Below are positions 1-64,000 of a stretch of DNA of 64,000 nucleotides, one piece after another. Every line of letters starts with the position of its first letter. The first letter of the stretch is position 1. The DNA is from a virus: IMG/VR virus record IMGVR_UViG_3300028581_000036, positions 1 through 64,000 of that record. One strand, written 5' to 3'. The notes under the pieces are model-generated. The model worked only from the letters and a program-made list of their open reading frames with translations. It made no database searches and was not told the origin of the DNA. The translations under genes were made by a program, and so were the position numbers.

Positions 1-1
1 C

Positions 2-58
2 ACACAAGGTGAATGGGTATATGGCGAAGCTGGAAGAAAAGGTCAAGTAACACTATAA
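2..58 (+). CDS. C-terminal end of an upstream gene (partial)
   Basis: The window opens inside a reading frame that codes 18 residues ending in GRKGQVTL and stops at TAA. It is followed directly by a strong terminator, as expected for the last gene of a transcript. Too short to assign a family. Confidence 0.55.
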   Translation, partial: TQGEWVYGEAGRKGQVTL

Positions 59-76
59 ATAAAAACGGCAAAAAAC

Positions 77-107
77 AGCCCAGGCCCTTTGGGTTCTGGG
101 CTTTTTT
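77..107 (+). terminator. Intrinsic terminator overlapping a promoter
   Basis: The 7-bp stem AGCCCAG/CTGGGCT is followed by six T. The TTTG element of the next promoter lies inside the loop of this hairpin, so termination of the upstream transcript and initiation of the next share the same bases. Confidence 0.8.
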
Positions 108-119
108 GGTTATATTTAC
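88..119 (+). promoter_or_regulatory. Class I promoter 1
   Basis: TTTG (88-91), 19-base spacer, TATATTTAC (111-119). It fits the Bacteroidota housekeeping promoter (TTTG at -33, TAnnTTTG at -7) and leads into a short non-coding repeat instead of a gene. Confidence 0.7.
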
Positions 120-123
120 TCTG

Positions 124-185
124 TAATCATTCACTACATGAGGACCGAGTATACTCCGACCTGCTTATATTTTTTTAAAAAAGCT
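124..185 (+). ncRNA. Candidate small RNA, copy 1 of a 33-base repeat
   Basis: Starts just after promoter 1. Bases 142-174 are identical to 3247-3279, which also lies about 20 bases after a class I promoter. The repeat holds the palindrome GAGTATACTC and ends in a T-run. No convincing reading frame uses it. Small RNA is an inference; a shared operator or processing site is the alternative. Confidence 0.4.
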
Positions 186-210
186 AACCCATTGATTATA
201 AGCAAGTTAG
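183..210 (+). repeat. TAACCCATTGAT-type repeat, copy a
   Basis: Partial copy of the element described at 891-940, lying about 45 bases upstream of class I promoter 2. Confidence 0.4.
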
Positions 211-240
211 CAAAAAACAGCAAAATAAGCCGTTTTTTTC

Positions 241-272
241 TTTGGCTTCTGACACAAATGGTGTATATTTAC
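241..272 (+). promoter_or_regulatory. Class I promoter 2
   Basis: TTTG (241-244), 19-base spacer, TATATTTAC (264-272), then the conserved leader resembling CGTAATCAATAACAACAA up to the ATG at 299. Confidence 0.8.
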
Positions 273-298
273 ATCGTAATCAATAACAACAAGACAGT

Positions 299-892
299 AT
301 GCAAACAATTAACGTTTACCAGTTCTCAGAGCTAAATAAAGAAGCCCAGCAAAAAGCAATTGAATACATGCGCGATAATATAGAAGAACTTTTAATAGGT
401 CAAGACTGGCACGACCCAATCATTGAAGGTATTCATGAAGACCTTGGTGGCATTGGCGTAGATGGCATAAATGTAAAGTACAGTGGCTTTTGGAGCCAGG
501 GCGATGGGCTAAGCTTTGAAGGTGAAGTCTATGACAATGAGGGTTTTATTGATAGTATAAAAAGCCATTTGAAAAAACACGGTGTTAGTTCAACATGGCT
601 AAAGAAGCAGGACTTTGGCATAAGATTTGATAGAGGCACTTCACGCTATGTTCACGAGAACACTGTCCACGTCACTGTATTTACCGATGACTATAGCAAT
701 CCTAAGCTAGAACAAAATCTGGATAAAATAGAAGCTGCTGTAAATGAATGGAGATTGGAGAAATGTTATGAGTTTTATAATAGACTAGAAACTTACTATA
801 ATGAATGTACTAGTGAAAAGTTTATCATTGCTGAGCTAGAAGATAATGATAGTCTGTTATGGTTGGAAAATGGTGAAAAATTTAAAAAATAG
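299..892 (+). CDS. Conserved phage protein, 197 aa, function unknown
   Basis: Acidic soluble protein. The segment YSGFWSQGDGLSFEG (residues about 60-75) is a motif I recognise from uncharacterised proteins of many phages; no catalytic function can be read from it. The start is fixed by the conserved class I leader, whose end is 1-2 bases before ATG. First protein-coding gene of the promoter-dense left region, so probably expressed early (inference). Confidence 0.85.
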   Translation: MQTINVYQFSELNKEAQQKAIEYMRDNIEELLIGQDWHDPIIEGIHEDLGGIGVDGINVKYSGFWSQGDGLSFEGEVYDNEGFIDSIKSHLKKHGVSSTWLKKQDFGIRFDRGTSRYVHENTVHVTVFTDDYSNPKLEQNLDKIEAAVNEWRLEKCYEFYNRLETYYNECTSEKFIIAELEDNDSLLWLENGEKFKK

Positions 893-940
893 CTAACTCA
901 CTGATAGCCAATGGGTTATAACTCACTGATAATCAGCTAT
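891..940 (+). repeat. TAACTCACTGATA...GGGTTATAAC repeat, copy b
   Basis: Two tandem half units (TAACTCACTGATA) flank CAATGGGTTATAAC; the two parts are partly inverted (TAACCCATTGAT against ATCAATGGGTTA). Related copies lie near 183, 3131, 3288, 6136 and 6351, all upstream of class I promoters and followed by AAACAGCAAA-type sequence. Possible regulator or replication-protein sites. Confidence 0.5.
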
Positions 941-978
941 TTAAAACAGCAAACAAAACAGTATCTTTGTTGTTTTTC

Positions 979-1010
979 TTTGGGTTCTGAGCTAAATAGT
1001 GTATATTTAC
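979..1010 (+). promoter_or_regulatory. Class I promoter 3
   Basis: TTTG (979-982), 19-base spacer, TATATTTAC (1002-1010), conserved leader to ATG 1036. Drives the cluster 1036-1738. Confidence 0.85.
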
Positions 1011-1035
1011 ACCGTAATCAATAACAACAAACAAT

Positions 1036-1269
1036 ATGCAAAAATCAAATCTTCAACCTGGTAATTACATGAAAGTCGAATCTGTAATGAATTACTTTTA
1101 TCATTACAACGTAAAATCTACTCTTGCAAGTATCATCAAAAAAACTTGTCCTATTCACGAAGGTGAATTCGATATCTACTACAATACTAAAGACCTTGAA
1201 TCGGTAATGGTTGCTGATATTTTCCGTGAAATGGAATGTCAAGTTACTACTCACATGATAATTGAATAA
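1036..1269 (+). CDS. Small protein of unknown function, 77 aa
   Basis: Start set by the conserved class I leader. Begins MQKSNLQPGNYMKVESVM; no recognisable domain. First gene of a tight four-gene run (1036, 1271, 1425, 1568). Confidence 0.75.
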   Translation: MQKSNLQPGNYMKVESVMNYFYHYNVKSTLASIIKKTCPIHEGEFDIYYNTKDLESVMVADIFREMECQVTTHMIIE

Positions 1270-1270
1270 T

Positions 1271-1432
1271 ATGCAAAAAGCAAAAGTACGCAAAGATGTA
1301 TTGAAAATGCAAAAAGCAAAAGTACGCAAAGATGCATTGGAAGCTGGATTTGCTGATGGTAGATTTAGAACACGTACAGTTGAAGATAAACGTTATAAAA
1401 AACCCAAACATAAAAACAAAGCAGATGAATAA
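1271..1432 (+). CDS. Small basic protein with a tandem 12-residue duplication, 53 aa
   Basis: The start lies one base after the preceding stop. Residues 1-12 and 13-24 are near-identical (MQKAKVRKDVLK then MQKAKVRKDALE), a recent DNA-level duplication of 36 bases. The remainder is rich in Lys and Arg (KPKHKNKADE at the end), suggesting nucleic-acid binding, which is an inference. A start at the second Met (1307) is equally possible. Confidence 0.65.
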   Translation: MQKAKVRKDVLKMQKAKVRKDALEAGFADGRFRTRTVEDKRYKKPKHKNKADE

Positions 1433-1556
1433 ATTAAAACCCCAAATAGACCCAGAAACTATTGAAATAATTAGCGGCTTTATCATAGTATTATTAGCTT
1501 TCTTTATTTTTTACAAAGTAATGTGGATAGCCGGTGCAATTGGATTATTAAACTAA
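1425..1556 (+). CDS. Single-span membrane peptide, 43 aa
   Basis: Overlaps the preceding gene by 8 bases (ATGAATAA), implying coupled translation. Short polar N-terminus, then a hydrophobic stretch from about residue 14 to the C-terminus (SGFIIVLLAFFIFY...MWIAGAIGLL), one or two membrane passes. An upstream in-frame ATG at 1332 would run through the previous gene and is less likely. Role unknown. Confidence 0.65.
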   Translation: MNKLKPQIDPETIEIISGFIIVLLAFFIFYKVMWIAGAIGLLN

Positions 1557-1567
1557 ATTTATATAAC

Positions 1568-1738
1568 ATGACAATAGTAGTTTTAAATTACAAAGACGGA
1601 AGTGTCGATATCATGGAAGGTCTAGAACCCATGAACAATGAAGAGTCAATAGATTTTCTGTTTGATATGGGCTATAACCTAGATGAAATAGAGTGGATGA
1701 GTACTGACAGTGACAATATTACCATAAATCGTCAGTAA
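1568..1738 (+). CDS. Small acidic protein of unknown function, 56 aa
   Basis: Starts 11 bases after the previous stop. Sequence MTIVVLNYKDGSVDIMEG followed by a D/E-rich part ending DSDNITINRQ; it looks like a small alpha/beta protein. The earlier in-frame ATG at 1523 lies within the upstream gene and was not used. Confidence 0.65.
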   Translation: MTIVVLNYKDGSVDIMEGLEPMNNEESIDFLFDMGYNLDEIEWMSTDSDNITINRQ

Positions 1739-1757
1739 AATCTTTGCTGTTTTTTTC

Positions 1758-1789
1758 TTTGGGTTCTGAGCTAAATAGTGTATATTTAC
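1758..1789 (+). promoter_or_regulatory. Class I promoter 4
   Basis: TTTG (1758-1761), 19-base spacer, TATATTTAC (1781-1789). From the T-run before the TTTG to the leader this copy is almost identical to promoter 3. Confidence 0.85.
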
Positions 1790-1813
1790 ACCGTAATCAA
1801 TAACAACAAAACA

Positions 1814-2236
1814 ATGACAAAAGTTAAAACATACTGGGACGAAATCAAAGACAAAGAAACATTTTATAGTGGCAATGGATGGGAAATTCACATGAAATGG
1901 ACTAACGTGTATAGTTACAATCCTAAAACAAGTGTCACAAAAGAAAGTAAACGTTTACAATTTTGCTGGCCGTGGAGAGCAGGTGATGGTGTGCCAAGAG
2001 AAGAAAAATCCAAAGCAAGAAAAGAGGTAATGTTCAATCGCTTCAGAGCTCGTGTATTAGCAAGTGCCTCGGCAAACCGTGAAGAGTTCAGAAACTTAAT
2101 GCAACGTGTAGGTGAAATGAATGAACAGGAGTTTAAAGATGCTATTGGTGAAATGCGCGGATTTGAATTACGCAACTATATTTGCCAGAAGTACTGGACA
2201 CATTCTGAATCTTTTGCAAGTTTCTGGAGAGGATAA
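1814..2236 (+). CDS. Protein of unknown function, 140 aa
   Basis: The ATG at the end of the conserved leader was chosen; an upstream in-frame ATG at 1778 lies inside the promoter. Trp-rich N-terminal half (YWDEI, WEIHMKWTNVY, FCWPWRAGDG) and an Arg/Glu-rich helical C-terminal half (residues about 60-120). No family recognised. Single-gene transcription unit. Confidence 0.75.
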   Translation: MTKVKTYWDEIKDKETFYSGNGWEIHMKWTNVYSYNPKTSVTKESKRLQFCWPWRAGDGVPREEKSKARKEVMFNRFRARVLASASANREEFRNLMQRVGEMNEQEFKDAIGEMRGFELRNYICQKYWTHSESFASFWRG

Positions 2237-2249
2237 ACAGCAACACCGC

Positions 2250-2281
2250 TTTGGTATATCAAAAACATTAGTTATATTTAC
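2250..2281 (+). promoter_or_regulatory. Class I promoter 5
   Basis: TTTG (2250-2253), 19-base spacer, TATATTTAC (2273-2281), leader to ATG 2306. Confidence 0.8.
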
Positions 2282-2305
2282 ACCGTAATCAATAATACAA
2301 ATAAC

Positions 2306-3130
2306 ATGACAACAGAAATTCAACTCACACCCGCAGAACTGGAAATGATTAAGCTTAAGCGTGAACAATTAGAGCTTAAGAAAAAAGAAGATGAGCTACT
2401 CGAACAAGCCAAGCTGGAAAAAGATATTGCACATGCAGAGAAGACCATGGCAGACAGAATAGCCAATGACAACGCTCAGATAAATGCAACACTTGATTTT
2501 TTCAAATATTTCCCAAAAGAATATACTTATATTGTAGACGAGTTTGAAGATAAAGTACAAGTGTCTAGATGGAATAGTGAAACAAAACAAACTGATGTTA
2601 TATGGGTAAAACCCTTTACCAGAAGAAGGGCGCGTGTTAAAAATGGTTTATATGGTGTAACTGTTGCTTGGCACACACCAAACACAAGAGCAGGTTATAA
2701 TAGAAATGCAGGTGAATGGAAAATGTATATCAATGGACCTGGCCTACCCTATGGGAACACTGGCTATACTCGTTGTAAGACAGTAATTAAAAAAATTAAA
2801 GATGTCACTGATGGCATCGCTGCCAAAGCAAAATTTGAAGAAGATAAGAAAGACGCTGTTAAAACAGTGTTCAAAAAAATTGCTGACAAGTATCCCAGTG
2901 CAACAGTAGTAACCGGCGACAGTGGTGAAAGACTAAACTATGGTAGAAAAAGTGAATGGGTTAGTTATCCTACAATCACAGTTAATTTTGATAATGGCAT
3001 AATGATTAAGTACAGAGTATATCCTGATGGCTCACTTGGTAGAAAAGAAATTACTTTCCCAAATCAAAAAGATGCCTGGAGTTTAATGGATGCCATGAGC
3101 GCATTAAGCTTTAATATAGAAAAACCGTAA
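2306..3130 (+). CDS. Coiled-coil protein of unknown function, 274 aa
   Basis: Residues about 5-55 form a charged coiled coil (ELEMIKLKREQLELKKKEDE). The remainder is a mixed alpha/beta region with a second charged helix around residues 160-195. No known domain recognised. Start fixed by the class I leader. Confidence 0.75.
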   Translation: MTTEIQLTPAELEMIKLKREQLELKKKEDELLEQAKLEKDIAHAEKTMADRIANDNAQINATLDFFKYFPKEYTYIVDEFEDKVQVSRWNSETKQTDVIWVKPFTRRRARVKNGLYGVTVAWHTPNTRAGYNRNAGEWKMYINGPGLPYGNTGYTRCKTVIKKIKDVTDGIAAKAKFEEDKKDAVKTVFKKIADKYPSATVVTGDSGERLNYGRKSEWVSYPTITVNFDNGIMIKYRVYPDGSLGRKEITFPNQKDAWSLMDAMSALSFNIEKP

Positions 3131-3175
3131 GTTGTTGATTACCAGTTGTTTATAACCCACTGGCCCTCAGCTGTA
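3131..3175 (+). repeat. TATAACCCACTG-type repeat, copy c (degenerate)
   Basis: Contains TTATAACCCACTGG and a following TATAAAACAGC, the most diverged member of the family described at 891-940; lies upstream of class I promoter 6. Together with promoter 6, the 33-base repeat and copy d it fills the 301-base gap 3131-3431. Confidence 0.35.
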
Positions 3176-3192
3176 TAAAACAGCATGGGGCC

Positions 3193-3224
3193 TTTGGGGG
3201 CTCAGTAATTTTGGTTATATTTAC
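3193..3224 (+). promoter_or_regulatory. Class I promoter 6
   Basis: TTTG (3193-3196), 19-base spacer, TATATTTAC (3216-3224). Followed by the second copy of the 33-base repeat instead of a gene. Confidence 0.7.
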
Positions 3225-3228
3225 ACTG

Positions 3229-3285
3229 TAACAGTTACCCCAACTGGGACCGAGTATACTCCGACCTGCTTATATTTTTACCTGG
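3229..3285 (+). ncRNA. Candidate small RNA, copy 2 of the 33-base repeat
   Basis: Bases 3247-3279 are identical to 142-174 and sit at the same distance from a class I promoter. The sequences between promoter and repeat differ between the two copies, so the repeat itself appears to be conserved. Confidence 0.4.
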
Positions 3286-3287
3286 CC

Positions 3288-3341
3288 GTAACTCACTGAC
3301 TATCAATGGGTTATAACTAACTGATTATTAAGGGGTTAAAA
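3288..3341 (+). repeat. TAACTCACTGA...GGGTTATAAC repeat, copy d
   Basis: Contains TAACTCACTGACTATCAA and GGGTTATAACTAACTGAT, the same tandem plus inverted arrangement as copy b; located about 35 bases upstream of promoter 7. Confidence 0.5.
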
Positions 3342-3374
3342 CAGCAAATAAAACAATGAAATTGCTGTTTTTTC

Positions 3375-3406
3375 TTTGGGTTCTGCAAAATATGGTGTAT
3401 ATTTAC
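3375..3406 (+). promoter_or_regulatory. Class I promoter 7
   Basis: TTTG (3375-3378), 19-base spacer, TATATTTAC (3398-3406), conserved leader to ATG 3432. Confidence 0.85.
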
Positions 3407-3431
3407 ACCGTAATCAATAACAACAGACAAC

Positions 3432-3725
3432 ATGGTAAATCAGATTTTTAACACCGAGAAAATTAATCAAGTAGAAAGTATGAAAACTGAGAAATTATCC
3501 CACGAGAGCGAAAACGGCAATAACGCTAACCGTTTGTTAGGTGTAGTTTATATTGTCAACAGAGTAAATGACGGCGAACATAGTTATACTTCAATTGAAA
3601 TGATTTTTAACTCTAAAGATAAAGCTGAAATACATAAACAAAAACTTGAAGAAAAATATAAGGATTCAATAGGTTTTAAATACAAACATTTCTATTTTGA
3701 AATAGATGAAGAGTATGTTTTTTAA
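3432..3725 (+). CDS. Hypothetical protein, 97 aa, partly encoded by a solitary integron-type cassette
   Basis: Start fixed by the class I leader. Residues about 29-40 (ENGNNANRLLGVVY) resemble the stretch EAGNFANTVLGAVY of the gene at 18122, because in both genes this part is the translated right half of an attC-like site. The C-terminal half (residues 40-97, with EMIFNSKDKAEIHKQKLEEKY) is the likely original cassette gene. Function unknown. The gene appears to be a cassette fused behind a phage promoter and N-terminus. Confidence 0.7.
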   Translation: MVNQIFNTEKINQVESMKTEKLSHESENGNNANRLLGVVYIVNRVNDGEHSYTSIEMIFNSKDKAEIHKQKLEEKYKDSIGFKYKHFYFEIDEEYVF

Positions 3726-3737
3726 ATTACACCTAAC
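3536..3737 (+). mobile_element. Solitary integron-like gene cassette
   Basis: GTTAGGTGTA at 3536-3545 is the exact reverse complement of TACACCTAAC at 3728-3737, which begins just after the stop codon of the enclosed gene. Both ends resemble those of the last cassette of the main array (18175-18184 and 18448-18457), and the about 30 bases after the stop codons (3723-3753, 18443-18473) are also alike. The downstream attC seems incomplete. Confidence 0.6.
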
Positions 3738-3810
3738 TAGTATGTATATTCAAGTTACCTTAACTCATTATCTATTAACTACTTACTAGCCTCAAAAACC
3801 TGGGCCGATA

Positions 3811-3840
3811 AAGCATTCGTTAAGAATGCTTAATTTTTTT
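3811..3840 (+). terminator. Intrinsic terminator
   Basis: Perfect 8-bp stem AAGCATTC/GAATGCTT with a 5-base loop, followed after AA by seven T. It ends the transcript of the gene at 3432. Confidence 0.75.
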
Positions 3841-3861
3841 CAATGAAAACAGCAACACCCC

Positions 3862-3893
3862 TTTGGGCCCTGACCCATATTAGTTATATTTAC
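3862..3893 (+). promoter_or_regulatory. Class I promoter 8
   Basis: TTTG (3862-3865), 19-base spacer, TATATTTAC (3885-3893), leader to ATG 3921. Confidence 0.85.
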
Positions 3894-3920
3894 ACCGTAA
3901 TCAATAAACAATAAACAACA

Positions 3921-4835
3921 ATGGCAAGAATCAGAAAACGTACCCGTAAATCAAGTGCTGAGTCAACAGTTAAGACAACAGTGAGCAAATCAATTGAATT
4001 AGTACAATTGGGCAAAGTCAATTTTGACAAGCGCATCTTTGAAACCATGAACACCAGCAAGGCAGTTGATAAATTATTCAGCAATGCTGGCGGTATACCA
4101 CGTGCAACTAACTATATTGTAATAGGTGACCCAGGCGTTGGTAAGTCGACAGTGTGCTTAGATATTATATCTGATATCAAAAAGCAAAAGCAGCGTGTGC
4201 TATTCATCAGTGGTGAAATGAGCAGAGTAGATATGTACCAGTACATGCAGAGATATCCCAAGTTTGGTAACATAGATATTCTATTCCTTGGTGAGTACAG
4301 TGATGAGAATTGCAAGCTTGTAATTGAGCAAGTATTAGATAAAGGCTATGATATTGTGTTAGGTGATAGCTTTGTTGAAATTCAAGACGCTGTTAAAGAG
4401 ACAGCAGAGATGACCACAGGTGCAGCAGAGAAATGGTTGATCGACCTCATGATAAAACATAATGCTGGTGAGAATAAAGCAAATGCATACACAAGCTTCT
4501 TAATGATACAACAAGTGACCAAGGGAGGTAACTTTGTTGGTAGCAACAAGCTTAAGCATAATACCACAGGCATGCTTGAAATTCGCTTTACTGAAGAAGG
4601 TGGCCAAGAGAGATATTTGACTTTTACTAAAAACCGCAGAGGTGATGTGTATAAGAAAATGTACTTCAGCTTGCACAGTGAATGTGATGTTACATACCAT
4701 GCTGACAGGTTTATTCAAGAAGAGGAAAACCGCAAGCGTCTTAATGAGGAAATGGATGAGTTGAAAAAAGATGCTGAAGTTTGGGACAAAATGTTTGCAA
4801 CAACCGAAGAGGAAGTTGCTGAAAATAGCATTTAA
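3921..4835 (+). CDS. RecA-fold ATPase, RadA/Sms-like
   Basis: Walker A GDPGVGKST at residues 69-77, followed by a RecA-type core (VLFISGEMSR, the equivalent of the RadA/DnaB segment, then IVLGDS as the Walker B strand). The later stretch QVTKGGNFVGSNKLKHNTTGMLEI matches the position of the RadA loop ending in LEHMVDT. The N-terminal zinc ribbon and C-terminal Lon-like domain of bacterial RadA are missing (304 aa against about 450). Likely acts in recombination or replication of phage DNA; a recombination mediator or KaiC-like role is possible. Basic N-terminus (RIRKRTRK). Confidence 0.8.
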   Translation: MARIRKRTRKSSAESTVKTTVSKSIELVQLGKVNFDKRIFETMNTSKAVDKLFSNAGGIPRATNYIVIGDPGVGKSTVCLDIISDIKKQKQRVLFISGEMSRVDMYQYMQRYPKFGNIDILFLGEYSDENCKLVIEQVLDKGYDIVLGDSFVEIQDAVKETAEMTTGAAEKWLIDLMIKHNAGENKANAYTSFLMIQQVTKGGNFVGSNKLKHNTTGMLEIRFTEEGGQERYLTFTKNRRGDVYKKMYFSLHSECDVTYHADRFIQEEENRKRLNEEMDELKKDAEVWDKMFATTEEEVAENSI

Positions 4836-4903
4836 TAAAAATAAACAATCTGTTTTTTTCAGATATATAACTAAAGAAAAATCAAATAAAACAGCAAATA
4901 TAC

Positions 4904-4934
4904 TTTGGAGAGTCAAAACAATAGTTATATTTAC
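4904..4934 (+). promoter_or_regulatory. Class I promoter 9
   Basis: TTTG (4904-4907), 18-base spacer (the only copy not 19), TATATTTAC (4926-4934), leader to ATG 4964. Confidence 0.75.
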
Positions 4935-4963
4935 ACCGTAATCAAAATAAACAAATAAACAAC

Positions 4964-6064
4964 ATGACAAAAGCATTAGAAAGTCTTTCAGAAAATTTAG
5001 TTATTAGCCTTATGGCTGATGCAGTAGCAGTACAACCTATTCGTAAAGAAGTAGCACTACAGGCTATTAAAATAGTAGACGAGGAGTCTATTGAATACCA
5101 AGGCCACAGGCTTAAAATTAATCAGACAGCATTTCGTGATATGCTTGACATCCTTAAAGTTCCCAAGACATTTATGGAAAGATTTAAAGGTATCGTTGGC
5201 GTAGAGTCTCAACAGAAGTTTATTAATACATTGAAAAATGTTATTGCCAGTAGCGGTAACGGAAACGTGACTCTGGTTCTTAATCCAACTACACGTGAAG
5301 TGGTTGCTGTTCATAAAAACACACGCAACTTATTCAGTAACCAGTCAGCAACTGAACTGATCAGTAGCATCATCAGCGAAGGCGGTCTTTCAGTAGCAGA
5401 CTTTAGTATCAACCGTGACAATGGCGGTATTGCTGTTAACACATTTAATACTAATACGCACTTCGATATACCTGGCCTAAAAGATGAGAACTTCATTGCC
5501 GGTATTTCATTTACCAACAATCCACGTAATGGCTTTCAAGTTACGCCTTACATTAATAGACTTGTATGCGCCAATGGCATGATAACCCGTGGTTTCGCAG
5601 AAGAGTTTAAAATTAGCAAGCTTGACGAGCTATCAATGAATAGCTTCATGGCCAGCATGAGAGAATTACGTAGGAATAACTACATGCCAACTGGATTTGC
5701 AGATGCTGTACGCTTAACTAATTCCACCAATGCATCGCTTGCTGAAATGAACTTTGCTGCCAATGCAATCTTAGATGCCAGTAAAGCTACACGTGAAGAT
5801 GTTGAAAGCTGGATCCCTATGAAAGCTACTGAATCAGCATTCTCCAGAATTGGAGTACATGTTGAAGACATGGACATGGCAAAGCGTAAAAATGCCAAAA
5901 CTGGTACTACAGTATGGGAGCTCATCAATGGTATTACACACTTCGCTACACATGAAAATGGTATTGAAATTAATGCTTATGATCGCAGAAGATTGCAAGT
6001 AGTTGCTGGTAACCTATTAACCAAAAAGCTTGACATGGAAAATCTGGTTCGCTCACCATTCTAA
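4964..6064 (+). CDS. DUF932-like phage/plasmid protein, 366 aa
   Basis: The segment VTPYINRLVCANGMI (about residues 197-211) resembles the conserved core of DUF932/DUF945 proteins of phages and plasmids, and the preceding ISFTNNPRNGF fits. The biochemical role of that family is unknown. Single-gene transcription unit with its own class I promoter, so probably abundant early. Confidence 0.75.
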   Translation: MTKALESLSENLVISLMADAVAVQPIRKEVALQAIKIVDEESIEYQGHRLKINQTAFRDMLDILKVPKTFMERFKGIVGVESQQKFINTLKNVIASSGNGNVTLVLNPTTREVVAVHKNTRNLFSNQSATELISSIISEGGLSVADFSINRDNGGIAVNTFNTNTHFDIPGLKDENFIAGISFTNNPRNGFQVTPYINRLVCANGMITRGFAEEFKISKLDELSMNSFMASMRELRRNNYMPTGFADAVRLTNSTNASLAEMNFAANAILDASKATREDVESWIPMKATESAFSRIGVHVEDMDMAKRKNAKTGTTVWELINGITHFATHENGIEINAYDRRRLQVVAGNLLTKKLDMENLVRSPF

Positions 6065-6135
6065 GAGCATTGTTTATTGATATACCCTTTGGTCATCAGA
6101 AATGGTGGCCATAGGGGGGCACTAAATACTGACCA

Positions 6136-6197
6136 GCTAACCCACTGATAGCCAACTGGTTATAACTTACTGATAGTCAATAGGTTACGATTATCAG
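6136..6197 (+). repeat. TAACCCACTGATA...GGTTATAAC repeat, copy e
   Basis: Contains TAACCCACTGATAGCCAA and GGTTATAACTTACTGATAG in the same order as copies b and d. Confidence 0.5.
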
Positions 6198-6350
6198 TTT
6201 TAGACAGTTTATAGATGACATATTACTATACCATACTATGATATATCTTCAGTTAAATAACTGCCAATAGAACAGACGTTTTATTTAAAACATATACTAA
6301 TGTATGCTATAATGGCTGCTGATATAACAGCCTAAAACTGAAATTTTATA

Positions 6351-6397
6351 AACTATTGATTATCAACAGGTTATAACCCATTGATAACTAATGGATT
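6351..6397 (+). repeat. GGTTATAACCCATTGATAA repeat, copy f
   Basis: ATTGATTATCAACAGG followed by TTATAACCCATTGATAAC and TAATGGATTAAAACAGC; lies about 40 bases upstream of class I promoter 10. Confidence 0.5.
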
Positions 6398-6434
6398 AAA
6401 ACAGCAAAAATAACAGTAAAAACAACCGGGAAAC

Positions 6435-6466
6435 TTTGAGTCCTGAACCCGATTAGTTATATTTAC
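6435..6466 (+). promoter_or_regulatory. Class I promoter 10
   Basis: TTTG (6435-6438), 19-base spacer, TATATTTAC (6458-6466), leader to ATG 6492. Last promoter of this class seen; drives the run 6492-7345. Confidence 0.85.
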
Positions 6467-6491
6467 ACCGTAATCAATAATAATATACAAC

Positions 6492-6680
6492 ATGACAGCA
6501 CCCACTTACAAGCAACAATTACACAAAGCCCTTCAAACAGCAGGCGCTAGCTCAAGTCTGGCCACCAGTTTAGTAACAGTTCACAGTGACTTTATACAAT
6601 CAGCACAGGACCGTGGCAGACCAGTTGGCCGTGTAGCTCAAATCATGTACGACAATCATAAAAAGCAAAAATCATGCTAA
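6492..6680 (+). CDS. Small protein of unknown function, 62 aa
   Basis: Begins MTAPTYKQQLHKALQTAGASSS; predicted helical. First of three coupled genes that are clearly more GC-rich than the rest of the window and may have a different origin. Confidence 0.65.
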   Translation: MTAPTYKQQLHKALQTAGASSSLATSLVTVHSDFIQSAQDRGRPVGRVAQIMYDNHKKQKSC

Positions 6681-6946
6681 TCATTAACGAGCCACGCCTG
6701 GAGCACCTGGCCGCCCTGGCTCTTTTGGCCATAGACGGACCAGACTACTACTTCAGCGATGTAGGTAGCACTCGCCAGGAAATTGAATTGCGCTTAGACC
6801 ACGACATGGGCGCCGTAAGCTTTTATGACCGACTTGGCCTTCCCATACCCATATCAGAAATTAAAGAAACTGAAATCAGGAAAATGTTCAACCGCCTTTT
6901 TCTACAAGTGCAATTCGACAACAGACCCTATTATTTAAACAACTAA
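6674..6946 (+). CDS. Protein of unknown function, 90 aa
   Basis: Overlaps the previous gene by 7 bases. Leu-rich, acidic, with IRKMFNRLFLQVQFDNRPYY near the C-terminus. No domain recognised. Confidence 0.65.
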   Translation: MLIINEPRLEHLAALALLAIDGPDYYFSDVGSTRQEIELRLDHDMGAVSFYDRLGLPIPISEIKETEIRKMFNRLFLQVQFDNRPYYLNN

Positions 6947-6955
6947 ACCACAAGC

Positions 6956-7345
6956 ATGTTTACAACCGAAAATATTACCGTAGGTACCCAGCTACCAAGC
7001 ACACGACAACGCTTTGTTAATCTTCCAGCACCCTGGCTGGAGTTCAAGACCGGCTCAGTAATAGTTGACCTTAATTACCCAGAGGAGGTCTTTACATTTA
7101 TAGAGTGGTATGATGACCGCAATGGCACAATGTGCGTGAAAGCCAGCGACTCATCTGGTTTCACCCGTCATCTCTATGGCGATAGCGTAAGACTGAGTAC
7201 ACTCACCGGCAAACATAAACGCACCAAGCGCGGCCTAACTGAACTGTCAGCCAGTGAAAAACGTCTCAGTCGTTCAGAAAAGCGCAAGCTACGCCGTGAG
7301 CGCCGGGAGCCGGCCAGAAAGGAGCTAGCTGGTGATGTACTATAG
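6956..7345 (+). CDS. Protein with a strongly basic C-terminus, 129 aa
   Basis: Residues 1-85 look like a compact beta-rich domain; residues about 85-125 are full of Arg and Lys (KHKRTKR, EKRKLRRERR), suggesting RNA or DNA binding. Last gene before the GC-rich island; its 3' part shares the island's raised GC content. Confidence 0.6.
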   Translation: MFTTENITVGTQLPSTRQRFVNLPAPWLEFKTGSVIVDLNYPEEVFTFIEWYDDRNGTMCVKASDSSGFTRHLYGDSVRLSTLTGKHKRTKRGLTELSASEKRLSRSEKRKLRRERREPARKELAGDVL

Positions 7346-7580
7346 AGATGGGCCGCGGGTTCAGTATGCACAACCCGTAGCCCGGGGTTCTATAACCGCG
7401 GGTTCACTTTATTAAACCGGCGGCCCTATAGCAACCGGGCGGTTCCACCGGCGGTCTCCGGCATGAACCGGCGGCTGCTCCGGTGGCTCTATAGAGGCTG
7501 CCCGGGCAGTCCCGGGGCCGCTATATGACAGCCCGGGTTGCCCAGGTCAGCCCTATAGCATGCTGGAGAACAGTCCAGGG
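7346..7580 (+). other. GC-rich structured non-coding island
   Basis: Strikingly GC-rich compared with the AT-rich genome, without a credible gene. CTATAG or CTATA(A/T) recurs at 7340, 7390, 7426, 7489, 7521 and 7553 (the last three 32 bases apart). CCGGCGG recurs three times between 7417 and 7475. Many inverted repeats: CTGCCCGGGCAG, CTCTATAGAG, and CCCGGGGTT pairing with AACCGCGGG around a CTAT loop. Candidates: replication origin, packaging or recombination site, or structured RNA. Confidence 0.6.
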
Positions 7581-7936
7581 CAGAAAATCCATGGTACATA
7601 TATCTTAAAATATATCTTAGATAGATGAAATATTCAGAAATTAAAAATATATCAAATAGTTACTAGTACTATATTACCCCTAATAGGGCGAACTGTTGCG
7701 CTTCTGTCGCTCATTTTTTACCGGCCCGGAGCCCCGGGGGCCGCGCGATGCGATTCTATTAATAGAGAGGGTGGTTCTGAGTGTTCTGAGTTCTCTGAGC
7801 ACTCTGAGTGCTCCGTGTCTAATAGGGCGGAGGTCACCGGTGTTCAAAAAATTTTTGGCCGGGCCCTGAGTACCCCGACCTCTGTGTATAACCTAAATGA
7901 ATATGAGACAATATTGACATTGAATATATATAATAA
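7581..7936 (+). other. Non-coding stretch with short repeats
   Basis: AT-rich 7590-7680, then GC-rich again from about 7715 to 7890. CTAATAGGGCG occurs at 7679-7689 and 7820-7830. Between them TCTGAGTG/TTCTGAG-type units repeat four to five times (7772-7812). At about 7866-7892 TGAGTACCCCGACCTCTGTG resembles the 33-base repeat of 142 and 3247. An open frame at 7815-8042 was not accepted as a gene. Confidence 0.5.
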
Positions 7937-8059
7937 AATAATAAATATGGTGGATATTTGTCTTATGAAGCCACTAAAGAAGAGAGTAGAAGAATCGGTG
8001 AATTACTTGACTATGATAAACAGGACATTGACTGGTACATAAATAAAAACTACAAATAA
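7937..8059 (+). pseudogene. C-terminal fragment of a phage protein, about 40 codons, no start
   Basis: The frame reads KYGGYLSYEATKEE and then RRIGELLDYDKQDIDWYI before TAA, clearly protein-like and typical of small phage proteins. Two in-frame TAA codons at 7931-7936 close it upstream and there is no ATG. It ends one base before the next gene. Probably the remnant of a gene whose 5' part was lost when the preceding island formed; a TTG start at 7958 is a weak alternative. Confidence 0.45.
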
Positions 8060-8060
8060 C

Positions 8061-8618
8061 ATGAAGTATATCAAGACATTTGAGAGCTTTTTAAATGAAG
8101 CCATAAAGCTGCCTAAACCCAGTGAAGATTTTCGAAGTTATAAGTATAGTAGTGAACTGCTAGATAACAGAGACTATAATTTTACAAGTGGCGGTTTTAA
8201 GTATGTTTTGAGATTTGCGGCAAGTGCACCGCCAGGCCCATACAATTTATCAATGGATTTATATGTTAAGCTAAAACAGGGTGGCAAAACTGTACTTTCA
8301 ACCGAACTGGTCGATAACCCAGAGGTCTTCGAACTCAACGATATAATTAAACAAGCACTTGATACTACGCTAAAAGACATGTGGAGTTCAGGCAAAGAAA
8401 TATCTGGTTTAAAAATTGAATTTACAAGAGGTAGCAAACCACGAGAAAATAGACCTGACGGAAGAGCACGTGAGGATAAAAACACCAGAGCTATTATTTT
8501 TGGCAGAGCTATTAAAAAGACACTGGATGCCAATGGCATTAAGTATAGTGAGTCAAGTGAAGTGGTTGGCGACAAAGATGTGATAAGATATGAGTTCAAT
8601 CCCATATATAAAAAATAA
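8061..8618 (+). CDS. Probable capsid-targeted protein, 185 aa
   Basis: N-terminus MKYIKTFESFLNEA has the form of a T4 capsid-targeting sequence (T4 internal proteins start MKTYxEFIAE, cut after (L/I)xE by the prohead protease). Predicted cut after LNE at residue 13. The body is not recognised: beta-rich front (KYVLRFAASAPPGPYNLSMD), basic helical C-terminal part (SKPRENRPDGRAREDKN). First of four such genes in a row (8061-10090). Targeting is an inference from the N-terminus. Confidence 0.75.
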   Translation: MKYIKTFESFLNEAIKLPKPSEDFRSYKYSSELLDNRDYNFTSGGFKYVLRFAASAPPGPYNLSMDLYVKLKQGGKTVLSTELVDNPEVFELNDIIKQALDTTLKDMWSSGKEISGLKIEFTRGSKPRENRPDGRAREDKNTRAIIFGRAIKKTLDANGIKYSESSEVVGDKDVIRYEFNPIYKK

Positions 8619-8624
8619 AAGAAT

Positions 8625-9254
8625 ATGAATCTTTTTAAAACATTTGAAAAATTTCTGGAAAGCCAAAATGTCACAGAAGTTGTAATATCTGGTAAAACTT
8701 CACCAAGGCTAGCAATATTCGACCTTGATGACACGTTAATTATTAGTGATGCCCGTATTAATGTCTTAGACAAAAACGGAAAAGTGATTAAGTCACTTAC
8801 ACCTTCTGAATTTAATGGCTATGTCCATGATCCGAAACATTCACTTTCTTTTTCAGAATTTGAAGATGCTGGAATATTAGGCAGGTCAAAATTTATAAAT
8901 GAAATTCTTGAAAAGCTTCTGGTCTTTTATAAAGAGGGTACGCATGTTGCAATTGTTACAGCACGTTCTAGTTCAAAATTGATTCACGATTTTTTCTTAG
9001 ATAAAGGCATTGATATTCATCCTGATTTGGTAATTGCTGTCAATGATCCAGCAAGTGGCCTCAGTGGTAACATTGCTGAACGCAAAAAGGCTGCTATACA
9101 TGACCTTGTCAATCAGGGCTACAGGGACCTGATTTTCTTTGATGACGATTCTAAAAATCTAGAACTGGCAAGAGAAATTGAAGGTGAAAAAGACGTTAAG
9201 ATAGAAACGGTAAAAGTCGAACACGGCGAAGTTAAAGCTAAATCTAAAAAATAA
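8625..9254 (+). CDS. HAD-superfamily phosphatase with a targeting-like N-terminus
   Basis: HAD motif I DLDDT at residues 33-37 (DxDxT), motif II Thr in VTARSS (112), a motif III region around RKKAA (153-157), motif IV FFDDDSKN (171-178). The fold and motifs resemble the phosphatase domain of T4-type polynucleotide kinase, so 3'-end phosphate removal is plausible but unproven. N-terminus MNLFKTFEKFLESQN resembles the neighbouring targeting sequences but lacks a perfect (L/I)xE. Located between two genes with the full motif, so it may be packaged with them. Highly charged C-terminus (KAKSKK). Confidence 0.8.
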   Translation: MNLFKTFEKFLESQNVTEVVISGKTSPRLAIFDLDDTLIISDARINVLDKNGKVIKSLTPSEFNGYVHDPKHSLSFSEFEDAGILGRSKFINEILEKLLVFYKEGTHVAIVTARSSSKLIHDFFLDKGIDIHPDLVIAVNDPASGLSGNIAERKKAAIHDLVNQGYRDLIFFDDDSKNLELAREIEGEKDVKIETVKVEHGEVKAKSKK

Positions 9255-9260
9255 ACTAAT

Positions 9261-9776
9261 ATGAAATACATTAAAACGTTTGAAAGCTTCTTAAATGAAA
9301 AAGCGCCAGAGACTGGCCTGATGTTTATACCAAAAACACAGGTTGGTGCAAATAAAATGAATACAGCACTACAGGGGTCTGGACTGTCTGCAGAATGGAA
9401 TGCACGTGAAGGTTACTTCTTATTTCCAGAAGAAGAAGTAAATTATGATACTCTTGAAGTTGAAATACAAAAACTTGCTGACCAAAATGGAATTGACGGT
9501 CGCATAGAGGGTATCTTTGAAAACCAAAGTACTTCAAAAGACGATATAAAAAGCATTGAATATGTTGAAACTACACCAGGTAATAGATTATATAAACTAA
9601 TAGTAAAATTAGCAAACGGTGAAGAAAAGAAACTCAGTTCAATTGGCAATCTAAATAAGGAATTTGGACTTGATATAGATGAATACTTAAACAGAGATTC
9701 AGCCGGTTTTGAAAAAGAGGTAAAGAATAAATACCCTGATATTGAAGTATTAACAAGCGAATTTGATGTTTCTTAA
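9261..9776 (+). CDS. Probable capsid-targeted protein, 171 aa
   Basis: N-terminus MKYIKTFESFLNEK is identical over 13 residues to that of the gene at 8061, although the bodies differ. Predicted cut after LNE (residue 13). The body is acidic with two alpha/beta regions; no family recognised. Six bases after the HAD gene. Confidence 0.75.
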   Translation: MKYIKTFESFLNEKAPETGLMFIPKTQVGANKMNTALQGSGLSAEWNAREGYFLFPEEEVNYDTLEVEIQKLADQNGIDGRIEGIFENQSTSKDDIKSIEYVETTPGNRLYKLIVKLANGEEKKLSSIGNLNKEFGLDIDEYLNRDSAGFEKEVKNKYPDIEVLTSEFDVS

Positions 9777-9778
9777 AA

Positions 9779-10090
9779 ATGAAGTATATTAAAACGTTTG
9801 AGAGTTTTATAAACGAGTCAAATAAGTTTGAACTCTTTGTAGCAAATGACAACACATATTTAAAGTCAGGTGAAGTACATCTGGAGATACCTGAAAAAGA
9901 AGATGGCGCTATATTAATTGGGTCACGTGAAAAATTGGCAAAGATTTATTACTTAAAACCTGGCATAATGGTCGTTAAGGGCGGCGGCACTGAACAGGAG
10001 TTTACAAACATAGAAAAGCTGGTAACATGGTTAAATCAAAATAACTGGTCATATATAACAAAAGACGATAATGAGAGACCCGATAATTGA
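9779..10090 (+). CDS. Probable capsid-targeted protein, 103 aa
   Basis: Starts 2 bases after the previous stop. N-terminus MKYIKTFESFINES, predicted cut after INE (residue 13). The body is a small domain of about 85 residues rich in beta strands. Overlaps the next gene by 20 bases. Confidence 0.75.
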   Translation: MKYIKTFESFINESNKFELFVANDNTYLKSGEVHLEIPEKEDGAILIGSREKLAKIYYLKPGIMVVKGGGTEQEFTNIEKLVTWLNQNNWSYITKDDNERPDN

Positions 10091-11114
10091 ACATAACAGA
10101 CAGCTGAGTATTAAGGCCTGGGTCGAACAAGGTAAGCGAACATTAAATGAATCTTTTAAAAACACGCCGATTGCTGCAGCAGGTTCCGGTATTGGTTCAG
10201 GCGGTGTAGTAGTTGGCCCAGGGCCAGATCCAGGCCCTGGGCCAGAGCCTCCGCCAGTGCCTGTTAGTGCCAATCTTATATTGTCTGTAGATATAGATAC
10301 TGATCCATATACATTTGGGTTTGAAATTACAACCAGTACAGAGAAGGGTTTAACAGTAGTAGTAGACTGGAATGGTGTTGATATAACTACAGACCAGGTT
10401 GCAGCAGGTTCAACAAAACACATAATTAGTTATAATTATACATCAGCTGATATATTTACACCTGTAATTGTGTTCAGTGATGTAAGTGCAGTTGAGGGTT
10501 TATTTTTTGATTGGCCTGTAGATAACAGCGGATCAGGTCGTATTAATAATATCCTTAATAGCGATCTTGTAAATTTAACAGCATTAACTGAACTAAGTTT
10601 TACAGAAAACAGTATTCCGGAGTTAAACTTATCAGGTCTTAATTTACAGACTATTACTGTAAACGACGATTCTGCGCTTGGGACACTTATTGTTGAATCT
10701 TCAATCATAGGTGAATTGTCTGTGACATCTTGCAACGGTTTAAATAACTTTTCGTGCGGAGGTTCAGAGTTTACTGATAATCTGGTGATATCAAACTGCA
10801 AGGCTTTATCTTTTTTAAGTCTTGCAAGCATTAATATATTAAGAGGTTTAGATATATCTGAAAATGCTAATTTAGATAAAGTTGAATTACCTTCTGAAAA
10901 TTCTTTAGCCGGTGAAGGAATTATTATAACTACATATCATTCACCAATAACATCAGAAGACGTCGATTCATTAATACAGAACATTTTAAACTCTGGCATT
11001 CTTACAGGATCTTTAGATTTAAGAGGTAGTGGCGCACCAGGCGAGAAAGGATTGGTGGATATAGTTAAATTAAATGAACCTCCGCGCGAATGGACAGTTT
11101 TATATACTGTCTAG
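10071..11114 (+). CDS. Leucine-rich-repeat protein with a Gly-Pro linker, 347 aa
   Basis: Order: short helical head (1-35), linker GPGPDPGPGPEPPPVPV (about 50-65), a beta-sandwich-like domain (65-140), then LRR-like turns (about 150-290) with units such as LTELSFTENSIPELNLSGL and LSFLSLASINILRGLDIS. No signal peptide. LRRs bind proteins, so a role in host binding or as an injected effector is possible. The overlap with a capsid-targeted gene suggests co-expression with it; its own N-terminus does not carry the targeting motif. Confidence 0.7.
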   Translation: MRDPIIEHNRQLSIKAWVEQGKRTLNESFKNTPIAAAGSGIGSGGVVVGPGPDPGPGPEPPPVPVSANLILSVDIDTDPYTFGFEITTSTEKGLTVVVDWNGVDITTDQVAAGSTKHIISYNYTSADIFTPVIVFSDVSAVEGLFFDWPVDNSGSGRINNILNSDLVNLTALTELSFTENSIPELNLSGLNLQTITVNDDSALGTLIVESSIIGELSVTSCNGLNNFSCGGSEFTDNLVISNCKALSFLSLASINILRGLDISENANLDKVELPSENSLAGEGIIITTYHSPITSEDVDSLIQNILNSGILTGSLDLRGSGAPGEKGLVDIVKLNEPPREWTVLYTV

Positions 11115-11119
11115 TTTTC

Positions 11120-11161
11120 TGCAAATTTCTTTATTAATCTAAATTTTTATTGTATATTTGC
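11120..11161 (+). promoter_or_regulatory. Class II promoter 1
   Basis: TGCAAATTTCTTT (11120-11132), exactly 20 bases, TATATTTGC (11153-11161). The -7 part matches the Bacteroidota TAnnTTTG exactly. Transcription would start near 11168 and pass through the tRNA-like RNA. Confidence 0.75.
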
Positions 11162-11167
11162 ATGTGT

Positions 11168-11322
11168 TTAATAAACATTTCTTTATTATTACATATATTA
11201 ATTACAATAACCTGTACCCTTGAAAAACTCGTATTATTCAAACTATTGGTAATTTACCGATAGTCCCTGATAGATAAGCAGGCTAGCTCCTATATAAAGG
11301 GGTAAGAGAATAAGGAGCAAAT
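11168..11322 (+). other. Structured leader upstream of the tRNA-like RNA
   Basis: Non-coding. Contains a 9-bp hairpin CTATTGGTA/TACCGATAG (about 11253-11273) and GCTCC...GGAGC (about 11286-11317). It could be part of the precursor of the RNA that follows. Confidence 0.35.
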
Positions 11323-11466
11323 GGCCAGGTTGCGGAATGTTTTGAAGCGACTTCAAAACTTGGAAAACGCTAGACAAGTAACTCACTAAGTGCATTTTGC
11401 GCAAATGCTTCTATATTGAGTAAAAATCTACCAGACGTGGTGTAGGTTCGAATCCTACTCTGGTCA
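11323..11466 (+). ncRNA. tRNA-like RNA with insertions in the D and anticodon domains
   Basis: Acceptor GGCCAGG (11323-11329) pairs with TCTGGTC (11459-11465), then A as discriminator. T-arm GTAGG-TTCGAAT-CCTAC (11442-11458) is canonical. Variable arm ACCA-GACG-TGGT (11430-11441) is class II. D-stem GCG/CGC (11332-11334, 11368-11370) with TTGG in the loop, but a perfect 9-bp hairpin GTTTTGAAG/CTTCAAAAC (11339-11359) interrupts it. The anticodon region is replaced by a long hairpin of about 55 bases. Not a normal decoding tRNA; a tRNA mimic, an intron-bearing gene or a decayed tRNA are possible. Confidence 0.55.
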
Positions 11467-11512
11467 CAAATAAACATTTTTAATAAACTAGTATAATTTT
11501 AAAATAATTAAC

Positions 11513-12421
11513 ATGAAAAATAACAGTCTTTCGGCAACAGGCCTTTCGCTTTCACAAGCGCAATCTATTAGCAATCTTTGTTTTCAGAGAGCAAAGCAAA
11601 TTGAATCAACTTTATCGATAGTTAATAACTGCACAAAGGAGTTGAAACTGAATGATGAAAATTATATTGAAACTGCCGGCAATAGAATGCCTTCTAATGT
11701 AATAGACCTATTAACTCAAAAATCAAGATTACATGCCTGTCAGGCTTTTCTAATGGATAACATCAAGGCAAAAGACTCTTTGTTAAAAGACTTGCAAAAC
11801 AAGAAATTTGTAACTGATTTAAAACAACCAGCTGAACCTGAGTTAGATCGCTTCACTGAAGCACTATTGGTTGATGAACAATGGGGCTGGTCGCAGCTTT
11901 CTATTGGCGAATATAATGAATATCTTGAAGCTGAGGCTTTTGCATCACATATTGGCCAGTTCATCCATAGAAATGGTAAGCTAGATGAATTACGCAAAGA
12001 ATTACCTGATATCAAGACACTTGAGTGGATTAATATTAAAGACGGTGAGAAGACACCTCTTAAAATTACAATCCACCATACTGCACAGGAATTGCTTGAT
12101 TTACACGAAGAGCTTTCAGCTATGCATCGTCAATATGAGCAGCGTGTAAATTACTTCAAAGCCAAGGTTAAAAATATGGTAACAGAAGAAAATGCACGTA
12201 TCTCAAAAGAAAATTCTATTAAAATGGCTGAGACAAATAGTGCGAATAATATTCGTATAAAAGAATTTGAAAATGCGTATAAGTCTTATCAGGCTGAATT
12301 TCTTAAATTAAAACAAGACTTTGAAGAAGCTCGTCAAGTTGAAATTAAAAATATTGCATCACTGAGAATCCAGGTCGATCCAAGATTTCAAGCTATGATT
12401 GACGTGTTTTTATCTAAATAA
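11513..12421 (+). CDS. Coiled-coil protein of unknown function, 302 aa
   Basis: Mostly helical. A long coiled coil covers residues about 195-290 (ELSAMHRQYEQRVNYFKAKV, then ENARISKENS and later repeats). A Trp-containing helical part lies at about 120-165. No family recognised. It is the first gene after the tRNA-like RNA and may share the class II promoter at 11120. Confidence 0.7.
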   Translation: MKNNSLSATGLSLSQAQSISNLCFQRAKQIESTLSIVNNCTKELKLNDENYIETAGNRMPSNVIDLLTQKSRLHACQAFLMDNIKAKDSLLKDLQNKKFVTDLKQPAEPELDRFTEALLVDEQWGWSQLSIGEYNEYLEAEAFASHIGQFIHRNGKLDELRKELPDIKTLEWINIKDGEKTPLKITIHHTAQELLDLHEELSAMHRQYEQRVNYFKAKVKNMVTEENARISKENSIKMAETNSANNIRIKEFENAYKSYQAEFLKLKQDFEEARQVEIKNIASLRIQVDPRFQAMIDVFLSK

Positions 12422-12727
12422 AATAAAGGTGGTCCAGAATTAAGCATAAGCCTATATTCTGTACTTTTGTACCAAGTGGTTTGGTTTTTATAATACAGGA
12501 TATTAATATTCGCCGCTTCATGTGGCCTACAAAAACAAACCGCTTCCTCACAAAATCTAAAAACTGAGATAGAACTCAAAGTTAGACAGGTTATCCCGTT
12601 GTGGAAAAATTGGCTAACAAAAAGAGACTTGGTTTTTGACTTTGCCTTTGAAGTGAGGAAGGTCTTTGGCTTAGATTTTGTTTTAGACTTTATCTATATG
12701 CCAAATCATTTGGTAACTTTATAATAA
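12422..12727 (+). other. Non-coding stretch before a tRNA
   Basis: About 300 bases with no credible gene on either strand. CCAAATCATTTGG (12702-12714) is a short perfect inverted repeat directly before the tRNA. I see no clear promoter. Confidence 0.5.
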
Positions 12728-12814
12728 CGGGATTGGTGAATTGGTATACACGGCTTACTAAAGCGTAAGTTGACATGCGAACATGTCGTCTAGAGTTCGA
12801 GTCTCTGGATCCCG
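12728..12814 (+). tRNA. Class II tRNA, Leu-like, with an abnormal anticodon loop
   Basis: Acceptor CGGGATT/GATCCCG (7 bp, one G-T). D-arm GTG/CAC with TTGG in the loop. Variable arm GACATG-CGAA-CATGTC (perfect 6 bp). T-arm TAGAG-TTCGAGT-CTCTG. The anticodon stem CTTAC/GTAAG leaves a loop of only 6 bases (TAAAGC), or 8 if the closing pair opens (CTAAAGCG). The usual 7-base loop cannot be drawn, so the anticodon is uncertain. Long variable arm and D-arm fit Leu best. CCA is not encoded. Confidence 0.75.
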
Positions 12815-12858
12815 TCGAGTGAGTTCTTTGAAATAAAAATAAAAATAAATTAGAAAAA

Positions 12859-13236
12859 ATGGAAACAATTTCAACATTCGTTTTAGGTGCTCTTAGTGGC
12901 CTGTTCCTTATAGGGATAATCTACGCTTTTATAGGAGTGCTTAAGATTACACAGTCAGTACATCTTTTAAAAGATGAAGTAAAAAAGCTTAATATCATAA
13001 GAGACGAAGACCATCGATTTTTCGACGAAAGATTTACCGTAATAATTAATGATGCAGAGAAGACAGCTTCTGAATTATTTGCCGATACTTGCAGGCTCAG
13101 GGATGAACTAGCAGAAGAGGTGAACAAGGCACATCAATATATTGACAGTCGCCTAGACAAAAGCATACAGACTATATCCAATCGCATGGATGCTCTGTTT
13201 GTAAAGAAAGACGTTCAACAACAACTTAACTCGTAA
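12859..13236 (+). CDS. Membrane-anchored coiled-coil protein, 125 aa
   Basis: One N-terminal membrane span (residues about 7-28, FVLGALSGLFLIGIIYAFIG), then a helical coiled-coil region to about residue 115. The topology resembles spanin or holin-accessory proteins, but no family signature is present. Followed by a strong terminator. Confidence 0.7.
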   Translation: METISTFVLGALSGLFLIGIIYAFIGVLKITQSVHLLKDEVKKLNIIRDEDHRFFDERFTVIINDAEKTASELFADTCRLRDELAEEVNKAHQYIDSRLDKSIQTISNRMDALFVKKDVQQQLNS

Positions 13237-13259
13237 AAACAAAAGAACTCACTCAATTC

Positions 13260-13287
13260 AGGTCTGGATATTATCCAGACCTTTTTT
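13260..13287 (+). terminator. Intrinsic terminator
   Basis: 10-bp stem AGGTCTGGAT/ATCCAGACCT with a 3-base loop, then six T. Confidence 0.9.
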
Positions 13288-13309
13288 ATGATATATACCA
13301 AAACCTTCT

Positions 13310-13606
13310 ATGAAAAACTTTAAAAACTTTTCAGATTTTATTTTCGAGAAATACGACAGTTCTATTGAATCTGGCCTTAAAAAGAAAAGTGAAGAAACTG
13401 GTGCGCCGCTTGGCATTTTACGTAAAGTATTTGACAGGGGTATGGCGGCTTGGAAAAGTGGTCACAAACCTGGTACTGGACAAGAACAATGGGCATACGC
13501 CAGAGTAAATTCATTTGTACTTGGGAAAAAAGGTACTTGGGGAGGTGCAGACAAGGATCTTGCTAAAGAGGCACGAGAAAAAGGTTTTAATCCCAAATCT
13601 AAATAA
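13310..13606 (+). CDS. DUF5824-like protein with capsid-targeting N-terminus, 98 aa
   Basis: The core WKSGHKPGTGQEQWAYARVNSF (split: WKSGHKPGTG then QEQWAYARVNSF, residues about 46-68) matches the small phage family I know as DUF5824. N-terminus MKNFKNFSDFIFEK is a variant of the targeting motif, predicted cut after IFE (residue 13). Function unknown. The stop overlaps the next ATG (TAATG). Confidence 0.7.
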   Translation: MKNFKNFSDFIFEKYDSSIESGLKKKSEETGAPLGILRKVFDRGMAAWKSGHKPGTGQEQWAYARVNSFVLGKKGTWGGADKDLAKEAREKGFNPKSK

Positions 13607-13875
13607 TGAGTTTAGTTAAATCATATAGCGACTGGTTATCTGAAGAGTCAAAAGATCCCTATTTTAAGGGTCTTAGTAAGTCTACAATTAGTGCAAAAAA
13701 GGCACAGATGAAAAAACAGGCCAAAATGCCCGATGACGATCCTGCTGCTTATAAAGAATTGCCAGGTGACACTAAAGGCAAAAGCGCTCTTAAGCCTTCG
13801 CCCACTACCGGTAAGTATCAAGAAGTATATGGAAAAAAGAAAAATGAAAATAACGGCGATACACCTAAATTATAA
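13606..13875 (+). CDS. Small basic phage protein with targeting-like N-terminus, 89 aa
   Basis: N-terminus MSLVKSYSDWLSEE, possible cut after LSE (residue 13). Then a pattern seen in many T4-like and marine phages: FKGLSKSTISAKKAQMKKQ, followed by DDDPAAYKELPGD and a Lys-rich tail. Probably a DNA-associated internal head protein (inference). Coupled to the previous gene by a 1-base overlap. Confidence 0.7.
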   Translation: MSLVKSYSDWLSEESKDPYFKGLSKSTISAKKAQMKKQAKMPDDDPAAYKELPGDTKGKSALKPSPTTGKYQEVYGKKKNENNGDTPKL

Positions 13876-13906
13876 TAACGATAAATATACTAAATAAATT
13901 TAAACA

Positions 13907-14347
13907 ATGGCATACGTAAACTCATATCATTCATTTGCAAATACAATTAATGAAGCTGCTAAATACACTGAAGATAATAGAATAGGCACGCTTGCATTAT
14001 ACGGCCTTTGTCTAAGAGACCAAATTCATATTTTCCACTGGCAAACAGAAATTGGCGATATGCACAAAGCCCTTGGTGATTTTTATGATGCCTTTCTTTT
14101 AAGCTTTGATAATTTAATGGAAAGTATAATGGGTAAATATGGCCGTTTTAAAGTTAGCACACTTGGCATGCCTGTTACATTTCTTGATTTAAACCAGGTT
14201 AACCCCGATGAATTTGCCCAAACCTATGTTCAGGTTTTTGAAAATTACAAAACTACTGTGTTCAATAACGACACAGAGATTATTAATATAATCGAAGAGA
14301 TAATTGCATCTATACATAAATTGCAATACCTTCTTACAATGTCTTAA
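13907..14347 (+). CDS. Ferritin-like helical protein (DUF5856-like), 146 aa
   Basis: Four-helix pattern with LRDQIHIFHWQTEIGDMHKA (residues about 37-56) and FYDAFLLSFDNLMESIMGKYGR, as in small ferritin/Dps-like viral proteins I know as DUF5856. His and Glu/Asp at helix positions could bind metal. N-terminus MAYVNSYHSFANTINEA carries INE at residues 14-16, a possible targeting sequence. If packaged, it might protect DNA or handle metal in the head (inference). Confidence 0.7.
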   Translation: MAYVNSYHSFANTINEAAKYTEDNRIGTLALYGLCLRDQIHIFHWQTEIGDMHKALGDFYDAFLLSFDNLMESIMGKYGRFKVSTLGMPVTFLDLNQVNPDEFAQTYVQVFENYKTTVFNNDTEIINIIEEIIASIHKLQYLLTMS

Positions 14348-14385
14348 TCTTAAACGACATTTCTGCAACCTGACAAGCCAAAAAC

Positions 14386-14427
14386 TGCAACAATCTTTTA
14401 ATTGTCAGAATCATTACTTATATTTAC
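14386..14427 (+). promoter_or_regulatory. Class II promoter 2
   Basis: TGCAACAATCTTT (14386-14398), 20 bases, TATATTTAC (14419-14427). The leader to the gene at 14508 is about 75 bases. Confidence 0.7.
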
Positions 14428-14507
14428 TCTATAGCATTTAACAGGGCCTATAACTCATAATCAACATTAATTGAGTTGGTTCCAAACATGCTCTCATATA
14501 TTTAAAA

Positions 14508-15164
14508 ATGAAACTATTATTAGAAAAAGGTCAACATCTTTGGTTTACAAGCGATACGCATTATAATCATAGCAATATTTGCAGATCAACTACCAAGTGG
14601 GAGAATGCAGAAGATGTAACACGTGACTTTAAGTCACTGGACCACATGAACTCTGTAATCGTTGAATCAATTAATGATGCTGTCGGTGAAAATGATATAC
14701 TAATACATCTTGGTGATTGGTCATTTGGTGGTTTTGAAAAAATAAAAGAGTTTAGAAATAAGATCGTGTGTAAAAATATACATCTTGTCCTAGGCAACCA
14801 CGATCATCATATTGAAAGAAATAAAGATGATGTACGCAGGCTTTTTTCATCCGTACAGCACTATATTAATCTTGATGTCAGAAGGCCGAGTTCTTATAAA
14901 AAGGGTGAAATGGACCAGTATAATTTTATACTAATGCATTTTCCAATTGCCAGCTGGGACGGTATGAACAATAACGCAGTACACTTACATGGCCATGTTC
15001 ATTTACCTGCTGCTAAGAGAATAGCAGCAGGTAAAGCAATGGATGTCGGAGTAGACGGCAATTACATGAAACCTATATCACTAGATGAAGTATTATCTTT
15101 AATGAAAAATAGGCCTATTGTAAAGCTTGCACTGCCTCAAGACCATCATGAGAAAAAATTATAA
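14508..15164 (+). CDS. Calcineurin-like metallophosphoesterase, 218 aa
   Basis: Metal-binding motifs in order: SDTHYNH (15-21), LGDW (68-71), GNHDH (96-100), a His in MHFPIASWD (about 144) and HLHGHVH (about 161). A complete catalytic set. The family cleaves phosphomono- or diesters; with an RNA ligase and cREC protein nearby, a nucleic-acid end-processing role is plausible, but nucleotide hydrolysis cannot be excluded. Driven by its own class II promoter. Confidence 0.85.
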   Translation: MKLLLEKGQHLWFTSDTHYNHSNICRSTTKWENAEDVTRDFKSLDHMNSVIVESINDAVGENDILIHLGDWSFGGFEKIKEFRNKIVCKNIHLVLGNHDHHIERNKDDVRRLFSSVQHYINLDVRRPSSYKKGEMDQYNFILMHFPIASWDGMNNNAVHLHGHVHLPAAKRIAAGKAMDVGVDGNYMKPISLDEVLSLMKNRPIVKLALPQDHHEKKL

Positions 15165-15210
15165 ATTTAGTATAAATGGTTATAGATAGCAAAAAACCCT
15201 CAATGACGCA

Positions 15211-15237
15211 AAACCGCTGTTACCTGCTGGGCGGTTT
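15211..15237 (+). other. Left boundary of the cassette array
   Basis: AAACCGC/GCGGTTT hairpin (15211-15217, 15231-15237) around GTTACCTGC. The core GTTACCTGC (15219-15227) is the left end of cassette 1, being the reverse complement of 15632-15640. No full attC or attI can be recognised upstream of it. Confidence 0.55.
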
Positions 15238-15264
15238 ATCAGTAGGAACTTTAAAAGAAACAAA

Positions 15265-15627
15265 ATGAGTTTAGATGTTTATTTAACACGAAAAAAATGG
15301 ATTAGCTACGATGCTGGCAAAACATTAACAGAAGAAGAAGAAACTGTTTACGATGCAAACATTACCCATAACTTAGGTAAAATGGCACGTGAAGCAGGAA
15401 TTTATGAAGCACTTTGGCGACCAGAAGAAATTGGCAAAACAAAGGCGAGTGAAATAGTTGAATTGCTTGAAAAAGGATTAGCTGATTTAAAAGCAAGACC
15501 TGAACATTTTGAAAAATTCAACTCGCCTAACGTATGGGGAATGTATGAACATTTTGTTCCTTTTGTCGAAAAGTATTTAGAAGCCTGTAAAGAATATCCT
15601 GATGCTATTATCGGAGTGTCAAGGTAG
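15265..15627 (+). CDS. Cassette 1 protein, 120 aa, conserved in phages
   Basis: Begins MSLDVYLTRKKWISYDAGKT. The segment YDANITHNLGKMAREAGIYE (about residues 30-49) is a motif I recognise in phage and bacterial proteins of unknown function. Soluble, helical. The gene starts 45 bases into the cassette and stops 4 bases before its attC. Confidence 0.8.
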   Translation: MSLDVYLTRKKWISYDAGKTLTEEEETVYDANITHNLGKMAREAGIYEALWRPEEIGKTKASEIVELLEKGLADLKARPEHFEKFNSPNVWGMYEHFVPFVEKYLEACKEYPDAIIGVSR

Positions 15628-15631
15628 CCTT

Positions 15632-15728
15632 GCAGGTAACGATTGGGTGTATGAGAAGGTTTGCTTTGATGAATTTTCAAATTACCACTACTGCTGATAG
15701 CAAACTTTCTTATACACCTTGTTATACA
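15632..15728 (+). other. attC site 1
   Basis: R'' GCAGGTAAC (15632-15640); long arms GGTGTATGAGAAGGTTTGC (15646-15664) and GCAAACTTTCTTATACACC (15700-15718) pair with few mismatches; R' GTTATACA (15721-15728). R'' matches the left end of cassette 1 and R' that of cassette 2. Confidence 0.8.
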
Positions 15729-15840
15729 CAGTACGGTTTATTAAGGTAGAATGTTGATTTGAAACACGAATAAAAACTTTTTAAAAATGTGCGGTGGAAA
15801 ATTTAATTCTGAATATTTATATATACAAATAAACTTTAAT

Positions 15841-16179
15841 ATGAAAAAGGAACTTAAACATTTGAAAACATTTGAACAGAACACAGATAAAAACTTGAAT
15901 ATATCTGGTGTTATACAACGGAATTTGTTATTATCAAAATCTGATATTGAATACTTACGAAGTGTCGGATTTACACAAGATAATTCAAAAAATTCTGGTC
16001 TTTATTATTATGAAGATGATAATAAAACTAAGGTAATTGTACCACAAGAAGATGGTACATATAAATTAGAATTTTATGAATGGTGTGATGATGGTGATGG
16101 TAATTATTACGAAGATTTTGATAAGGAATATAGTAAAAAAGGACAAACATTACAACAATTTATAGAAGATTGGATTTAA
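15841..16179 (+). CDS. Cassette 2 protein, 112 aa
   Basis: Unrecognised acidic protein; the C-terminal part is rich in Asp, Glu and Tyr (EWCDDGDGNYYEDFDKEY) and the centre carries SDIEYLRSVGF. N-terminus MKKELKHLKTFEQ vaguely resembles the capsid-targeting motif but lacks (L/I)xE. An in-frame ATG at 15787, nearer the cassette end, would add 18 residues and cannot be excluded. Confidence 0.65.
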   Translation: MKKELKHLKTFEQNTDKNLNISGVIQRNLLLSKSDIEYLRSVGFTQDNSKNSGLYYYEDDNKTKVIVPQEDGTYKLEFYEWCDDGDGNYYEDFDKEYSKKGQTLQQFIEDWI

Positions 16180-16185
16180 TTATGT

Positions 16186-16281
16186 TGTATAACGGTTGCA
16201 AATATATGTAGGTTTTTTGTAACAAATGCTTAAAATTTACGTATAACTTAATAAAAACTTACATATATTTGTTGTTATGTG
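16186..16281 (+). other. attC site 2
   Basis: R'' TGTATAAC (16186-16193); arms GCAAATATATGTAGG (16198-16212) and CTTACATATATTTG (16258-16271) pair; R' GTTATGTGT begins at 16274. R'' matches the left end of cassette 2 (15721). Confidence 0.8.
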
Positions 16282-16335
16282 TATGTATTTTAATTTTTTG
16301 TGCGTGGGAAATATTAACTTAAAAATAGAAATAAA

Positions 16336-16545
16336 ATGGAAAAATTTATTGAAGTAAACGGAAACTGGTTGTTTAGTGATGAACATTTTTTATTGACTGA
16401 ACGAGGTTGGCTAAAGGCAAAAGAACTACAAAATGGTGATAAAGTTATTGGGGTGAAAGGAGAATCGACAATAAAAAATATTATAGAATGTGGAGAACGA
16501 CCAGATGCACCGATTATTGGTGAAACAGGTGCGGTGGGAAATTAA
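16336..16545 (+). CDS. Cassette 3 protein: Hint/intein-like fragment, 69 aa
   Basis: HFLLTERGWLKAKELQNGDK (residues about 19-38) has the shape of the His-containing region of Hint domains (H-x-F/L-T...GW-x-x-A-x-x-L-x-x-GD). The N-terminal Cys-containing block and C-terminal His-Asn of an active intein are missing, so self-splicing is unlikely. It may be a regulatory stand-alone Hint fold or a relic. Confidence 0.6.
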   Translation: MEKFIEVNGNWLFSDEHFLLTERGWLKAKELQNGDKVIGVKGESTIKNIIECGERPDAPIIGETGAVGN

Positions 16546-16551
16546 AATATT

Positions 16552-16685
16552 ACACATAACGTGTTTGCGCTTGGCGCAGTGGTGGACTTCGGAGTGAAAA
16601 ACTTTCAAGTTACCACCAAAGCCGATGCAAGGCACGATGTTGAATTAACCACTAAACCCGCCATTGAGCCAAACGCATGTTAGGC
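16552..16685 (+). other. attC site 3
   Basis: R'' ACACATAAC (16552-16560), L'' TTTGCGCTTGGC (16564-16575), L' GAGCCAAACGCA (16666-16677), R' GTTAGGC (16679-16685), with the textbook GTTRRRY. A further internal hairpin (GTGGTGGACTT / AAGTTACCAC) fills the centre. It is the most classical attC of the array. Confidence 0.85.
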
Positions 16686-16751
16686 GATGGCACGGTTAAA
16701 TTAGTAGAAACTTAAAAACCTTGTGGTGTAAAGGCGAACCGCATATATAAA

Positions 16752-17360
16752 ATGACAAATACACAAAAATTTGCAAAGCAAGAGTTGGATATTCTTGCAG
16801 CAACAGTTCCAGATGCGATTGTAACACCATTCGCTAAAGAAATCTTAGCTTTATGTGAAGCATTTGGTAAATCAGGACAAAGTGGTGGTTCAGCACCATA
16901 CACAGCATCAGCCATTGCACAATCGGTAAAAAAATTGTGCTTACAAGAGCCTATTTGTGATGTAACAGGACACGATAATGAGTGGGTTGATGTTGCCGAG
17001 TGGATGGGTGAACCAATGTATCAAAATGCAAGATGTGGCGGATTGTTTAAATACCAAAACGGGAAATGTAGCTATAATGATGCTATTGTTTGGAAAGGAG
17101 AAGAAGAACACGACACATTCACAGGCAGAGTTTACATTGACGATAAGGATTTTGAACTGATTGGAAGTAGCCAATATGCAAGATTTCCATTTAAACCAAA
17201 AACATTTTATATTGACGTGGTTCGTGTTCCGATTACAAAAGATGATGCGGAAAAAAGAGGGATGCATTACATTGAGGATGGTTTTGGAGAATGTTACTAC
17301 ACGGTATTGAAAGACCCTAAACAACTTGAAAAGGTTTTTAAATACTATGACAAAAAGTAA
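16752..17360 (+). CDS. Cassette 4 protein, 202 aa, conserved phage protein
   Basis: Contains LCLQEPICDVTGHDNEWVDV (residues about 57-76), GEPMYQNARCGGLFKY and VWKGEEEHDTFTGRVY, blocks I recognise from uncharacterised phage proteins. Four Cys residues lie in the middle part and could bind metal. Presence of a typical phage gene inside a cassette suggests that the array gathers phage genes. Confidence 0.75.
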   Translation: MTNTQKFAKQELDILAATVPDAIVTPFAKEILALCEAFGKSGQSGGSAPYTASAIAQSVKKLCLQEPICDVTGHDNEWVDVAEWMGEPMYQNARCGGLFKYQNGKCSYNDAIVWKGEEEHDTFTGRVYIDDKDFELIGSSQYARFPFKPKTFYIDVVRVPITKDDAEKRGMHYIEDGFGECYYTVLKDPKQLEKVFKYYDKK

Positions 17361-17403
17361 TTTAACGGGCAGGCACTATCGGATTAGCAGTTCGGTAGTG
17401 CTT

Positions 17404-17431
17404 TCGCCTAACGGTCGCAGGTATATTTAGT
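17404..17431 (+). other. attC site 4, apparently truncated
   Basis: R'' TCGCCTAAC (17404-17412) matches the left end of cassette 4 (16679-16687) perfectly, but no GTTRRRY follows before the next gene; only GATTAAAT is present. A second inverted pair, GCAGGCACTA (17369-17378) and TTTAGTGCCTG (17426-17436), overlaps. Probably damaged by deletion, which fused cassettes 4 and 5. Confidence 0.55.
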
Positions 17432-17471
17432 GCCTGATTAAATAGTAGAAACTTTCAAAATAGTAGAGAAT

Positions 17472-17762
17472 ATGAAAAATAAACAAATGTTAAAAACTGC
17501 GCAGAAACAGGCATTAAATATACCTGTTGTTATAGGTAGTGCTTTTGTTTCAATTTTTGATAGATTCGGGGTTACTTGTTACAATGAACACGACACTATT
17601 GACGATGCGATTAAATCATTAGAATACGGAAGTGATGAAGGTTTAATTATGGATATTGCTGTGATTGAAACAAAGACTAAACAAATGGTATGGTATCAAA
17701 AGTTTTTAGGTAAACATGAATGTAAAGCAAAGGTAGATATGTTTGTTCAGCATTACCTATAA
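17472..17762 (+). CDS. Cassette 5 protein, 96 aa
   Basis: Begins MKNKQMLKTAQKQALNIPVV; alpha/beta protein without a recognised family. Its stop codon TAA is part of the R'' site CCTATAAC of attC 5, a compact arrangement often seen in cassettes. Confidence 0.7.
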   Translation: MKNKQMLKTAQKQALNIPVVIGSAFVSIFDRFGVTCYNEHDTIDDAIKSLEYGSDEGLIMDIAVIETKTKQMVWYQKFLGKHECKAKVDMFVQHYL

Positions 17763-17849
17763 CGTCTGGCAATATATGTAGTTGCCATGTAGAAACTTAA
17801 CAAATTAGTATAAACCTTAATGGGCAATTACATATATTGCTTGTTAGCA
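17756..17849 (+). other. attC site 5
   Basis: R'' CCTATAAC (17756-17763); arms GGCAATATATGTAGTTGCC (17768-17786) and GGGCAATTACATATATTGC (17822-17840); R' GTTAGCA (17843-17849). The left end that should pair with R'' (cassette 5) is missing because attC 4 is truncated. Confidence 0.8.
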
Positions 17850-17861
17850 AACGTAATTATT

Positions 17862-18056
17862 ATGGCAAAAAGTTTAGAAAAAGAACCAATGATTATACCA
17901 AACGAATATGATGGATTATGGTCGGCATATTATGTTGAAATTATATTCCACAACGGGAATAAATCACATCCAATTAAATTAGATGAAGGTGTTCGTGGGA
18001 TAAACTGCAAATGTAAGGTAACTGTTGATGAGGATGGTTGGCTTTATGTTTGCTAA
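17862..18056 (+). CDS. Cassette 6 protein, 64 aa
   Basis: Begins MAKSLEKEPMIIPNEYDG and ends CKVTVDEDGWLYVC; beta-rich, no family recognised. The ATG at 17862 was chosen since upstream in-frame starts lie inside attC 5. The stop codon is part of the R'' site of attC 6. Confidence 0.65.
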   Translation: MAKSLEKEPMIIPNEYDGLWSAYYVEIIFHNGNKSHPIKLDEGVRGINCKCKVTVDEDGWLYVC

Positions 18057-18181
18057 CGGAAAAGTATTGGCGATGTTGCCAATTTGAAAAACAAATGTTC
18101 AAAATTTAAACAAAAGTTGATATGAAAATTGAAGTTAAAATAACCGATGAAGCTGGCAATTTTGCCAATACCGTGTTAGGT
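18048..18181 (+). other. attC site 6, read through by the next gene
   Basis: R'' GTTTGCTAAC (18048-18057) is the exact reverse complement of the cassette 6 left end GTTAGCAAAC (17843-17852). Arms GTATTGGCGATGTTGCC (18067-18083) and GGCAATTTTGCCAATACC (18155-18172); R' GTTAGGT (18175-18181). Confidence 0.75.
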
Positions 18182-18445
18182 GCAGTTTATTTTTTCCCAA
18201 ATTATATGATAGAACACATAATTGAACTATCACAAGAATATAAAGAAATTGTTTCATTATCAGATATTGAAAAGTTTAAAAGCATTGCAACCGCTTACGA
18301 TGAAACTTATATTAGCCAATTGATTTCAAACTGCGTCAATTGGACAATGAAAAAAGATTGGGATGATAAATACTACCAAAAATTAAAAAGAGATGAAATT
18401 AAAACACTTGAAAGAGTAAAGTATCGGGTCAAACGTGGTCGCTAA
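18122..18445 (+). CDS. Cassette 7 protein, 107 aa, with an N-terminus encoded by attC
   Basis: The open frame starts inside attC 6, so residues 1-18 come from the recombination site. An internal ATG at 18206 gives a 79-residue protein that lies wholly in cassette 7 and may be the original gene. Helical, charged (WTMKKDWDDKYYQKLKRDE), no family recognised. The same arrangement is found in the gene at 3432. Confidence 0.65.
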   Translation: MKIEVKITDEAGNFANTVLGAVYFFPNYMIEHIIELSQEYKEIVSLSDIEKFKSIATAYDETYISQLISNCVNWTMKKDWDDKYYQKLKRDEIKTLERVKYRVKRGR

Positions 18446-18509
18446 ATTGCACCTAACTATTATATATAAACAACTCTATGCAACTGACTGATTATTAATA
18501 CTTTATAAC
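18446..18509 (+). other. Right end of the array
   Basis: TGCACCTAAC (18448-18457) pairs with the left end of cassette 7 (18175-18184), closing the array. No L' or R' half follows, so the last attC is incomplete. The first 30 bases resemble 3723-3753. Confidence 0.55.
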
Positions 18510-18700
18510 ATGAAAAAGACTGACTATTACAAAATCTGTGAACAAAAATTGAAGAACTTCAAACTGCAGCAGGCCATGAACCGCTTATGAGTGTTATCCC
18601 GACTAAGAATAGGTATCACCTGATTACTAGGCCTTTTAATATTAAACTATTAGAGCCATTGATGTACAGTGGGGCCGTTGTTCGATATTCACAAGGATAA
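18510..18700 (+). pseudogene. Small phage gene with a frameshift in an A-run
   Basis: The first frame (from ATG 18510) reads MKKTDYYKICEQK and meets TGA at 18588. The -1 frame from about 18548 continues as IEELQTAAGHEPLMSVI and ends RYSQG-TAA at 18700, clearly protein-like. One extra A in the five-A run (18544-18548) would join both. Mutation, sequencing error or programmed slippage are possible. Confidence 0.55.
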
Positions 18701-18728
18701 TCCAACTGTTCTTTATTTATAGGATTAT

Positions 18729-18770
18729 TGCAAATTACTTTTTTATTTAAAACATTATATGTATATTTGA
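18729..18770 (+). promoter_or_regulatory. Class II promoter 3 (leaderless)
   Basis: TGCAAATTACTTT (18729-18741), 20 bases, TATATTTGA (18762-18770). The ATG at 18774 is at about the expected transcription start, so the mRNA would have almost no leader. Confidence 0.75.
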
Positions 18771-18773
18771 ATT

Positions 18774-19190
18774 ATGACAGACAATAAAATTAAAATTTAT
18801 TTAGACGACGTTAGAACCCCGGTTGAAAAGAATTGGGTTGTCGTAAGAAGCTATGATGAGTTCATAGCCAAAGTAAATGAAATTGGTTTAGAAAATATCG
18901 ATTTTATTTCATTAGACCATGATCTAGGCGACTCAGCAATGAAGGAATGGCATAAAAATGTGTATCACAACTATACATTAGACTACAACAGCATTACTGA
19001 GAAAACAGGCTATGATTGTGCTAAATGGTTGGTTGAACAGTGGATGGAAGGACAATCTGTTGTTGATGTGTACACCCATTCAGCAAATGCTATTGGCAGT
19101 GCAAACATCATGGGCTACATCAACAATTTCAGACACATAAATCACTTACCGCAAAATTGTGTTAGAGTACAAATAGAACACACGGTATAA
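18774..19190 (+). CDS. cREC-type receiver domain protein (cyclic-phosphate processing), 138 aa
   Basis: Motifs IYLDDVRTP (8-16), FISLDHDLG (about 44-52), TGYDCAKWLVE (about 78-88) and HSANAIGSANIMGYI are those of the receiver-like cREC domain linked to processing of RNA cyclic-phosphate ends. 138 aa is a single-domain size. It lies 160 bases upstream of an RNA ligase gene, which supports a role in RNA repair during infection (inference). Confidence 0.8.
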   Translation: MTDNKIKIYLDDVRTPVEKNWVVVRSYDEFIAKVNEIGLENIDFISLDHDLGDSAMKEWHKNVYHNYTLDYNSITEKTGYDCAKWLVEQWMEGQSVVDVYTHSANAIGSANIMGYINNFRHINHLPQNCVRVQIEHTV

Positions 19191-19199
19191 TAGTAAAAC

Positions 19200-19352
19200 A
19201 TGAACAGCACAATACATCTTATTTTTCAGGAAGCAAAAAACATGACAAGTTCACATTATGAAGACTATATTGCACTTAGTGCAATCGCTGCAGTCGTGGC
19301 AGTTGCGTTCTGGTTGAGTTTTAAAAATAATTCTAAATTAGAAACAGAATAA
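19200..19352 (+). CDS. Small single-span membrane protein, 50 aa
   Basis: Hydrophobic span IALSAIAAVVAVAFWLSF (about residues 26-43) with a charged tail (KNNSKLETE). A start at ATG 19242 (36 aa) is equally plausible. Ends 2 bases before the RNA ligase gene. Confidence 0.55.
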   Translation: MNSTIHLIFQEAKNMTSSHYEDYIALSAIAAVVAVAFWLSFKNNSKLETE

Positions 19353-19354
19353 AA

Positions 19355-20491
19355 ATGGAAAATTTAAACAGCGTGGCCTATGTAGCCAGAATTAATGAAA
19401 TTAAACCCATTGAGGGCGCCGATAATATTGAACAGGCAGTTGTAGGAGGATGGAATTGTATTATCCAAAAAGGACAATATACTGAAGGCGGATTAGTTGT
19501 AGTAGCAACAACAGACGCAGTCATTCCGCAAAATCTTTCTGATAAGATGAATGTAACTAATTACTTGCGTAAAGGTCAACGAGTACGTACTGTAAAGTTA
19601 AGAGGTGTATATTCAGAGTGTTTGATTATTCCGTTGCTTTACATACTTAAGGGTAATATTGATACTTACACTGAAGGTAAGGATATGATGGAAGTAATGG
19701 GCATCTCTAAATATGAACCGCCTATTAAGCAGGTTCAATTAGCATCAGGTAAAAAGATTAAATATCAATCAAATCCTAACTTCCATGTCTACTATAAGTT
19801 TCCAAACATTAAAAATGTTCCTGGAATATTCACTGAAAAGGATAACGTACAGATTACTCTCAAACTCCATGGAACCAATGCCCGTTATGGAATTGTAAAG
19901 AAGACTAAACTATCTTTAATAGATAAAGTCAAAAAGTTTTTTCGACTTGCAGATAAGTGGATTGATTATGAATTTGTGGTAGGTTCCCATAATGTTGAAA
20001 AAGGTTCTGATTCACAAGGATACTATGACACCAACGTCTGGTATGATATCGCTGATAAATACAAGCTAAAAGAAAAACTTTGGCATTATGTTAAGGTAAG
20101 AGCAAGTGTTGATAAAATAGAGGCAGGTGTGGTTATATACGGAGAGATATATGGTCCAGGCATACAGAAAAACTACGACTATGGTTTAAAAGAGTTGGAG
20201 TTTGCTGTGTTTGATGTTACCTGGAATAATGAGTATGAGAACGCAATTCGCACTGAGCATGTTGTTAAAAATGCTTTAATGCTTCCTCATGTTCCTGTTT
20301 TGTATACTGGCTGTTGGTCTCAAGGGGTACAAGACAAGTATGTGTTTAATAACGTAATTGAAGGCACTAAAGTACCACATGAAGGAATTGTAATTAAGCA
20401 CGTAAGTGGTAAAAGACAAAATATAGCCAAGGCCATCAATCCGGATTACTTAATTTATGGAGAAAAGCACGATGTAGGTGATAGTCATTAA
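19355..20491 (+). CDS. RNA ligase of the DRB0094 type with N-terminal OB domain
   Basis: Nucleotidyltransferase motif I KLHGTN with the catalytic Lys at residue 170; motif IIIa-IV-like VVIYGEIYGPGIQ (about 264-276); motif V-like EGIVIKHV (about 347-354). The N-terminal 100 residues (SVAYVARINEIKPIEGADNI) form the OB-like domain typical of Deinococcus DRB0094-like ligases. 378 aa fits the family. It would seal RNA breaks, probably in host tRNAs cut by defence nucleases (inference), together with the cREC protein and phosphoesterases nearby. Confidence 0.88.
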   Translation: MENLNSVAYVARINEIKPIEGADNIEQAVVGGWNCIIQKGQYTEGGLVVVATTDAVIPQNLSDKMNVTNYLRKGQRVRTVKLRGVYSECLIIPLLYILKGNIDTYTEGKDMMEVMGISKYEPPIKQVQLASGKKIKYQSNPNFHVYYKFPNIKNVPGIFTEKDNVQITLKLHGTNARYGIVKKTKLSLIDKVKKFFRLADKWIDYEFVVGSHNVEKGSDSQGYYDTNVWYDIADKYKLKEKLWHYVKVRASVDKIEAGVVIYGEIYGPGIQKNYDYGLKELEFAVFDVTWNNEYENAIRTEHVVKNALMLPHVPVLYTGCWSQGVQDKYVFNNVIEGTKVPHEGIVIKHVSGKRQNIAKAINPDYLIYGEKHDVGDSH

Positions 20492-20570
20492 TATATACAC
20501 AATAAACAGTGTCACGTCTACTAAAATCTAAGAAGTGTAAATGATTTGGAAATAAAATAAAATTCATGAA

Positions 20571-20825
20571 TTGGTTAATAATTATGACATAGTAACATTT
20601 GAAATTGCAGAAAGGTTAAATAAGTTAGGCTATTTGCAACATAATGGGTATTATTATAACATTTATAATAAAATGGCTTTTACCACATCTTATCATACCC
20701 ATTCCGAGGCCATTTTTGCGCCTGGTGTCAAGGAAGTCGCTGAATGGCTAAAGATTATGTTTAAAGCAAATGTTGAACCCAGTAATGATTCAATCGCCGA
20801 ATTTTTAAAAACTATAAAATCGTAA
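20571..20825 (+). CDS. Small conserved phage protein, 84 aa, TTG start
   Basis: The segment VTFEIAERLNKLGYLQH, then VKEVAEWL, resembles small proteins common in Bacteroidota phages. No ATG is available between the upstream in-frame stop (20553) and this region; TTG 20571 is the best start. Function unknown. Confidence 0.65.
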   Translation: MVNNYDIVTFEIAERLNKLGYLQHNGYYYNIYNKMAFTTSYHTHSEAIFAPGVKEVAEWLKIMFKANVEPSNDSIAEFLKTIKS

Positions 20826-20827
20826 AC

Positions 20828-20869
20828 TGCAAATTACTTTCAAAGCTTACATATATTTTGTATATTTAC
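20828..20869 (+). promoter_or_regulatory. Class II promoter 4
   Basis: TGCAAATTACTTT (20828-20840), 20 bases, TATATTTAC (20861-20869); ATG of the next gene at 20892. Confidence 0.8.
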
Positions 20870-20891
20870 ATTGTAACATTAATATATAAAA

Positions 20892-21341
20892 ATGGCATAT
20901 AGCAGATGGTCGAATAGCAGATGGTATACATTTTGGGCGAGTGGCGAATCATTAAAGTATAAAATTCCATTACAGGTTATAAAAGATAATCAGGTCTTTG
21001 AAATTTGTGATATTCCAGGCTATAGTATAACATACGCCCAGATTAAACAAGAAGGTATGTTTAATATACTAATGGGTGTTAAAAATTTTTACGGCGAACA
21101 ACATTCAGTTCCTATTTTAACAAAAACAGATTGTGGCGAATTCATTTATGAAGAAACCGTTATAGACCAGGATGCTATCTCTTTTAAAGAATTACATGAA
21201 CTAAGAACATATATCGAGAGGTTTATAGAAGACGTTGATGAATACTTTAAACCCCATAACTTCTTTGTATACGAGTGGTATTATCCTATAAGAAACACTG
21301 TATGTAATTTCTTTTTAAATTTTAAAAATAAAGTATTTTAA
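20892..21341 (+). CDS. Conserved protein, 149 aa, begins MAYSRWSNSRWYTFW
   Basis: The opening SRWSNSRWYTFWAS is a motif I recall from uncharacterised phage and bacterial proteins. The rest contains a helical part (EETVIDQDAISFKELHELRT) and an aromatic C-terminus. Function unknown. Controlled by class II promoter 4. Confidence 0.75.
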   Translation: MAYSRWSNSRWYTFWASGESLKYKIPLQVIKDNQVFEICDIPGYSITYAQIKQEGMFNILMGVKNFYGEQHSVPILTKTDCGEFIYEETVIDQDAISFKELHELRTYIERFIEDVDEYFKPHNFFVYEWYYPIRNTVCNFFLNFKNKVF

Positions 21342-21370
21342 ACATTCTAAAATATGTAAATATAATAAAT

Positions 21371-22072
21371 ATGAGAATAACATTAATAAGCGATACACAC
21401 AACAAGCATAAGCAAATAACACAGTACCTACAAGGCGGCGATGTTCTCATCCATGCAGGAGATATCTCTAGCATGGGTTATGAACATGAAATCATAGAGT
21501 TTTGTAAGTGGTTTAATGGTCTCAATAATTACACTCATAAAATATTTATTGCAGGTAATCATGATTGGGGATTTCAACACAATCCTATAAAAATAAAAGA
21601 GATATTAGATTTTTATACTAACATAACTTATTTACAAGATGACTTTGTTATTATTGGTGAAGATGCACAAAATATAGTTAAGATATATGGCAGCCCTTGG
21701 CAACCAAGATTCCATGATTGGGCTTTTAATGCTGACCCGGGACAAGACATTCAACAGCACTGGAATAAGATACCGAATGATACGGACATTCTTATAACTC
21801 ACGGACCTGCATACGGTTATTTAGATACTGTAATAGGTAGAGGTCATGATAACTTAGGTTGCAAAGACCTTGTTAACAAAATTGTTGAGATAAAACCTAA
21901 AATCCATGCCTGTGGCCATATTCACACAGGTTACGGCCATAAGGTAAGCACAGACGGTGCTGTAAACTTTTTCAATGCTGCTGTATTGAATGAACAGTAT
22001 GTTTATGCACAAAAGCCAATTACGTTTGATTGGAATAAAGCAACTAATGAAATTGAATTTTTAAACACATAA
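21371..22072 (+). CDS. Calcineurin-like metallophosphoesterase (MPPED-like), 233 aa
   Basis: Complete metal set: SDTHNKH (7-13), AGDISS (about 34), AGNHDWG (about 61-67), THGPAYG (about 143) and CGHIHTGYGH (about 178). The GHIH-x-GYG ending is typical of the MPPED1/2 branch. It belongs to a different branch from the enzyme at 14508. Likely phosphodiesterase; the substrate is unknown. A-rich AT leader, followed 4 bases later by the next gene. Confidence 0.85.
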   Translation: MRITLISDTHNKHKQITQYLQGGDVLIHAGDISSMGYEHEIIEFCKWFNGLNNYTHKIFIAGNHDWGFQHNPIKIKEILDFYTNITYLQDDFVIIGEDAQNIVKIYGSPWQPRFHDWAFNADPGQDIQQHWNKIPNDTDILITHGPAYGYLDTVIGRGHDNLGCKDLVNKIVEIKPKIHACGHIHTGYGHKVSTDGAVNFFNAAVLNEQYVYAQKPITFDWNKATNEIEFLNT

Positions 22073-22076
22073 TATT

Positions 22077-22361
22077 ATGCCAACATTTTACCAAAACGAT
22101 TTCGATATTGAAGTTGATGATTTTTTAAATAACTGTGACAATGAAGAAATAAATGAAATTATTTCCTATCTACGAGAAAATGACTATTTAACAAATGGTT
22201 TAAACAGTTATATTGCCTCTATTGACGATAGCGGATTAAACCTACTTGAACACGAGTGGAATACACTTATTTCATTTATTTCAGACAGTAGATTAAGTAT
22301 ATCAAATGAAGACGAAGACATTATAAGAACCATTGCTAAAAAATATGGCTACTATCAATGA
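22077..22361 (+). CDS. Acidic protein of unknown function, 94 aa
   Basis: Helical and rich in Asp, Asn and Glu (FLNNCDNEEINEIISYLREN). No family recognised. Its TGA stop overlaps the next ATG (ATGA), so the two are translationally coupled; this also shows that TGA is a normal stop in this genome. Confidence 0.7.
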   Translation: MPTFYQNDFDIEVDDFLNNCDNEEINEIISYLRENDYLTNGLNSYIASIDDSGLNLLEHEWNTLISFISDSRLSISNEDEDIIRTIAKKYGYYQ

Positions 22362-22594
22362 AGTCAAAGATACATGTCAATCAACATCATATAAGGTCGA
22401 ATAAGACTTACGGTACTGATCTGCCTGTTTTAACAATTAAAAGAGGCAAATCTAACACATACTGTAATGAAGTTGAAATATTAGGTCCAAGTAAAATAGT
22501 TTACTGCGGAAGTGGTTGTGATGCTAAACCGCTTCTTAGCTGCGGTGCAAGAGTTATAATAGAAACAGAAAATGAAATCAAAATCATTAGATAA
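22358..22594 (+). CDS. Widespread small phage protein, 78 aa
   Basis: The pattern KIHVNQHHIRSN, then KSNTYCNEVEILGPSKIVY and LSCGARVIIETENEI is one I recognise from many phages, always without known function. Beta-rich. Overlaps both neighbours. Confidence 0.8.
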   Translation: MKSKIHVNQHHIRSNKTYGTDLPVLTIKRGKSNTYCNEVEILGPSKIVYCGSGCDAKPLLSCGARVIIETENEIKIIR

Positions 22595-23156
22595 AAAAAT
22601 AAACTTCTTCGAGTATATTCGCTTGCGGTGGAAGTTTGATGGTCAATATTTACATAAGGAATTTACTAGAGGTGTAAAAAATCTTTGGAAATGGTTTCCT
22701 GTTATTTGGAAAGACAGAGACTGGGACGATTATTTTATTTGGCAAATAATGATTTTTAAGCTTAAAAATCAAGCCAAATACATTGGCTGCAGGGATATCC
22801 ACACTCGAGCAAAAAGAGATGCACAGATTATGATGACATGTGCGCGTTTAATGAAAAAGGTGAAAGAAGAATATTATCAAATGGAATACATGGATTATTG
22901 TGAAAATGACTTTGGCTTTGTTCCAGCCGAAACCCCGGGCTATAGTGAATTAAAAATCACTCCCATATCTGAAAATTTTGATGAGTATTTTACTAAAAGA
23001 AAAACAGCTTATCGCCATGTTATGAAAAACGGCGGCATCTTTGGTAATGATGATAAACAAAACATTGCAATGAGCATGTGCCGATATCAACATGAGAAAG
23101 CTCGAAAGATTTTATTTACACTTATGGAACGTAATATAGAATGCTGGTGGGATTAA
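22572..23156 (+). CDS. Conserved phage protein, 194 aa
   Basis: RGVKNLWKWFPVIWKDRDWD (residues about 34-53) followed by a helical, charged body is a recurrent type in Bacteroidota and T4-like phages with unknown function. Overlaps the previous gene by 23 bases. Confidence 0.78.
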   Translation: MKSKSLDKKINFFEYIRLRWKFDGQYLHKEFTRGVKNLWKWFPVIWKDRDWDDYFIWQIMIFKLKNQAKYIGCRDIHTRAKRDAQIMMTCARLMKKVKEEYYQMEYMDYCENDFGFVPAETPGYSELKITPISENFDEYFTKRKTAYRHVMKNGGIFGNDDKQNIAMSMCRYQHEKARKILFTLMERNIECWWD

Positions 23157-23166
23157 TAAAATAAAA

Positions 23167-23538
23167 ATGAAAAATATAATTAAAAAAGTACTTGGACCTA
23201 ATAGTCGTATGATATCCGGATCTAAGTCAGGTTATAGGAAACAGTTTCCAAAAAACGTGCCAGTCTTTAACGCAAACCTTTGTACGACTGAAGGTAAATT
23301 CTGGTATGGTGATATTGACTTAACGACAGACAAAAACAAGCTAGTCTTTCTGGCAAAAGAGCTCGACAAAGACGTTTATGTTTTATATGAAATGGATGCC
23401 AGATTTGAAAATGAGAAAAAGCCCAAGTTGGATAGGGCCATCATGATATTTAAAAAAGATGGAACATTTCAATTGAGAGAAGATATGATAACTTATATCA
23501 AAATAACAAAACAGGGTGAAATTAAACTTAAAAAATAA
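23167..23538 (+). CDS. Conserved phage protein, 123 aa
   Basis: PVFNANLCTTEGKFWYGDID (residues about 31-50) and DVYVLYEMDARFENEKKPKLD are blocks seen in proteins of many phages and prophages. Beta-rich; no catalytic motif. The start 10 bases after the preceding stop fits the dense gene packing. Confidence 0.78.
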   Translation: MKNIIKKVLGPNSRMISGSKSGYRKQFPKNVPVFNANLCTTEGKFWYGDIDLTTDKNKLVFLAKELDKDVYVLYEMDARFENEKKPKLDRAIMIFKKDGTFQLREDMITYIKITKQGEIKLKK

Positions 23539-23545
23539 TATATCT

Positions 23546-23671
23546 ATGATAAATTTTCTAAAAAAATTTAACCAGTATTTCGAAATCAAATTTGGCTGGT
23601 TTTTTATAAACGGCAACATGCAACAGAAATGGATAGATTATCTAAATAAAAAATATGCTGTAAAAAAATAA
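23546..23671 (+). CDS. Small phage protein, 41 aa
   Basis: MINFLKKFNQYFEIKFGWFF then NGNMQQKWIDYLNKKYAVKK: short, basic and aromatic, of a type common next to the previous family. Starts 7 bases after the preceding stop. Confidence 0.65.
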   Translation: MINFLKKFNQYFEIKFGWFFINGNMQQKWIDYLNKKYAVKK

Positions 23672-23742
23672 AATCTTAGCAAATCTGTTAAACAAACATA
23701 TATCATTCACTATAACATTTATAATAATTAAATTCATAAATT

Positions 23743-23982
23743 ATGAAAAACAATCAATCAAATCGCCCTTCAAGCTACAACAAGATTAGCTTAATGGCAA
23801 AAATTGCCAGTATTAATTCCCGCAGAAGGACAGGAGACGTAACACGCGTATCTGAACGTACTGGTTATTCAACTGCCCACGTAAGCGGTGTATTAAATGG
23901 CCACTATGTAAATGAGCAAATCATTAACTCTGCCTATGACATGACACGTGGTCGTATTCAAAACCATAACTACGTAGCTTAA
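23743..23982 (+). CDS. Helix-turn-helix DNA-binding protein, 79 aa
   Basis: VTRVSERTGYSTAHVSGVLN (residues about 33-52) has the layout of an HTH (G at the turn, hydrophobics at the core positions), preceded by a basic stretch (NSRRRTG). Probably a small regulator; XRE-like assignment is tentative. Monocistronic, ending in a strong terminator. Confidence 0.7.
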   Translation: MKNNQSNRPSSYNKISLMAKIASINSRRRTGDVTRVSERTGYSTAHVSGVLNGHYVNEQIINSAYDMTRGRIQNHNYVA

Positions 23983-24004
23983 TTGTTGCCGTAAGTTAAA
24001 ACTC

Positions 24005-24034
24005 AGGCCTGGCATGTGCCAGGCCTTTTTTTTG
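24005..24034 (+). terminator. Intrinsic terminator
   Basis: 10-bp inverted repeat AGGCCTGGCA/TGCCAGGCCT with a 2-base centre (the top pairs must open), followed by eight T. Confidence 0.9.
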
Positions 24035-24078
24035 AATATGCTAAATTTAATTATAAAACAACATATAAAAATAAAAAC

Positions 24079-24426
24079 ATGTATCAAATAATCAAGAAAG
24101 ATAGAAAAACTCTTAAGAGTAGATTTCTAATCGACCAGTCTAATGAAGTAATTGAATTTGAAAACAGAGACGAGGCTTCTAAATTTTGTGATATTTTAAA
24201 TGTAAATTCAACTGGCCATATTTACTTAGTAAAAAGCATCTATGAATCTTCAACAGGTGATAAAGTAACTGAAGAACTGGACCATGTAAATACTTTACTT
24301 AAAAAGGCGCAAAGACATGGACTAGAAGCAGAGTGTGTAGTTTTTGCACTTAAGTATATGCAAGAGAATCCGGCATTATCAATCAATCAGGCCATGTCCT
24401 ATGGTTTTAATGAATGGGTAAAATGA
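24079..24426 (+). CDS. Protein of unknown function, 115 aa
   Basis: ATG 24079 was chosen over the in-frame 24016, which lies in the terminator. The N-terminal half has EVIEFENRDEASKFCDILN; the C-terminal part (about 65-110) is helical (CVVFALKYMQENPALSINQA). TGA overlaps the next ATG. Confidence 0.7.
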   Translation: MYQIIKKDRKTLKSRFLIDQSNEVIEFENRDEASKFCDILNVNSTGHIYLVKSIYESSTGDKVTEELDHVNTLLKKAQRHGLEAECVVFALKYMQENPALSINQAMSYGFNEWVK

Positions 24427-24602
24427 ACATATTGATTTTCTTAGCAGGCGTCTTTGTGGCAAACATGTATAACAAGAAAAAAGCCAGGGAACTACAGTCA
24501 GAAATACAAGTACTTGAAGATAAAATAAAAAAGAAAGATCTTCAAAATTATAAAAATGCAACTGAAAGTCTTGGCAAAATGATGGACGAAAATCTTAACT
24601 AG
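24423..24602 (+). CDS. Membrane-anchored coiled-coil peptide, 59 aa
   Basis: Short span MNILIFLAGVFVANMY then a charged coiled coil (KKARELQSEIQVLEDKIKKK). ATGA coupling to the previous gene sets the start. Lies before the endolysin-like gene, so a spanin-type or lysis-accessory role is possible (inference). Confidence 0.65.
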   Translation: MNILIFLAGVFVANMYNKKKARELQSEIQVLEDKIKKKDLQNYKNATESLGKMMDENLN

Positions 24603-24647
24603 ATTAAGATATTGTGTAAAGTGATATATAATAAAAAACTTTACGAC

Positions 24648-25253
24648 ATGAGCTATACAAGGGAACAAATTGAAAGGGCTGTAAAATCAAAAGGTTATGT
24701 TTGGTTTGAAGATGCTGTCAATAAAGGTTTTGATGTTAATATAGTTGGTATTAGAAATTCATCAACTGGAAATAAAGTAACAAATGTATTTGATGACTGG
24801 TTAACATTATCTTATAAAGAAAATGGGGTATGGCAGTTTTATATATGGTCTGCTACTACTGATCCTGGCAAAAAAAGTATGTTAGAATGGAAGCAAATGG
24901 GCATCACTGGTGGTTGTTCAAGATTGATTGCAAATCAATATAGAGGATCGCATTGTATAGGTTTACACCAAGGTAGATACGAAGCCCTTAGACAACAAAG
25001 GAATGTAAAAGTCTATCGTGACGCTAACATGGACCTTTCGTATGATGAAAAATTAGTAACAGAAGGTTTATATGGTATTAATATTCATAAAGCAGGTCAA
25101 GATTCTACTTGGGTAGAAAACTGGAGTGCTGGATGCCAGGTATTTAAAAGAGTAAAAGATTTTGATGAATTTATGAAGATATGTAAAAAATCTTCTAAGA
25201 TACATGGCAATTCATTTACTTATACTCTAATAGAATCTAAAGATATCACATAA
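24648..25253 (+). CDS. Endolysin candidate with an L,D-transpeptidase-like active site, 201 aa
   Basis: YGINIHKAG (about 137-145) and WSAGCQVF (about 156-163) form the H...S-x-GC pattern of YkuD-like (L,D-transpeptidase/carboxypeptidase) catalytic sites; a second GGCSRLI lies earlier. The opening SYTREQIERAVKSKGY is helical. The start ATG 24648 was preferred over TTG 24612. In phages such proteins probably cut or edit peptidoglycan. It has no signal peptide, so release would need a holin. Confidence 0.7.
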   Translation: MSYTREQIERAVKSKGYVWFEDAVNKGFDVNIVGIRNSSTGNKVTNVFDDWLTLSYKENGVWQFYIWSATTDPGKKSMLEWKQMGITGGCSRLIANQYRGSHCIGLHQGRYEALRQQRNVKVYRDANMDLSYDEKLVTEGLYGINIHKAGQDSTWVENWSAGCQVFKRVKDFDEFMKICKKSSKIHGNSFTYTLIESKDIT

Positions 25254-25286
25254 TATAGTAGATTAATAGTGACAAAAAGACGAATA

Positions 25287-25778
25287 ATGAAATTAAATAA
25301 ATATATCAAACAATATGCCGACTTTCTTAATGAGTCTGCCGGGTCAATTGATGTCAATGGCAGTCAAGTCGATTGTTATGCAACAGATTGGGACAAAGGC
25401 AACCTAGCATATCTTTCAATAGTTAATAGAAGCGCTGAAGGCTGGATTTTAAATAAAATAGGTATTTTCCACGGTCTTGATAAAGATGAAATGATTAAAT
25501 ATAATAACGAAATACAGGCTCTAATGCTTGACTCTTCTACAAGGCGAGATGATTATAAATACTTCATTTGCAAAAACGAGACAGACAAGGAAATGTTTAA
25601 TACATTGCGCTGGAAAGACCTGGTTAATCAAGATGCTACTGGCGCTATATTGAAACCTAATTCATCGACTTCCATAGAAGATTTTAAAAATATAATTGAA
25701 ACACATTTTCCATTTGTATATTTTACCAATTCAGGCGGCACGCCGCATAGCATTGACTCATTTAAAGATAATGAATAA
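25287..25778 (+). CDS. Probable capsid-targeted protein, 163 aa
   Basis: N-terminus MKLNKYIKQYADFLNESAG, predicted cut after LNE (residue 16). An upstream in-frame GTG (25269) would hide the motif. The body is alpha/beta with no recognised family. Overlaps the next gene by 1 base. Confidence 0.7.
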   Translation: MKLNKYIKQYADFLNESAGSIDVNGSQVDCYATDWDKGNLAYLSIVNRSAEGWILNKIGIFHGLDKDEMIKYNNEIQALMLDSSTRRDDYKYFICKNETDKEMFNTLRWKDLVNQDATGAILKPNSSTSIEDFKNIIETHFPFVYFTNSGGTPHSIDSFKDNE

Positions 25779-25984
25779 TGTCATTTAACAAAAGATATAT
25801 TAACTCAGCTTCTATAAAGAAGCTATACAAAGAACAGGGCGCAGAATTTGTGTATAATTACATCAAAAATCCTGACAGTATAATATCTGATAATAGCACC
25901 CTTTTTAGAAAATGTTACAATGCAGTAAATGATAGAGACTTGGATAAATTGAAAAAAATTCTTGAACAAATAGAACTTAATTGA
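25778..25984 (+). CDS. Small helical protein, 68 aa
   Basis: TAATG coupling to the preceding gene. Sequence SASIKKLYKEQGAEFVYNYI then DRDLDKLKKILEQIELN; function unknown. Confidence 0.65.
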   Translation: MSFNKRYINSASIKKLYKEQGAEFVYNYIKNPDSIISDNSTLFRKCYNAVNDRDLDKLKKILEQIELN

Positions 25985-25994
25985 TATATAAATT
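25983..25994 (+). promoter_or_regulatory. Possible late promoter element
   Basis: GATATATAAATT, identical at 28616 and 48085; it contains the core TATAAAT of T4 late promoters. Upstream of the Hsp20 gene at 26058. Confidence 0.35.
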
Positions 25995-26057
25995 GCAATG
26001 CTACTTGTAGGTTGCACAGTAACAGATTAAAACAAATTGTTAAAAAAACGTAAAGCT

Positions 26058-26513
26058 ATGAGAAATTTACTATTACTAAACCAGCGCGACCAATTTTTAA
26101 ATTCATTTGATCGCCTATTTGACGAAATGATTGCACACCAGTTTCCAGCACTTTCAAAAGAGATCGGTGTATCTTTCTTTGAAAAACAAAGTTATCCAAA
26201 GGTCGATGCCATTGACGCAGGGTCAGAAGCCATAATTGAGGCTGAATTACCTGGTATGACAAAAGATGAGATTAAAATTAAAGTCAACGACGACATCTTG
26301 ACAATAAGCGGCGAAAAGCGAAAAGTAGCCGAAGACAATCAAACTTATATTAAACGAGAACTTAAACGTTCATCTTTTTCTAGATCTTTTAGATTCAGCG
26401 AAGAGTTTGACCTGAACAAAGTCGAAGCTGAATTTAAAGACGGCATTCTTAAACTCGTGGTCAAGAAAAAGAACTACGAGGAAAAGAAAGAAATAGAAGT
26501 TATAATAAAATAA
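26058..26513 (+). CDS. Small heat shock protein, Hsp20/alpha-crystallin family
   Basis: 151 aa, normal size. Alpha-crystallin domain from about residue 45: YPKVDAIDAGSEAIIEAELP, then GMTKDEIKIKVNDDILTISG and FSRSFRFSEEFDLNKVEAEF with the closing GILKLVVKKK. Holdase chaperone, ATP-independent. The start at ATG 26058 replaces a TTG 21 bases upstream. Followed by a strong terminator, so it is probably expressed on its own. Confidence 0.93.
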   Translation: MRNLLLLNQRDQFLNSFDRLFDEMIAHQFPALSKEIGVSFFEKQSYPKVDAIDAGSEAIIEAELPGMTKDEIKIKVNDDILTISGEKRKVAEDNQTYIKRELKRSSFSRSFRFSEEFDLNKVEAEFKDGILKLVVKKKNYEEKKEIEVIIK

Positions 26514-26536
26514 AAATACAAAGATCTGTTACTGAA

Positions 26537-26560
26537 AGGAGGCCGCCAGCCTCCTTTTTT
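26537..26560 (+). terminator. Intrinsic terminator
   Basis: 7-bp stem AGGAGGC/GCCTCCT, loop CGCCA, then six T. Confidence 0.9.
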
Positions 26561-26580
26561 ATTGCTTAAATATATACAAC

Positions 26581-26874
26581 ATGAAACTAGTCGTTGAGTC
26601 ATACGAATTATTTGAGAAAATGTTAAAAGGCAGCTCTGAACAGGATCCTAATCTTGAAGATATCAGGCATTTTAAGGGAAGTCTTTTACAATTCAAACAA
26701 TATTGGGATAAAAAAGCTGGTACGCCGGCTCATAGAAAAGTTGACTATGAATATCCCGTAAAACGTACGTCTCACGACAAGTCGCTTCCATACCAAGATT
26801 TCGCTGACGGTGAAAGTGCATTGGTAAAAAGAAATATGGAGACCAGGGGAAAGTTAAAAGGTAGCGACAAATAA
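26581..26874 (+). CDS. Small protein, possibly capsid-targeted, 97 aa
   Basis: N-terminus MKLVVESYELFEKML, possible cut after LFE (residue 12), the weakest match of the set. The body is basic (AGTPAHRKVDYEYPVKRTSH) and contains no recognised family. Confidence 0.6.
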   Translation: MKLVVESYELFEKMLKGSSEQDPNLEDIRHFKGSLLQFKQYWDKKAGTPAHRKVDYEYPVKRTSHDKSLPYQDFADGESALVKRNMETRGKLKGSDK

Positions 26875-26899
26875 AATAAATACATGGAACCAGGTAGTA

Positions 26900-27154
26900 G
26901 TGATAATCAAACTAAGAAACAAGAATATAGAAATAGACAAAACCGATTTGTATCTAATGCTAGCGATGTTCTACAATCCATTTGGGTTCGATATAATATT
27001 TGCAGCAGTACTAAAAATGACGGGCTCTTTTCTAATAACAGATCTTGTCTTTTATTCCATTTCAATATTCTTCTTTATTTTATATTACATCAGTCGAAAA
27101 AAATCTGAAACAAATGAACGGCCACAGTATAGTAACGAAGAAACCACTGGGTAA
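26900..27154 (+). CDS. Two-span membrane protein, 84 aa, GTG start
   Basis: Two hydrophobic segments (LYLMLAMFYNPFGFDIIFAAV and LITDLVFYSISIFFFILYYI is the second; each about 20 residues) joined by a short loop; basic tail. GTG 26900 is the only good start in this frame. The other open frame at 26884-27108 is not protein-like. Confidence 0.7.
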   Translation: MIIKLRNKNIEIDKTDLYLMLAMFYNPFGFDIIFAAVLKMTGSFLITDLVFYSISIFFFILYYISRKKSETNERPQYSNEETTG

Positions 27155-27335
27155 AATCAAGCTAACTTCTGACCACATTTCATTAAGCGGTAATAAGTAT
27201 AAAGAGGGCCAGATATTTGAATATTACGCTATTTTTGTAAAATCTGAATGTGGCTCTTGTGGTAAACAGGGGTACAAAAAGACATATAAAATAAAAGGCG
27301 GTAATATACCTTTTGAAAAAGCCATTATAATATGA
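27114..27335 (+). CDS. Protein with a CxxC motif, 73 aa
   Basis: MNGHSIVTKKPLGKIKLTSD, then SECGSCGKQGYKKTYKIKGG; the CGSC pair could bind metal or be redox-active. The start overlaps the previous gene by 41 bases; a later start would lose the beta-rich front. ATGA overlap with the next gene. Confidence 0.6.
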   Translation: MNGHSIVTKKPLGKIKLTSDHISLSGNKYKEGQIFEYYAIFVKSECGSCGKQGYKKTYKIKGGNIPFEKAIII

Positions 27336-27553
27336 AAATTCTAAACTATACGCAATTTCTTAAAGAGGATAATCCCATTCTTTTTACAGGGCAGTCTGGC
27401 GTCGGAAATACTAGCTCACGTGAAAATATTTTTGTACCAGGGCAAACATCTGTAATTAAGAGAAAGGGTAAAAAGGTAAAGACACCTAGCAGTGCCGTTA
27501 CTCAACCCCCAATGAGTAATCCTCAATCTTACGTAAACCGTTTACTTCAATAG
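27332..27553 (+). CDS. Probable capsid-targeted protein, 73 aa
   Basis: N-terminus MKILNYTQFLKEDN, predicted cut after LKE (residue 12). After cutting, a Ser/Gly-rich, basic peptide of about 60 residues remains (VIKRKGKKVKTPSSAV), similar in character to small internal head proteins. Confidence 0.7.
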   Translation: MKILNYTQFLKEDNPILFTGQSGVGNTSSRENIFVPGQTSVIKRKGKKVKTPSSAVTQPPMSNPQSYVNRLLQ

Positions 27554-27574
27554 AGTATAATCAAAAATAGAATA

Positions 27575-27769
27575 ATGGAATTTCATAAAACTTCAATGGG
27601 CAAAAAATTCTATGATATAGATTTGCCTAAATTAATACAGTCTATAAATAGACTTTCTGATGCACTTGAAAAGAGTAATGCACTCAGGGAAAAAGACATC
27701 AAGGAAAATAAAATAGCTGCAAGCAAAAAACTAAAGGCTCAGATTGCTGAATCTAAACCAAACTCTTAA
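27575..27769 (+). CDS. Small helical protein, 64 aa
   Basis: [20 protein letters not shown] (within residues 8-27) is a pattern common to short phage and bacterial proteins; then a charged helix. The stop overlaps the J-protein start by one base. Confidence 0.65.
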
Positions 27770-28587
27770 TGAATTACTATGAAACACTTGGCGTTGAAAA
27801 AGGTGCAAGTGCAGACGATATAAAAAAGGCCTATCGTAAACTGGCCATGCAATACCATCCTGATACTAATCAAGGAGATGCATCTGCTGAAGAAAAATTC
27901 AAAAACATAGCTGAAGCCTATGAGGTTTTAAGTAACCCAGAAAAGAAGGCCCGATATGACGGAGGTTGCCGGTCTAATTTTTACGACAATTTACAAGATT
28001 TTAATTTTTCATTTGATTTTACAAATGGCTCCTGGTCTGACCAGTTTGACCAGGCGTTTGGTAATACTAAAAAGGGACCCGATATTGTATTACAAATGAT
28101 GATTACAATGAAAGAATCTTATACAGGCACTGTTAAAGAGATACAGATCGAAAATAAACGATATAAAATTTCAATTAAAAGAGGTGTTACAGACGGTCAG
28201 AAACTTAGAATCAAGGGACTTGGCAGACCACATCCCTTTATACAGAATGCTGAAAGGGGTGACTTATTGATATTTGTTTCCATTTTAAATGACGAAAATT
28301 TTATAAGAAGAGGTGTGGATCTTTATACATCGGCCAATGTACATGTCTATAAATTAATTGCAGGCGGTAAGATAAACATACCAACACCAGAAGGCGACCT
28401 TGTTTATAATTTAGAACCTGGGCATGGTAATAAAACCATTTGTTTGAACGGATGTGGTATGCCGTATTATGATTCAGATAAAAAAGGAAATCTGTTTATT
28501 AAAATAAATACTATGTTTCCTGCGCAGTATACTGGGCAAGAGCTTGAAATTATTTCTAAACTCTCAGAATACATCAAAGATTTATAA
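27769..28587 (+). CDS. J-domain protein, DnaJ/CbpA type
   Basis: J domain at residues 1-65 with HPD at 30-32 ([20 protein letters not shown]). A short G/F-like part follows, then the two C-terminal substrate-binding beta domains (about 105-270; [20 protein letters not shown]). The Cys zinc-finger domain is absent, as in CbpA. It would recruit host DnaK to phage proteins, perhaps in capsid or replication complex assembly. Together with Hsp20 this gives the phage two chaperones within 1.3 kb. Confidence 0.93.
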
Positions 28588-28615
28588 TTCACTAATCTAT
28601 CGACAGTTATAATTT

Positions 28616-28627
28616 GATATATAAATT
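28616..28627 (+). promoter_or_regulatory. Possible late promoter element
   Basis: GATATATAAATT, same 12 bases as at 25983 and 48085; 7 bases before the ATG at 28634, so any transcript from it would be nearly leaderless. Confidence 0.3.
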
Positions 28628-28633
28628 ATAGGT

Positions 28634-28891
28634 ATGGAAAATTATTATAATCAATATGGGGATTTAGATAAATTCATTTTAAAAATGATTCAGGATGACC
28701 AACATCATACAAATGAAGTATGCTATATGCTACTTAATTTATACAAAGATGAAATTATTTTAGAAAATCTTATATCAAAATCCGAAAAAAATAAAATACT
28801 TCAATGCCTTATAGATTATTATGAGGGAATAAAAGAGTATGAAAAAAGTTCATTTATATTAAGTATATTTAATCAAATCAATATATGTTAG
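28634..28891 (+). CDS. Helical protein, 85 aa
   Basis: Acidic helical protein; the C-terminal part CLIDYYEGIKEYEKSSFILS resembles KLIKFFEDIEEYEKCQELLK of the gene at 29133, so the two are probably diverged paralogues. Function unknown. Confidence 0.65.
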   Translation: MENYYNQYGDLDKFILKMIQDDQHHTNEVCYMLLNLYKDEIILENLISKSEKNKILQCLIDYYEGIKEYEKSSFILSIFNQINIC

Positions 28892-29100
28892 AATTATTAC
28901 AATTTACATTAAGCAGCCCAACTAATTTCTTGGGTTCAATAATTATTATTACTACAGTAGGTATAAATATTGCTGCCATAGTTAAGTCTTTCAGGCTTTT
29001 TGAAATTAATAAAATAGAAATACCCGAAAATGAACAAAGAGATTTTATACAAGAAATAAAAGAATACTTTTCTCAAAAAACAGCATCAGACACAAAATAA
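28885..29100 (+). CDS. Single-span membrane protein, 71 aa
   Basis: Hydrophobic segment FLGSIIIITTVGINIAAIV (about residues 15-33), then a charged tail. Overlaps the preceding gene by 7 bases and lies between the two paralogues. Confidence 0.65.
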   Translation: MLELLQFTLSSPTNFLGSIIIITTVGINIAAIVKSFRLFEINKIEIPENEQRDFIQEIKEYFSQKTASDTK

Positions 29101-29132
29101 AGAGTTAAACGCATGTTAAAAAATAACTTAAA

Positions 29133-29366
29133 ATGGAAAAGAAGGGTAATTTTAATGCAATTGTTAGAAAATCGTATGATTGTGCGGTCAATTCTGACAT
29201 AAACGACATTTTCATAATATATGAAGAATCTAATGAAATAGTTGAAATACCATATAATATGAAATCAAGAATTAAAGTTATTGATAAACTAATTAAGTTC
29301 TTTGAAGATATCGAAGAATATGAAAAGTGCCAAGAACTTTTAAAAATTAAACAAAACGCGAATTAA
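29133..29366 (+). CDS. Helical protein, 77 aa, paralogue of the 28634 product
   Basis: C-terminal half alike to that of the gene at 28634 (IDKLIKFFEDIEEYEK). The N-terminal half differs. Ends one base before the PhoH gene. Confidence 0.65.
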   Translation: MEKKGNFNAIVRKSYDCAVNSDINDIFIIYEESNEIVEIPYNMKSRIKVIDKLIKFFEDIEEYEKCQELLKIKQNAN

Positions 29367-29367
29367 A

Positions 29368-30093
29368 TTGACAAACAAGAATAAACCTAAATTAAATAAG
29401 GCTAAACCTAAACCTAAATCAAATAAGCCTGAAATAACAAAAGAAAATCTTTCTCGAGTTAGTCTTAAGCCCAGGCAACAGGAGTACAAAAATATAATCA
29501 TGTCAAACAAAATTACATTTTGCCATGGTCCTGCCGGTACTTCAAAAACATTTACAACAATCTTTTCAGCGCTTGAATTATTAGCCGAACAGAAGATTAG
29601 TCAAATCATTTTAACTAAACCCATACAGGAGTCAGGAGAAAAACTTGGCTTTTTACCAGGTGATGTAGAAGAGAAGATAAAGCCTTTCATGGAAAGTTAT
29701 GTAGATAATCTTACTCAAATCCTTGGACAAAATCTTACAAGCTGGTTATTAACAACAGGCATAATTAAATACGAACCACTTGCTTATATGAGAGGTAGAA
29801 CTTTCCACGACTGTATTATGATATTAGACGAAGCACAGAATGCTGACTTCAGACAATTAATGCTTTTTGTGTCCAGAATGGGTAAAGGCGGAAAAATGGT
29901 AGTTTCAGGTGACGTAAGTCAATATGATATTGAGAAAAATAAGGTTGCATTACCTAGTTTTGTAAAAATGCTTGAGGGTATTGATGGCATTGGGCACTTT
30001 GTTTTTGAGAAGACAGATATTATGCGCGATAAGATTATTATAGAAATTACCGACAGGTATGAAAAATGGAAATCAGAAAACCATAAGCTATAA
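29368..30093 (+). CDS. PhoH-like ATPase
   Basis: 241 aa with TTG start, the only suitable one. Basic N-terminal tail (KPKLNKAKPKPKSNKPE), Walker A GPAGTSKT (54-61; Ser replaces the usual Gly), IILTKPIQESGEKLGFLPGD (typical PhoH block) and Walker B ILDEAQN (about 153-159), VVSGDVSQ. PhoH is common in large phages and probably has RNA-related ATPase or helicase activity. Followed by a helicase gene, consistent with a nucleic-acid metabolism cluster. Confidence 0.92.
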   Translation: MTNKNKPKLNKAKPKPKSNKPEITKENLSRVSLKPRQQEYKNIIMSNKITFCHGPAGTSKTFTTIFSALELLAEQKISQIILTKPIQESGEKLGFLPGDVEEKIKPFMESYVDNLTQILGQNLTSWLLTTGIIKYEPLAYMRGRTFHDCIMILDEAQNADFRQLMLFVSRMGKGGKMVVSGDVSQYDIEKNKVALPSFVKMLEGIDGIGHFVFEKTDIMRDKIIIEITDRYEKWKSENHKL

Positions 30094-30137
30094 AAACTTT
30101 TATGCCTGTTTAGATATAATTCATATCTAAAAATGAT

Positions 30138-31550
30138 ATGGCTAAATTTACCGACGAACAACTCGCATTTATTAAACATACCGGTCCTGAATCCGTTATA
30201 TTAACTGCAACTGCAGGCTCAGGTAAAACAGCATCTGCAACAGGTAGACTACTATGGTTACTTGAACAGGGTGTTAAACCTGGCAAAATTATTTTCTTCA
30301 GTTTTACAAATGACGCAGTAGATGAATTAAGAAATCGTATTAAGGACGATAAAATTCATATAACGACGATTCACAGTTTCTGTCTTTCTGCTCTTGCAAA
30401 ATGTAAGAAATTCAAATCTATTGCCGACTTCCGCCATTTTATTAATTGGTATAAAAAGAAATCTAATCCTGGGCCAAAGGCCAGATTCGATGAAAAGCTG
30501 GCATATAAGCGTAGAGTAGAGAAGCTTGAAGACGATCCTGAATATTATGCATCACAAATCTCAAAGTACAAGATGCTGCAGTTAGATAACGTTAAGTCAA
30601 GGTTGCCGGATTATTACATCGACTATTGTAAGTTTCTAAAATCTACAAACAGCCGAGATTTTGTCGACATGTTAACTGAAACTCTTAAACTAACTGACAG
30701 TAATATGTGGGATGATAATTTCTTTAAGAAGTATGACTATGTATTTGTTGATGAATATCAGGACACTTCTGCACTTCAAATGAAGATATTACTTAAACTT
30801 AGAGCTCGTGTATATCATTTAATAGGCGACAGAAATCAAAGTATCTACGGTTTTTCAGGTTCTAATTGCTATATGATTGAAAAGCTTTTAAAGCAGGACA
30901 AACCTGTAGCTGAATATTCATTATCTAAAAATTTCAGGTCTGACCTTTCAATTGTCGAAAATTCAAATAAATATAGCTCACTGTTTGCAATTGCTGAAAG
31001 TAATAAACAGGGTAAAGTTGAATTGGGCTTGATAGATGAATACGATGTGATTAAAATGATAAAACAAGGTAATGATGTTGTGTTGCTTGCAAGAACCAAT
31101 CAGGTTATCAGGCAGTTAGAGGAAAAGTTCTTATTTAAAAAAATACCTATTAGATATTTGAATATTTTCTCCAAGGATGAAATAGAAATAATTAGAAAGC
31201 GTACAGGTGTTACACCTCAGCTTAATAGCAAACTGAAACGCATTCTACCTAATTTTGGTAAACCAAGTGAACTATTAACTTTTCTAGATGAAAATTCAAC
31301 CAGCGGAAGTTTTATAACAACCATTCACAAGAGCAAGGGTCGTGAATTTCCAAGATGTGTAGTAGTAAATTGCCTTTCTCCTGAAATCATTGAATATAAT
31401 TCACTGGATCTTGACAAGAAAGAATTGAAAGCAATCTCATTTGATCCAGCTGACATAGACGACGAAGAGGCAAAAAACGTGCACTATGTTGCAGTAACCA
31501 GACCCAAGAATGAACTTTATTTTATGATATACAATGAAAACCTTGACTAA
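30138..31550 (+). CDS. SF1A DNA helicase, UvrD/Rep type
   Basis: Walker A TATAGSGKT (23-31), motif Ia FFSFTNDAVDELRNRI, motif II VFVDEYQDTS (about 198-207), motif III LIGDRNQSIYGFSG, motif IV LSKNFRSD, motif V TIHKSKGREFPRCVVV and motif VI HYVAVTRPKNELY. A complete set. 470 aa is shorter than UvrD (about 720), lacking most of the 2B insertion, as in phage and small Rep-like helicases. A 3'-5' helicase acting in replication or repair. A leader of 44 bases separates it from phoH. Confidence 0.92.
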   Translation: MAKFTDEQLAFIKHTGPESVILTATAGSGKTASATGRLLWLLEQGVKPGKIIFFSFTNDAVDELRNRIKDDKIHITTIHSFCLSALAKCKKFKSIADFRHFINWYKKKSNPGPKARFDEKLAYKRRVEKLEDDPEYYASQISKYKMLQLDNVKSRLPDYYIDYCKFLKSTNSRDFVDMLTETLKLTDSNMWDDNFFKKYDYVFVDEYQDTSALQMKILLKLRARVYHLIGDRNQSIYGFSGSNCYMIEKLLKQDKPVAEYSLSKNFRSDLSIVENSNKYSSLFAIAESNKQGKVELGLIDEYDVIKMIKQGNDVVLLARTNQVIRQLEEKFLFKKIPIRYLNIFSKDEIEIIRKRTGVTPQLNSKLKRILPNFGKPSELLTFLDENSTSGSFITTIHKSKGREFPRCVVVNCLSPEIIEYNSLDLDKKELKAISFDPADIDDEEAKNVHYVAVTRPKNELYFMIYNENLD

Positions 31551-31622
31551 ATTAAAACCATATTTCAATGACTGTTATTAACGCATCTGAAAACTTAAAA
31601 ACAATAATAAATTTTATAAATA

Positions 31623-32267
31623 ATGAAAAAAGCAAATAAAAGCCCACTATCATTAATGCCTTTAAAATCTTTTTTTCGCGATTGCGTTGAAGTCGGCATT
31701 GATGAAGTGGGTCGATGACGTGGGTGCTTTTCAGGTCCCGTCGTCGCAGCTGCAGTTATATTACCAAAAGATTTTGAACACCCTCTGGTAAAAGATTCTA
31801 AAAAGCTTTCTGAAAAGCAAAGACTTGAGGCCTGTGAAATAATTAAAGCCAATGCACTTGCATATAGCATAGCATATAGTACAGTAGAGGAAATTGACAG
31901 TATAAATATTTTACAAGCCACTTTTCAGGCCATGTGGCGGGCACTTGATGGTTTGCAAATTAAACCTGAACACATCTTAGTCGACGGCGATAAATTTAAA
32001 AGCTATCGTGGTATACCTCATACATGTGTTGTAAAAGGTGATGCAACTTATTATTCAATTGCCGCTGCATCGATTTTAGCAAAAGTTGAACGCGATTGTT
32101 ATATGACTCGACTATCAAAGGAATATCCGCTGTATGGTTGGGATAAAAATAAAGGATATGGTACTCTTGAACACAGAAAGGCCTTGCTTGAACATGGCCC
32201 AGCACCCTATCACAGAAAGACTTTTATTAGCAATTATGTGCAAAATACACACTCACATCTTTTCTAA
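31623..32267 (+). pseudogene. rnhB: Ribonuclease HII interrupted by an in-frame TGA
   Basis: Reads as a full RNase HII apart from one TGA (31716-31718). Motif I is GIDEVGR-stop-RGCFSGPVVAAA; other family members have GR directly followed by GC. Removing 6 bases (for example TGACGT) restores the motif. The surrounding GATGAAGTGGGTC / GATGACGTGGGTG looks like an imperfect tandem duplication. The rest is intact: catalytic Asp in LVDGDKF, SIAAASILAKVERD and a normal C-terminus. TGA is a true stop elsewhere in the window. Either inactive, read through, or an assembly error; restart at ATG 31932 would lack the active site. Confidence 0.8.
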
Positions 32268-32288
32268 TTATAATAAAAATAAACTAAT

Positions 32289-32408
32289 ATGAAATACATT
32301 AAAACATTTGAGGGCTTTATAAATGAAGGCTACTTATTTGAAAATTACGACACTGTTTCTATTATAAAAGAAGGAATTAAAATTAACTATTCAAGGGTTA
32401 TAAATTAA
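32289..32408 (+). CDS. Short capsid-targeted peptide, 39 aa
   Basis: N-terminus MKYIKTFEGFINEG, predicted cut after INE (residue 13), which would leave a peptide of about 26 residues. Nearly identical to the starts at 8061, 9261 and 9779 although 22 kb away. Could be a real mini-protein or the remnant of a longer gene. Confidence 0.6.
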   Translation: MKYIKTFEGFINEGYLFENYDTVSIIKEGIKINYSRVIN

Positions 32409-32430
32409 AAATATTTAATTTCTAAAAAGC

Positions 32431-32472
32431 TGCAAATTATTTTTAGTTATCAAATATATTTGTTATTTTTAC
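32431..32472 (+). promoter_or_regulatory. Class II promoter 5 (leaderless)
   Basis: TGCAAATTATTTT (32431-32443), 20 bases, TATTTTTAC (32464-32472). ATG at 32476 is at the expected start of transcription. Confidence 0.65.
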
Positions 32473-32475
32473 ACT

Positions 32476-33039
32476 ATGAAATGTATTAAATGTAAAAATA
32501 GCATACCTGAGCGTAGAGCTAACCTTGGTTATAAAGAGTGCATCAACTGCAGCACTACAGAGTCATATAGTTGTATAGATGTTGTATATCATAAGACTGG
32601 CAATACCCTTGAAATAGTAGATAAAGAAACGGCAGCTCGTATTAATAAACTTGCACACCGAAGCGGATTTGGTGTCATGCGAGGTATTATTGGTTCAAAA
32701 TCAAGAGGTTCAGAATTTTCACTTTCTGTACCTAAATTTGAAGAACCCATAATTGAAACCCAAGAAAATTTTAATATAGTAGGAGAGTCTGCAACAAATA
32801 TACTTGATGAACAAGGTATTGAACATGCAATAAAGTATATAACAAGCGCCTATTCTTTAAGAACTATTAGTTTATCACAGATGAATAAGTTATACTCAAT
32901 ACTACATAAACTGAATTCAGACATTAAAAAACCTCCAGTTAAATTATCACACAATCCTTACGCCAGGTCTGAACCCAGGTTTGAAAAATCTGAAGTATCA
33001 GATGACGTAAATTGGGTATTTCGTAATTGGAAAAAATAG
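32476..33039 (+). CDS. Zinc-ribbon protein of unknown function, 187 aa
   Basis: Four Cys in two pairs (CIKCKN at 3-8, CINCSTTES at about 22-30) with RANLGYKEC between, a DksA-like or ribbon-type zinc site. It continues with IVDKETAARINKLAHRSGFG, which I recall from uncharacterised T4-like phage proteins. The C-terminal half is helical and basic. The gene would be leaderless. Confidence 0.7.
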   Translation: MKCIKCKNSIPERRANLGYKECINCSTTESYSCIDVVYHKTGNTLEIVDKETAARINKLAHRSGFGVMRGIIGSKSRGSEFSLSVPKFEEPIIETQENFNIVGESATNILDEQGIEHAIKYITSAYSLRTISLSQMNKLYSILHKLNSDIKKPPVKLSHNPYARSEPRFEKSEVSDDVNWVFRNWKK

Positions 33040-33045
33040 AAAGTC

Positions 33046-33087
33046 TGCAACATACTTTCATTATTAAAAAATATTTTGTAGATTTAC
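33046..33087 (+). promoter_or_regulatory. Class II promoter 6
   Basis: TGCAACATACTTT (33046-33058), 20 bases, TAGATTTAC (33079-33087). Followed 20 bases later by the DNA ligase ATG. Confidence 0.7.
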
Positions 33088-33107
33088 AATATAACAATTA
33101 CAATAAG

Positions 33108-34418
33108 ATGATACAAGAATTAAAGACACTCCAGCAAATTTCACAATGTGAAGGAAAAGGCTCACAGGATAAAATGCAGGCCATATTAAAAAGCAATTTA
33201 ACACCTGAAATGGAATTTATGCTAGATGTTGCATATAACCCATTTATTACAACTAAATTAAATAAGTTGACTGTGCCTGATTCAGGTGAAGGTGAACCTA
33301 CATTCGCTGAATTTAAAAAACTAATCGATATTTTAAGAAAGACAAAGGCTGCAAATAACGATCTGCGTAAAGATGCAGGTGAATTTATTGCAAAATTCCC
33401 GTCTGAATTACGTCAGACAATGTTGGATATAATTACCAAAAATTTGAATATAGGCATACAGGCCAAGTCTATCAATAAAGCAGCAGGACGTGAGTTGATA
33501 CCCAATCCCAGTTTAATGCTTTCTGAAGACGATGTCGAGCTAATTGAAACCTGGGATAAAATTTACTGCGAGCATAAATATGACGGTGTTCGTATTATTG
33601 CAATTTATAAAGGTGGTGAATTTCAATATTTTACCAGAAATTTCAATCAAATATCTACTGAATATATGAAGTATGTAGATAATGAATTGCATCGCATTAT
33701 TGACGCGCATCCGTCATTCGATTTTGAAGGCTGGTTCTTTGACGGAGAACTAACAGACCATGATCGCAAGTCAGTTTCAGGTAAATTGAACCGCATGCTT
33801 AAAGGCAAAGTTGACAGTGAAATTTCCAAAGAATTTATGTTTAATATATTTGACATAGAACATGAAAACGTCTTAAGAGCCGGAAAAGGTGTTGTAAAAT
33901 ATTTACAAAGACGAGAAATGTTAGAGCACTTTATAATCGATGGTGTTAAGCATATTTGCATTTCTGAACGTTGGGAATTTGATAATGTTTCTGAAATGAT
34001 GAAACGCTTCAATAGCATATTGAACGATGGTGGCGAAGGAGTAATTTGTAAAAACAACGGTGTCTATGAATGTAAGCGCAGCAGGAATTGGATTAAACTT
34101 AAAGAAGTTAATGACTGTGACCTTGTTGTAACAGGCTGGATCCCAGGCGAAGGTCGCAGAACAGGTTTTATAGGAGGCCTTGTATGTGAAGATAAAACCA
34201 GGACCTTACAAGTAGGCGTTGGTTCAGGTTTTAGTGATGGTGATTTACAAATGTTTAATGATATGATTGCATCAGGTGAGCTTATGGGCAAGATTATAAC
34301 AGTGCAATATAATATGCGTATTCAAGATAAGTATGGCAATCATAGTCTATTCTTGCCTAGATTTATTGACGTAAGAAGTGATAAAATGGTCGCTGACGAT
34401 ATAGAAAATATAAAATAA
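33108..34418 (+). CDS. ATP-dependent DNA ligase, T4 gp30-like
   Basis: Adenylation motif I EHKYDGVRI with catalytic Lys 157; motif III-like FFDGELTD, motif IV-like DGGEGVICKNN and motif V WIKLKEVNDCDLVVTGW, then the OB domain. 436 aa is close to the T4 enzyme (487). The start was set at 33108, just after the class II promoter; an earlier in-frame ATG lies inside the upstream gene. Seals nicks during phage DNA replication. Confidence 0.93.
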   Translation: MIQELKTLQQISQCEGKGSQDKMQAILKSNLTPEMEFMLDVAYNPFITTKLNKLTVPDSGEGEPTFAEFKKLIDILRKTKAANNDLRKDAGEFIAKFPSELRQTMLDIITKNLNIGIQAKSINKAAGRELIPNPSLMLSEDDVELIETWDKIYCEHKYDGVRIIAIYKGGEFQYFTRNFNQISTEYMKYVDNELHRIIDAHPSFDFEGWFFDGELTDHDRKSVSGKLNRMLKGKVDSEISKEFMFNIFDIEHENVLRAGKGVVKYLQRREMLEHFIIDGVKHICISERWEFDNVSEMMKRFNSILNDGGEGVICKNNGVYECKRSRNWIKLKEVNDCDLVVTGWIPGEGRRTGFIGGLVCEDKTRTLQVGVGSGFSDGDLQMFNDMIASGELMGKIITVQYNMRIQDKYGNHSLFLPRFIDVRSDKMVADDIENIK

Positions 34419-34419
34419 A

Positions 34420-34623
34420 ATGTTCGATCCCAAACACCTTTCTGAATTTATAAAACACGTAAAAGATATTCTCGAAAAACAAGATGTGTATACAGTTGCT
34501 TCTAAATTAAACGAGGCTGAACTTGTTGAATTATCAAAACATTTTACAATAAGTAAAACAGAAAATTTTTTACATTTACCCAAATATACTTTTACTAAAA
34601 ATGCCGGAATTAGCAGAGATTAA
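34420..34623 (+). CDS. Small protein of unknown function, 67 aa
   Basis: Helical, MFDPKHLSEFIKHVKDILEK then TVASKLNEAELVELSKHF; overlaps the glycosylase gene by 23 bases. Possibly a partner of its neighbours; no family recognised. Confidence 0.6.
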   Translation: MFDPKHLSEFIKHVKDILEKQDVYTVASKLNEAELVELSKHFTISKTENFLHLPKYTFTKNAGISRD

Positions 34624-35443
34624 AATAATGGCCGAGTATATTAATTCTACTTGTGCAAATGAAGACTTTACTAGCATTTCTGTATCATCTGAAGTTGTAA
34701 ATAGATTAGGTATTGTTCAACCAAGTGAATTGCAAGTATTTAGTATTACTGCTGAAGCCAGAGGCAAAGAACTAATACTGAATCTGTTGTCAGGTCAGAA
34801 TAAGTATCGCCTTTCATGTGCAATGGGTATGTCAGGGCATTGGACCATATCCGATCGTGACAATCCGCCTAAACATACTCATCTAAAATTCAATGCTATT
34901 AGTAAGCGATCTCTTTGTTTAGTTGATGCCAGGCGTTTTGCAAAATGGAAGTGGACTAAATCTTGGAATAATAAAAGAGGTCCTTGTCCATTGTCAGATT
35001 TTGACAATTTTAGAAATCATATAAACATAAACGCACATAAGCGCGCTTTTACTAAACCTATTTATGAGGTTTTAATGAATCAGTCATATTTCAATGGTAT
35101 AGGTAACTACTTAAGAGCTGAAATATTATATAGACTGGATATTAATCCATTTCAGTCGGCATGGAATGTAATTGTTAAACTAGATAAAGGTGAAGAGTTG
35201 CTTAGATTATGCCATGATGTATGCCAGGAAGCTTATCTTGTAGGCGGTGGCGAACTAAAAGATTGGCATAATCCTTTTAAAACCGGATACGGCAGAGGGC
35301 GTATAAATGAAAAAATGAATAAACTTGCAGACACGTCTTTCAGAGAATGGTTACAGTGTTATGGCAAAATGTTATCGATTGACGACAACAAAAGTCGCAG
35401 GTTTTGGTATAATGAGAAATGGGCCTATTACGCTAATATATAA
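34601..35443 (+). CDS. Fpg/Nei-family DNA glycosylase without zinc finger
   Basis: Starts MPELAE with the catalytic Pro2 and Glu3. MSGHW and VDARRFAKW fit the N-terminal domain; the H2TH region is NQSYFNGIGNYLRAEILYRL (about residues 162-181). The C-terminal finger region ending SRRFWYNEKW has only one Cys, so it is a zincless finger as in NEIL1-like enzymes. Removes oxidised bases and cuts the strand. With ligase next door it suggests a small base-excision repair set. Confidence 0.9.
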   Translation: MPELAEIKIMAEYINSTCANEDFTSISVSSEVVNRLGIVQPSELQVFSITAEARGKELILNLLSGQNKYRLSCAMGMSGHWTISDRDNPPKHTHLKFNAISKRSLCLVDARRFAKWKWTKSWNNKRGPCPLSDFDNFRNHININAHKRAFTKPIYEVLMNQSYFNGIGNYLRAEILYRLDINPFQSAWNVIVKLDKGEELLRLCHDVCQEAYLVGGGELKDWHNPFKTGYGRGRINEKMNKLADTSFREWLQCYGKMLSIDDNKSRRFWYNEKWAYYANI

Positions 35444-35446
35444 ATT

Positions 35447-35701
35447 ATGAAAAAATTTAGCAAACTGCTTGAAAAGCAAAAATCTGAAATTATCGAGTTC
35501 GATAAAAAGAACATAGAAAAACTACTTAAAGAACACGGTGAAATCGATGTTATAGTAAGAGGCGGTCAGCGATATTTTATTGCACCTCACATGCATAAAG
35601 ATGGTAAACTTGAAGAACAAGGAGCTGGTCTTTCTGTATTAAATAAAGATGGTGACAAGATACAAATTAATTTTTATGATATAGTAGGTGTTGAATTTTA
35701 A
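35447..35701 (+). CDS. Small protein of unknown function, 84 aa
   Basis: N-terminus MKKFSKLLEKQ contains LLE and could be a weak targeting sequence. Body: IDVIVRGGQRYFIAPHMHKD, beta-rich. Overlaps no gene, 3 bases after the glycosylase. Confidence 0.65.
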   Translation: MKKFSKLLEKQKSEIIEFDKKNIEKLLKEHGEIDVIVRGGQRYFIAPHMHKDGKLEEQGAGLSVLNKDGDKIQINFYDIVGVEF

Positions 35702-35711
35702 TACACAGCAA

Positions 35712-36128
35712 ATGCCTAGAATAAATATTAACTCAGTATACATGAATGTTGCGGTTGAAATAGCCGAATTATCTTATGCACAAAGAAAAAAAGTAGGATG
35801 TGTCATAGTAAAAGATGCTTCTATTATTAGCATGGGATATAATGGAACACCCGCTGGGTTTGATAATAAATGCGAGACAATTGAAAATGGTGAATTGGTT
35901 ACCAGGCCCGAAGTCTTGCATGCTGAATCAAATGCCATAGCAAAGGTTGCCAAGTCACCTAACTGTTCAGATGACGCAGATCTTTATGTTACACTTTCCC
36001 CATGTTTTGAATGTTCTAAATTAATCATACAGTCAGGTATAAAAAGAGTTTTTTACAGAGAACTATATAGAATAAATGACGGTATCAAACTTTTAGAAAA
36101 AGCTGGCATACAATGCATGCAATGCTAA
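35712..36128 (+). CDS. Deoxycytidylate (dCMP) deaminase family protein
   Basis: Zinc site HAESNA (70-75) and PCFEC (97-101), with GYNGTPAGFDN (42-52) typical of phage dCMP deaminases. 138 aa, normal for short phage forms. It would convert dCMP to dUMP and feed dTTP synthesis. The start at 35712 was preferred to the in-frame 35688, which overlaps the previous gene. Confidence 0.92.
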   Translation: MPRININSVYMNVAVEIAELSYAQRKKVGCVIVKDASIISMGYNGTPAGFDNKCETIENGELVTRPEVLHAESNAIAKVAKSPNCSDDADLYVTLSPCFECSKLIIQSGIKRVFYRELYRINDGIKLLEKAGIQCMQC

Positions 36129-36155
36129 ATATATAGTAAAAACGACTATATATTA

Positions 36156-36872
36156 ATGATAATTGAGTCAACCAGTCTTAAGACGGTAATTGATCTTTTA
36201 GAATCACTTAGAAAAAATTCACTTAGTGCAACTAGCATACGTCTCAGTTACACTAATTATGGTGGGTTAAAAAAATACGTGACGTTTAATAGTCTTGATG
36301 AACTCAAGGCTCTTTATACCAAAGACTATAATACTTTAGTCAACTCCAGAAGAAGTCCATTTACCGAAGATCCTGCACTAGCTGCAAGCAATGACTTTAT
36401 CACAACAGTAGGTGATTTAATACTCATTAGTAACATTGCTGAAAATGAATTTAATTTTTTCAAAGAGACATTTTGTACAGTAGGAAGTCTTGTTACTCTT
36501 GAAAGTTTTAATTTACAAAGCTACCTAAAAGAATATAATTTCTCTTTTATAGTTAAGGACGTTACAAGCAATATTAAGATATTAGAAAATTCTAAATTTG
36601 ACCTGAGAAGGCAAAGTGAAATTAAAACAGTTCTTGATAGATTTAAGAGTAGCGTTACTGACTACATAAAAATATACAATGAAATTTATATAAAACTTAA
36701 ATATCTTTTTATACAAGGTAGTAATGTTGATATATGCTATGCAGAGATAGGATATTTTAAATTTACATTTGAATTATATAAACTATTCTTTTTTATAAAT
36801 AAAAGAGGTTTAAATGCCGGAATCACAAATGATGTATTTAACAAAACGTATCTAAGAACACAAAATAATTAA
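36156..36872 (+). CDS. Protein of unknown function, 238 aa, first of the structural region
   Basis: Helical, Phe/Asn-rich (FNFFKETFCTVGSLVTLESF). No family recognised. 5 bases before the fibre gene, so a fibre-associated or assembly role is possible (inference from position). Confidence 0.7.
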   Translation: MIIESTSLKTVIDLLESLRKNSLSATSIRLSYTNYGGLKKYVTFNSLDELKALYTKDYNTLVNSRRSPFTEDPALAASNDFITTVGDLILISNIAENEFNFFKETFCTVGSLVTLESFNLQSYLKEYNFSFIVKDVTSNIKILENSKFDLRRQSEIKTVLDRFKSSVTDYIKIYNEIYIKLKYLFIQGSNVDICYAEIGYFKFTFELYKLFFFINKRGLNAGITNDVFNKTYLRTQNN

Positions 36873-36877
36873 TTACA

Positions 36878-39745
36878 ATGCCACTATTAGGAGAATATAT
36901 TAAATTACGCAGCGAACTAGGAAGAGCTTTGACTACACAGGAGTTAGACGACAACTTTCTATACGTTGCTAATGAATGGAACGCACAAAGAAGATATAAA
37001 AAGGGGTTCATAGTATATCATGATGCTGGACTTTCAGGAAGTGAAGGTAAATCCTGGTGGAGGGCTACTATAGACAATGGCCCTAATTCAACCTTCGACC
37101 TTGGTTCATGGGAATCAATAGGTGCATTTAATGCTGGTTCAGGAAGTATATTAGTAGAAAGTACTAGTATACAGTATACCGTAAATGTTGTAGAGTTTGA
37201 TAGCACACACTTTATTGTTACAAACCCAGGCAGTACAGCACTTATTCAAGTTAATACATCTGCTGTCAATCCATACTGGTTATTACCAGGTGACACGAAT
37301 ATAGGAGGCGTTGAAAACGATGCATCTATAATTCATACAGGTGATGTAGTAATAGGCGCTGGTACATTTCCAAGTGTATATAAATTAGCGGTAAACGGAA
37401 CAGTAAATATAACAGGTGACTTAACTTTAGGTGGTACTATTAATAATGTTGATATTTCTAATTTAGCAGCAGATTATCTTATTCATCAACATACTGCGCT
37501 ACCTACTACCTATGCTAATTATGGCAGTTTATTCCCGGATGCTACAACAAGCTTAGCAGATTTTAATATTAACACGACAACCCTTGTAAACGGGCATATT
37601 TTAACCTGGAATAATTCTTCTAAGCGCTGGGTAAATAGTGCACCATTATCATATTCAATTGCTACGCTTTCAGATACTTCTATTACATCGCCTTCGAATA
37701 ATCAATTATTGAGATATAATAGTACTTTAGCTAAATGGCAAAATTTTACAATCAGCGCAGACGCTAATAATGGTATAAGTACTACCCCGTTTGTTCACAG
37801 TCACAATACTTTATATTATACAAAGACACAATTAAATACATCGGGAGGTGGCGGTTTAGTTCATTGGAATAACGTTACGTCAAAACCTAATGATGCCAGA
37901 GAATATTTATTAGCAACTGCACCAGTATCTAGTTCACCATTAAATTTAACTTCATATAGAGTTCTAACTTCATCTAATGGTAGCATAGACATAAGCACAG
38001 CTACATCTAATGTCATAGATATATCTTTATCAAGTGTTTTTTATACTTTACAAGTTGGTTATGATAACGATAATGTAGTCAACGGGGTTGATGTAGTTAT
38101 TGAAAGTCTTACATCTGGTCAAACTACAATTGGTATAGGTGCTAATGTTTTAGCAGGTAACACTGGAGCAAATGTTATTTCATTTGGAGACTATTCATCA
38201 TATAATAATATAAACGATGATGTTATAGCAATTGGTTACGGTGCAGCTTATGACAATGCAAACTCTGATATAGTAAGCATAGGAACCTATGCTGGTTATA
38301 CAAATTCCGGTGAACATGTAAATTCAATTGGTTATCATGCCTCTGAAAGTAACACAGGAGACTATGTAAATTCAATTGGTTATAATTCTAATATAAATAA
38401 TACAGGTTCAAATGTAAATGCGCTGGGTTATAGCGCATCTGAAAATGGTACAGGTTCAAATGTAAATGCACTTGGTAATAATTCAGCACGGAATAATTCT
38501 GGCAGCCATGTTAATGGCTTAGGTAATGAATCTGTTTATAACAATACTGGCGACCATATTAATGGATTAGGTCAGTCATCTGCCAGAGGTAATACTGGTG
38601 CTAGAATAAACTCAATGGGTTACCATTCAGCTTATAATAATATCGGAAATGATATAAATGTGTTTGGAAACAGAGCAGGTAAAAGTAATACTGGTTCCAA
38701 TATTAATGCCCTTGGAAATGATGCAGCATTCAACAACACAGGTTCTGACATTAATGCAATGGGTTTTAATGCTGGCATATCAAATGCAGGAAGTAATATT
38801 AACGCATTTGGACAATATTCAGCTCTTGATAATATAGGAAATGATGTAAACGCATTTGGCGACAGCGCTGCATATAATAACATTGGTGACAATATAAATG
38901 CCTTTGGATATGCTGCAGCACACGGTAATACATCATTTGGTACTGCTGAAGGAAATAATGTTAATGCGCTTGGATATTCAGCAGCCTATGGCAATACAGG
39001 TAACGATGTTAATTCCTTTGGTTATTCAGCAGCATATTCTAATACAGGCGATGAAGTCATTGCTCTTGGAAATACCAGTGCTAAAAACAATTCAGGTAAC
39101 AATGTTATAGCAATGGGTTATATTGCTGCACAGGATAACACAGCAGATCATATAATTGCACTTGGGTATTCAGCAGGTGATGGCAATACTGGAATTAATC
39201 TTATTGCACTTGGGCAAGAACCTGCTATTAATAATGTCGGCGATCATGTTATTGCAATAGGAAAAGGCGCATGTGAAAATAACTCAGGCGACCGTGTAAT
39301 TGCATTCGGAATGAATGCCGCAAATAATAATCTCGGAAGTGACGTTAATGCTTTCGGTGATAATGCAGCTTTATGTACTGCTGAACCTGGCTCAGTATTC
39401 GGTAATGATGTTAATGCGCTTGGTTATCATGCAGCTTATGATAGCGTAGGAAGTGATGTCAATGCTCTTGGTAGAAATTCATCAGAAAGTAATACAGGTA
39501 ATGATGTTAATGCATTTGGTAATAATGCAGCTAAGAATAATACAGGTAATGATGTAGTGGCAATTGGTAGAGATGCTGGTATAGGAAATATCATTTCTAC
39601 AGCTTTTATAATAAGTAATAGTAGCTTACCATCTTATGTTAACCATGCTGCTGCAAATGCTGCTATATCCGGAACAGGTATAGCAGGCAATACTTATTTA
39701 TATCATAATCAGGCAACTGATTCAATTGGCGCAGTAAGACTATAA
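36878..39745 (+). CDS. Large fibre/adhesin protein with about 29 YadA-like 16-residue repeats, 955 aa
   Basis: The N-terminal 70 residues (MPLLGEYIKLRSELGRALTT) probably attach to the tail. Residues about 100-410 are beta-rich with a trimer-like layout. From about 420 to 900 a 16-residue unit of the type GYSAAYNNTGNDVNAL repeats, as in the YadA/trimeric-autotransporter head (xSVAIG). Two units carry a 6-residue insertion (near 686 and 829). The C-terminus is a short Ser/Ala domain. Likely a trimeric tail fibre with a long beta-roll for host binding. Confidence 0.85.
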   Translation: MPLLGEYIKLRSELGRALTTQELDDNFLYVANEWNAQRRYKKGFIVYHDAGLSGSEGKSWWRATIDNGPNSTFDLGSWESIGAFNAGSGSILVESTSIQYTVNVVEFDSTHFIVTNPGSTALIQVNTSAVNPYWLLPGDTNIGGVENDASIIHTGDVVIGAGTFPSVYKLAVNGTVNITGDLTLGGTINNVDISNLAADYLIHQHTALPTTYANYGSLFPDATTSLADFNINTTTLVNGHILTWNNSSKRWVNSAPLSYSIATLSDTSITSPSNNQLLRYNSTLAKWQNFTISADANNGISTTPFVHSHNTLYYTKTQLNTSGGGGLVHWNNVTSKPNDAREYLLATAPVSSSPLNLTSYRVLTSSNGSIDISTATSNVIDISLSSVFYTLQVGYDNDNVVNGVDVVIESLTSGQTTIGIGANVLAGNTGANVISFGDYSSYNNINDDVIAIGYGAAYDNANSDIVSIGTYAGYTNSGEHVNSIGYHASESNTGDYVNSIGYNSNINNTGSNVNALGYSASENGTGSNVNALGNNSARNNSGSHVNGLGNESVYNNTGDHINGLGQSSARGNTGARINSMGYHSAYNNIGNDINVFGNRAGKSNTGSNINALGNDAAFNNTGSDINAMGFNAGISNAGSNINAFGQYSALDNIGNDVNAFGDSAAYNNIGDNINAFGYAAAHGNTSFGTAEGNNVNALGYSAAYGNTGNDVNSFGYSAAYSNTGDEVIALGNTSAKNNSGNNVIAMGYIAAQDNTADHIIALGYSAGDGNTGINLIALGQEPAINNVGDHVIAIGKGACENNSGDRVIAFGMNAANNNLGSDVNAFGDNAALCTAEPGSVFGNDVNALGYHAAYDSVGSDVNALGRNSSESNTGNDVNAFGNNAAKNNTGNDVVAIGRDAGIGNIISTAFIISNSSLPSYVNHAAANAAISGTGIAGNTYLYHNQATDSIGAVRL

Positions 39746-39774
39746 ACATTTAATTATTTCTTGATATAAAATTT

Positions 39775-40263
39775 ATGTATTCTGAAAAATATCAATGGGT
39801 AAAAGGCGAAAAAGCCGGAAATATTGAAAATTATATATCACATGACGATGACTGGGTTTATTTCGCCGGAGGCGGTCGTATAAATCACAATCTTATAAAT
39901 GAATATATGATGCAATATGACGGCAATGGATTTGAAGTTGAAATTACTAAACATGCACGAAAGGAACAGCCTATTAATAATGCTGTTATACAAGATGTAC
40001 CCGTTAAGACAATGGATCCTGTTAAAACTTTGCTTAAACAGTCTACTAAAACAGAAGAGGAATTTAATTATAAAATACTTGTAAATATACCTAAACAAAC
40101 AGTGTATGAACTAATTAAAGATTCTTTTGAGTGCGACATAGACGAGCTAATAAAAGAATTGATATTCGAAAATATTAATAAAAGTACACTATACGAAGAA
40201 ATTCAAACAAGTATTAAAGAACAGATAATTAATTTTTATAAAAATGGAACAAGAAAATCTTGA
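39775..40263 (+). CDS. Protein of unknown function, 162 aa
   Basis: N-terminal part with YISHDDDWVYFAGGGRIN and a helical acidic C-terminal part. Structural region, function unknown. Overlaps the next gene by 20 bases. Confidence 0.7.
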   Translation: MYSEKYQWVKGEKAGNIENYISHDDDWVYFAGGGRINHNLINEYMMQYDGNGFEVEITKHARKEQPINNAVIQDVPVKTMDPVKTLLKQSTKTEEEFNYKILVNIPKQTVYELIKDSFECDIDELIKELIFENINKSTLYEEIQTSIKEQIINFYKNGTRKS

Positions 40264-40585
40264 AGTAACCAAATCCGCGCTTAAGCAATGGGTTAATAGA
40301 AGCAATCGCAGACAGTATCTTAAAAGAGCTGGCATCTTAAAATCTAAAAGCAAACTTAATTTTAAGGACTGGGCATCAATAGTCTCTTCTAATATTGAAA
40401 ATGGAAAAAAGCGCAGCAGTGAATATGAAATTTTAGTAAGAACTGGAATTGAAGAACAATTGGCACAAATTGAAAAGTCTTTAATTTTAAATTGTAATCA
40501 GGCAGGTTATTCTAAAGAAGAAACTGATGCATACTTGCAATCTTGGCAAGAGTCTTTAAAGCCATGGCCTAATTATAAGTTATGA
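40244..40585 (+). CDS. Basic helical protein, 113 aa
   Basis: KQWVNRSNRRQYLKRAGILK (about residues 13-32) is strongly basic. Part of the coupled run 39775-41846. ATGA-type overlap with the next gene. Confidence 0.68.
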   Translation: MEQENLEVTKSALKQWVNRSNRRQYLKRAGILKSKSKLNFKDWASIVSSNIENGKKRSSEYEILVRTGIEEQLAQIEKSLILNCNQAGYSKEETDAYLQSWQESLKPWPNYKL

Positions 40586-40929
40586 TAAAAATATTGCTTG
40601 ACATAGCATCTAATGGTGTAATTAAAACTGTTACAGACAATAACATCAACGGGGCAGGCGATATATTTGAAAGAAAAAATGTATATAATTTTGAAGACGA
40701 TGAGTCATTTGAAAAACGTATTCAATTTTTATATGAACTGTGCGAAGAGATTGGCATTGAAACAGGTAATACATACGATAAAGATACTCTAATATTCACG
40801 GTAGAATGGGGTGTAAACTATACGCCTGTATTACAAGAAGTTAATAATAGAATTAAAGAAATATCTTCTGTACTCAAAGAACTAAAAATATTAAAAGCTA
40901 AACTGGATAATGCATCAAAAAAGATTTGA
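40582..40929 (+). CDS. Protein of unknown function, 115 aa
   Basis: Coupled to its neighbours by overlaps at both ends. Acidic middle part and a C-terminal coiled coil (VNNRIKEISSVLKELKILKA). No family recognised. Confidence 0.68.
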   Translation: MIKILLDIASNGVIKTVTDNNINGAGDIFERKNVYNFEDDESFEKRIQFLYELCEEIGIETGNTYDKDTLIFTVEWGVNYTPVLQEVNNRIKEISSVLKELKILKAKLDNASKKI

Positions 40930-41293
40930 CTGTATATACGTCAAGAATAAAATTGACTTTAAAAAATACACCAAAGTAAACGAATATCAGGAAATTATTA
41001 GCTTTTATGATATTATTTCAAAACTTACAAAAAGCGATGACCAGGGCTTAAAGCCAAGCGAATATGTAGTCAATTCTTATATCACAAAAAGGTTATCAAA
41101 AGCACTCTGTGAATCTAATAGTATATTGTATGCAATCAAAAACCTGGACCATGATACAGTCGATTCTATTAAATCACTTATAATTAAAAACACTGGCTGC
41201 ATTCAATTTAATCTTATAATTCCTGACAAGGAAGAAATCGACAGTGGGCTTTGTACAAAATTTACAAACGTTTTTTATATTAAAAATGATTAA
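40910..41293 (+). CDS. Protein of unknown function, 127 aa
   Basis: Alpha/beta, no recognised motif; overlaps both neighbours (20 and 8 bases), which argues for a real translated gene in a coupled operon. Confidence 0.65.
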   Translation: MHQKRFDCIYVKNKIDFKKYTKVNEYQEIISFYDIISKLTKSDDQGLKPSEYVVNSYITKRLSKALCESNSILYAIKNLDHDTVDSIKSLIIKNTGCIQFNLIIPDKEEIDSGLCTKFTNVFYIKND

Positions 41294-41846
41294 ACACAGA
41301 TTATTTGTCAAAGGTCAAGAAGTTTATACTTTGCTAATTTCGTATTCACATCCTAATATATTAATACCTGTAAAATGCATCATTAGAGATGTTAGATTAG
41401 ATGAAATCAATCCTGAGTACAGAGTTGATATAATTAAATTTTTTGACTCTCCAGATTTTCTAAGAATGAATTTCTCTAAAATGAGCTTTGTGCAAACCTT
41501 CGGCGATAGACCTAGAAAATTAAAATTCAGAGAAGATAATCCTCTTTTAACACATGAGGATTTTTTCAGGGATATTAGAGAACGTGAACATAGATTTACT
41601 TTTATTGTCGATTCTGTTATGACATTTGCATATAGAAAAGAAATGTTAGACGTATTTAATAAGATAGAAGATCATGTTATTGAAAAATATATCAGATCAT
41701 TAAAAAGACATATAACAAGAACACACTATACTGGCAAGTATAAAATTCCAACATATAATGAGTTTCATCTAAGATTGCGCAAGTTTATAGGCGATAAAAT
41801 TACAGATGATGATAGAAGCTGGATTGACTATTCTGAAAAGCTCTAA
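41286..41846 (+). CDS. Protein of unknown function, 186 aa
   Basis: Start at ATG 41286, shortly before the previous stop; the in-frame 41244 would overlap too far. Beta-rich front (KGQEVYTLLISYSHPNILIP) and a basic helical C-terminus (RSLKRHITRTHYTGKYKIP). Possibly a tail or neck assembly protein by position. Confidence 0.68.
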   Translation: MIKHRLFVKGQEVYTLLISYSHPNILIPVKCIIRDVRLDEINPEYRVDIIKFFDSPDFLRMNFSKMSFVQTFGDRPRKLKFREDNPLLTHEDFFRDIREREHRFTFIVDSVMTFAYRKEMLDVFNKIEDHVIEKYIRSLKRHITRTHYTGKYKIPTYNEFHLRLRKFIGDKITDDDRSWIDYSEKL

Positions 41847-41850
41847 ACTC

Positions 41851-41861
41851 AATATATAAAT
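41851..41861 (+). promoter_or_regulatory. Possible late promoter element
   Basis: ATATATAAATA contains the exact T4 late-promoter core TATAAATA; 17 bases before the ATG of the structural gene at 41878. In such an AT-rich genome this could be chance. Confidence 0.35.
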
Positions 41862-41877
41862 AAAATAAATATATGGA

Positions 41878-43749
41878 ATGGCTGGACGCATAACAGGTCT
41901 AAACTCACCTTCATTGTCAAGTTCTCAGATATCACCGGATGCTGCGCTTGAAATACAGGGTAGGTTAAAAAATGAATATACATCCGGCGCAGCTGACATT
42001 TTTATAAATTCACAGTACAATCAATCTTATCCTACTAAGAAATATAAAGTTGACGGTAAAGAAGTTGACTCACAGGGTACAGCTCCTTCGTCGATTGCAA
42101 ACCGTTATGTTCTTTTTCAATTTAGAGGTCTAGGTGGAAGTGAACTTAATATCAGTGATTATAAAGATAATCCTGATTCTAGATTTGTAAATGATAATCA
42201 GTATAGACTTGCATTAGAACCTACTACAACTAATATAATCAAATTCTTTAATGATACACCAGGTAACATAGCAATGGTTTATAGCCATTCTGACTTCCTG
42301 TATTGTAAGTATCATGGAAAAATACCTAATAACTATTTATTAACCTTAAGGAGGTTTCACATGCCAGTTGCCGATGACTTGCTGAGTGGGTTTACTATGA
42401 ACTATGTTAAAGACGGTGACGGTAATGTAACATCTAAAGAATTAGTAGATACAAGACAGCCTGATATTGCCAGAGCAGTAACATGGATGAGTGAAGTGAC
42501 AGGTAATAAGCTTGAAGATATAATTAAATTCACAACAGAATTGCCATTTAAGGAAGTTGAATCTGAATTACAGGTTCTAGAATCAAAGGCACAAGGCATA
42601 CAAGGAAGTTCTATACTAGGAGTAGGTGTAAATAATGGTTCACTTGGTTTACTAGGCGGTCTAGCATCTACAGCAACAGTAGGTTCTAATCAATCATCAG
42701 CAAACGCAAGAGAACTTGAAGCAACAGCTGGATTTGACCCAATTAAAGGTACATATCCGAATTATGTTGAAGGACCTTTGTATATAATAAAAAGAATCAT
42801 GGTTAAAGACAGTGGCATTTATTGCGCACAGGAGTTTAAAATTAACTTTAATTATGAATTGAGATCTTACGGTAATGTTAATCCTAAAATGGCATTACTA
42901 GATATACTTGCTAACTTTTTAGTTTTAACTTATAATAGCGCACCTTTCTGGGGCGGAGCTGTTCGTTATATTTCAAATGGTAAATTTGGTAAACCTCTTG
43001 GTAACCATGCACTTCTTGCATCAGGAAATTTAAGTGGGTTTTTAAGCAGCCTAGTAAAAGACGCAGGTTCAATAATGGGTAAAGTCTTTGGAGACGGCCA
43101 AGGCGGATTTAGTATTGATTCTATAGCAGGCGGTGCTGGAAAAATAGCAGGAGATATGCTAGGCGGCTGGTTATCTAAAAACTTTAATACACCTCAGGGT
43201 GCACAGGGTACTCATGCTTTTTTATCGGGTGCGCCAACTGGTACATGGCATTTAACAATAGGTAATCCTCTTAATCCTATTGCTATGATAGGTAATCTAG
43301 TTTGCACACAGGCTGAATATTCATTTGAAGGACCACTTGGTAAAGATGACTTCCCGACGACATTGAATATATCTGTTACCTTAAAATCAGGTCGTGATAG
43401 AGATAAGGGAGATATTGAAAATATGTTTAATGGTGGTAGAGGAAGACTTTATCAAGTACCAGAAGGAATGGACGATTATGCGAATATATCCGGACTTCAA
43501 CCAAACGTAGTTAATGCTTATAATAATGCTAAACTTGCACAGAGTCAATCTAATAGCCTTCCAAAGTTATTTAGAGGTCATAATCCATCATCTGATAAAT
43601 TACAAACTATACAAGAAGCTGCAAATAAAGTATACGACCAGGCAAAAGATTCAGGATCATTTAACTGGGTTAATAATAAATTCCCCAATGTAACTGAAAA
43701 TATAGTAGCAGGAGTTAAAGTAATAGCCCAGGCTGTAAAACACGGATAA
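41878..43749 (+). CDS. Large tail/baseplate structural protein, 623 aa
   Basis: Order: N-terminal beta domain, a GGLGGL-type Gly-rich linker near residue 255-275, GPLYIIKRIMVKDSGIYCAQ, a second Gly/Ala-rich region (about 400-440), then HLTIGNPLNPIAMIGNLVCT and FPTTLNISVTLKSGRDRDKG. The last blocks are typical of baseplate proteins of large phages but I cannot name the family. First gene of the baseplate operon. Confidence 0.72.
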   Translation: MAGRITGLNSPSLSSSQISPDAALEIQGRLKNEYTSGAADIFINSQYNQSYPTKKYKVDGKEVDSQGTAPSSIANRYVLFQFRGLGGSELNISDYKDNPDSRFVNDNQYRLALEPTTTNIIKFFNDTPGNIAMVYSHSDFLYCKYHGKIPNNYLLTLRRFHMPVADDLLSGFTMNYVKDGDGNVTSKELVDTRQPDIARAVTWMSEVTGNKLEDIIKFTTELPFKEVESELQVLESKAQGIQGSSILGVGVNNGSLGLLGGLASTATVGSNQSSANARELEATAGFDPIKGTYPNYVEGPLYIIKRIMVKDSGIYCAQEFKINFNYELRSYGNVNPKMALLDILANFLVLTYNSAPFWGGAVRYISNGKFGKPLGNHALLASGNLSGFLSSLVKDAGSIMGKVFGDGQGGFSIDSIAGGAGKIAGDMLGGWLSKNFNTPQGAQGTHAFLSGAPTGTWHLTIGNPLNPIAMIGNLVCTQAEYSFEGPLGKDDFPTTLNISVTLKSGRDRDKGDIENMFNGGRGRLYQVPEGMDDYANISGLQPNVVNAYNNAKLAQSQSNSLPKLFRGHNPSSDKLQTIQEAANKVYDQAKDSGSFNWVNNKFPNVTENIVAGVKVIAQAVKHG

Positions 43750-43752
43750 CAT

Positions 43753-44271
43753 ATGAATATAAAATCTTTACAGAATTTAATAAAACTAGATACTGAAAGT
43801 GGTGAAGCTAAAATAAACATAGCTATACCTTCTTTTAAGATAGCTGCTACAAGTAGTATCATAAGCGTACATTACGTTCAGCCATATCAGATTATGCGAC
43901 CTGACTTAATATCACTTCAATATTACGGAACGACTGAATATATTGACATAATACTGAAAGCGAATAGTATATCAAATCCATTTTGTATAAAAGAAGGAAT
44001 GATTTTATTAATACCTGAAATTACAGGTGCTGTTAGAAATTATAAACCTATTTCTAAAAATCTAAAACCTAGAACACAATTTCAAGATATTAAAAGAATT
44101 ACGCCTATTGACAAAAAACGTCTTCAATTTCTTGCGCAGAAGTCTTCTGCTAAAAATAATGGATCTTCTGAAAATCTACCGCCTAATATGCTTAAGACTA
44201 ATCAACAGAGCAAGGTTATAAAAAGCAATGAAATTATACTAGGTGCTAATATGAATATTAAAACTTCATAA
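43753..44271 (+). CDS. Baseplate wedge protein, gp53/LysM-like
   Basis: 172 aa. YQIMRPDLISLQYYGTTEY, DIILKANSISNPFCIKEGM, then ILLIPE forms the RPDLIA..YG..L.WI...N.I.DPF.I..G..L.IP pattern of gp53-like baseplate proteins. Ser/Lys-rich C-terminal tail. Overlaps the next gene by 1 base. Joins baseplate wedges to the hub in T4; the same job is inferred here. Confidence 0.78.
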   Translation: MNIKSLQNLIKLDTESGEAKINIAIPSFKIAATSSIISVHYVQPYQIMRPDLISLQYYGTTEYIDIILKANSISNPFCIKEGMILLIPEITGAVRNYKPISKNLKPRTQFQDIKRITPIDKKRLQFLAQKSSAKNNGSSENLPPNMLKTNQQSKVIKSNEIILGANMNIKTS

Positions 44272-45770
44272 TGGGTATCATAAGCAATAATATACTAACC
44301 ATAACTGAACCTGTTATCAAACTTGAAAAATTTGAGATAGGTAATACTGAAACTGCCGATGGTCCTAATAAGAACAACGACAGAATGAGTAAATTTACTG
44401 GCGATCAATATCCTGCTATACGTATTAATAAATTCGACTTTAACAAAGAGGACATTATTGCATTTTCACTTGACTTAAGTGGAATGTTTCCTGTCATGAG
44501 CGCTGTGCTAAAAGATAGCAAAGGTCTTTTCACAAAGGGTCAATACCCACAAGATGGTGATGTTGTTTCTATTTATATAAGAAGTAAAGATGAAACTATT
44601 TATAAGCCTATTAGAATGGACTTTGACATAACTGAAATATCTGTTATACCAAATTCTAATGCTGAACAATATTCTGGGCCTTCAGGCGGAGGACCTGTTC
44701 AAATTTCCCTGAGAGGTGTTATTAGATTGCCTGGCTTGTTTGCTGAAAAATGTAAGACGTATACACAAGACACTTCTTATAATTTTATGATAGACTTATC
44801 TGAAGAGCTTGAAATAGGGTTTGCTTCAAATGAAGATTCTACCGATGACAGCATGAAAAGAATATGTGCATTTGATACACTATATAAACTTTTAAAAGAT
44901 GTTACAGACTCTGTATATAAAGATGATAATAGTTTTTTTACAGCTTATATAGATCCTTATTATTATTTGAATCTAGTAAATGTTAACAAGCAAATAAAAT
45001 TTAATACAGAAATAGAAGACACTTTAAATAGTCTCATACAAGATGCTAGTACACAAGCATCAGTAGAAGATGGAGCTTCAGCTAAAATAGAGGATAAATT
45101 ATATTTAACAAATCACTTTTATAAAAAAGGATCTGCTACTTTTATGTCAAAATATTCTATAAAAAACAATGCGGCATCAATAACACTGGGTGACGGATAT
45201 AGAAGAATTATACAATACTATGACACTGTAGATAAAGAATATAGAACGTTTTCTGTAGAACCTCTTACAAGTGAAAGTCTTCCCGCTGATCAGGCACCTC
45301 TTAAAGGTAAATACGATGCAGAAGGTACAAAAATGTACGAGACTCAGCAAAAATATAAGTATGTCGGAAAGCAAGGTAAAAATGTGCACTTAAATTATTA
45401 TTTTGCACAAATGCTTAATTATAAAAACATGCTTGAGCTTGAAAAGATGTATCTTGAGGTAGAATTAGAAACTGCAAATATGGCTTTATATAAATATCAG
45501 ATACTTCCAATTATTGTATATGAACAAAGTAACCAGGCTGCAACCATTCAGGACCAGAAAGAAAAGAATGCACAAGACAACGGCACATCAATGAAAGATA
45601 AAGTTGGAGATAAGGGTGATATAAAGAATGGTACAATAAATAATAAAATTGACGAAAAACTTACCGGCACATATATTATAGGTAGAATATCATATACATA
45701 TAATGAAGTAGAAGGTAGACTTAAACAAAAACTTGCACTCTTTAGAAGAGAGTGGCCTAATACACCATAA
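44271..45770 (+). CDS. Baseplate hub protein, gp27/gpD-like (tentative)
   Basis: 499 aa. FSLDLSGMFPVMSAVLKDSK, GDVVSIYIRSKDETIYKPIR and LGDGYRRIIQYYDTVDKEYR (in the middle) resemble the tail-protein-D/gp27 fold that forms the hub ring around the spike. A charged coiled coil sits at about 420-460. Position between gp53-like and gp5-like genes supports this. No catalytic site. Confidence 0.6.
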   Translation: MGIISNNILTITEPVIKLEKFEIGNTETADGPNKNNDRMSKFTGDQYPAIRINKFDFNKEDIIAFSLDLSGMFPVMSAVLKDSKGLFTKGQYPQDGDVVSIYIRSKDETIYKPIRMDFDITEISVIPNSNAEQYSGPSGGGPVQISLRGVIRLPGLFAEKCKTYTQDTSYNFMIDLSEELEIGFASNEDSTDDSMKRICAFDTLYKLLKDVTDSVYKDDNSFFTAYIDPYYYLNLVNVNKQIKFNTEIEDTLNSLIQDASTQASVEDGASAKIEDKLYLTNHFYKKGSATFMSKYSIKNNAASITLGDGYRRIIQYYDTVDKEYRTFSVEPLTSESLPADQAPLKGKYDAEGTKMYETQQKYKYVGKQGKNVHLNYYFAQMLNYKNMLELEKMYLEVELETANMALYKYQILPIIVYEQSNQAATIQDQKEKNAQDNGTSMKDKVGDKGDIKNGTINNKIDEKLTGTYIIGRISYTYNEVEGRLKQKLALFRREWPNTP

Positions 45771-45771
45771 C

Positions 45772-47025
45772 ATGGCTAATAAATTTACTAGAACATTTGA
45801 CCTAGGGTCATTAGAGAGATATAAAAAAGGTCTACAGAATGATTATGGGAAATACAATGATCCTACATATTTGGGGTTTGTATTTCTCTTTAACGACTAT
45901 GACGTGCTTGAAAGCCCGTTACTGGTTAGAGATGATAATGGCGAAAAGGTTGGTTCTGCATTAAATTATCTAAAAAACATAAATCAGCCGCAGAGGTTTG
46001 AATATTTAAAAGCATTTCAAAGACTTTTATTTGATACCAATTACTGGATGCCTTGGTTTTGGCAATCTATTAGCGGTATTGATAAAGTATGGGATTATAA
46101 TAAATTGAAAGATCCTTATAAAGGAGGAGATGAATCTATATTAACTATTGAAACGCTTGAATCAATAGATATGCGAATAACTGCCATGATGGATCTTTAT
46201 AGAAAAGCCTGTTTTGACTATGAATATAGAAGGGAAATACTACCTGTAAATCTAAGAATGTTTCAGTTATCGGTATTTGTACAAGAGATAAGAAATATAC
46301 AAGTAGATTACGGTAGTGTTGGAAATGCTTTAAATACTATAAATAGCGTCACAAGTGCATTCGGCGGACCTGGTAATCTTAAACTACCATTCGAAACGCC
46401 TGCTCAAAAAGCTGCAGCTGAAACAGCATCTGTTACAAATGAGTTCGGTGCCAATCTTATGTATACATTAAGATTCTGTGAATTTGAAACGGACAAATCA
46501 GCTTCTGTATATAGCAATTTTAGTAATTCTGAAGCTCAGCAAATGGTTCAACAGCTTGTAATATCTTATGAAAATATTGACGAGTCTTATATTAACCCTA
46601 CTGCATTCAATGTAGCATCTGGTTATAGCCCATCTGGTAATTATTTCCCTGAGTTTGCAAAATTACCTTCACCTGAAACCGACGGAGGAGCTAGTTTATC
46701 AGACACTGTAAATAGTCTTAAAGATGATCCAGATTTTATAAAAGATAAAATGAGCGGTTTTGCCAAAAATCTTGGTGCTGCTGCAGCAGGTGCAGCATTA
46801 AATGCTGTTGATTCTTTAGCTGCAAGTGCTGCAAATAACATACAAGGTAGACTTTCTAGACTTTTATTAGGTAATGTGTATGGATTTTCACCTAGTAATA
46901 TATTAACGTCACTGCAACAGGGATCTCTTCTTTCACTAGGGCCTCAGGTGCAAAATATATCCAATCAATCTAATCAACAGGATCAAAACAATCCTGTGGA
47001 TTTAGGTAATATCTATGATACATAA
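45772..47025 (+). CDS. Structural baseplate-cluster protein, 417 aa
   Basis: The start was placed at ATG 45772, one base after the preceding stop. TFDLGSLERYKKGLQNDYGK, then FEYLKAFQRLLFDTNYWMPW and AGAALNAVDSLAASAANNIQ, a helical Ala-rich C-terminus. The family is not recognised. Stop and next start overlap (TAATG). Possibly hub or tail-tube related. Confidence 0.65.
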   Translation: MANKFTRTFDLGSLERYKKGLQNDYGKYNDPTYLGFVFLFNDYDVLESPLLVRDDNGEKVGSALNYLKNINQPQRFEYLKAFQRLLFDTNYWMPWFWQSISGIDKVWDYNKLKDPYKGGDESILTIETLESIDMRITAMMDLYRKACFDYEYRREILPVNLRMFQLSVFVQEIRNIQVDYGSVGNALNTINSVTSAFGGPGNLKLPFETPAQKAAAETASVTNEFGANLMYTLRFCEFETDKSASVYSNFSNSEAQQMVQQLVISYENIDESYINPTAFNVASGYSPSGNYFPEFAKLPSPETDGGASLSDTVNSLKDDPDFIKDKMSGFAKNLGAAAAGAALNAVDSLAASAANNIQGRLSRLLLGNVYGFSPSNILTSLQQGSLLSLGPQVQNISNQSNQQDQNNPVDLGNIYDT

Positions 47026-47834
47026 TGGGACTGAGCAATTTATTTTCTGATGATTTAACAACTTCTAGATGGTTAGGAAAGGTTATTGATAACCAGGATC
47101 CTGATTATGAGGGTAAAATAAAAGTCAGAGTGTTTGGTAAATTCGATGACATAACAGATGAAGATTTACCATGGGCTAGACCCTGTGTTATGATAACAGG
47201 AGGTTCAGCAACAGGTTCAGGATTTCATTCTGTTCCTAAAGTAGATTCAGTAGTAGGTATATCTTTCGATAATGGAGATTTATATGAGCTTGAATATTTT
47301 TACCTGCAACACATTTCAGATGAACTGAAAAGTGAAATTGAAAACTCTTATGAAAATGCACATTCACTTATTTATGACACAGAAGTAGATGGCGGTATCA
47401 AAATATTTTTTACTACAGAGAAGGGTTTGATGCTGGATTATAACGGCAGTCAAATTAATATAAGACCAGATAATACAATTTATCTGGAGCATTCAGGAGG
47501 TAAAGTTATACATATACAAAATAACAAAATTAGTATAGGTAAAGAAAATGAATCTGACGAGCCTGCAGTCCTTGGCGACAAGAATGTAGATGCATTAAAT
47601 GCTCTCGCGGATCAGATTAATGCTCTTGCCACGGCAATTACTACATATTCAGCTGCACAGGCTGCAATTACAGGAGCGCTTGTGATTTATTCACCTCTGA
47701 CACCTGCGCTTACTGCACTGTCTGCACAGGTAGCGCCTATTATTGCACAGTTACAAGCACCTATTAAAACAGTAACAATACCAAGGACCAGAAGTTCTAC
47801 AGTAACAATAGACGGTCCATCAAAATTAATATAA
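47025..47834 (+). CDS. Baseplate spike protein, gp5 OB-domain type
   Basis: 269 aa. WLGKVIDNQDPDYEGKIKVR (about residues 15-34) and LPWARPCVMITGG, then KVDSVVGISFDNGDLYELEY are the OB-fold of T4 gp5/gpV-like spike proteins. The lysozyme domain of T4 gp5 is absent. The C-terminus is Ala/Thr-rich and helical, ending in a beta-rich piece. Punctures the cell envelope as part of the central spike. Confidence 0.85.
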   Translation: MGLSNLFSDDLTTSRWLGKVIDNQDPDYEGKIKVRVFGKFDDITDEDLPWARPCVMITGGSATGSGFHSVPKVDSVVGISFDNGDLYELEYFYLQHISDELKSEIENSYENAHSLIYDTEVDGGIKIFFTTEKGLMLDYNGSQINIRPDNTIYLEHSGGKVIHIQNNKISIGKENESDEPAVLGDKNVDALNALADQINALATAITTYSAAQAAITGALVIYSPLTPALTALSAQVAPIIAQLQAPIKTVTIPRTRSSTVTIDGPSKLI

Positions 47835-47836
47835 CT

Positions 47837-48079
47837 ATGCCATTAGTAAAAAATACACTTGAGTTAGCATTAAAACAGGCATTCAAAGACGGCCTGGATG
47901 TTTTAGCAGCATATCCCGGATTGGATGCTAAACTAAACGAATCTGCAGAAAAATTTGCAAAGCAAGCATCTACAGCAATTGATATTTATATAAAAACTGC
48001 TACTATAATTACTCCACCAGGGCAAGCAGTAGTATCAGGTGTTACAAGTTCACCGTCACTTCCTGCAGTTATTTCATAG
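47837..48079 (+). CDS. Small protein next to the spike gene, 80 aa
   Basis: Helical front (LELALKQAFKDGLDVLAAYP), Pro/Gly/Ser-rich tail (TPPGQAVVSGVTSSPSLP). It begins 2 bases after the spike gene; may be part of the spike or tape-associated complex. Not a recognisable PAAR protein. Confidence 0.65.
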   Translation: MPLVKNTLELALKQAFKDGLDVLAAYPGLDAKLNESAEKFAKQASTAIDIYIKTATIITPPGQAVVSGVTSSPSLPAVIS

Positions 48080-48084
48080 CATAC

Positions 48085-48096
48085 GATATATAAATT
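48085..48096 (+). promoter_or_regulatory. Possible late promoter element
   Basis: GATATATAAATT, identical to 25983 and 28616; 32 bases before the ATG of the S1-domain gene, a sensible promoter position. Confidence 0.4.
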
Positions 48097-48127
48097 ATAT
48101 TAATTATTCACTTTTAAAAACACATTA

Positions 48128-49288
48128 ATGCATATTGATGAAAATTTCTGGCTAGAAATAGAGTCAGAACAGCTTAAACTTAAGCAAACACAAAACAGAG
48201 CCGTTAAAGTTAACGGAAAAGACAAAGTTTATTATTACGGTAAAGATGCTCAGGGTAGATATGACCTTTACTACGGCTACACCAAAGATTACAAGCAACC
48301 TAAAACAGGTGAACTTACTGAAGCTAAGCTTGTTTCTATTACAGGAGAAACTGCAGTACTTGATATTGGGTATAGGGAGTTTGCTTACATGGATCTTAAA
48401 AAAGAGTCCTCTTCTTATTCTGAGTATTTTAAAGTTGGTAATACCATTTCGGTAAAACTAGGTAATCTCAAGAAAGAATTCATTTCCGTTTCATTTACTG
48501 ACAGTGCGAATGAGAATAAATTAAAAGAGCTTATTGGCTCTATTAATAAACCTACAGCGTTCACTGCTCGTGTAGTTGAATTAGCATCAGCAGGTTATAT
48601 GCTTGACATTGATGGAATTAAAGCTTTTATGCCAGGTTCTCTTGCAGGCTTAAATAAGATTACAGACTTTTCTGCTCTATTAGGTAAAGAACTTCCTGTA
48701 TGTGCTGTAAACTATTCTAAAGAAAAAAATACTGCGGTAGTATCTCATAGACAATACTTACATTTCTTAATACCTAGTGCTATTGATGATTTAAGAAGTA
48801 ATATGAGCAAATTACAAACAGGATTTGTAACAGGTAGTACACAGTACGGAATATTCTGCGAGTTTAATAACTGTTTAACAGGTATGATACATGCTGCAGA
48901 TCTTTCTGATGAATTAAAGAGTGCACATGCTGCTGGTAAAATTAAGCCAGGTGACAAACTTGAGTTTTATATAAAAGAGATTATCAATAATTTCAAAATC
49001 ACTTTAACTCAATTCTATAAAGAAAACCCCTGGGATAATGCTGATGAAAAATATAAACCATTTCAGATTGCATTTGGTAAAATAACTAGCATTAAAGAAT
49101 ATGGTGCTTTCGTTGAACTTGAGCCTGGTATATCTGGTCTTATTCCGTCATCTGAAGTTAAAGGAAGCTTTAAAGAAGGTGACTCAATTGGTATACGCAT
49201 AAACAAGATTGATAAAATTAACAAGAAAGTTTATTTAAGTGTAAATAATGATTTTAAAATTGGTTCTATTAAAGCCAAAGCTAATTAA
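48128..49288 (+). CDS. Multi-S1-domain RNA-binding protein, ribosomal protein S1-like, 386 aa
   Basis: At least two clear S1 motifs: FVTGSTQYGIFCEFNNCLTG (about residue 235) and FGKITSIKEYGAFVELEPGI (about 317) with GLIPSSEV and IRINKIDKINKKVYLSVN; two weaker copies precede (AKLVSITGETAVLDIGYREF; FTARVVELASAGYMLDIDGI). Binds single-stranded RNA; might redirect host ribosomes to leader-poor phage mRNAs, or regulate mRNA decay. It is unusual to find it inside the baseplate gene run. The gene has its own 48-base leader. Confidence 0.85.
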   Translation: MHIDENFWLEIESEQLKLKQTQNRAVKVNGKDKVYYYGKDAQGRYDLYYGYTKDYKQPKTGELTEAKLVSITGETAVLDIGYREFAYMDLKKESSSYSEYFKVGNTISVKLGNLKKEFISVSFTDSANENKLKELIGSINKPTAFTARVVELASAGYMLDIDGIKAFMPGSLAGLNKITDFSALLGKELPVCAVNYSKEKNTAVVSHRQYLHFLIPSAIDDLRSNMSKLQTGFVTGSTQYGIFCEFNNCLTGMIHAADLSDELKSAHAAGKIKPGDKLEFYIKEIINNFKITLTQFYKENPWDNADEKYKPFQIAFGKITSIKEYGAFVELEPGISGLIPSSEVKGSFKEGDSIGIRINKIDKINKKVYLSVNNDFKIGSIKAKAN

Positions 49289-49314
49289 ATATATACACTA
49301 AATAAACACTTAAC

Positions 49315-50628
49315 ATGTTAATTAGTGAGCGTACGTTAGATATTTTATTAAAGTCTCGTATAAGCTATGATTTGGAATTTTGTTCTAAAATTAAAATACA
49401 AGAGGTTTCAGAAAATCTCTCAAAAAGCTTAGGTAAAAAAGTTTCAGTTTGTGATGAAAACACTGGTATAGATCTATCAGTCGATCATTACAAACTGGAA
49501 CGCGAGTACGCTGACGGCGATAAAGTTATAAAACTTTCAACAAGTTACCTGCCCTATCAAGAAGCAAGAATAGAGTTAATAAAAATATTGAATTATATAG
49601 GAGAAAACGGCTTTACTAATAAGGAGTGTGGTCTTCATATAAATATTTCTATAAACGAGAGCTCTAGTAACAGGCAAATTTCACAAATGAATATCATTAA
49701 ATTTATTTTAGAATTTAATGAAGATAAAGTCTGGAAAGATTTCCCTGAAAGAAAGAATTCACCATATTCAAAGTCTATAAAATTTATAATGCCGGCTGAC
49801 AAGCTAAATTATAATACTTCAAAAACCGTATTACAGTCTGACTTTATTTATCCTAACAAACAATTTTACGGTGTAAATTTCGATAAGATACATGAAAATT
49901 ATCTGAGATTTAACTATATCGGCGGAGCAGGTTATGAGAAAAAAGTAAATAGAATATTAGAAACACAAGATTACTTCATAGAACGCATTTCTGAAGTAGT
50001 TAATAACCCGACTTTTTCACAGGGTAATAAACAAACTCTTGGTAAAGTTATAATTGAGTTTAAAAAAGTACTGGAGGCATATTCATCCTTAAAGGGTTTC
50101 AAGAACAATTATCCTAATCTGGGTTTAATGGTTAACTTAGATACTGATAACAATAACATAACCGCATTCTGGCCTAAAATACGTGACAGAATATTTGACC
50201 TCCTAACAGAAGGTGGCGTAACAGAAGGTATAATCAATTATGATTCTAATACCGGCAAAGTACAGCTTAAGGATGCTGATCTTAGTAACTCTTTTTTGCT
50301 TGAGAATTTTGATATCGTGAACTGCGATAACGCTACAGGACTTTTAAACAAGTGTGATATTTTCGGCACAACTATTATAGGTGCTGAAATAAACGAAAGC
50401 AATCTTTTTAATGGTACCAGGGTTAATAAATGTAAACTTGGTAACTGCTATATTAACAGATCGTCTATACTTGAAAATTCATTCGTAAATGGACCTAATA
50501 CCATTATGAATGGTTTAATGAAAGGCGGAGTTTTTAAAAAGGGTAGAATTACTGATATATCTAAATTTGAAGATACAGAAGTAATTGAATACGAAAAAAT
50601 AAGACCTGGTTCAAATGCCAAATATTAA
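49315..50628 (+). CDS. Amidoligase-like domain fused to pentapeptide-type repeats, 437 aa
   Basis: Residues 1-220: ISYDLEFCSKIK and CGLHINISINE (Cys 105, His 108) match the E...GLHxH/N pattern of the putative amidoligase family, which joins peptides or amino acids by amide bonds. Residues about 320-420 form right-handed helix repeats (DLSNSFLLENFDIVNCDN, NESNLFNGTRVNKCKLG). Overlaps the next gene by 14 bases. Linked with an ATP-grasp ligase two genes on. Confidence 0.65.
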   Translation: MLISERTLDILLKSRISYDLEFCSKIKIQEVSENLSKSLGKKVSVCDENTGIDLSVDHYKLEREYADGDKVIKLSTSYLPYQEARIELIKILNYIGENGFTNKECGLHINISINESSSNRQISQMNIIKFILEFNEDKVWKDFPERKNSPYSKSIKFIMPADKLNYNTSKTVLQSDFIYPNKQFYGVNFDKIHENYLRFNYIGGAGYEKKVNRILETQDYFIERISEVVNNPTFSQGNKQTLGKVIIEFKKVLEAYSSLKGFKNNYPNLGLMVNLDTDNNNITAFWPKIRDRIFDLLTEGGVTEGIINYDSNTGKVQLKDADLSNSFLLENFDIVNCDNATGLLNKCDIFGTTIIGAEINESNLFNGTRVNKCKLGNCYINRSSILENSFVNGPNTIMNGLMKGGVFKKGRITDISKFEDTEVIEYEKIRPGSNAKY

Positions 50629-51430
50629 TGATGAATTAGCCGCTAATGCAGGCAGATGCATGGATAAGCTTATATCAAATGTAAATTCTGAGCTTACAAG
50701 CGCATGCATGATACCTATTACTATACCAAAGAAAGAAATGGTTAGGATAGTAACTGAAGCCAAGAAGTGGTTTTATAAAAACTACGAAGATTCTGTTAGA
50801 GAAGCATATTATGTAGTACCGACTACAGCCTTTAATACCGATCTTTTTAAAAGTGTAAGGCAAATACCTTTACCAACATCTAAAGCTGATGGTTCAGGAA
50901 ATGTAATAAGCATAAATGATTTTATGCAAGCAGGTGAGATGCTAATAGGCGCCGGTAACAATGGATTTAGTATGGATGCTGACTTTACACTTGATAAATT
51001 TATATTTGCTAATGCTTATGCACTAGGCGGAGGAACCACTGTACTCGGTGAAAATTTAATGTACTATGTAGCAAATGAAAATTTGTTTGACATGGCAAGA
51101 CAGGTTCTTCAACCTAAAGTGTCATATAGTTATAATCGTTTATCGCATACTTTAACTATACTAGGTAAAACGCCTAAGCATAATTGTGTATTAAGTGTAT
51201 ATGAGACAATAGATGATTGTTCACTTTATTCAGATGAGATATTTCATAGATATGTTGCGGCAAAATCTAAAGTTCAACTTGGCACAATGATGATGACATT
51301 TGGTTTTACTTTACCTGGTAACGTCACATTAAACGCTGATATGATACGAGATGCTGGACAGACTGAACTTGATGGTATTAAAGAGGAAATTAAAGGCGAC
51401 GAAGGCGTTGATTATTTCTTAACTTCATAA
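50615..51430 (+). CDS. Structural-type phage protein between amidoligase and ATP-grasp genes, 271 aa
   Basis: VRIVTEAKKWFYKNYEDSVR (about residues 43-62) then EAYYVVPTTAF is a pattern of large-phage structural proteins that I cannot name. LSHTLTILGKTPKHNCVLSV and a Met/Gly-rich part follow. It may be the substrate of the neighbouring ligases (inference from position only). Confidence 0.65.
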   Translation: MPNINDELAANAGRCMDKLISNVNSELTSACMIPITIPKKEMVRIVTEAKKWFYKNYEDSVREAYYVVPTTAFNTDLFKSVRQIPLPTSKADGSGNVISINDFMQAGEMLIGAGNNGFSMDADFTLDKFIFANAYALGGGTTVLGENLMYYVANENLFDMARQVLQPKVSYSYNRLSHTLTILGKTPKHNCVLSVYETIDDCSLYSDEIFHRYVAAKSKVQLGTMMMTFGFTLPGNVTLNADMIRDAGQTELDGIKEEIKGDEGVDYFLTS

Positions 51431-51444
51431 AAAAAACTAAGTAG

Positions 51445-52947
51445 ATGCAAAAATTTACTACATATATTACAGAGAGTTTAAATTCATCGAAATTTAAAAA
51501 TACTGATGCGTTAAACGAGGCTAAAAAGGAAGATGCTATGAAAGTGGTATTGCTTTCTAATATGAACAGTAGCTCATATAGTATAAAAGAATTTGAAAAA
51601 GAGTTTAAAAGAAATGGTATAGATTACAAAATAATTAATATTGGTTCTTGTAAACTTAAAAAGGGTAAAGCAGATACTGGTGATTTCATAATAAGTGACG
51701 AAAACACTAAAGATTTTATTATCAACGGTCAAGATACTGTAATTCTAACCAGAAGAGGCGTAATAAGAAGTACATACACAAGAAACCTAGTAGAGACATT
51801 AGAAAATTCAGGATTTTTTGTTTTGAATACGATTGAATCTATAATGATTTGCGAGAACAAATACATTACATCTAATAAACTAATAGAAGCAGATGTGCCT
51901 ACGCCAAAATCTGCAATTATCGAAAATGAAAATTATATAGAAAGTGCAGTCGAAGAAATAGGAGGTAAATTTCCTGTTATACTAAAAACGCTTTCTGGCT
52001 CACATGGAATAGGTGTGTCAATAATAGAATCAGCAGAGTCTCTTAGGTCTGTTTTACAGACTGTTTGGAAAGTATCTAATAACATAGAAGTTATGGTACA
52101 GGAGATGATAAACTCTACTTATGACCTGCGTATACATGTACTATGTAAAAAATTTAATTCACCTGTACCTGAAAAAGATGACTTTGTTATCCTGGGTGCA
52201 ATGAAGAGAAATAAAATTAAAAAGGATTTCAGGACTAATTATTCGCTAGGAGGAACTGTAGAAAAGGTTAAATTAACAAAGGAACAAGAACAGATTGCAA
52301 TAGATGCAGCTAAAGCTACAGGTTGCAACTGGTGTGGTGTAGATATTATAGTTGACAAGAATAAAAACAACTATGTGCTAGAAGTTAACTCTTCGCCTGG
52401 TACAAAAGGTATCAAAGAAGCTACAGGTATAAATATCGTAAAAGATATTGTTGAATTTATTTCTGACAAAGAAAATTGGACAAGAAATCATAGTATAATA
52501 GGTTATAGAGAACTTATAGAAGTACCCGGTATAGGTAAAATGGTTGCTAAGTTCGACACAGGCAACGGAAGTGCTTCCAGTTCTATAACTTATGATGAAA
52601 TTGATGTAGATGAAAAGAAGAAAACAGTAAGCTGGAAACTAGGTAATAAAAGTTTCAAAAATAAACTTATAGGCTATTCAACACCTGAGGTAGGAGACAG
52701 TGTTCAAAAAAGACCTGTTATTGAAATTGATATAATATTTGCTGGAAGATTATATAAAGATGTTAATATATCTTTGGTTGACAGAACTGAAAAGTCTACT
52801 AAATTTTTGGCAAATAGAGGTTTCATGGAAAGAATAGGTTGTACAGTAGACCCTGGAAAAACTTTTATACTTACAGAAGCCCCTGTTAATTATAACCCGG
52901 CTGAAAGTAAAGGTAAAAATCACCATGGAATAGAATTCATAAAATAA
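51445..52947 (+). CDS. RimK-like ATP-grasp ligase fused to a retropepsin-like protease, with capsid-targeting N-terminus
   Basis: 500 aa. N-terminus MQKFTTYITESLNSS has an ITE cut site at residue 10. ATP-grasp (about 110-345): FPVILKTLSGSHGIGVS, VMVQEMINSTYDLRIHV and WCGVDIIVDKN with VLEVNSSPG, all catalytic and metal positions present. C-terminal domain from about 355: PGIGKMVAKFDTGNGSASSS (Asp 371-Thr-Gly) of the RimB/ATP-dependent zinc-protease type. RimK-type enzymes add amino acids to proteins. Stop overlaps the gp25-like start. Confidence 0.85.
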   Translation: MQKFTTYITESLNSSKFKNTDALNEAKKEDAMKVVLLSNMNSSSYSIKEFEKEFKRNGIDYKIINIGSCKLKKGKADTGDFIISDENTKDFIINGQDTVILTRRGVIRSTYTRNLVETLENSGFFVLNTIESIMICENKYITSNKLIEADVPTPKSAIIENENYIESAVEEIGGKFPVILKTLSGSHGIGVSIIESAESLRSVLQTVWKVSNNIEVMVQEMINSTYDLRIHVLCKKFNSPVPEKDDFVILGAMKRNKIKKDFRTNYSLGGTVEKVKLTKEQEQIAIDAAKATGCNWCGVDIIVDKNKNNYVLEVNSSPGTKGIKEATGINIVKDIVEFISDKENWTRNHSIIGYRELIEVPGIGKMVAKFDTGNGSASSSITYDEIDVDEKKKTVSWKLGNKSFKNKLIGYSTPEVGDSVQKRPVIEIDIIFAGRLYKDVNISLVDRTEKSTKFLANRGFMERIGCTVDPGKTFILTEAPVNYNPAESKGKNHHGIEFIK

Positions 52948-53306
52948 TGGCAGATCTTTATACTAAAATAGAAGGTGACCCAGGATTCACTGAAGATAAA
53001 ATAGAGATCACTACCGATCTTGAATATCTCTTGACTCAAATTGAAATAATTCTCTTTACTGAAAAGACTGAAGTCTTAGGTTCTCATTTACTTGGAGCTG
53101 ATCTTAACAGAATGATATTTGAAACTAATATATCTGCATCAATGATTGAGGAAATAATAACAGAGCAAATAAGGTCTTACTGCCCGCTTTCAAATACATA
53201 CAATGTAAAGGCATCTTGTAATTTTTTTAAGGGTGTCGAAAGAGATGTCGCACTATTAGATATAATCATAAATGATAATCTTGTAATGGGTATGACTTTT
53301 GCATAA
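52947..53306 (+). CDS. Baseplate wedge protein, GPW/gp25 family
   Basis: 119 aa, close to T4 gp25 (132). ITTDLEYLLTQIEIILFTEK (about residues 21-40), EVLGSHLLGADLNRMIFETN and the final LLDIIINDN fit the family. Starts and closes wedge assembly next to gp6. TAATG overlap with the ATP-grasp gene means that the ligase is inserted in the baseplate operon. Confidence 0.85.
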   Translation: MADLYTKIEGDPGFTEDKIEITTDLEYLLTQIEIILFTEKTEVLGSHLLGADLNRMIFETNISASMIEEIITEQIRSYCPLSNTYNVKASCNFFKGVERDVALLDIIINDNLVMGMTFA

Positions 53307-53319
53307 ATAAATACTAATA

Positions 53320-55152
53320 ATGGCTACTAAAAAAGATAACTATACGTTTTTAAATAAAGCAAGAATATTAGGTGAACAGATCTATGAAGATTCTGTTAAT
53401 TATCTTACTAGGTCTTATCAGAATTTTTCAAAAATATTTACTCCAAGTTCACCGTTTGGCCAGCTACTGTCTGTTATGAGTAACATAGGCGAGCTGATAA
53501 TGTATTATATCACGGATGCCACCAATGAGAACAATATCATAACTGCTAATAATCTAGAATCAATATATGGCCTTTCTGCATTAACAGGGCATATTCCATC
53601 TAGGCCTGTAAGTGCACTAGGTGAAGTTCGCTTTAAATTTAAACCAGGTAAACAGGCAGAATTTCCAGGTGCTTATATACTAGTTCCTAATAAATGCGTT
53701 TTAAGGAATTCTGGAAATGGTATTAAATATACTGTACGTTTTAATACTGACTATATAAAAGTTGAGAAAAATAATGTTCAATTTATATATGCTAATATTA
53801 TTCAAGGTGAATTTGAATCGCAGCGTGTAATTGGAAACGGTGCTCCGCTTCAATCTTTTAATTTAACTACACCTGGGCTTGTAGAAAATGATAATATAAG
53901 AGTTTATGTCAATGGTGAACTTTGGCAATTATATGATTCTTTGTATGATATGACTAAGGGAGCAAAAGGTGCACTTGTAAGAACAGGGCTTGGAGGCGGT
54001 ATAGATATATTCTTTGGTAATGGTTTTTTTGGAATGGTACCAGGACTTGGTTCATTCATAGATGTCGAGTATTTAGTAACAGCAGGCTCAGCCGGTAATA
54101 CAAGTGCAAACGCAGAACCTGTTATTTTCAAATTTGAAGATACTGGCCGAGATGTAAACGGTGATGAAGTTGACTTAAATAAATTTTTATTAATAGAAAC
54201 TTCAAAAAATCCAACATTGGGTTCAGATGAGGAGAATCCTTCATTTACAAAATTAATAGCACCTCTTGCTAGTAAATCTTTTGTACTTGCTAATCCTGAA
54301 AATTATGAATATTTCCTTTCTAAATTTAATTACTTTTCATATATTGATGCTTTCAATCAAACTGACGATGAATATTTAGACGATGATAATATCATTTACT
54401 TATTCTTACTTCCAGATATAAGTAGAAAATTAAGTTCTGATGAAGATTATTTTTCTTTACCATTGTCTGAATTTACAATAACAGGCGACGAAAAGAAAAT
54501 AATCGTAGCAGCAATAAATGAAAGTGGTAGACAATTAACAAGTACTGAATTACAATTCATAGATCCTCTAATTAAAAAATATGCAGTTAATGTAGTATTA
54601 AGGACAATTGAAGGATATGATGTAGGTGTAATTAGAAATAAAATCAGAACATCTCTTAATGATTATTTCTTAAATATAAAAAGACGTGATAAAATTCCAA
54701 AAAGTGATCTTATAGCAATTATAGAAGGAATTGAAGGAGTAGACTCTGTTAATGTATTTTTTGTTTCTGAAGAAAATGAGACAGCAATTAAAAATGGTTA
54801 CTACATAAAGAAGACATATAAAGTTTCACCTACTACTCCTTTTTTACAAGAAGGTGAAGGTAATAAAAAGAGATACGTTTTCTTTAATAAAGAACTTATT
54901 GAAACTAAAATTACGATAGCTGCTAACCAAGATCCTAATCTTGGTTTAGATGAGTTCGGTGATATAACAATTGGCTTAACGGACTTAGCTGTAATAAGAG
55001 GCGGATGGCAAGACAGAGACGGTGTGTATTATGAAGATACACCAACTGAAGGAAAATCTTCATCATTAAATATTTACTTTAACGGTACAGTATCTGATTC
55101 TATAAGCAATAGAAAAATGTATAACAATAAAAATTTAATTAAAAATTCATAA
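53320..55152 (+). CDS. Baseplate wedge protein, gp6/gpJ-like
   Basis: 610 aa (T4 gp6 is 660). SFNLTTPGLVENDNIRVYVN, then VLRTIEGYDVGVIRNKIRTS and IPKSDLIAIIEGIEGVDSVN are typical gpJ blocks. Directly after gp25-like, the conserved order. Two gp6 molecules normally form the wedge core. Confidence 0.85.
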   Translation: MATKKDNYTFLNKARILGEQIYEDSVNYLTRSYQNFSKIFTPSSPFGQLLSVMSNIGELIMYYITDATNENNIITANNLESIYGLSALTGHIPSRPVSALGEVRFKFKPGKQAEFPGAYILVPNKCVLRNSGNGIKYTVRFNTDYIKVEKNNVQFIYANIIQGEFESQRVIGNGAPLQSFNLTTPGLVENDNIRVYVNGELWQLYDSLYDMTKGAKGALVRTGLGGGIDIFFGNGFFGMVPGLGSFIDVEYLVTAGSAGNTSANAEPVIFKFEDTGRDVNGDEVDLNKFLLIETSKNPTLGSDEENPSFTKLIAPLASKSFVLANPENYEYFLSKFNYFSYIDAFNQTDDEYLDDDNIIYLFLLPDISRKLSSDEDYFSLPLSEFTITGDEKKIIVAAINESGRQLTSTELQFIDPLIKKYAVNVVLRTIEGYDVGVIRNKIRTSLNDYFLNIKRRDKIPKSDLIAIIEGIEGVDSVNVFFVSEENETAIKNGYYIKKTYKVSPTTPFLQEGEGNKKRYVFFNKELIETKITIAANQDPNLGLDEFGDITIGLTDLAVIRGGWQDRDGVYYEDTPTEGKSSSLNIYFNGTVSDSISNRKMYNNKNLIKNS

Positions 55153-55153
55153 T

Positions 55154-55435
55154 ATGCCCTGGAGTGATGATATACTAACCGATAGCTTTTCGTATAAGAA
55201 GAAAAGTTTATATAAGCTTGCAAGAAACAGGGGTGAACAGAGATTAAACCTTTCATTTGATTATACAAATGATGTTATAACGAGGACAATTTCAAATCAC
55301 CTATTAAGGGTTCCTATTATAGCTTATTTTGCAGTTTATCTAAACGATTACTTTGTTAATTTAATAAACACAGTAAAGATAATTAAGATATTCAGGGTAT
55401 TTAGCGTAGATAAAGATTATGAGTATATAAACTAA
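55154..55435 (+). CDS. Small structural-region protein, 93 aa
   Basis: Begins MPWSDDILTDSFSYKKKSLY; aromatic and basic, no family recognised. It links the gp6-like gene and the large next gene with a 1-base overlap. Confidence 0.68.
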   Translation: MPWSDDILTDSFSYKKKSLYKLARNRGEQRLNLSFDYTNDVITRTISNHLLRVPIIAYFAVYLNDYFVNLINTVKIIKIFRVFSVDKDYEYIN

Positions 55436-58400
55436 TGCCAGCGAATCAATATTTTAAATTTTTAGGGTTTTTTGACAAACAGGGATATGATCTAAATTTT
55501 GATTATGATGCATCTCTTGATATATGGACAGGTTCTATTAATCTGCCACAGGTTTCTGTAGGCTTATATGAAACGGTAACTATTGTTTTACTTGAGCAAT
55601 TTTTGACAACCGGTGGTTTAACTAAATGGGGTATTCCACATTACAGTGATCCTTTTTATAACTTTACTGGAACATATACTACACCGACGTGGAAAGCTTA
55701 TTGGGAAGATGAAACTCCTGATAATGATATGTTTATATTATTTACATTTGATTTGTCTAAGGAAAAACCCCTGTTGAATATTGTCACAGAAGCAATTATA
55801 GACGTTGATATAGATACTACAGAGACTGTCAATTCAACAGGTGAAAAGATTACAAACGTAATAACAAATAGAGGTTTACAATTTAATGTAGCTTTAAGTT
55901 CAGACACTGAAGGTATATACGAGAGATATTTAATTATACAAGAAGATGGCACTGGTAATACAATTGCCAGAATTAAATTCTACGGCGAAGTAATAGGTGA
56001 AGACGAGAGGTTAACTGTATTAATGCAGAATCTTGGTTATAGATTATATGAAGATGACTATATCGCATTTAGAAGCTCTGACATAAATGAAGCATTACCA
56101 GATTATCAGATAATGAATCAGAAGCGTAAGGAAATGCTTCTAGAAGGTAAGAATATTCAACCATTTATTGGTTCATATAAAGGTGTTATAAATGCCATTA
56201 AATTTTTTGGTTATGATAATATAAAGCTTAAAGAATACTGGCTTAATATAGATAGCACGTCGCAAAATTATGGTAAATATAAGACCAGTACTGTAATAGA
56301 TATATTTGACAGGGCTGTAAATTTTAATGATGAGGGAGTTTATCTACCTAATAAAATTTATAAGAAGACTTCTTTATTTGCACTTGTTTATAGAATAAAT
56401 GAAGTTACAAATTATCTAGATGAATATGACATACCTGTAGTAACTGAGTCCAGTGATTTTACACTGGAAGAGGCTTTAATTAAATTATACGGATTAAAGG
56501 AAGTTTTAAGAAAAAGATATTTGCCTTCCAGTTCAAGAATAATCGATATAATTGGTGAAGCAGATTATTTTGGTAAAACAACTACTTCAGTTTGGAATGA
56601 CCAACAAAGAATTGATAACTTAAAGATAGGAATTACACCTAAAATTGAAGTTACACCAAAGTATGGTTATATAGAAGATTTAAGACCGTTATCTGAACTT
56701 TTTTCTCCGGAGTATTCACCTTATTTTTTAAATAGATATTCACTTATAGGTGACAGCGATCTTGGTAATAGAGTAGTAGGTGATATAGGACCTGTGTTAT
56801 TGGCATATTTTCAAAACTACGGACCTAATATTGATACCATTGCTAAATTACCAGATAAGCCTGGTATACCTGTTGGTATGCCTGTTGTTTTAGAAAACAA
56901 AAGTTTTATTATAACCTGGGACGAAGCTGAAGTTTCATGGGATGAACTCTGGGCAAATGGTAGTTTAATCATGGACTTTATACCGACTGGCGTTGGAACA
57001 GGTGATGAATTTAGAATTACTAATTCAACTACAGGCCAGTATATTAGTTATACTGCTTTACCAGGCGATGGCGCACTTGAAGTATCTACAGGTTTATTAA
57101 CATCATTAATTGCTGCGTCAAATACAGGTGACGGAAGACCTTGGATATATTTTTCAGGCAGTTTAGCCGATGCTAATAATGACAGTATAAATGAAAGACT
57201 GAGACTTAGGCAAATTATAGGAGGTAACTTCAATGTAGATTTACAAGCTTCTGTAATAGATAATGCTCTTGTCGGCACACCTAAGCTTACAAAAGCGTAT
57301 ACATCCGGAAGTAGCTTATTAAGCTGGGACACATTTGGTCAGAATAATTTTTATGAAATGGAATGGCATATCTTCAAGAGCCAGGATGACACTCCAGCTT
57401 ATGATTATTCAGTCAGAGGCGATATAGCTACATATAATACTATAGCAATTAATTTACCTTATTCAGGTTACTATAACGTTGAATTAAGACTGTATGATAC
57501 GTTTAATAATATGTCTTCTAAGATATACAAAGACTATATTCAAGCAGTTTCTAAACAATCTGAATTTATAGGGTTTTACAAGTTTAGAGAAAAGGAATAT
57601 ACCTGGAATAGTATATTCAATATGAAAGAAATTTATCCACCTACAAAAAATGCAAGCATTGAAGAACTGAGCAGAAGATATCCTCAATATGTATGGAATG
57701 AATATGGATCAAGCTGGGATTTACCAATAGCTCCATCATCAATACAATTTGACGGACAGGCCAGTCTTTACGAATCACTTGATCGTGCAAATTATATTTT
57801 AAATAATAGTAATCCTGACCAGGCACTTTGCTATCATTACACAAATCCAGAAGCACCTATAGATAATGTACTGTTTACACCAGGTCCATACTTCTGGGAT
57901 AATACAGCAGGTGGAACCTGGAATGACGGTTACCATATATGGTGGCAGTCATGTAAAGTAAGTGGTGATACACCAGCTAACTTTAGAATATATTCAATAA
58001 CTGCAAGTGAAAGTATGACAATGTCTCAAAGATATCCAAGAATAGCAACAAGTACATATTATTTTACTACTGCTGACCTTGATGCTGAAGCAGATGCATT
58101 AAATCAAACATTAGATCCTGTTTTTAGTAAATTTGTATATAATAAAGTCTATAGTATTGGAGCAGGTTCTGTACCTGTACTTGAATTTGTACAAGCTGTT
58201 GCTAAAATAACAGGCCAAAACGGTGACTGGACGGATTTTACATGGAATACCTCTAACATTGACATACGTTACGATCAGCTTACTGAGATTAATAATCCAA
58301 CATATAACGACGTAAGATTTTTAACTGACGCTAAAATTTTACCTAAAATGACACATCTAACATTTACTTATGATATGTCAAAAATACCTGGAAAAGATTT

Positions 58401-58575
58401 ACCAGAATGGTCTTTAACTAATATTGACAGTCCTGATACTGATGATATATACTTTACTGGTAGATGGTTTACATATTTGTTTAAACGAAGTGGCAGATAT
58501 GAACTGAGTCTACAGCTTCAAGATACAAATGGTAATAAAAGTAAAACTACCAAAAATATATTAATAATAAAATAA
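55435..58575 (+). CDS. Very large baseplate protein, 1046 aa, gp7-like by position and length
   Basis: T4 gp7 has 1032 residues and follows gp6, so size and order match; sequence identity is not recognisable by eye. It contains beta-rich, Trp/Tyr-rich modules (WDEAEVSWDELWANG, TYTTPTWKAYWEDETPD). At least two fibronectin/Ig-like parts lie in the second half (DYSVRGDIATYNTIAINLPY; GRYELSLQLQDTNGNKSK). Probably the wedge periphery. Confidence 0.6.
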   Translation: MPANQYFKFLGFFDKQGYDLNFDYDASLDIWTGSINLPQVSVGLYETVTIVLLEQFLTTGGLTKWGIPHYSDPFYNFTGTYTTPTWKAYWEDETPDNDMFILFTFDLSKEKPLLNIVTEAIIDVDIDTTETVNSTGEKITNVITNRGLQFNVALSSDTEGIYERYLIIQEDGTGNTIARIKFYGEVIGEDERLTVLMQNLGYRLYEDDYIAFRSSDINEALPDYQIMNQKRKEMLLEGKNIQPFIGSYKGVINAIKFFGYDNIKLKEYWLNIDSTSQNYGKYKTSTVIDIFDRAVNFNDEGVYLPNKIYKKTSLFALVYRINEVTNYLDEYDIPVVTESSDFTLEEALIKLYGLKEVLRKRYLPSSSRIIDIIGEADYFGKTTTSVWNDQQRIDNLKIGITPKIEVTPKYGYIEDLRPLSELFSPEYSPYFLNRYSLIGDSDLGNRVVGDIGPVLLAYFQNYGPNIDTIAKLPDKPGIPVGMPVVLENKSFIITWDEAEVSWDELWANGSLIMDFIPTGVGTGDEFRITNSTTGQYISYTALPGDGALEVSTGLLTSLIAASNTGDGRPWIYFSGSLADANNDSINERLRLRQIIGGNFNVDLQASVIDNALVGTPKLTKAYTSGSSLLSWDTFGQNNFYEMEWHIFKSQDDTPAYDYSVRGDIATYNTIAINLPYSGYYNVELRLYDTFNNMSSKIYKDYIQAVSKQSEFIGFYKFREKEYTWNSIFNMKEIYPPTKNASIEELSRRYPQYVWNEYGSSWDLPIAPSSIQFDGQASLYESLDRANYILNNSNPDQALCYHYTNPEAPIDNVLFTPGPYFWDNTAGGTWNDGYHIWWQSCKVSGDTPANFRIYSITASESMTMSQRYPRIATSTYYFTTADLDAEADALNQTLDPVFSKFVYNKVYSIGAGSVPVLEFVQAVAKITGQNGDWTDFTWNTSNIDIRYDQLTEINNPTYNDVRFLTDAKILPKMTHLTFTYDMSKIPGKDLPEWSLTNIDSPDTDDIYFTGRWFTYLFKRSGRYELSLQLQDTNGNKSKTTKNILIIK

Positions 58576-58581
58576 AAAGAC

Positions 58582-59217
58582 ATGGCGATAACTATTACTC
58601 AAATTCTTGGCACAGATTCGCTTACAGCATCTAGACCAATTATTAACGATAATTTCAACATCTTAAAAGATGAAATAAATTCACTAGAATCTTATATTGA
58701 TCCAGATGCTGGAACAATCGATGGTTTAAGTTCTTTGCAAACTACTGAGCTTTATGTAGGACCTATTACAGGTTACTATATGGAAATAAATGGTTCTACT
58801 TTTAATATTAATACGCCTGCTGTATTTACTTCTACGACTTCTAGTATTACTTTTAATGGTCGTATTGCACACGATAGTTTTAGTGTATTAGATTCTAGTA
58901 TTACAACTTCAGCTTATATACTTGATCCTGCAACAGGACGTGGTAATTACAGTGTAATTCATACTACAACTGGTTCTTATACTATATCTGTTAATGATGG
59001 ATTACCTGGACAGGAGTTAACATTCTTCTGTGAAAATTTATCGGGCGGTTCTATTGATATAATACAAGGTAGTTCATCTAATTTTACATTAGCAGGATCA
59101 CTTTCAACAATAAGTTTAAATGATATAGGCTCAACTGTAACACTACGCTTCATGACAGATTCTTCTGGAAATGAATCATGGTATATAGTAGGATCTTATG
59201 ACGTAACATTATCATAA
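58582..59217 (+). CDS. Short fibre or baseplate-associated protein, 211 aa
   Basis: N-terminal ITQILGTDSLTASRPIINDN with a helical piece and then a beta-rich Ser/Thr/Gly region, a common layout in short tail fibres. No tip domain recognised. Confidence 0.65.
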   Translation: MAITITQILGTDSLTASRPIINDNFNILKDEINSLESYIDPDAGTIDGLSSLQTTELYVGPITGYYMEINGSTFNINTPAVFTSTTSSITFNGRIAHDSFSVLDSSITTSAYILDPATGRGNYSVIHTTTGSYTISVNDGLPGQELTFFCENLSGGSIDIIQGSSSNFTLAGSLSTISLNDIGSTVTLRFMTDSSGNESWYIVGSYDVTLS

Positions 59218-59220
59218 TAA

Positions 59221-61302
59221 ATGGCAACACCTTTAATAAGAATACCACAGGTCAGTGGAGGAGTTTTTTATGCTTTTGCATCTGCGTCTAAAGACCTGTC
59301 TAAAACTTTTAATAACGACCAACTTAAATTTCAATTTTCTAAATATGCTCTGTTAAATATACCTAATATACAGGTACCTCAGCATAAAGAAAATTTCATA
59401 CAGTTTTTAACTATAGAGGGTGCGCTTATTGCTAACCAAGGTTCGCCTAATGCGGATAATAATGTTAATTTAGCCGAGTCATTCCAGAACTACGCATTAA
59501 ACCTGGAAGCACTTCTAATGGCTGATAATGATTTTGACACTTCTCTTAAAAGATCAGTTTCAGAAAGGGTATTTTTTAAATGGTTGAAAGAAATAGGTGC
59601 ACTTCGTTTTAGAAATGCAACCAGCACTGAAAAAAGCGTTTCAGCGCCGACTAATTTATTTGTAGAAGAAGATACTGCAACAAGCGGAACACGGAGGTAT
59701 ACAAGAGTCGTTGAATATCTAGGTGATATAGATGTTACTAATAACGTAGATAAAGGCGGTCAAGCATATACAGAAATTTATTTTAATGTACCTACCAAGG
59801 TTGGTAATACACCTGTTGTACTTTTTAATTCAGTATCTGATGCTAATTACATGCCGAACATGGTAGTTACCAATAACAGCGAGTACATATATGGTAGAAA
59901 TTCATCTACTATTCAACCCGACGGTTTAAGTACTAACGCTTTTTATGACCAGGATACGATACCTCCTAGTCTTTCAAATTCACCAGATGCATGGTGGTGG
60001 TATCCAGAAAATACATTAAATAGTTATTTTACTGAAATATCATTTAACGATATTACTACTGATGAAATATCAAAAACTGATACTGATTATACTTTTCCAT
60101 TTACTACATTAAATTATTTAAGAAATAAACTGGACGGTATTTCAGTAGACTGGACTTCTGATGATTATTATGACATTGCAGTAGATCCAAAAATTAGTAC
60201 AATACAAGAATACAACTCATCGGCTAAAGCATCTAATTTTACATTTAATGCCATCTTAGTTTATTATGATTTATATAACACTTCTTCACCTGATGAAAGA
60301 TCTACAAATCTTTATGGTGTTATATTTCTAGATAATATTACTGACACGCCTACAACAGGCTATATACAGAGATTTGAAAAATTCAAGCCTAATAAAATTA
60401 CTGGTTTAAATGGTAATTCTTATGGTTTGAAACTTAACTTAAATTTTGACACAAGCGTTGATAATTCTACAATTGAAACAATCATCAATGATTACAGTCA
60501 ATTTTCAATGGACTTATTTATAGATGCAAGCGTTCAGTTACAGGAGTCAACAAGAGTTTTAATAGAATCTCAGAATCAGGTAATTGAATTAAATGACAGA
60601 GTTAATCAGCTTGAACTCATGATTTTTTCTAACGAAGATTTAACTGAAGTTAGAAATAGGATTACAGCACTTGAAGCGCAGGTTAATAATGCTCAACTTG
60701 CATTTTCGAGTTCAACTTCATTAATCGATCTTATAGCAAATACAAATGATACTATAACACAAATAGTAAATGGTACTATACCTGTTAATTTACAATATAA
60801 TGTAGATGTACTAAGAAACGGTACAGGTGTTTTATTAGATAAGTCAACACCTAATCGAGTAAAAATAAACAACACTGTACAGGCGTTTAATGTTAATCTA
60901 ATTTATAGCGATGGCAACTATAATACATTAATAAATTCAACTTCACCGTTAAACATGAATGTTACAGGTGGAATTAAAGCTTATTTAAGACTTGAAGAGT
61001 TTACAAACATGATCAGAATACACACGGCTAACGCTGCGCAATCTGATCTTAAAATATACATAGATGATAGTGCTATTAAATTCAAAGAAGGACAAAGTGT
61101 TAGATTTTCATTTGACACAACCTTGAATATGAATGGTAAAAACCTGATTATATATACTGATGCAAGTAATCGCTTCGGAGCAGGTGCACTAGGTCTTGTA
61201 ATAGCTACAGTAGCAACTAATGATATATCAAGCAAACCGATATTTGAGCTTACATGCTTAAACGAAACTGAATATACATTTGCAATAGACATATTAAGAT
61301 AA
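59221..61302 (+). CDS. Baseplate protein with trimeric coiled coil, 693 aa
   Basis: Residues 1-410 are globular; about 425-495 form a coiled coil with VIELNDRVNQLELMIF and VRNRITALEAQVNNAQ; beta-rich C-terminal domain. It could correspond to T4 gp10 or a similar pin protein by position. The start is 3 bases after the previous stop. Confidence 0.65.
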   Translation: MATPLIRIPQVSGGVFYAFASASKDLSKTFNNDQLKFQFSKYALLNIPNIQVPQHKENFIQFLTIEGALIANQGSPNADNNVNLAESFQNYALNLEALLMADNDFDTSLKRSVSERVFFKWLKEIGALRFRNATSTEKSVSAPTNLFVEEDTATSGTRRYTRVVEYLGDIDVTNNVDKGGQAYTEIYFNVPTKVGNTPVVLFNSVSDANYMPNMVVTNNSEYIYGRNSSTIQPDGLSTNAFYDQDTIPPSLSNSPDAWWWYPENTLNSYFTEISFNDITTDEISKTDTDYTFPFTTLNYLRNKLDGISVDWTSDDYYDIAVDPKISTIQEYNSSAKASNFTFNAILVYYDLYNTSSPDERSTNLYGVIFLDNITDTPTTGYIQRFEKFKPNKITGLNGNSYGLKLNLNFDTSVDNSTIETIINDYSQFSMDLFIDASVQLQESTRVLIESQNQVIELNDRVNQLELMIFSNEDLTEVRNRITALEAQVNNAQLAFSSSTSLIDLIANTNDTITQIVNGTIPVNLQYNVDVLRNGTGVLLDKSTPNRVKINNTVQAFNVNLIYSDGNYNTLINSTSPLNMNVTGGIKAYLRLEEFTNMIRIHTANAAQSDLKIYIDDSAIKFKEGQSVRFSFDTTLNMNGKNLIIYTDASNRFGAGALGLVIATVATNDISSKPIFELTCLNETEYTFAIDILR

Positions 61303-61303
61303 C

Positions 61304-64000
61304 ATGGGCAATACTAAAAATTCTTTATCAACATTAATGTCTCAGTTTTTAAGATTGAACAGAAACTCTCTTGAGATATTCCAAAGGCTTAACGAAGCAA
61401 TAACATCAAACAGAGAGTCAGTTACGATACAATTATTTGACGATAACGATACTCTTAAAAGCGTACAGGTTCCCAGTTTTGGCCATCTCTTAAAAAGAAT
61501 TACAGACGCTGAAAACAATATTAAGAATCTTACAGGTGCTGGTGATACTGACGTTAATGTACGTTTAGCTGATGGTAGTTATAGAAAAATAGTTACTTCT
61601 AAACTTAAACTACCTGCTAATAATATTACATCAGTTGCAGCGCCAATTTCATTTGATATCAAGAGTAATTATTTCTTTGAGTCTTTTATAGACCCCTTGA
61701 TGTATGTGACAATTGATCTTACAAATCAAATGCCTATTGACACAGAGAATGTTATAGTTAGAAGATATCTTCTACAAATTGATAATGAAGACAAGCGTAA
61801 ATATTTTAATAAAAATATAAAAGGCAGAGCTGATATTGGCTTTAGTGAATTTGTAAGTAATATGCTTGCACAGAACATTCAATTTATATTGGATGAGGAA
61901 ATATTAGATGTTCCACCGCGTTCTGTTAAATACACAGGTAAATTTGATGTTATCAAAATATCAGATGTAACGACTCAGTCTTTAGTAAATGGTGTTACAG
62001 CTGATGTCAGAAGAAAAACTTACAGATTAAATAAATTAACATATTCTGATACTTCTACAGGTTATAATGACACAGTAGGATTAAAGATAGGTGATCAGCT
62101 GGCCGTTAATACTGGAACCAAGGGTACACGATATGTAATTACAGATATTGATTCAAGTACAAATAGCGTAGTTCTAGAAGTTATTGAAGGATACGATGCT
62201 ATTGCAATAGGTGCAGGAGTTCTTTCAATCTATAAGGGTCTTGAAAGCTCGATATCAATTGAAATACCAATTGGTTTTGATGAATATCTTGTAACTTTTG
62301 TAAAATCAATTGATCCAGCTTCTAAAATACCTTCAGAACTTTGGTCACCCGGTGTATCATTTTATACAAATGAATTAAACATTGTACTTTCTGATGGTTT
62401 ATCACAATCTTTAGATGTTTTCTATAGAAATCAGGCAGTTGACTTTGGTCAAATGCTTCTCTCTTTTAGTAAAGACAAAATGATACCGTCTGCGTTTGGT
62501 ATAAAGCCTATTGCGCCTGTTATTTCTAGTTCAGATTTTAAAGTAGTTCAAGTCAATAATCATATTACTGATAATCCAGTAATCGATGATATTAAAAGAC
62601 TTGCTGACGATAGAAATAGATTAGCTTCAGAAATTAAAGAAAAGGACTCGTCTATTGCTATTAAAAGAACTACAATTAATACAAAACAATATAGCAGTGA
62701 TGTAGAAAGAAATAAAGACTTAAATGAATTACAATCACTAATAGATCAGCGATCTTCTACTGCTAAGCTTTTTGCATCGACAGTACAGGATATACAAGCA
62801 AAGTCTACATCTAAAGACTTATCTAATGCACAACCTAAATATAGAGTAAGAGGGTTCTGGCAAATACCTAATCCTCAATATTCAAAATATACAGGTAATC
62901 AGGAAATAGTTCAATTTATAGTAGAGTATAGATATTTAAGTACGTCTGGTAATGCTAATAATATCGATCAACTACAATTTACTGATAAAGACGGAGTTCA
63001 GAGAAGTGGCGCATTTACTAATTGGATTCCACAACCAGGCGCTGCTAGAAAAAGGGTAATGGATGAAACTACAGGTCAATATTCATGGGCTGTAGAAAAT
63101 GTACAGGACGCTGATGTTATAAATATCAATCAACTTGATATTTCAATACAGCAAAACGAATCTGTACAGATTAGAATTAAATCGGTATCTGAAGCAGGTT
63201 ATCCTGCAAATCCAATGGAGTCTGATTATAGCGAAACTATTATCATAGATTTTCCACAAGATTTAATACAGCCTGATACTACTTCAAGTATTATTAGCCA
63301 AAATGAAAAAGCACTTGCTACTGTTCAGATTAATCAAGATCTTCAGGAAAAAGGAATTGATACTCATATATCATCTTCATTTAATGCTAATGGTAAATAT
63401 TTTGCACATTCAAGTATAGATATTGCTTCTGGTTTTTTATCACCTGAACAATCTCCTATAAACTTATTTGATACACTTAATACTTTACAGAATAGAATTT
63501 CTCAATTAGAGCAATACATACAAAGATCTAGAGGTGAACTTTCAGTTTCAATTCTGGATAATAATGGAATATCAACTTCTATACAGAAAGATACTTTAAC
63601 AACTTTATTTGCTGGATATTATTCACAAGATGTTGCTAATTTTAATGTTAGAAAAGGTGCAATAGTTTCCAAGAATTACTTTGTAAGACTTACAAATGTA
63701 AAAGCTACTGCACTAGAATTAATTTCTAGAATATCCGGTAATAGATTAAAAAGAGCCTATGCATCAGGAGGTAAATTTGGATTTAATACTACAACTGACG
63801 TTGACTCATTTGTTTCAAGTGATAATTATTACACTAGCAGAGGTCAATATGATTTTGTGCCTTTGGTATTTTCAAAACCTGTTATATCAACTACTCTTTC
63901 TTCTGTGACATCTGTTACTGATCAAATCAATAACCCTACGACCGAAAGGCAGAGTAGCCAAAGCAGAGGTCAGTACATATATTGTAGATATAGAGACATA
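61304..64000 (+). CDS. Large structural protein, truncated by the window end (at least 899 aa)
   Basis: ATG 61304 lies one base after the previous stop and the frame stays open to the last base. Helical N-terminus (MGNTKNSLSTLMSQFLRLNR), then beta-rich modules. A fibronectin-like domain (VSIQQNESVQIRIKSVSE is approximate; VQFIVEYRYLS before it) lies around residues 530-640, and a coiled coil around 435-500. Probably a baseplate or fibre connector. Confidence 0.8.
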   Translation, partial: MGNTKNSLSTLMSQFLRLNRNSLEIFQRLNEAITSNRESVTIQLFDDNDTLKSVQVPSFGHLLKRITDAENNIKNLTGAGDTDVNVRLADGSYRKIVTSKLKLPANNITSVAAPISFDIKSNYFFESFIDPLMYVTIDLTNQMPIDTENVIVRRYLLQIDNEDKRKYFNKNIKGRADIGFSEFVSNMLAQNIQFILDEEILDVPPRSVKYTGKFDVIKISDVTTQSLVNGVTADVRRKTYRLNKLTYSDTSTGYNDTVGLKIGDQLAVNTGTKGTRYVITDIDSSTNSVVLEVIEGYDAIAIGAGVLSIYKGLESSISIEIPIGFDEYLVTFVKSIDPASKIPSELWSPGVSFYTNELNIVLSDGLSQSLDVFYRNQAVDFGQMLLSFSKDKMIPSAFGIKPIAPVISSSDFKVVQVNNHITDNPVIDDIKRLADDRNRLASEIKEKDSSIAIKRTTINTKQYSSDVERNKDLNELQSLIDQRSSTAKLFASTVQDIQAKSTSKDLSNAQPKYRVRGFWQIPNPQYSKYTGNQEIVQFIVEYRYLSTSGNANNIDQLQFTDKDGVQRSGAFTNWIPQPGAARKRVMDETTGQYSWAVENVQDADVININQLDISIQQNESVQIRIKSVSEAGYPANPMESDYSETIIIDFPQDLIQPDTTSSIISQNEKALATVQINQDLQEKGIDTHISSSFNANGKYFAHSSIDIASGFLSPEQSPINLFDTLNTLQNRISQLEQYIQRSRGELSVSILDNNGISTSIQKDTLTTLFAGYYSQDVANFNVRKGAIVSKNYFVRLTNVKATALELISRISGNRLKRAYASGGKFGFNTTTDVDSFVSSDNYYTSRGQYDFVPLVFSKPVISTTLSSVTSVTDQINNPTTERQSSQSRGQYIYCRYRDI

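Follow-up and report, generated by a model that had tools for sequence, protein, structure and literature searches.

Positions 3480-3790 of the phage studied here are, on comparative sequence evidence, very probably a relic in which one gene cassette lies at a second attI-like site behind a phage promoter, with its attC halved and the adjoining recombinase gene deleted. The window, i.e., the whole stretch of 64,000 nucleotides that was analyzed, is part of a 71-kb virus record (IMGVR_UViG_3300028581_000036, here G000, the phage under study), and IMG/VR records may be fragments. Legible at the locus are the cassette ends, half of an attC and an attI-like tail; a recombinase gene stands beside that tail in other phages and none stands here. 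On the plus strand, a phage promoter with its leader would come first, followed by an attC 3' half, the cassette gene, its R'' end and an attI-like sequence from which the recombinase has gone (Table 1).

Table 1. Features of the solitary locus and of the main cassette array, in window positions.
Feature	Position	Strand	Support
Phage promoter/leader motif ahead of the gene	3398..3416	+	Exact 19-mer; nine copies in the window against 0.06 expected
97-aa ORF with start codon from the phage leader, N-terminus encoded by attC and DUF7336-like cassette gene thereafter	3432..3725	+	
Probable 3' half of attC, with in-attC ATG (3480) 56 nt before R'	3480..3535	+	PWM, ATG spacing
R' end of the solitary cassette, GTTAGGTGTAGTTTA	3536..3550	+	15/15 pairing with 3723-3737
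R'' end of the solitary cassette, TAAATTACACCTAAC	3723..3737	+	Pairing with 3536..3550
Putative attI-like sequence/leader of a lost recombinase gene	3738..3790	+	In-register identity to other leaders
Terminator-like hairpin and T run closing the relic region	3808..3840	+	Inverted repeat I21, then TTTTTTT
Main array: seven cassettes, six complete attC	15219..18457	+	Arm scores 13.6-18.9 vs random maximum 11.6
Cassette 7, attI-proximal	18175..18457	+	Ends same as those of the solitary cassette
attI-like sequence/recombinase leader of the main array	18458..18509	+	38/50 identity to L133, 0/978 background sites
26-codon ORF, probable truncated recombinase N-terminus	18510..18590	+	Start codon 52 nt beyond R'', like L132 and L135

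Ends of the solitary cassette

The perfect complementarity of GTTAGGTGTA (3536-3545) and TACACCTAAC (3728-3737), on which the preliminary description was built, is present. The extended arms pair at all 15 positions (14 Watson-Crick pairs and one G.T), and within the window such 15/15 pairs are formed only by the solitary unit and by cassette 7 of the main array, with 0.017 expected. A pattern scan for the left end revealed independent cassettes that carry the same ends, GTTAGGTGYAGTTTAT...RCACCTAAC, and are flanked on either side by a complete attC (L060/L074/L109, L068, and L079), and for this reason the ends of the solitary unit are considered genuine cassette ends. Across nine arrays, including that at 15219-18457, 37/37 cassettes have A as base 11 of the reversed right arm and 29/37 have G at that position of the left arm, and the solitary cassette conforms to both preferences. 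Pairing of cassette ends thus extends beyond the R boxes, with base 11 pairing as G.T in the top strand but being mismatched as C/A in the bottom strand; this asymmetry could act as a strand mark, like extrahelical bases.

The solitary unit has the complementary GTTRRRY/RYYYAAC ends around one gene that define an integron gene cassette, but not the one complete attC per cassette that is found in cassettes 1-6 of the main array. Likewise, the main array is a CALIN (at least one complete attC, no integrase), which the solitary locus, having a half attC only, is not. Given that no complete attC remains, excision of the solitary cassette in its present state is unlikely.

Left flank and cassette gene

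The leader motif TATATTTACACCGTAATCA, of which seven of the nine copies in the window are exact, stands in exact form in front of the gene, and no copy occurs near the main array at 15-18 kb. The promoters of the window are of a type that we take to be associated with Bacteroidota. That a class I promoter and leader now drive the cassette had been proposed earlier; the position of the motif is as claimed, and from there it would drive expression of the gene. Between motif and cassette, the last 26 nt before R' score 15.1 against a PWM built from 14 attC 3' halves, a value that none of 401 background sites attains and that lies above every leave-one-out true site. A complete attC of G400 has the exact 10-base run GCAATAACGC at the corresponding positions of the register. 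The 5' half, i.e., the partner arm, is missing to the left of the cassette, and because positions 3432-3479 are unlike known attC middles, the left junction can be placed only between 3432 and about 3490.

The ORF begins upstream of the cassette, whose boundary falls at codon 35, and the cassette gene is fused in frame to the phage leader ATG at 3432. DUF7336 (PF24024) matches residues 39-93 (E 7.7e-4, 19.7 bits, below the curated cut-off of 25 bits), so that the conserved domain begins at the cassette start; in the two strong DUF7336 members that were found it begins at residue 2-4, which suggests that the first ~35 residues are an addition. A translation start upstream of the cassette had been noted, and the ORF does begin at 3432, but this is not peculiar to the locus: some attC sites of the array hold start codons 53 and 57 nt before R', similar to the 56 nt seen here, and an upstream start is therefore a trait of such cassettes elsewhere too. 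Relatives of the protein were found neither in viral contigs nor in phages, and 395 sampled genomes gave weak matches only. Its predicted structure (beta-beta-alpha-beta, pLDDT 78) has no significant match in the PDB.

The attI-like tail and the main array

The solitary cassette does appear to lie at a second site, though not at a neutral site of the phage. Its left flank is half an attC including the ATG at 3480 and not clean phage sequence, and the site itself, on the right from 3738 to about 3790, matches a conserved attI-like sequence with a recombinase leader. Compared in register, the solitary tail is identical to leaders in L129, L132, and L139 at up to 30/50 positions (0/978 background sites), and matches the tail of cassette 7 at 28/50 positions over the 50 nt after the stem (0/979 background sites). 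This similarity had looked like noise in an anchor-free genome scan, a result reversed by the in-register test, and among the tails of the set the solitary one has diverged furthest. The pattern YYAACTAKTATRTATANNCMAS, made from three tails, retrieved 14 viral stretches, all of which except L130 either lie where a cassette or an array ends on the right or match the leaders named above. The R'' sequences beside them are of many kinds, which argues that the tail belongs to the site and not to one cassette. In other phage records the conserved tail abuts the last cassette of arrays, often with an intact or broken tyrosine-recombinase gene 36-52 nt further on. The arrays in L129, L131, L132, L133, L134, L135, L136, L139, and L126 end at the same attI-like site, which in most of them is directly followed by an intact or broken tyrosine recombinase. 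At the solitary locus no recombinase coding remnant was found. By position and conservation the tail is attI-like and may correspond to the attI that adjoins the first cassette of a complete integron, and from these sequence matches it is best read as the attI-like site and recombinase leader of a second, decayed locus.

Other identities of the right flank were examined and rejected. A scan of all end points found no arms of a second attC half to the right of the cassette, the tail does not score above background as an attC 5' half, and no convincing match supported a phage intergenic repeat or a late promoter. The known phage CALIN of Polaribacter phage P12002L is without the tail.

The reported resemblance to cassette 7 is confirmed at both ends, since the left flanks also agree at 14/30 positions, a value that 0.7% of background sites reach, in addition to the agreement after the stem. 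The proposed relation to this last array cassette holds for position and ends and fails for the gene, which is not homologous, the bodies aligning poorly; a simple duplication of cassette 7 is therefore insufficient. An attC finder returned exactly the six complete attC of the main array when run over the window, and in the 123-kb relative G003 it detected none, and no attC arm was found after the R'' of cassette 7. In the 26-codon ORF that follows the main array's tail, KICEQK resembles KICEEK of L136, the ORF being too short for a significant tblastn match.

Cassette 1 is preceded (15165-15219) by an attC 3' half without a 5' half (score 17.0, 0/401), and hence the far end of the array appears to be cut inside an attC too. 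The possibility that the whole array runs in reverse, with a complete attC at its far end, was rejected, as cassette 1 is also without a partner arm. The genes flanking the array (14508-15164 and 18774-19190) are direct neighbors in G003 at 117-118 kb, where their order is swapped and no array is present. Cassette 4 (16752-17360) encodes a Tad3-family protein, an inhibitor of type I Thoeris (PF25185, E 3.6e-23), and thus represents an anti-defence gene carried as a phage-borne cassette. Another Tad3 cassette, 47% identical, lies beside a terminase-like gene in L011, and a Tad3 copy in L010 is 70% identical, with no attC detected nearby.

Recombinases and comparison with known systems

A tyrosine-recombinase domain is encoded just downstream of the tail in G405, G406, G409, G410, G411, and G413, the start codon lying 36-52 nt after R''; G405/G406 and G411/G413 are near-duplicate records. 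The gene is frameshifted in G411/G413. G407 has a truncated recombinase next to its array and, at another place, a full-length copy, the latter preceded by ...TTATAAC joined to TATTATATATA. G405 carries two arrays, and at the second (L139) only the N-terminus of the recombinase remains. In G000 no tyrosine recombinase was detected (no PF00589 match), and the integron integrase gene (TIGR02249) that stands beside attI in a complete integron is accordingly lacking.

CALINs occur in phages, and recognition of phage CALINs by IntI1 is known (Qi et al. 2023, PMC9892861). The present system resembles integrons, with their intI, attI and attC cassettes, in its single-gene units with GTTRRRY/RYYYAAC ends, its folded attC sites and its one conserved site beside a tyrosine-recombinase gene, and it resembles the phage CALINs in being carried by phages (PMC9892861). 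It differs from integrons in the direction of its genes: 36/37 cassette genes of the parent system point toward the attI-like site, where canonical cassettes read away from attI, and the array would consequently be read from its far side toward the recombinase, which itself reads away from the attI-like site after the array. The parent recombinase also lacks the integrase-specific segment, having 30 residues where IntI4 has 78, and matches TIGR02249 in two stretches with 147.8 bits (cut-off 265). The solitary locus departs further from integrons in having neither a complete attC nor a recombinase.

The 'reverse' integrons of Treponema transcribe intI in the direction of attI, whereas their cassettes are transcribed away from attI (PMC3607928). 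As in those integrons, recombinase and cassette genes share one reading direction; unlike them, the parent system has cassettes that run toward its attI-like site and a recombinase that points away from this site. The recombinase of G410 is matched nearly over its full length, in one stretch, by XerA/XerC-type recombinases (4a8e, 5hxy; NF040815). In the open literature, with preprints and subscription papers lying outside this scope, the combination of toward-site gene direction and a recombinase without the integrase-specific segment was not found described. We know of no description of XerA/XerC-type recombinases as partners of cassette arrays. These comparisons of sequence point to a little-documented integron-like cassette system common to many phages.

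Origin of the locus

The view that the cassette was captured at a second site is largely upheld by its cassette-derived body and main-array-like flanks, and we infer the capture reaction itself, the order of the deletions, expression and the action of a recombinase on these sites. A copy of the attI-like site would have lain at 3.4 kb, comparable to G405 as another record with two arrays. Through a recombinase acting on this site, a circular cassette would have been linked to it by the R'' end, presumably at AA^C / G^TT, the point at which the recombinase would join cassettes to the attI-like site. A deletion would then have removed the recombinase gene, and another would have cut the cassette's own attC within its variable middle and placed what was left behind the phage promoter and leader. 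Fixed in this way, the cassette would have become a gene of the phage, with translation starting at 3432 or at the in-attC ATG (3480). Close relatives that could show an empty site were sought by DNA, leader pattern, upstream gene and RecA-like gene, and none was found; nor did any relative show the second locus intact. In the only relative that has the region (L009/G003), other genes occupy it and attC is absent; the G398 record belongs to the same phage and does not extend over the locus.

It is possible, though we consider it rather doubtful, that the locus is a fragment copied from an array, e.g., from the attI side of the main array or of an array since lost, and that illegitimate or homologous recombination brought it here from elsewhere in the phage without capture at this place. 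Cassette 7 and the solitary cassette do share left flank, ends and tail, and leader and recombinase are partially duplicated in G405 and G407; however, the gene bodies of the two cassettes differ, and the solitary tail matches the leaders of other phages about as well as it matches the tail of cassette 7. Use of some random secondary phage site by a host IntI, inserting a conventional integron cassette, would explain the cassette-type ends and the lack of a recombinase in the phage, and CALINs recognised by IntI1 are known from phages (PMC9892861). We nevertheless hold it to be improbable, since the right flank is a conserved attI-like sequence and not a random one, and an intact insertion would bring a full attC, which neither side has. 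Hardly credible, finally, is the view that the gene is an ordinary one of the phage and its inverted repeat a product of chance. Plain 10-bp pairs starting with GTT do arise by chance (2.1 expected per window, eight found), but four largely independent tests contradict such an origin, namely the 15/15 pairing (0.017 expected), the attC half (0/401), the tail (0/978), and the cassettes with the same ends elsewhere. A cassette relic at a second attI-like site thus accounts best for the locus.

Implications

About even odds may be given to the broader proposition that phages carry their own integron-like branch, with a Xer-type recombinase that has no integron-specific segment, with an attI-like site located at the recombinase leader and with attC arrays whose genes read toward that site, of which the solitary cassette and the main array would be two decayed copies. 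A viral and Xer-like origin of integrons has been proposed (PMC4792948), and if such a phage branch exists, the system could resemble a precursor of integrons. Should its recombinase handle folded attC sites without the domain thought necessary, the question of integron origin would become directly testable. The tail signature AACTATTATATATANNCAAS can be used to find phage cassette arrays together with their recombinase. For the phage itself, the locus illustrates how a mobile cassette can be made a fixed gene under a phage promoter.
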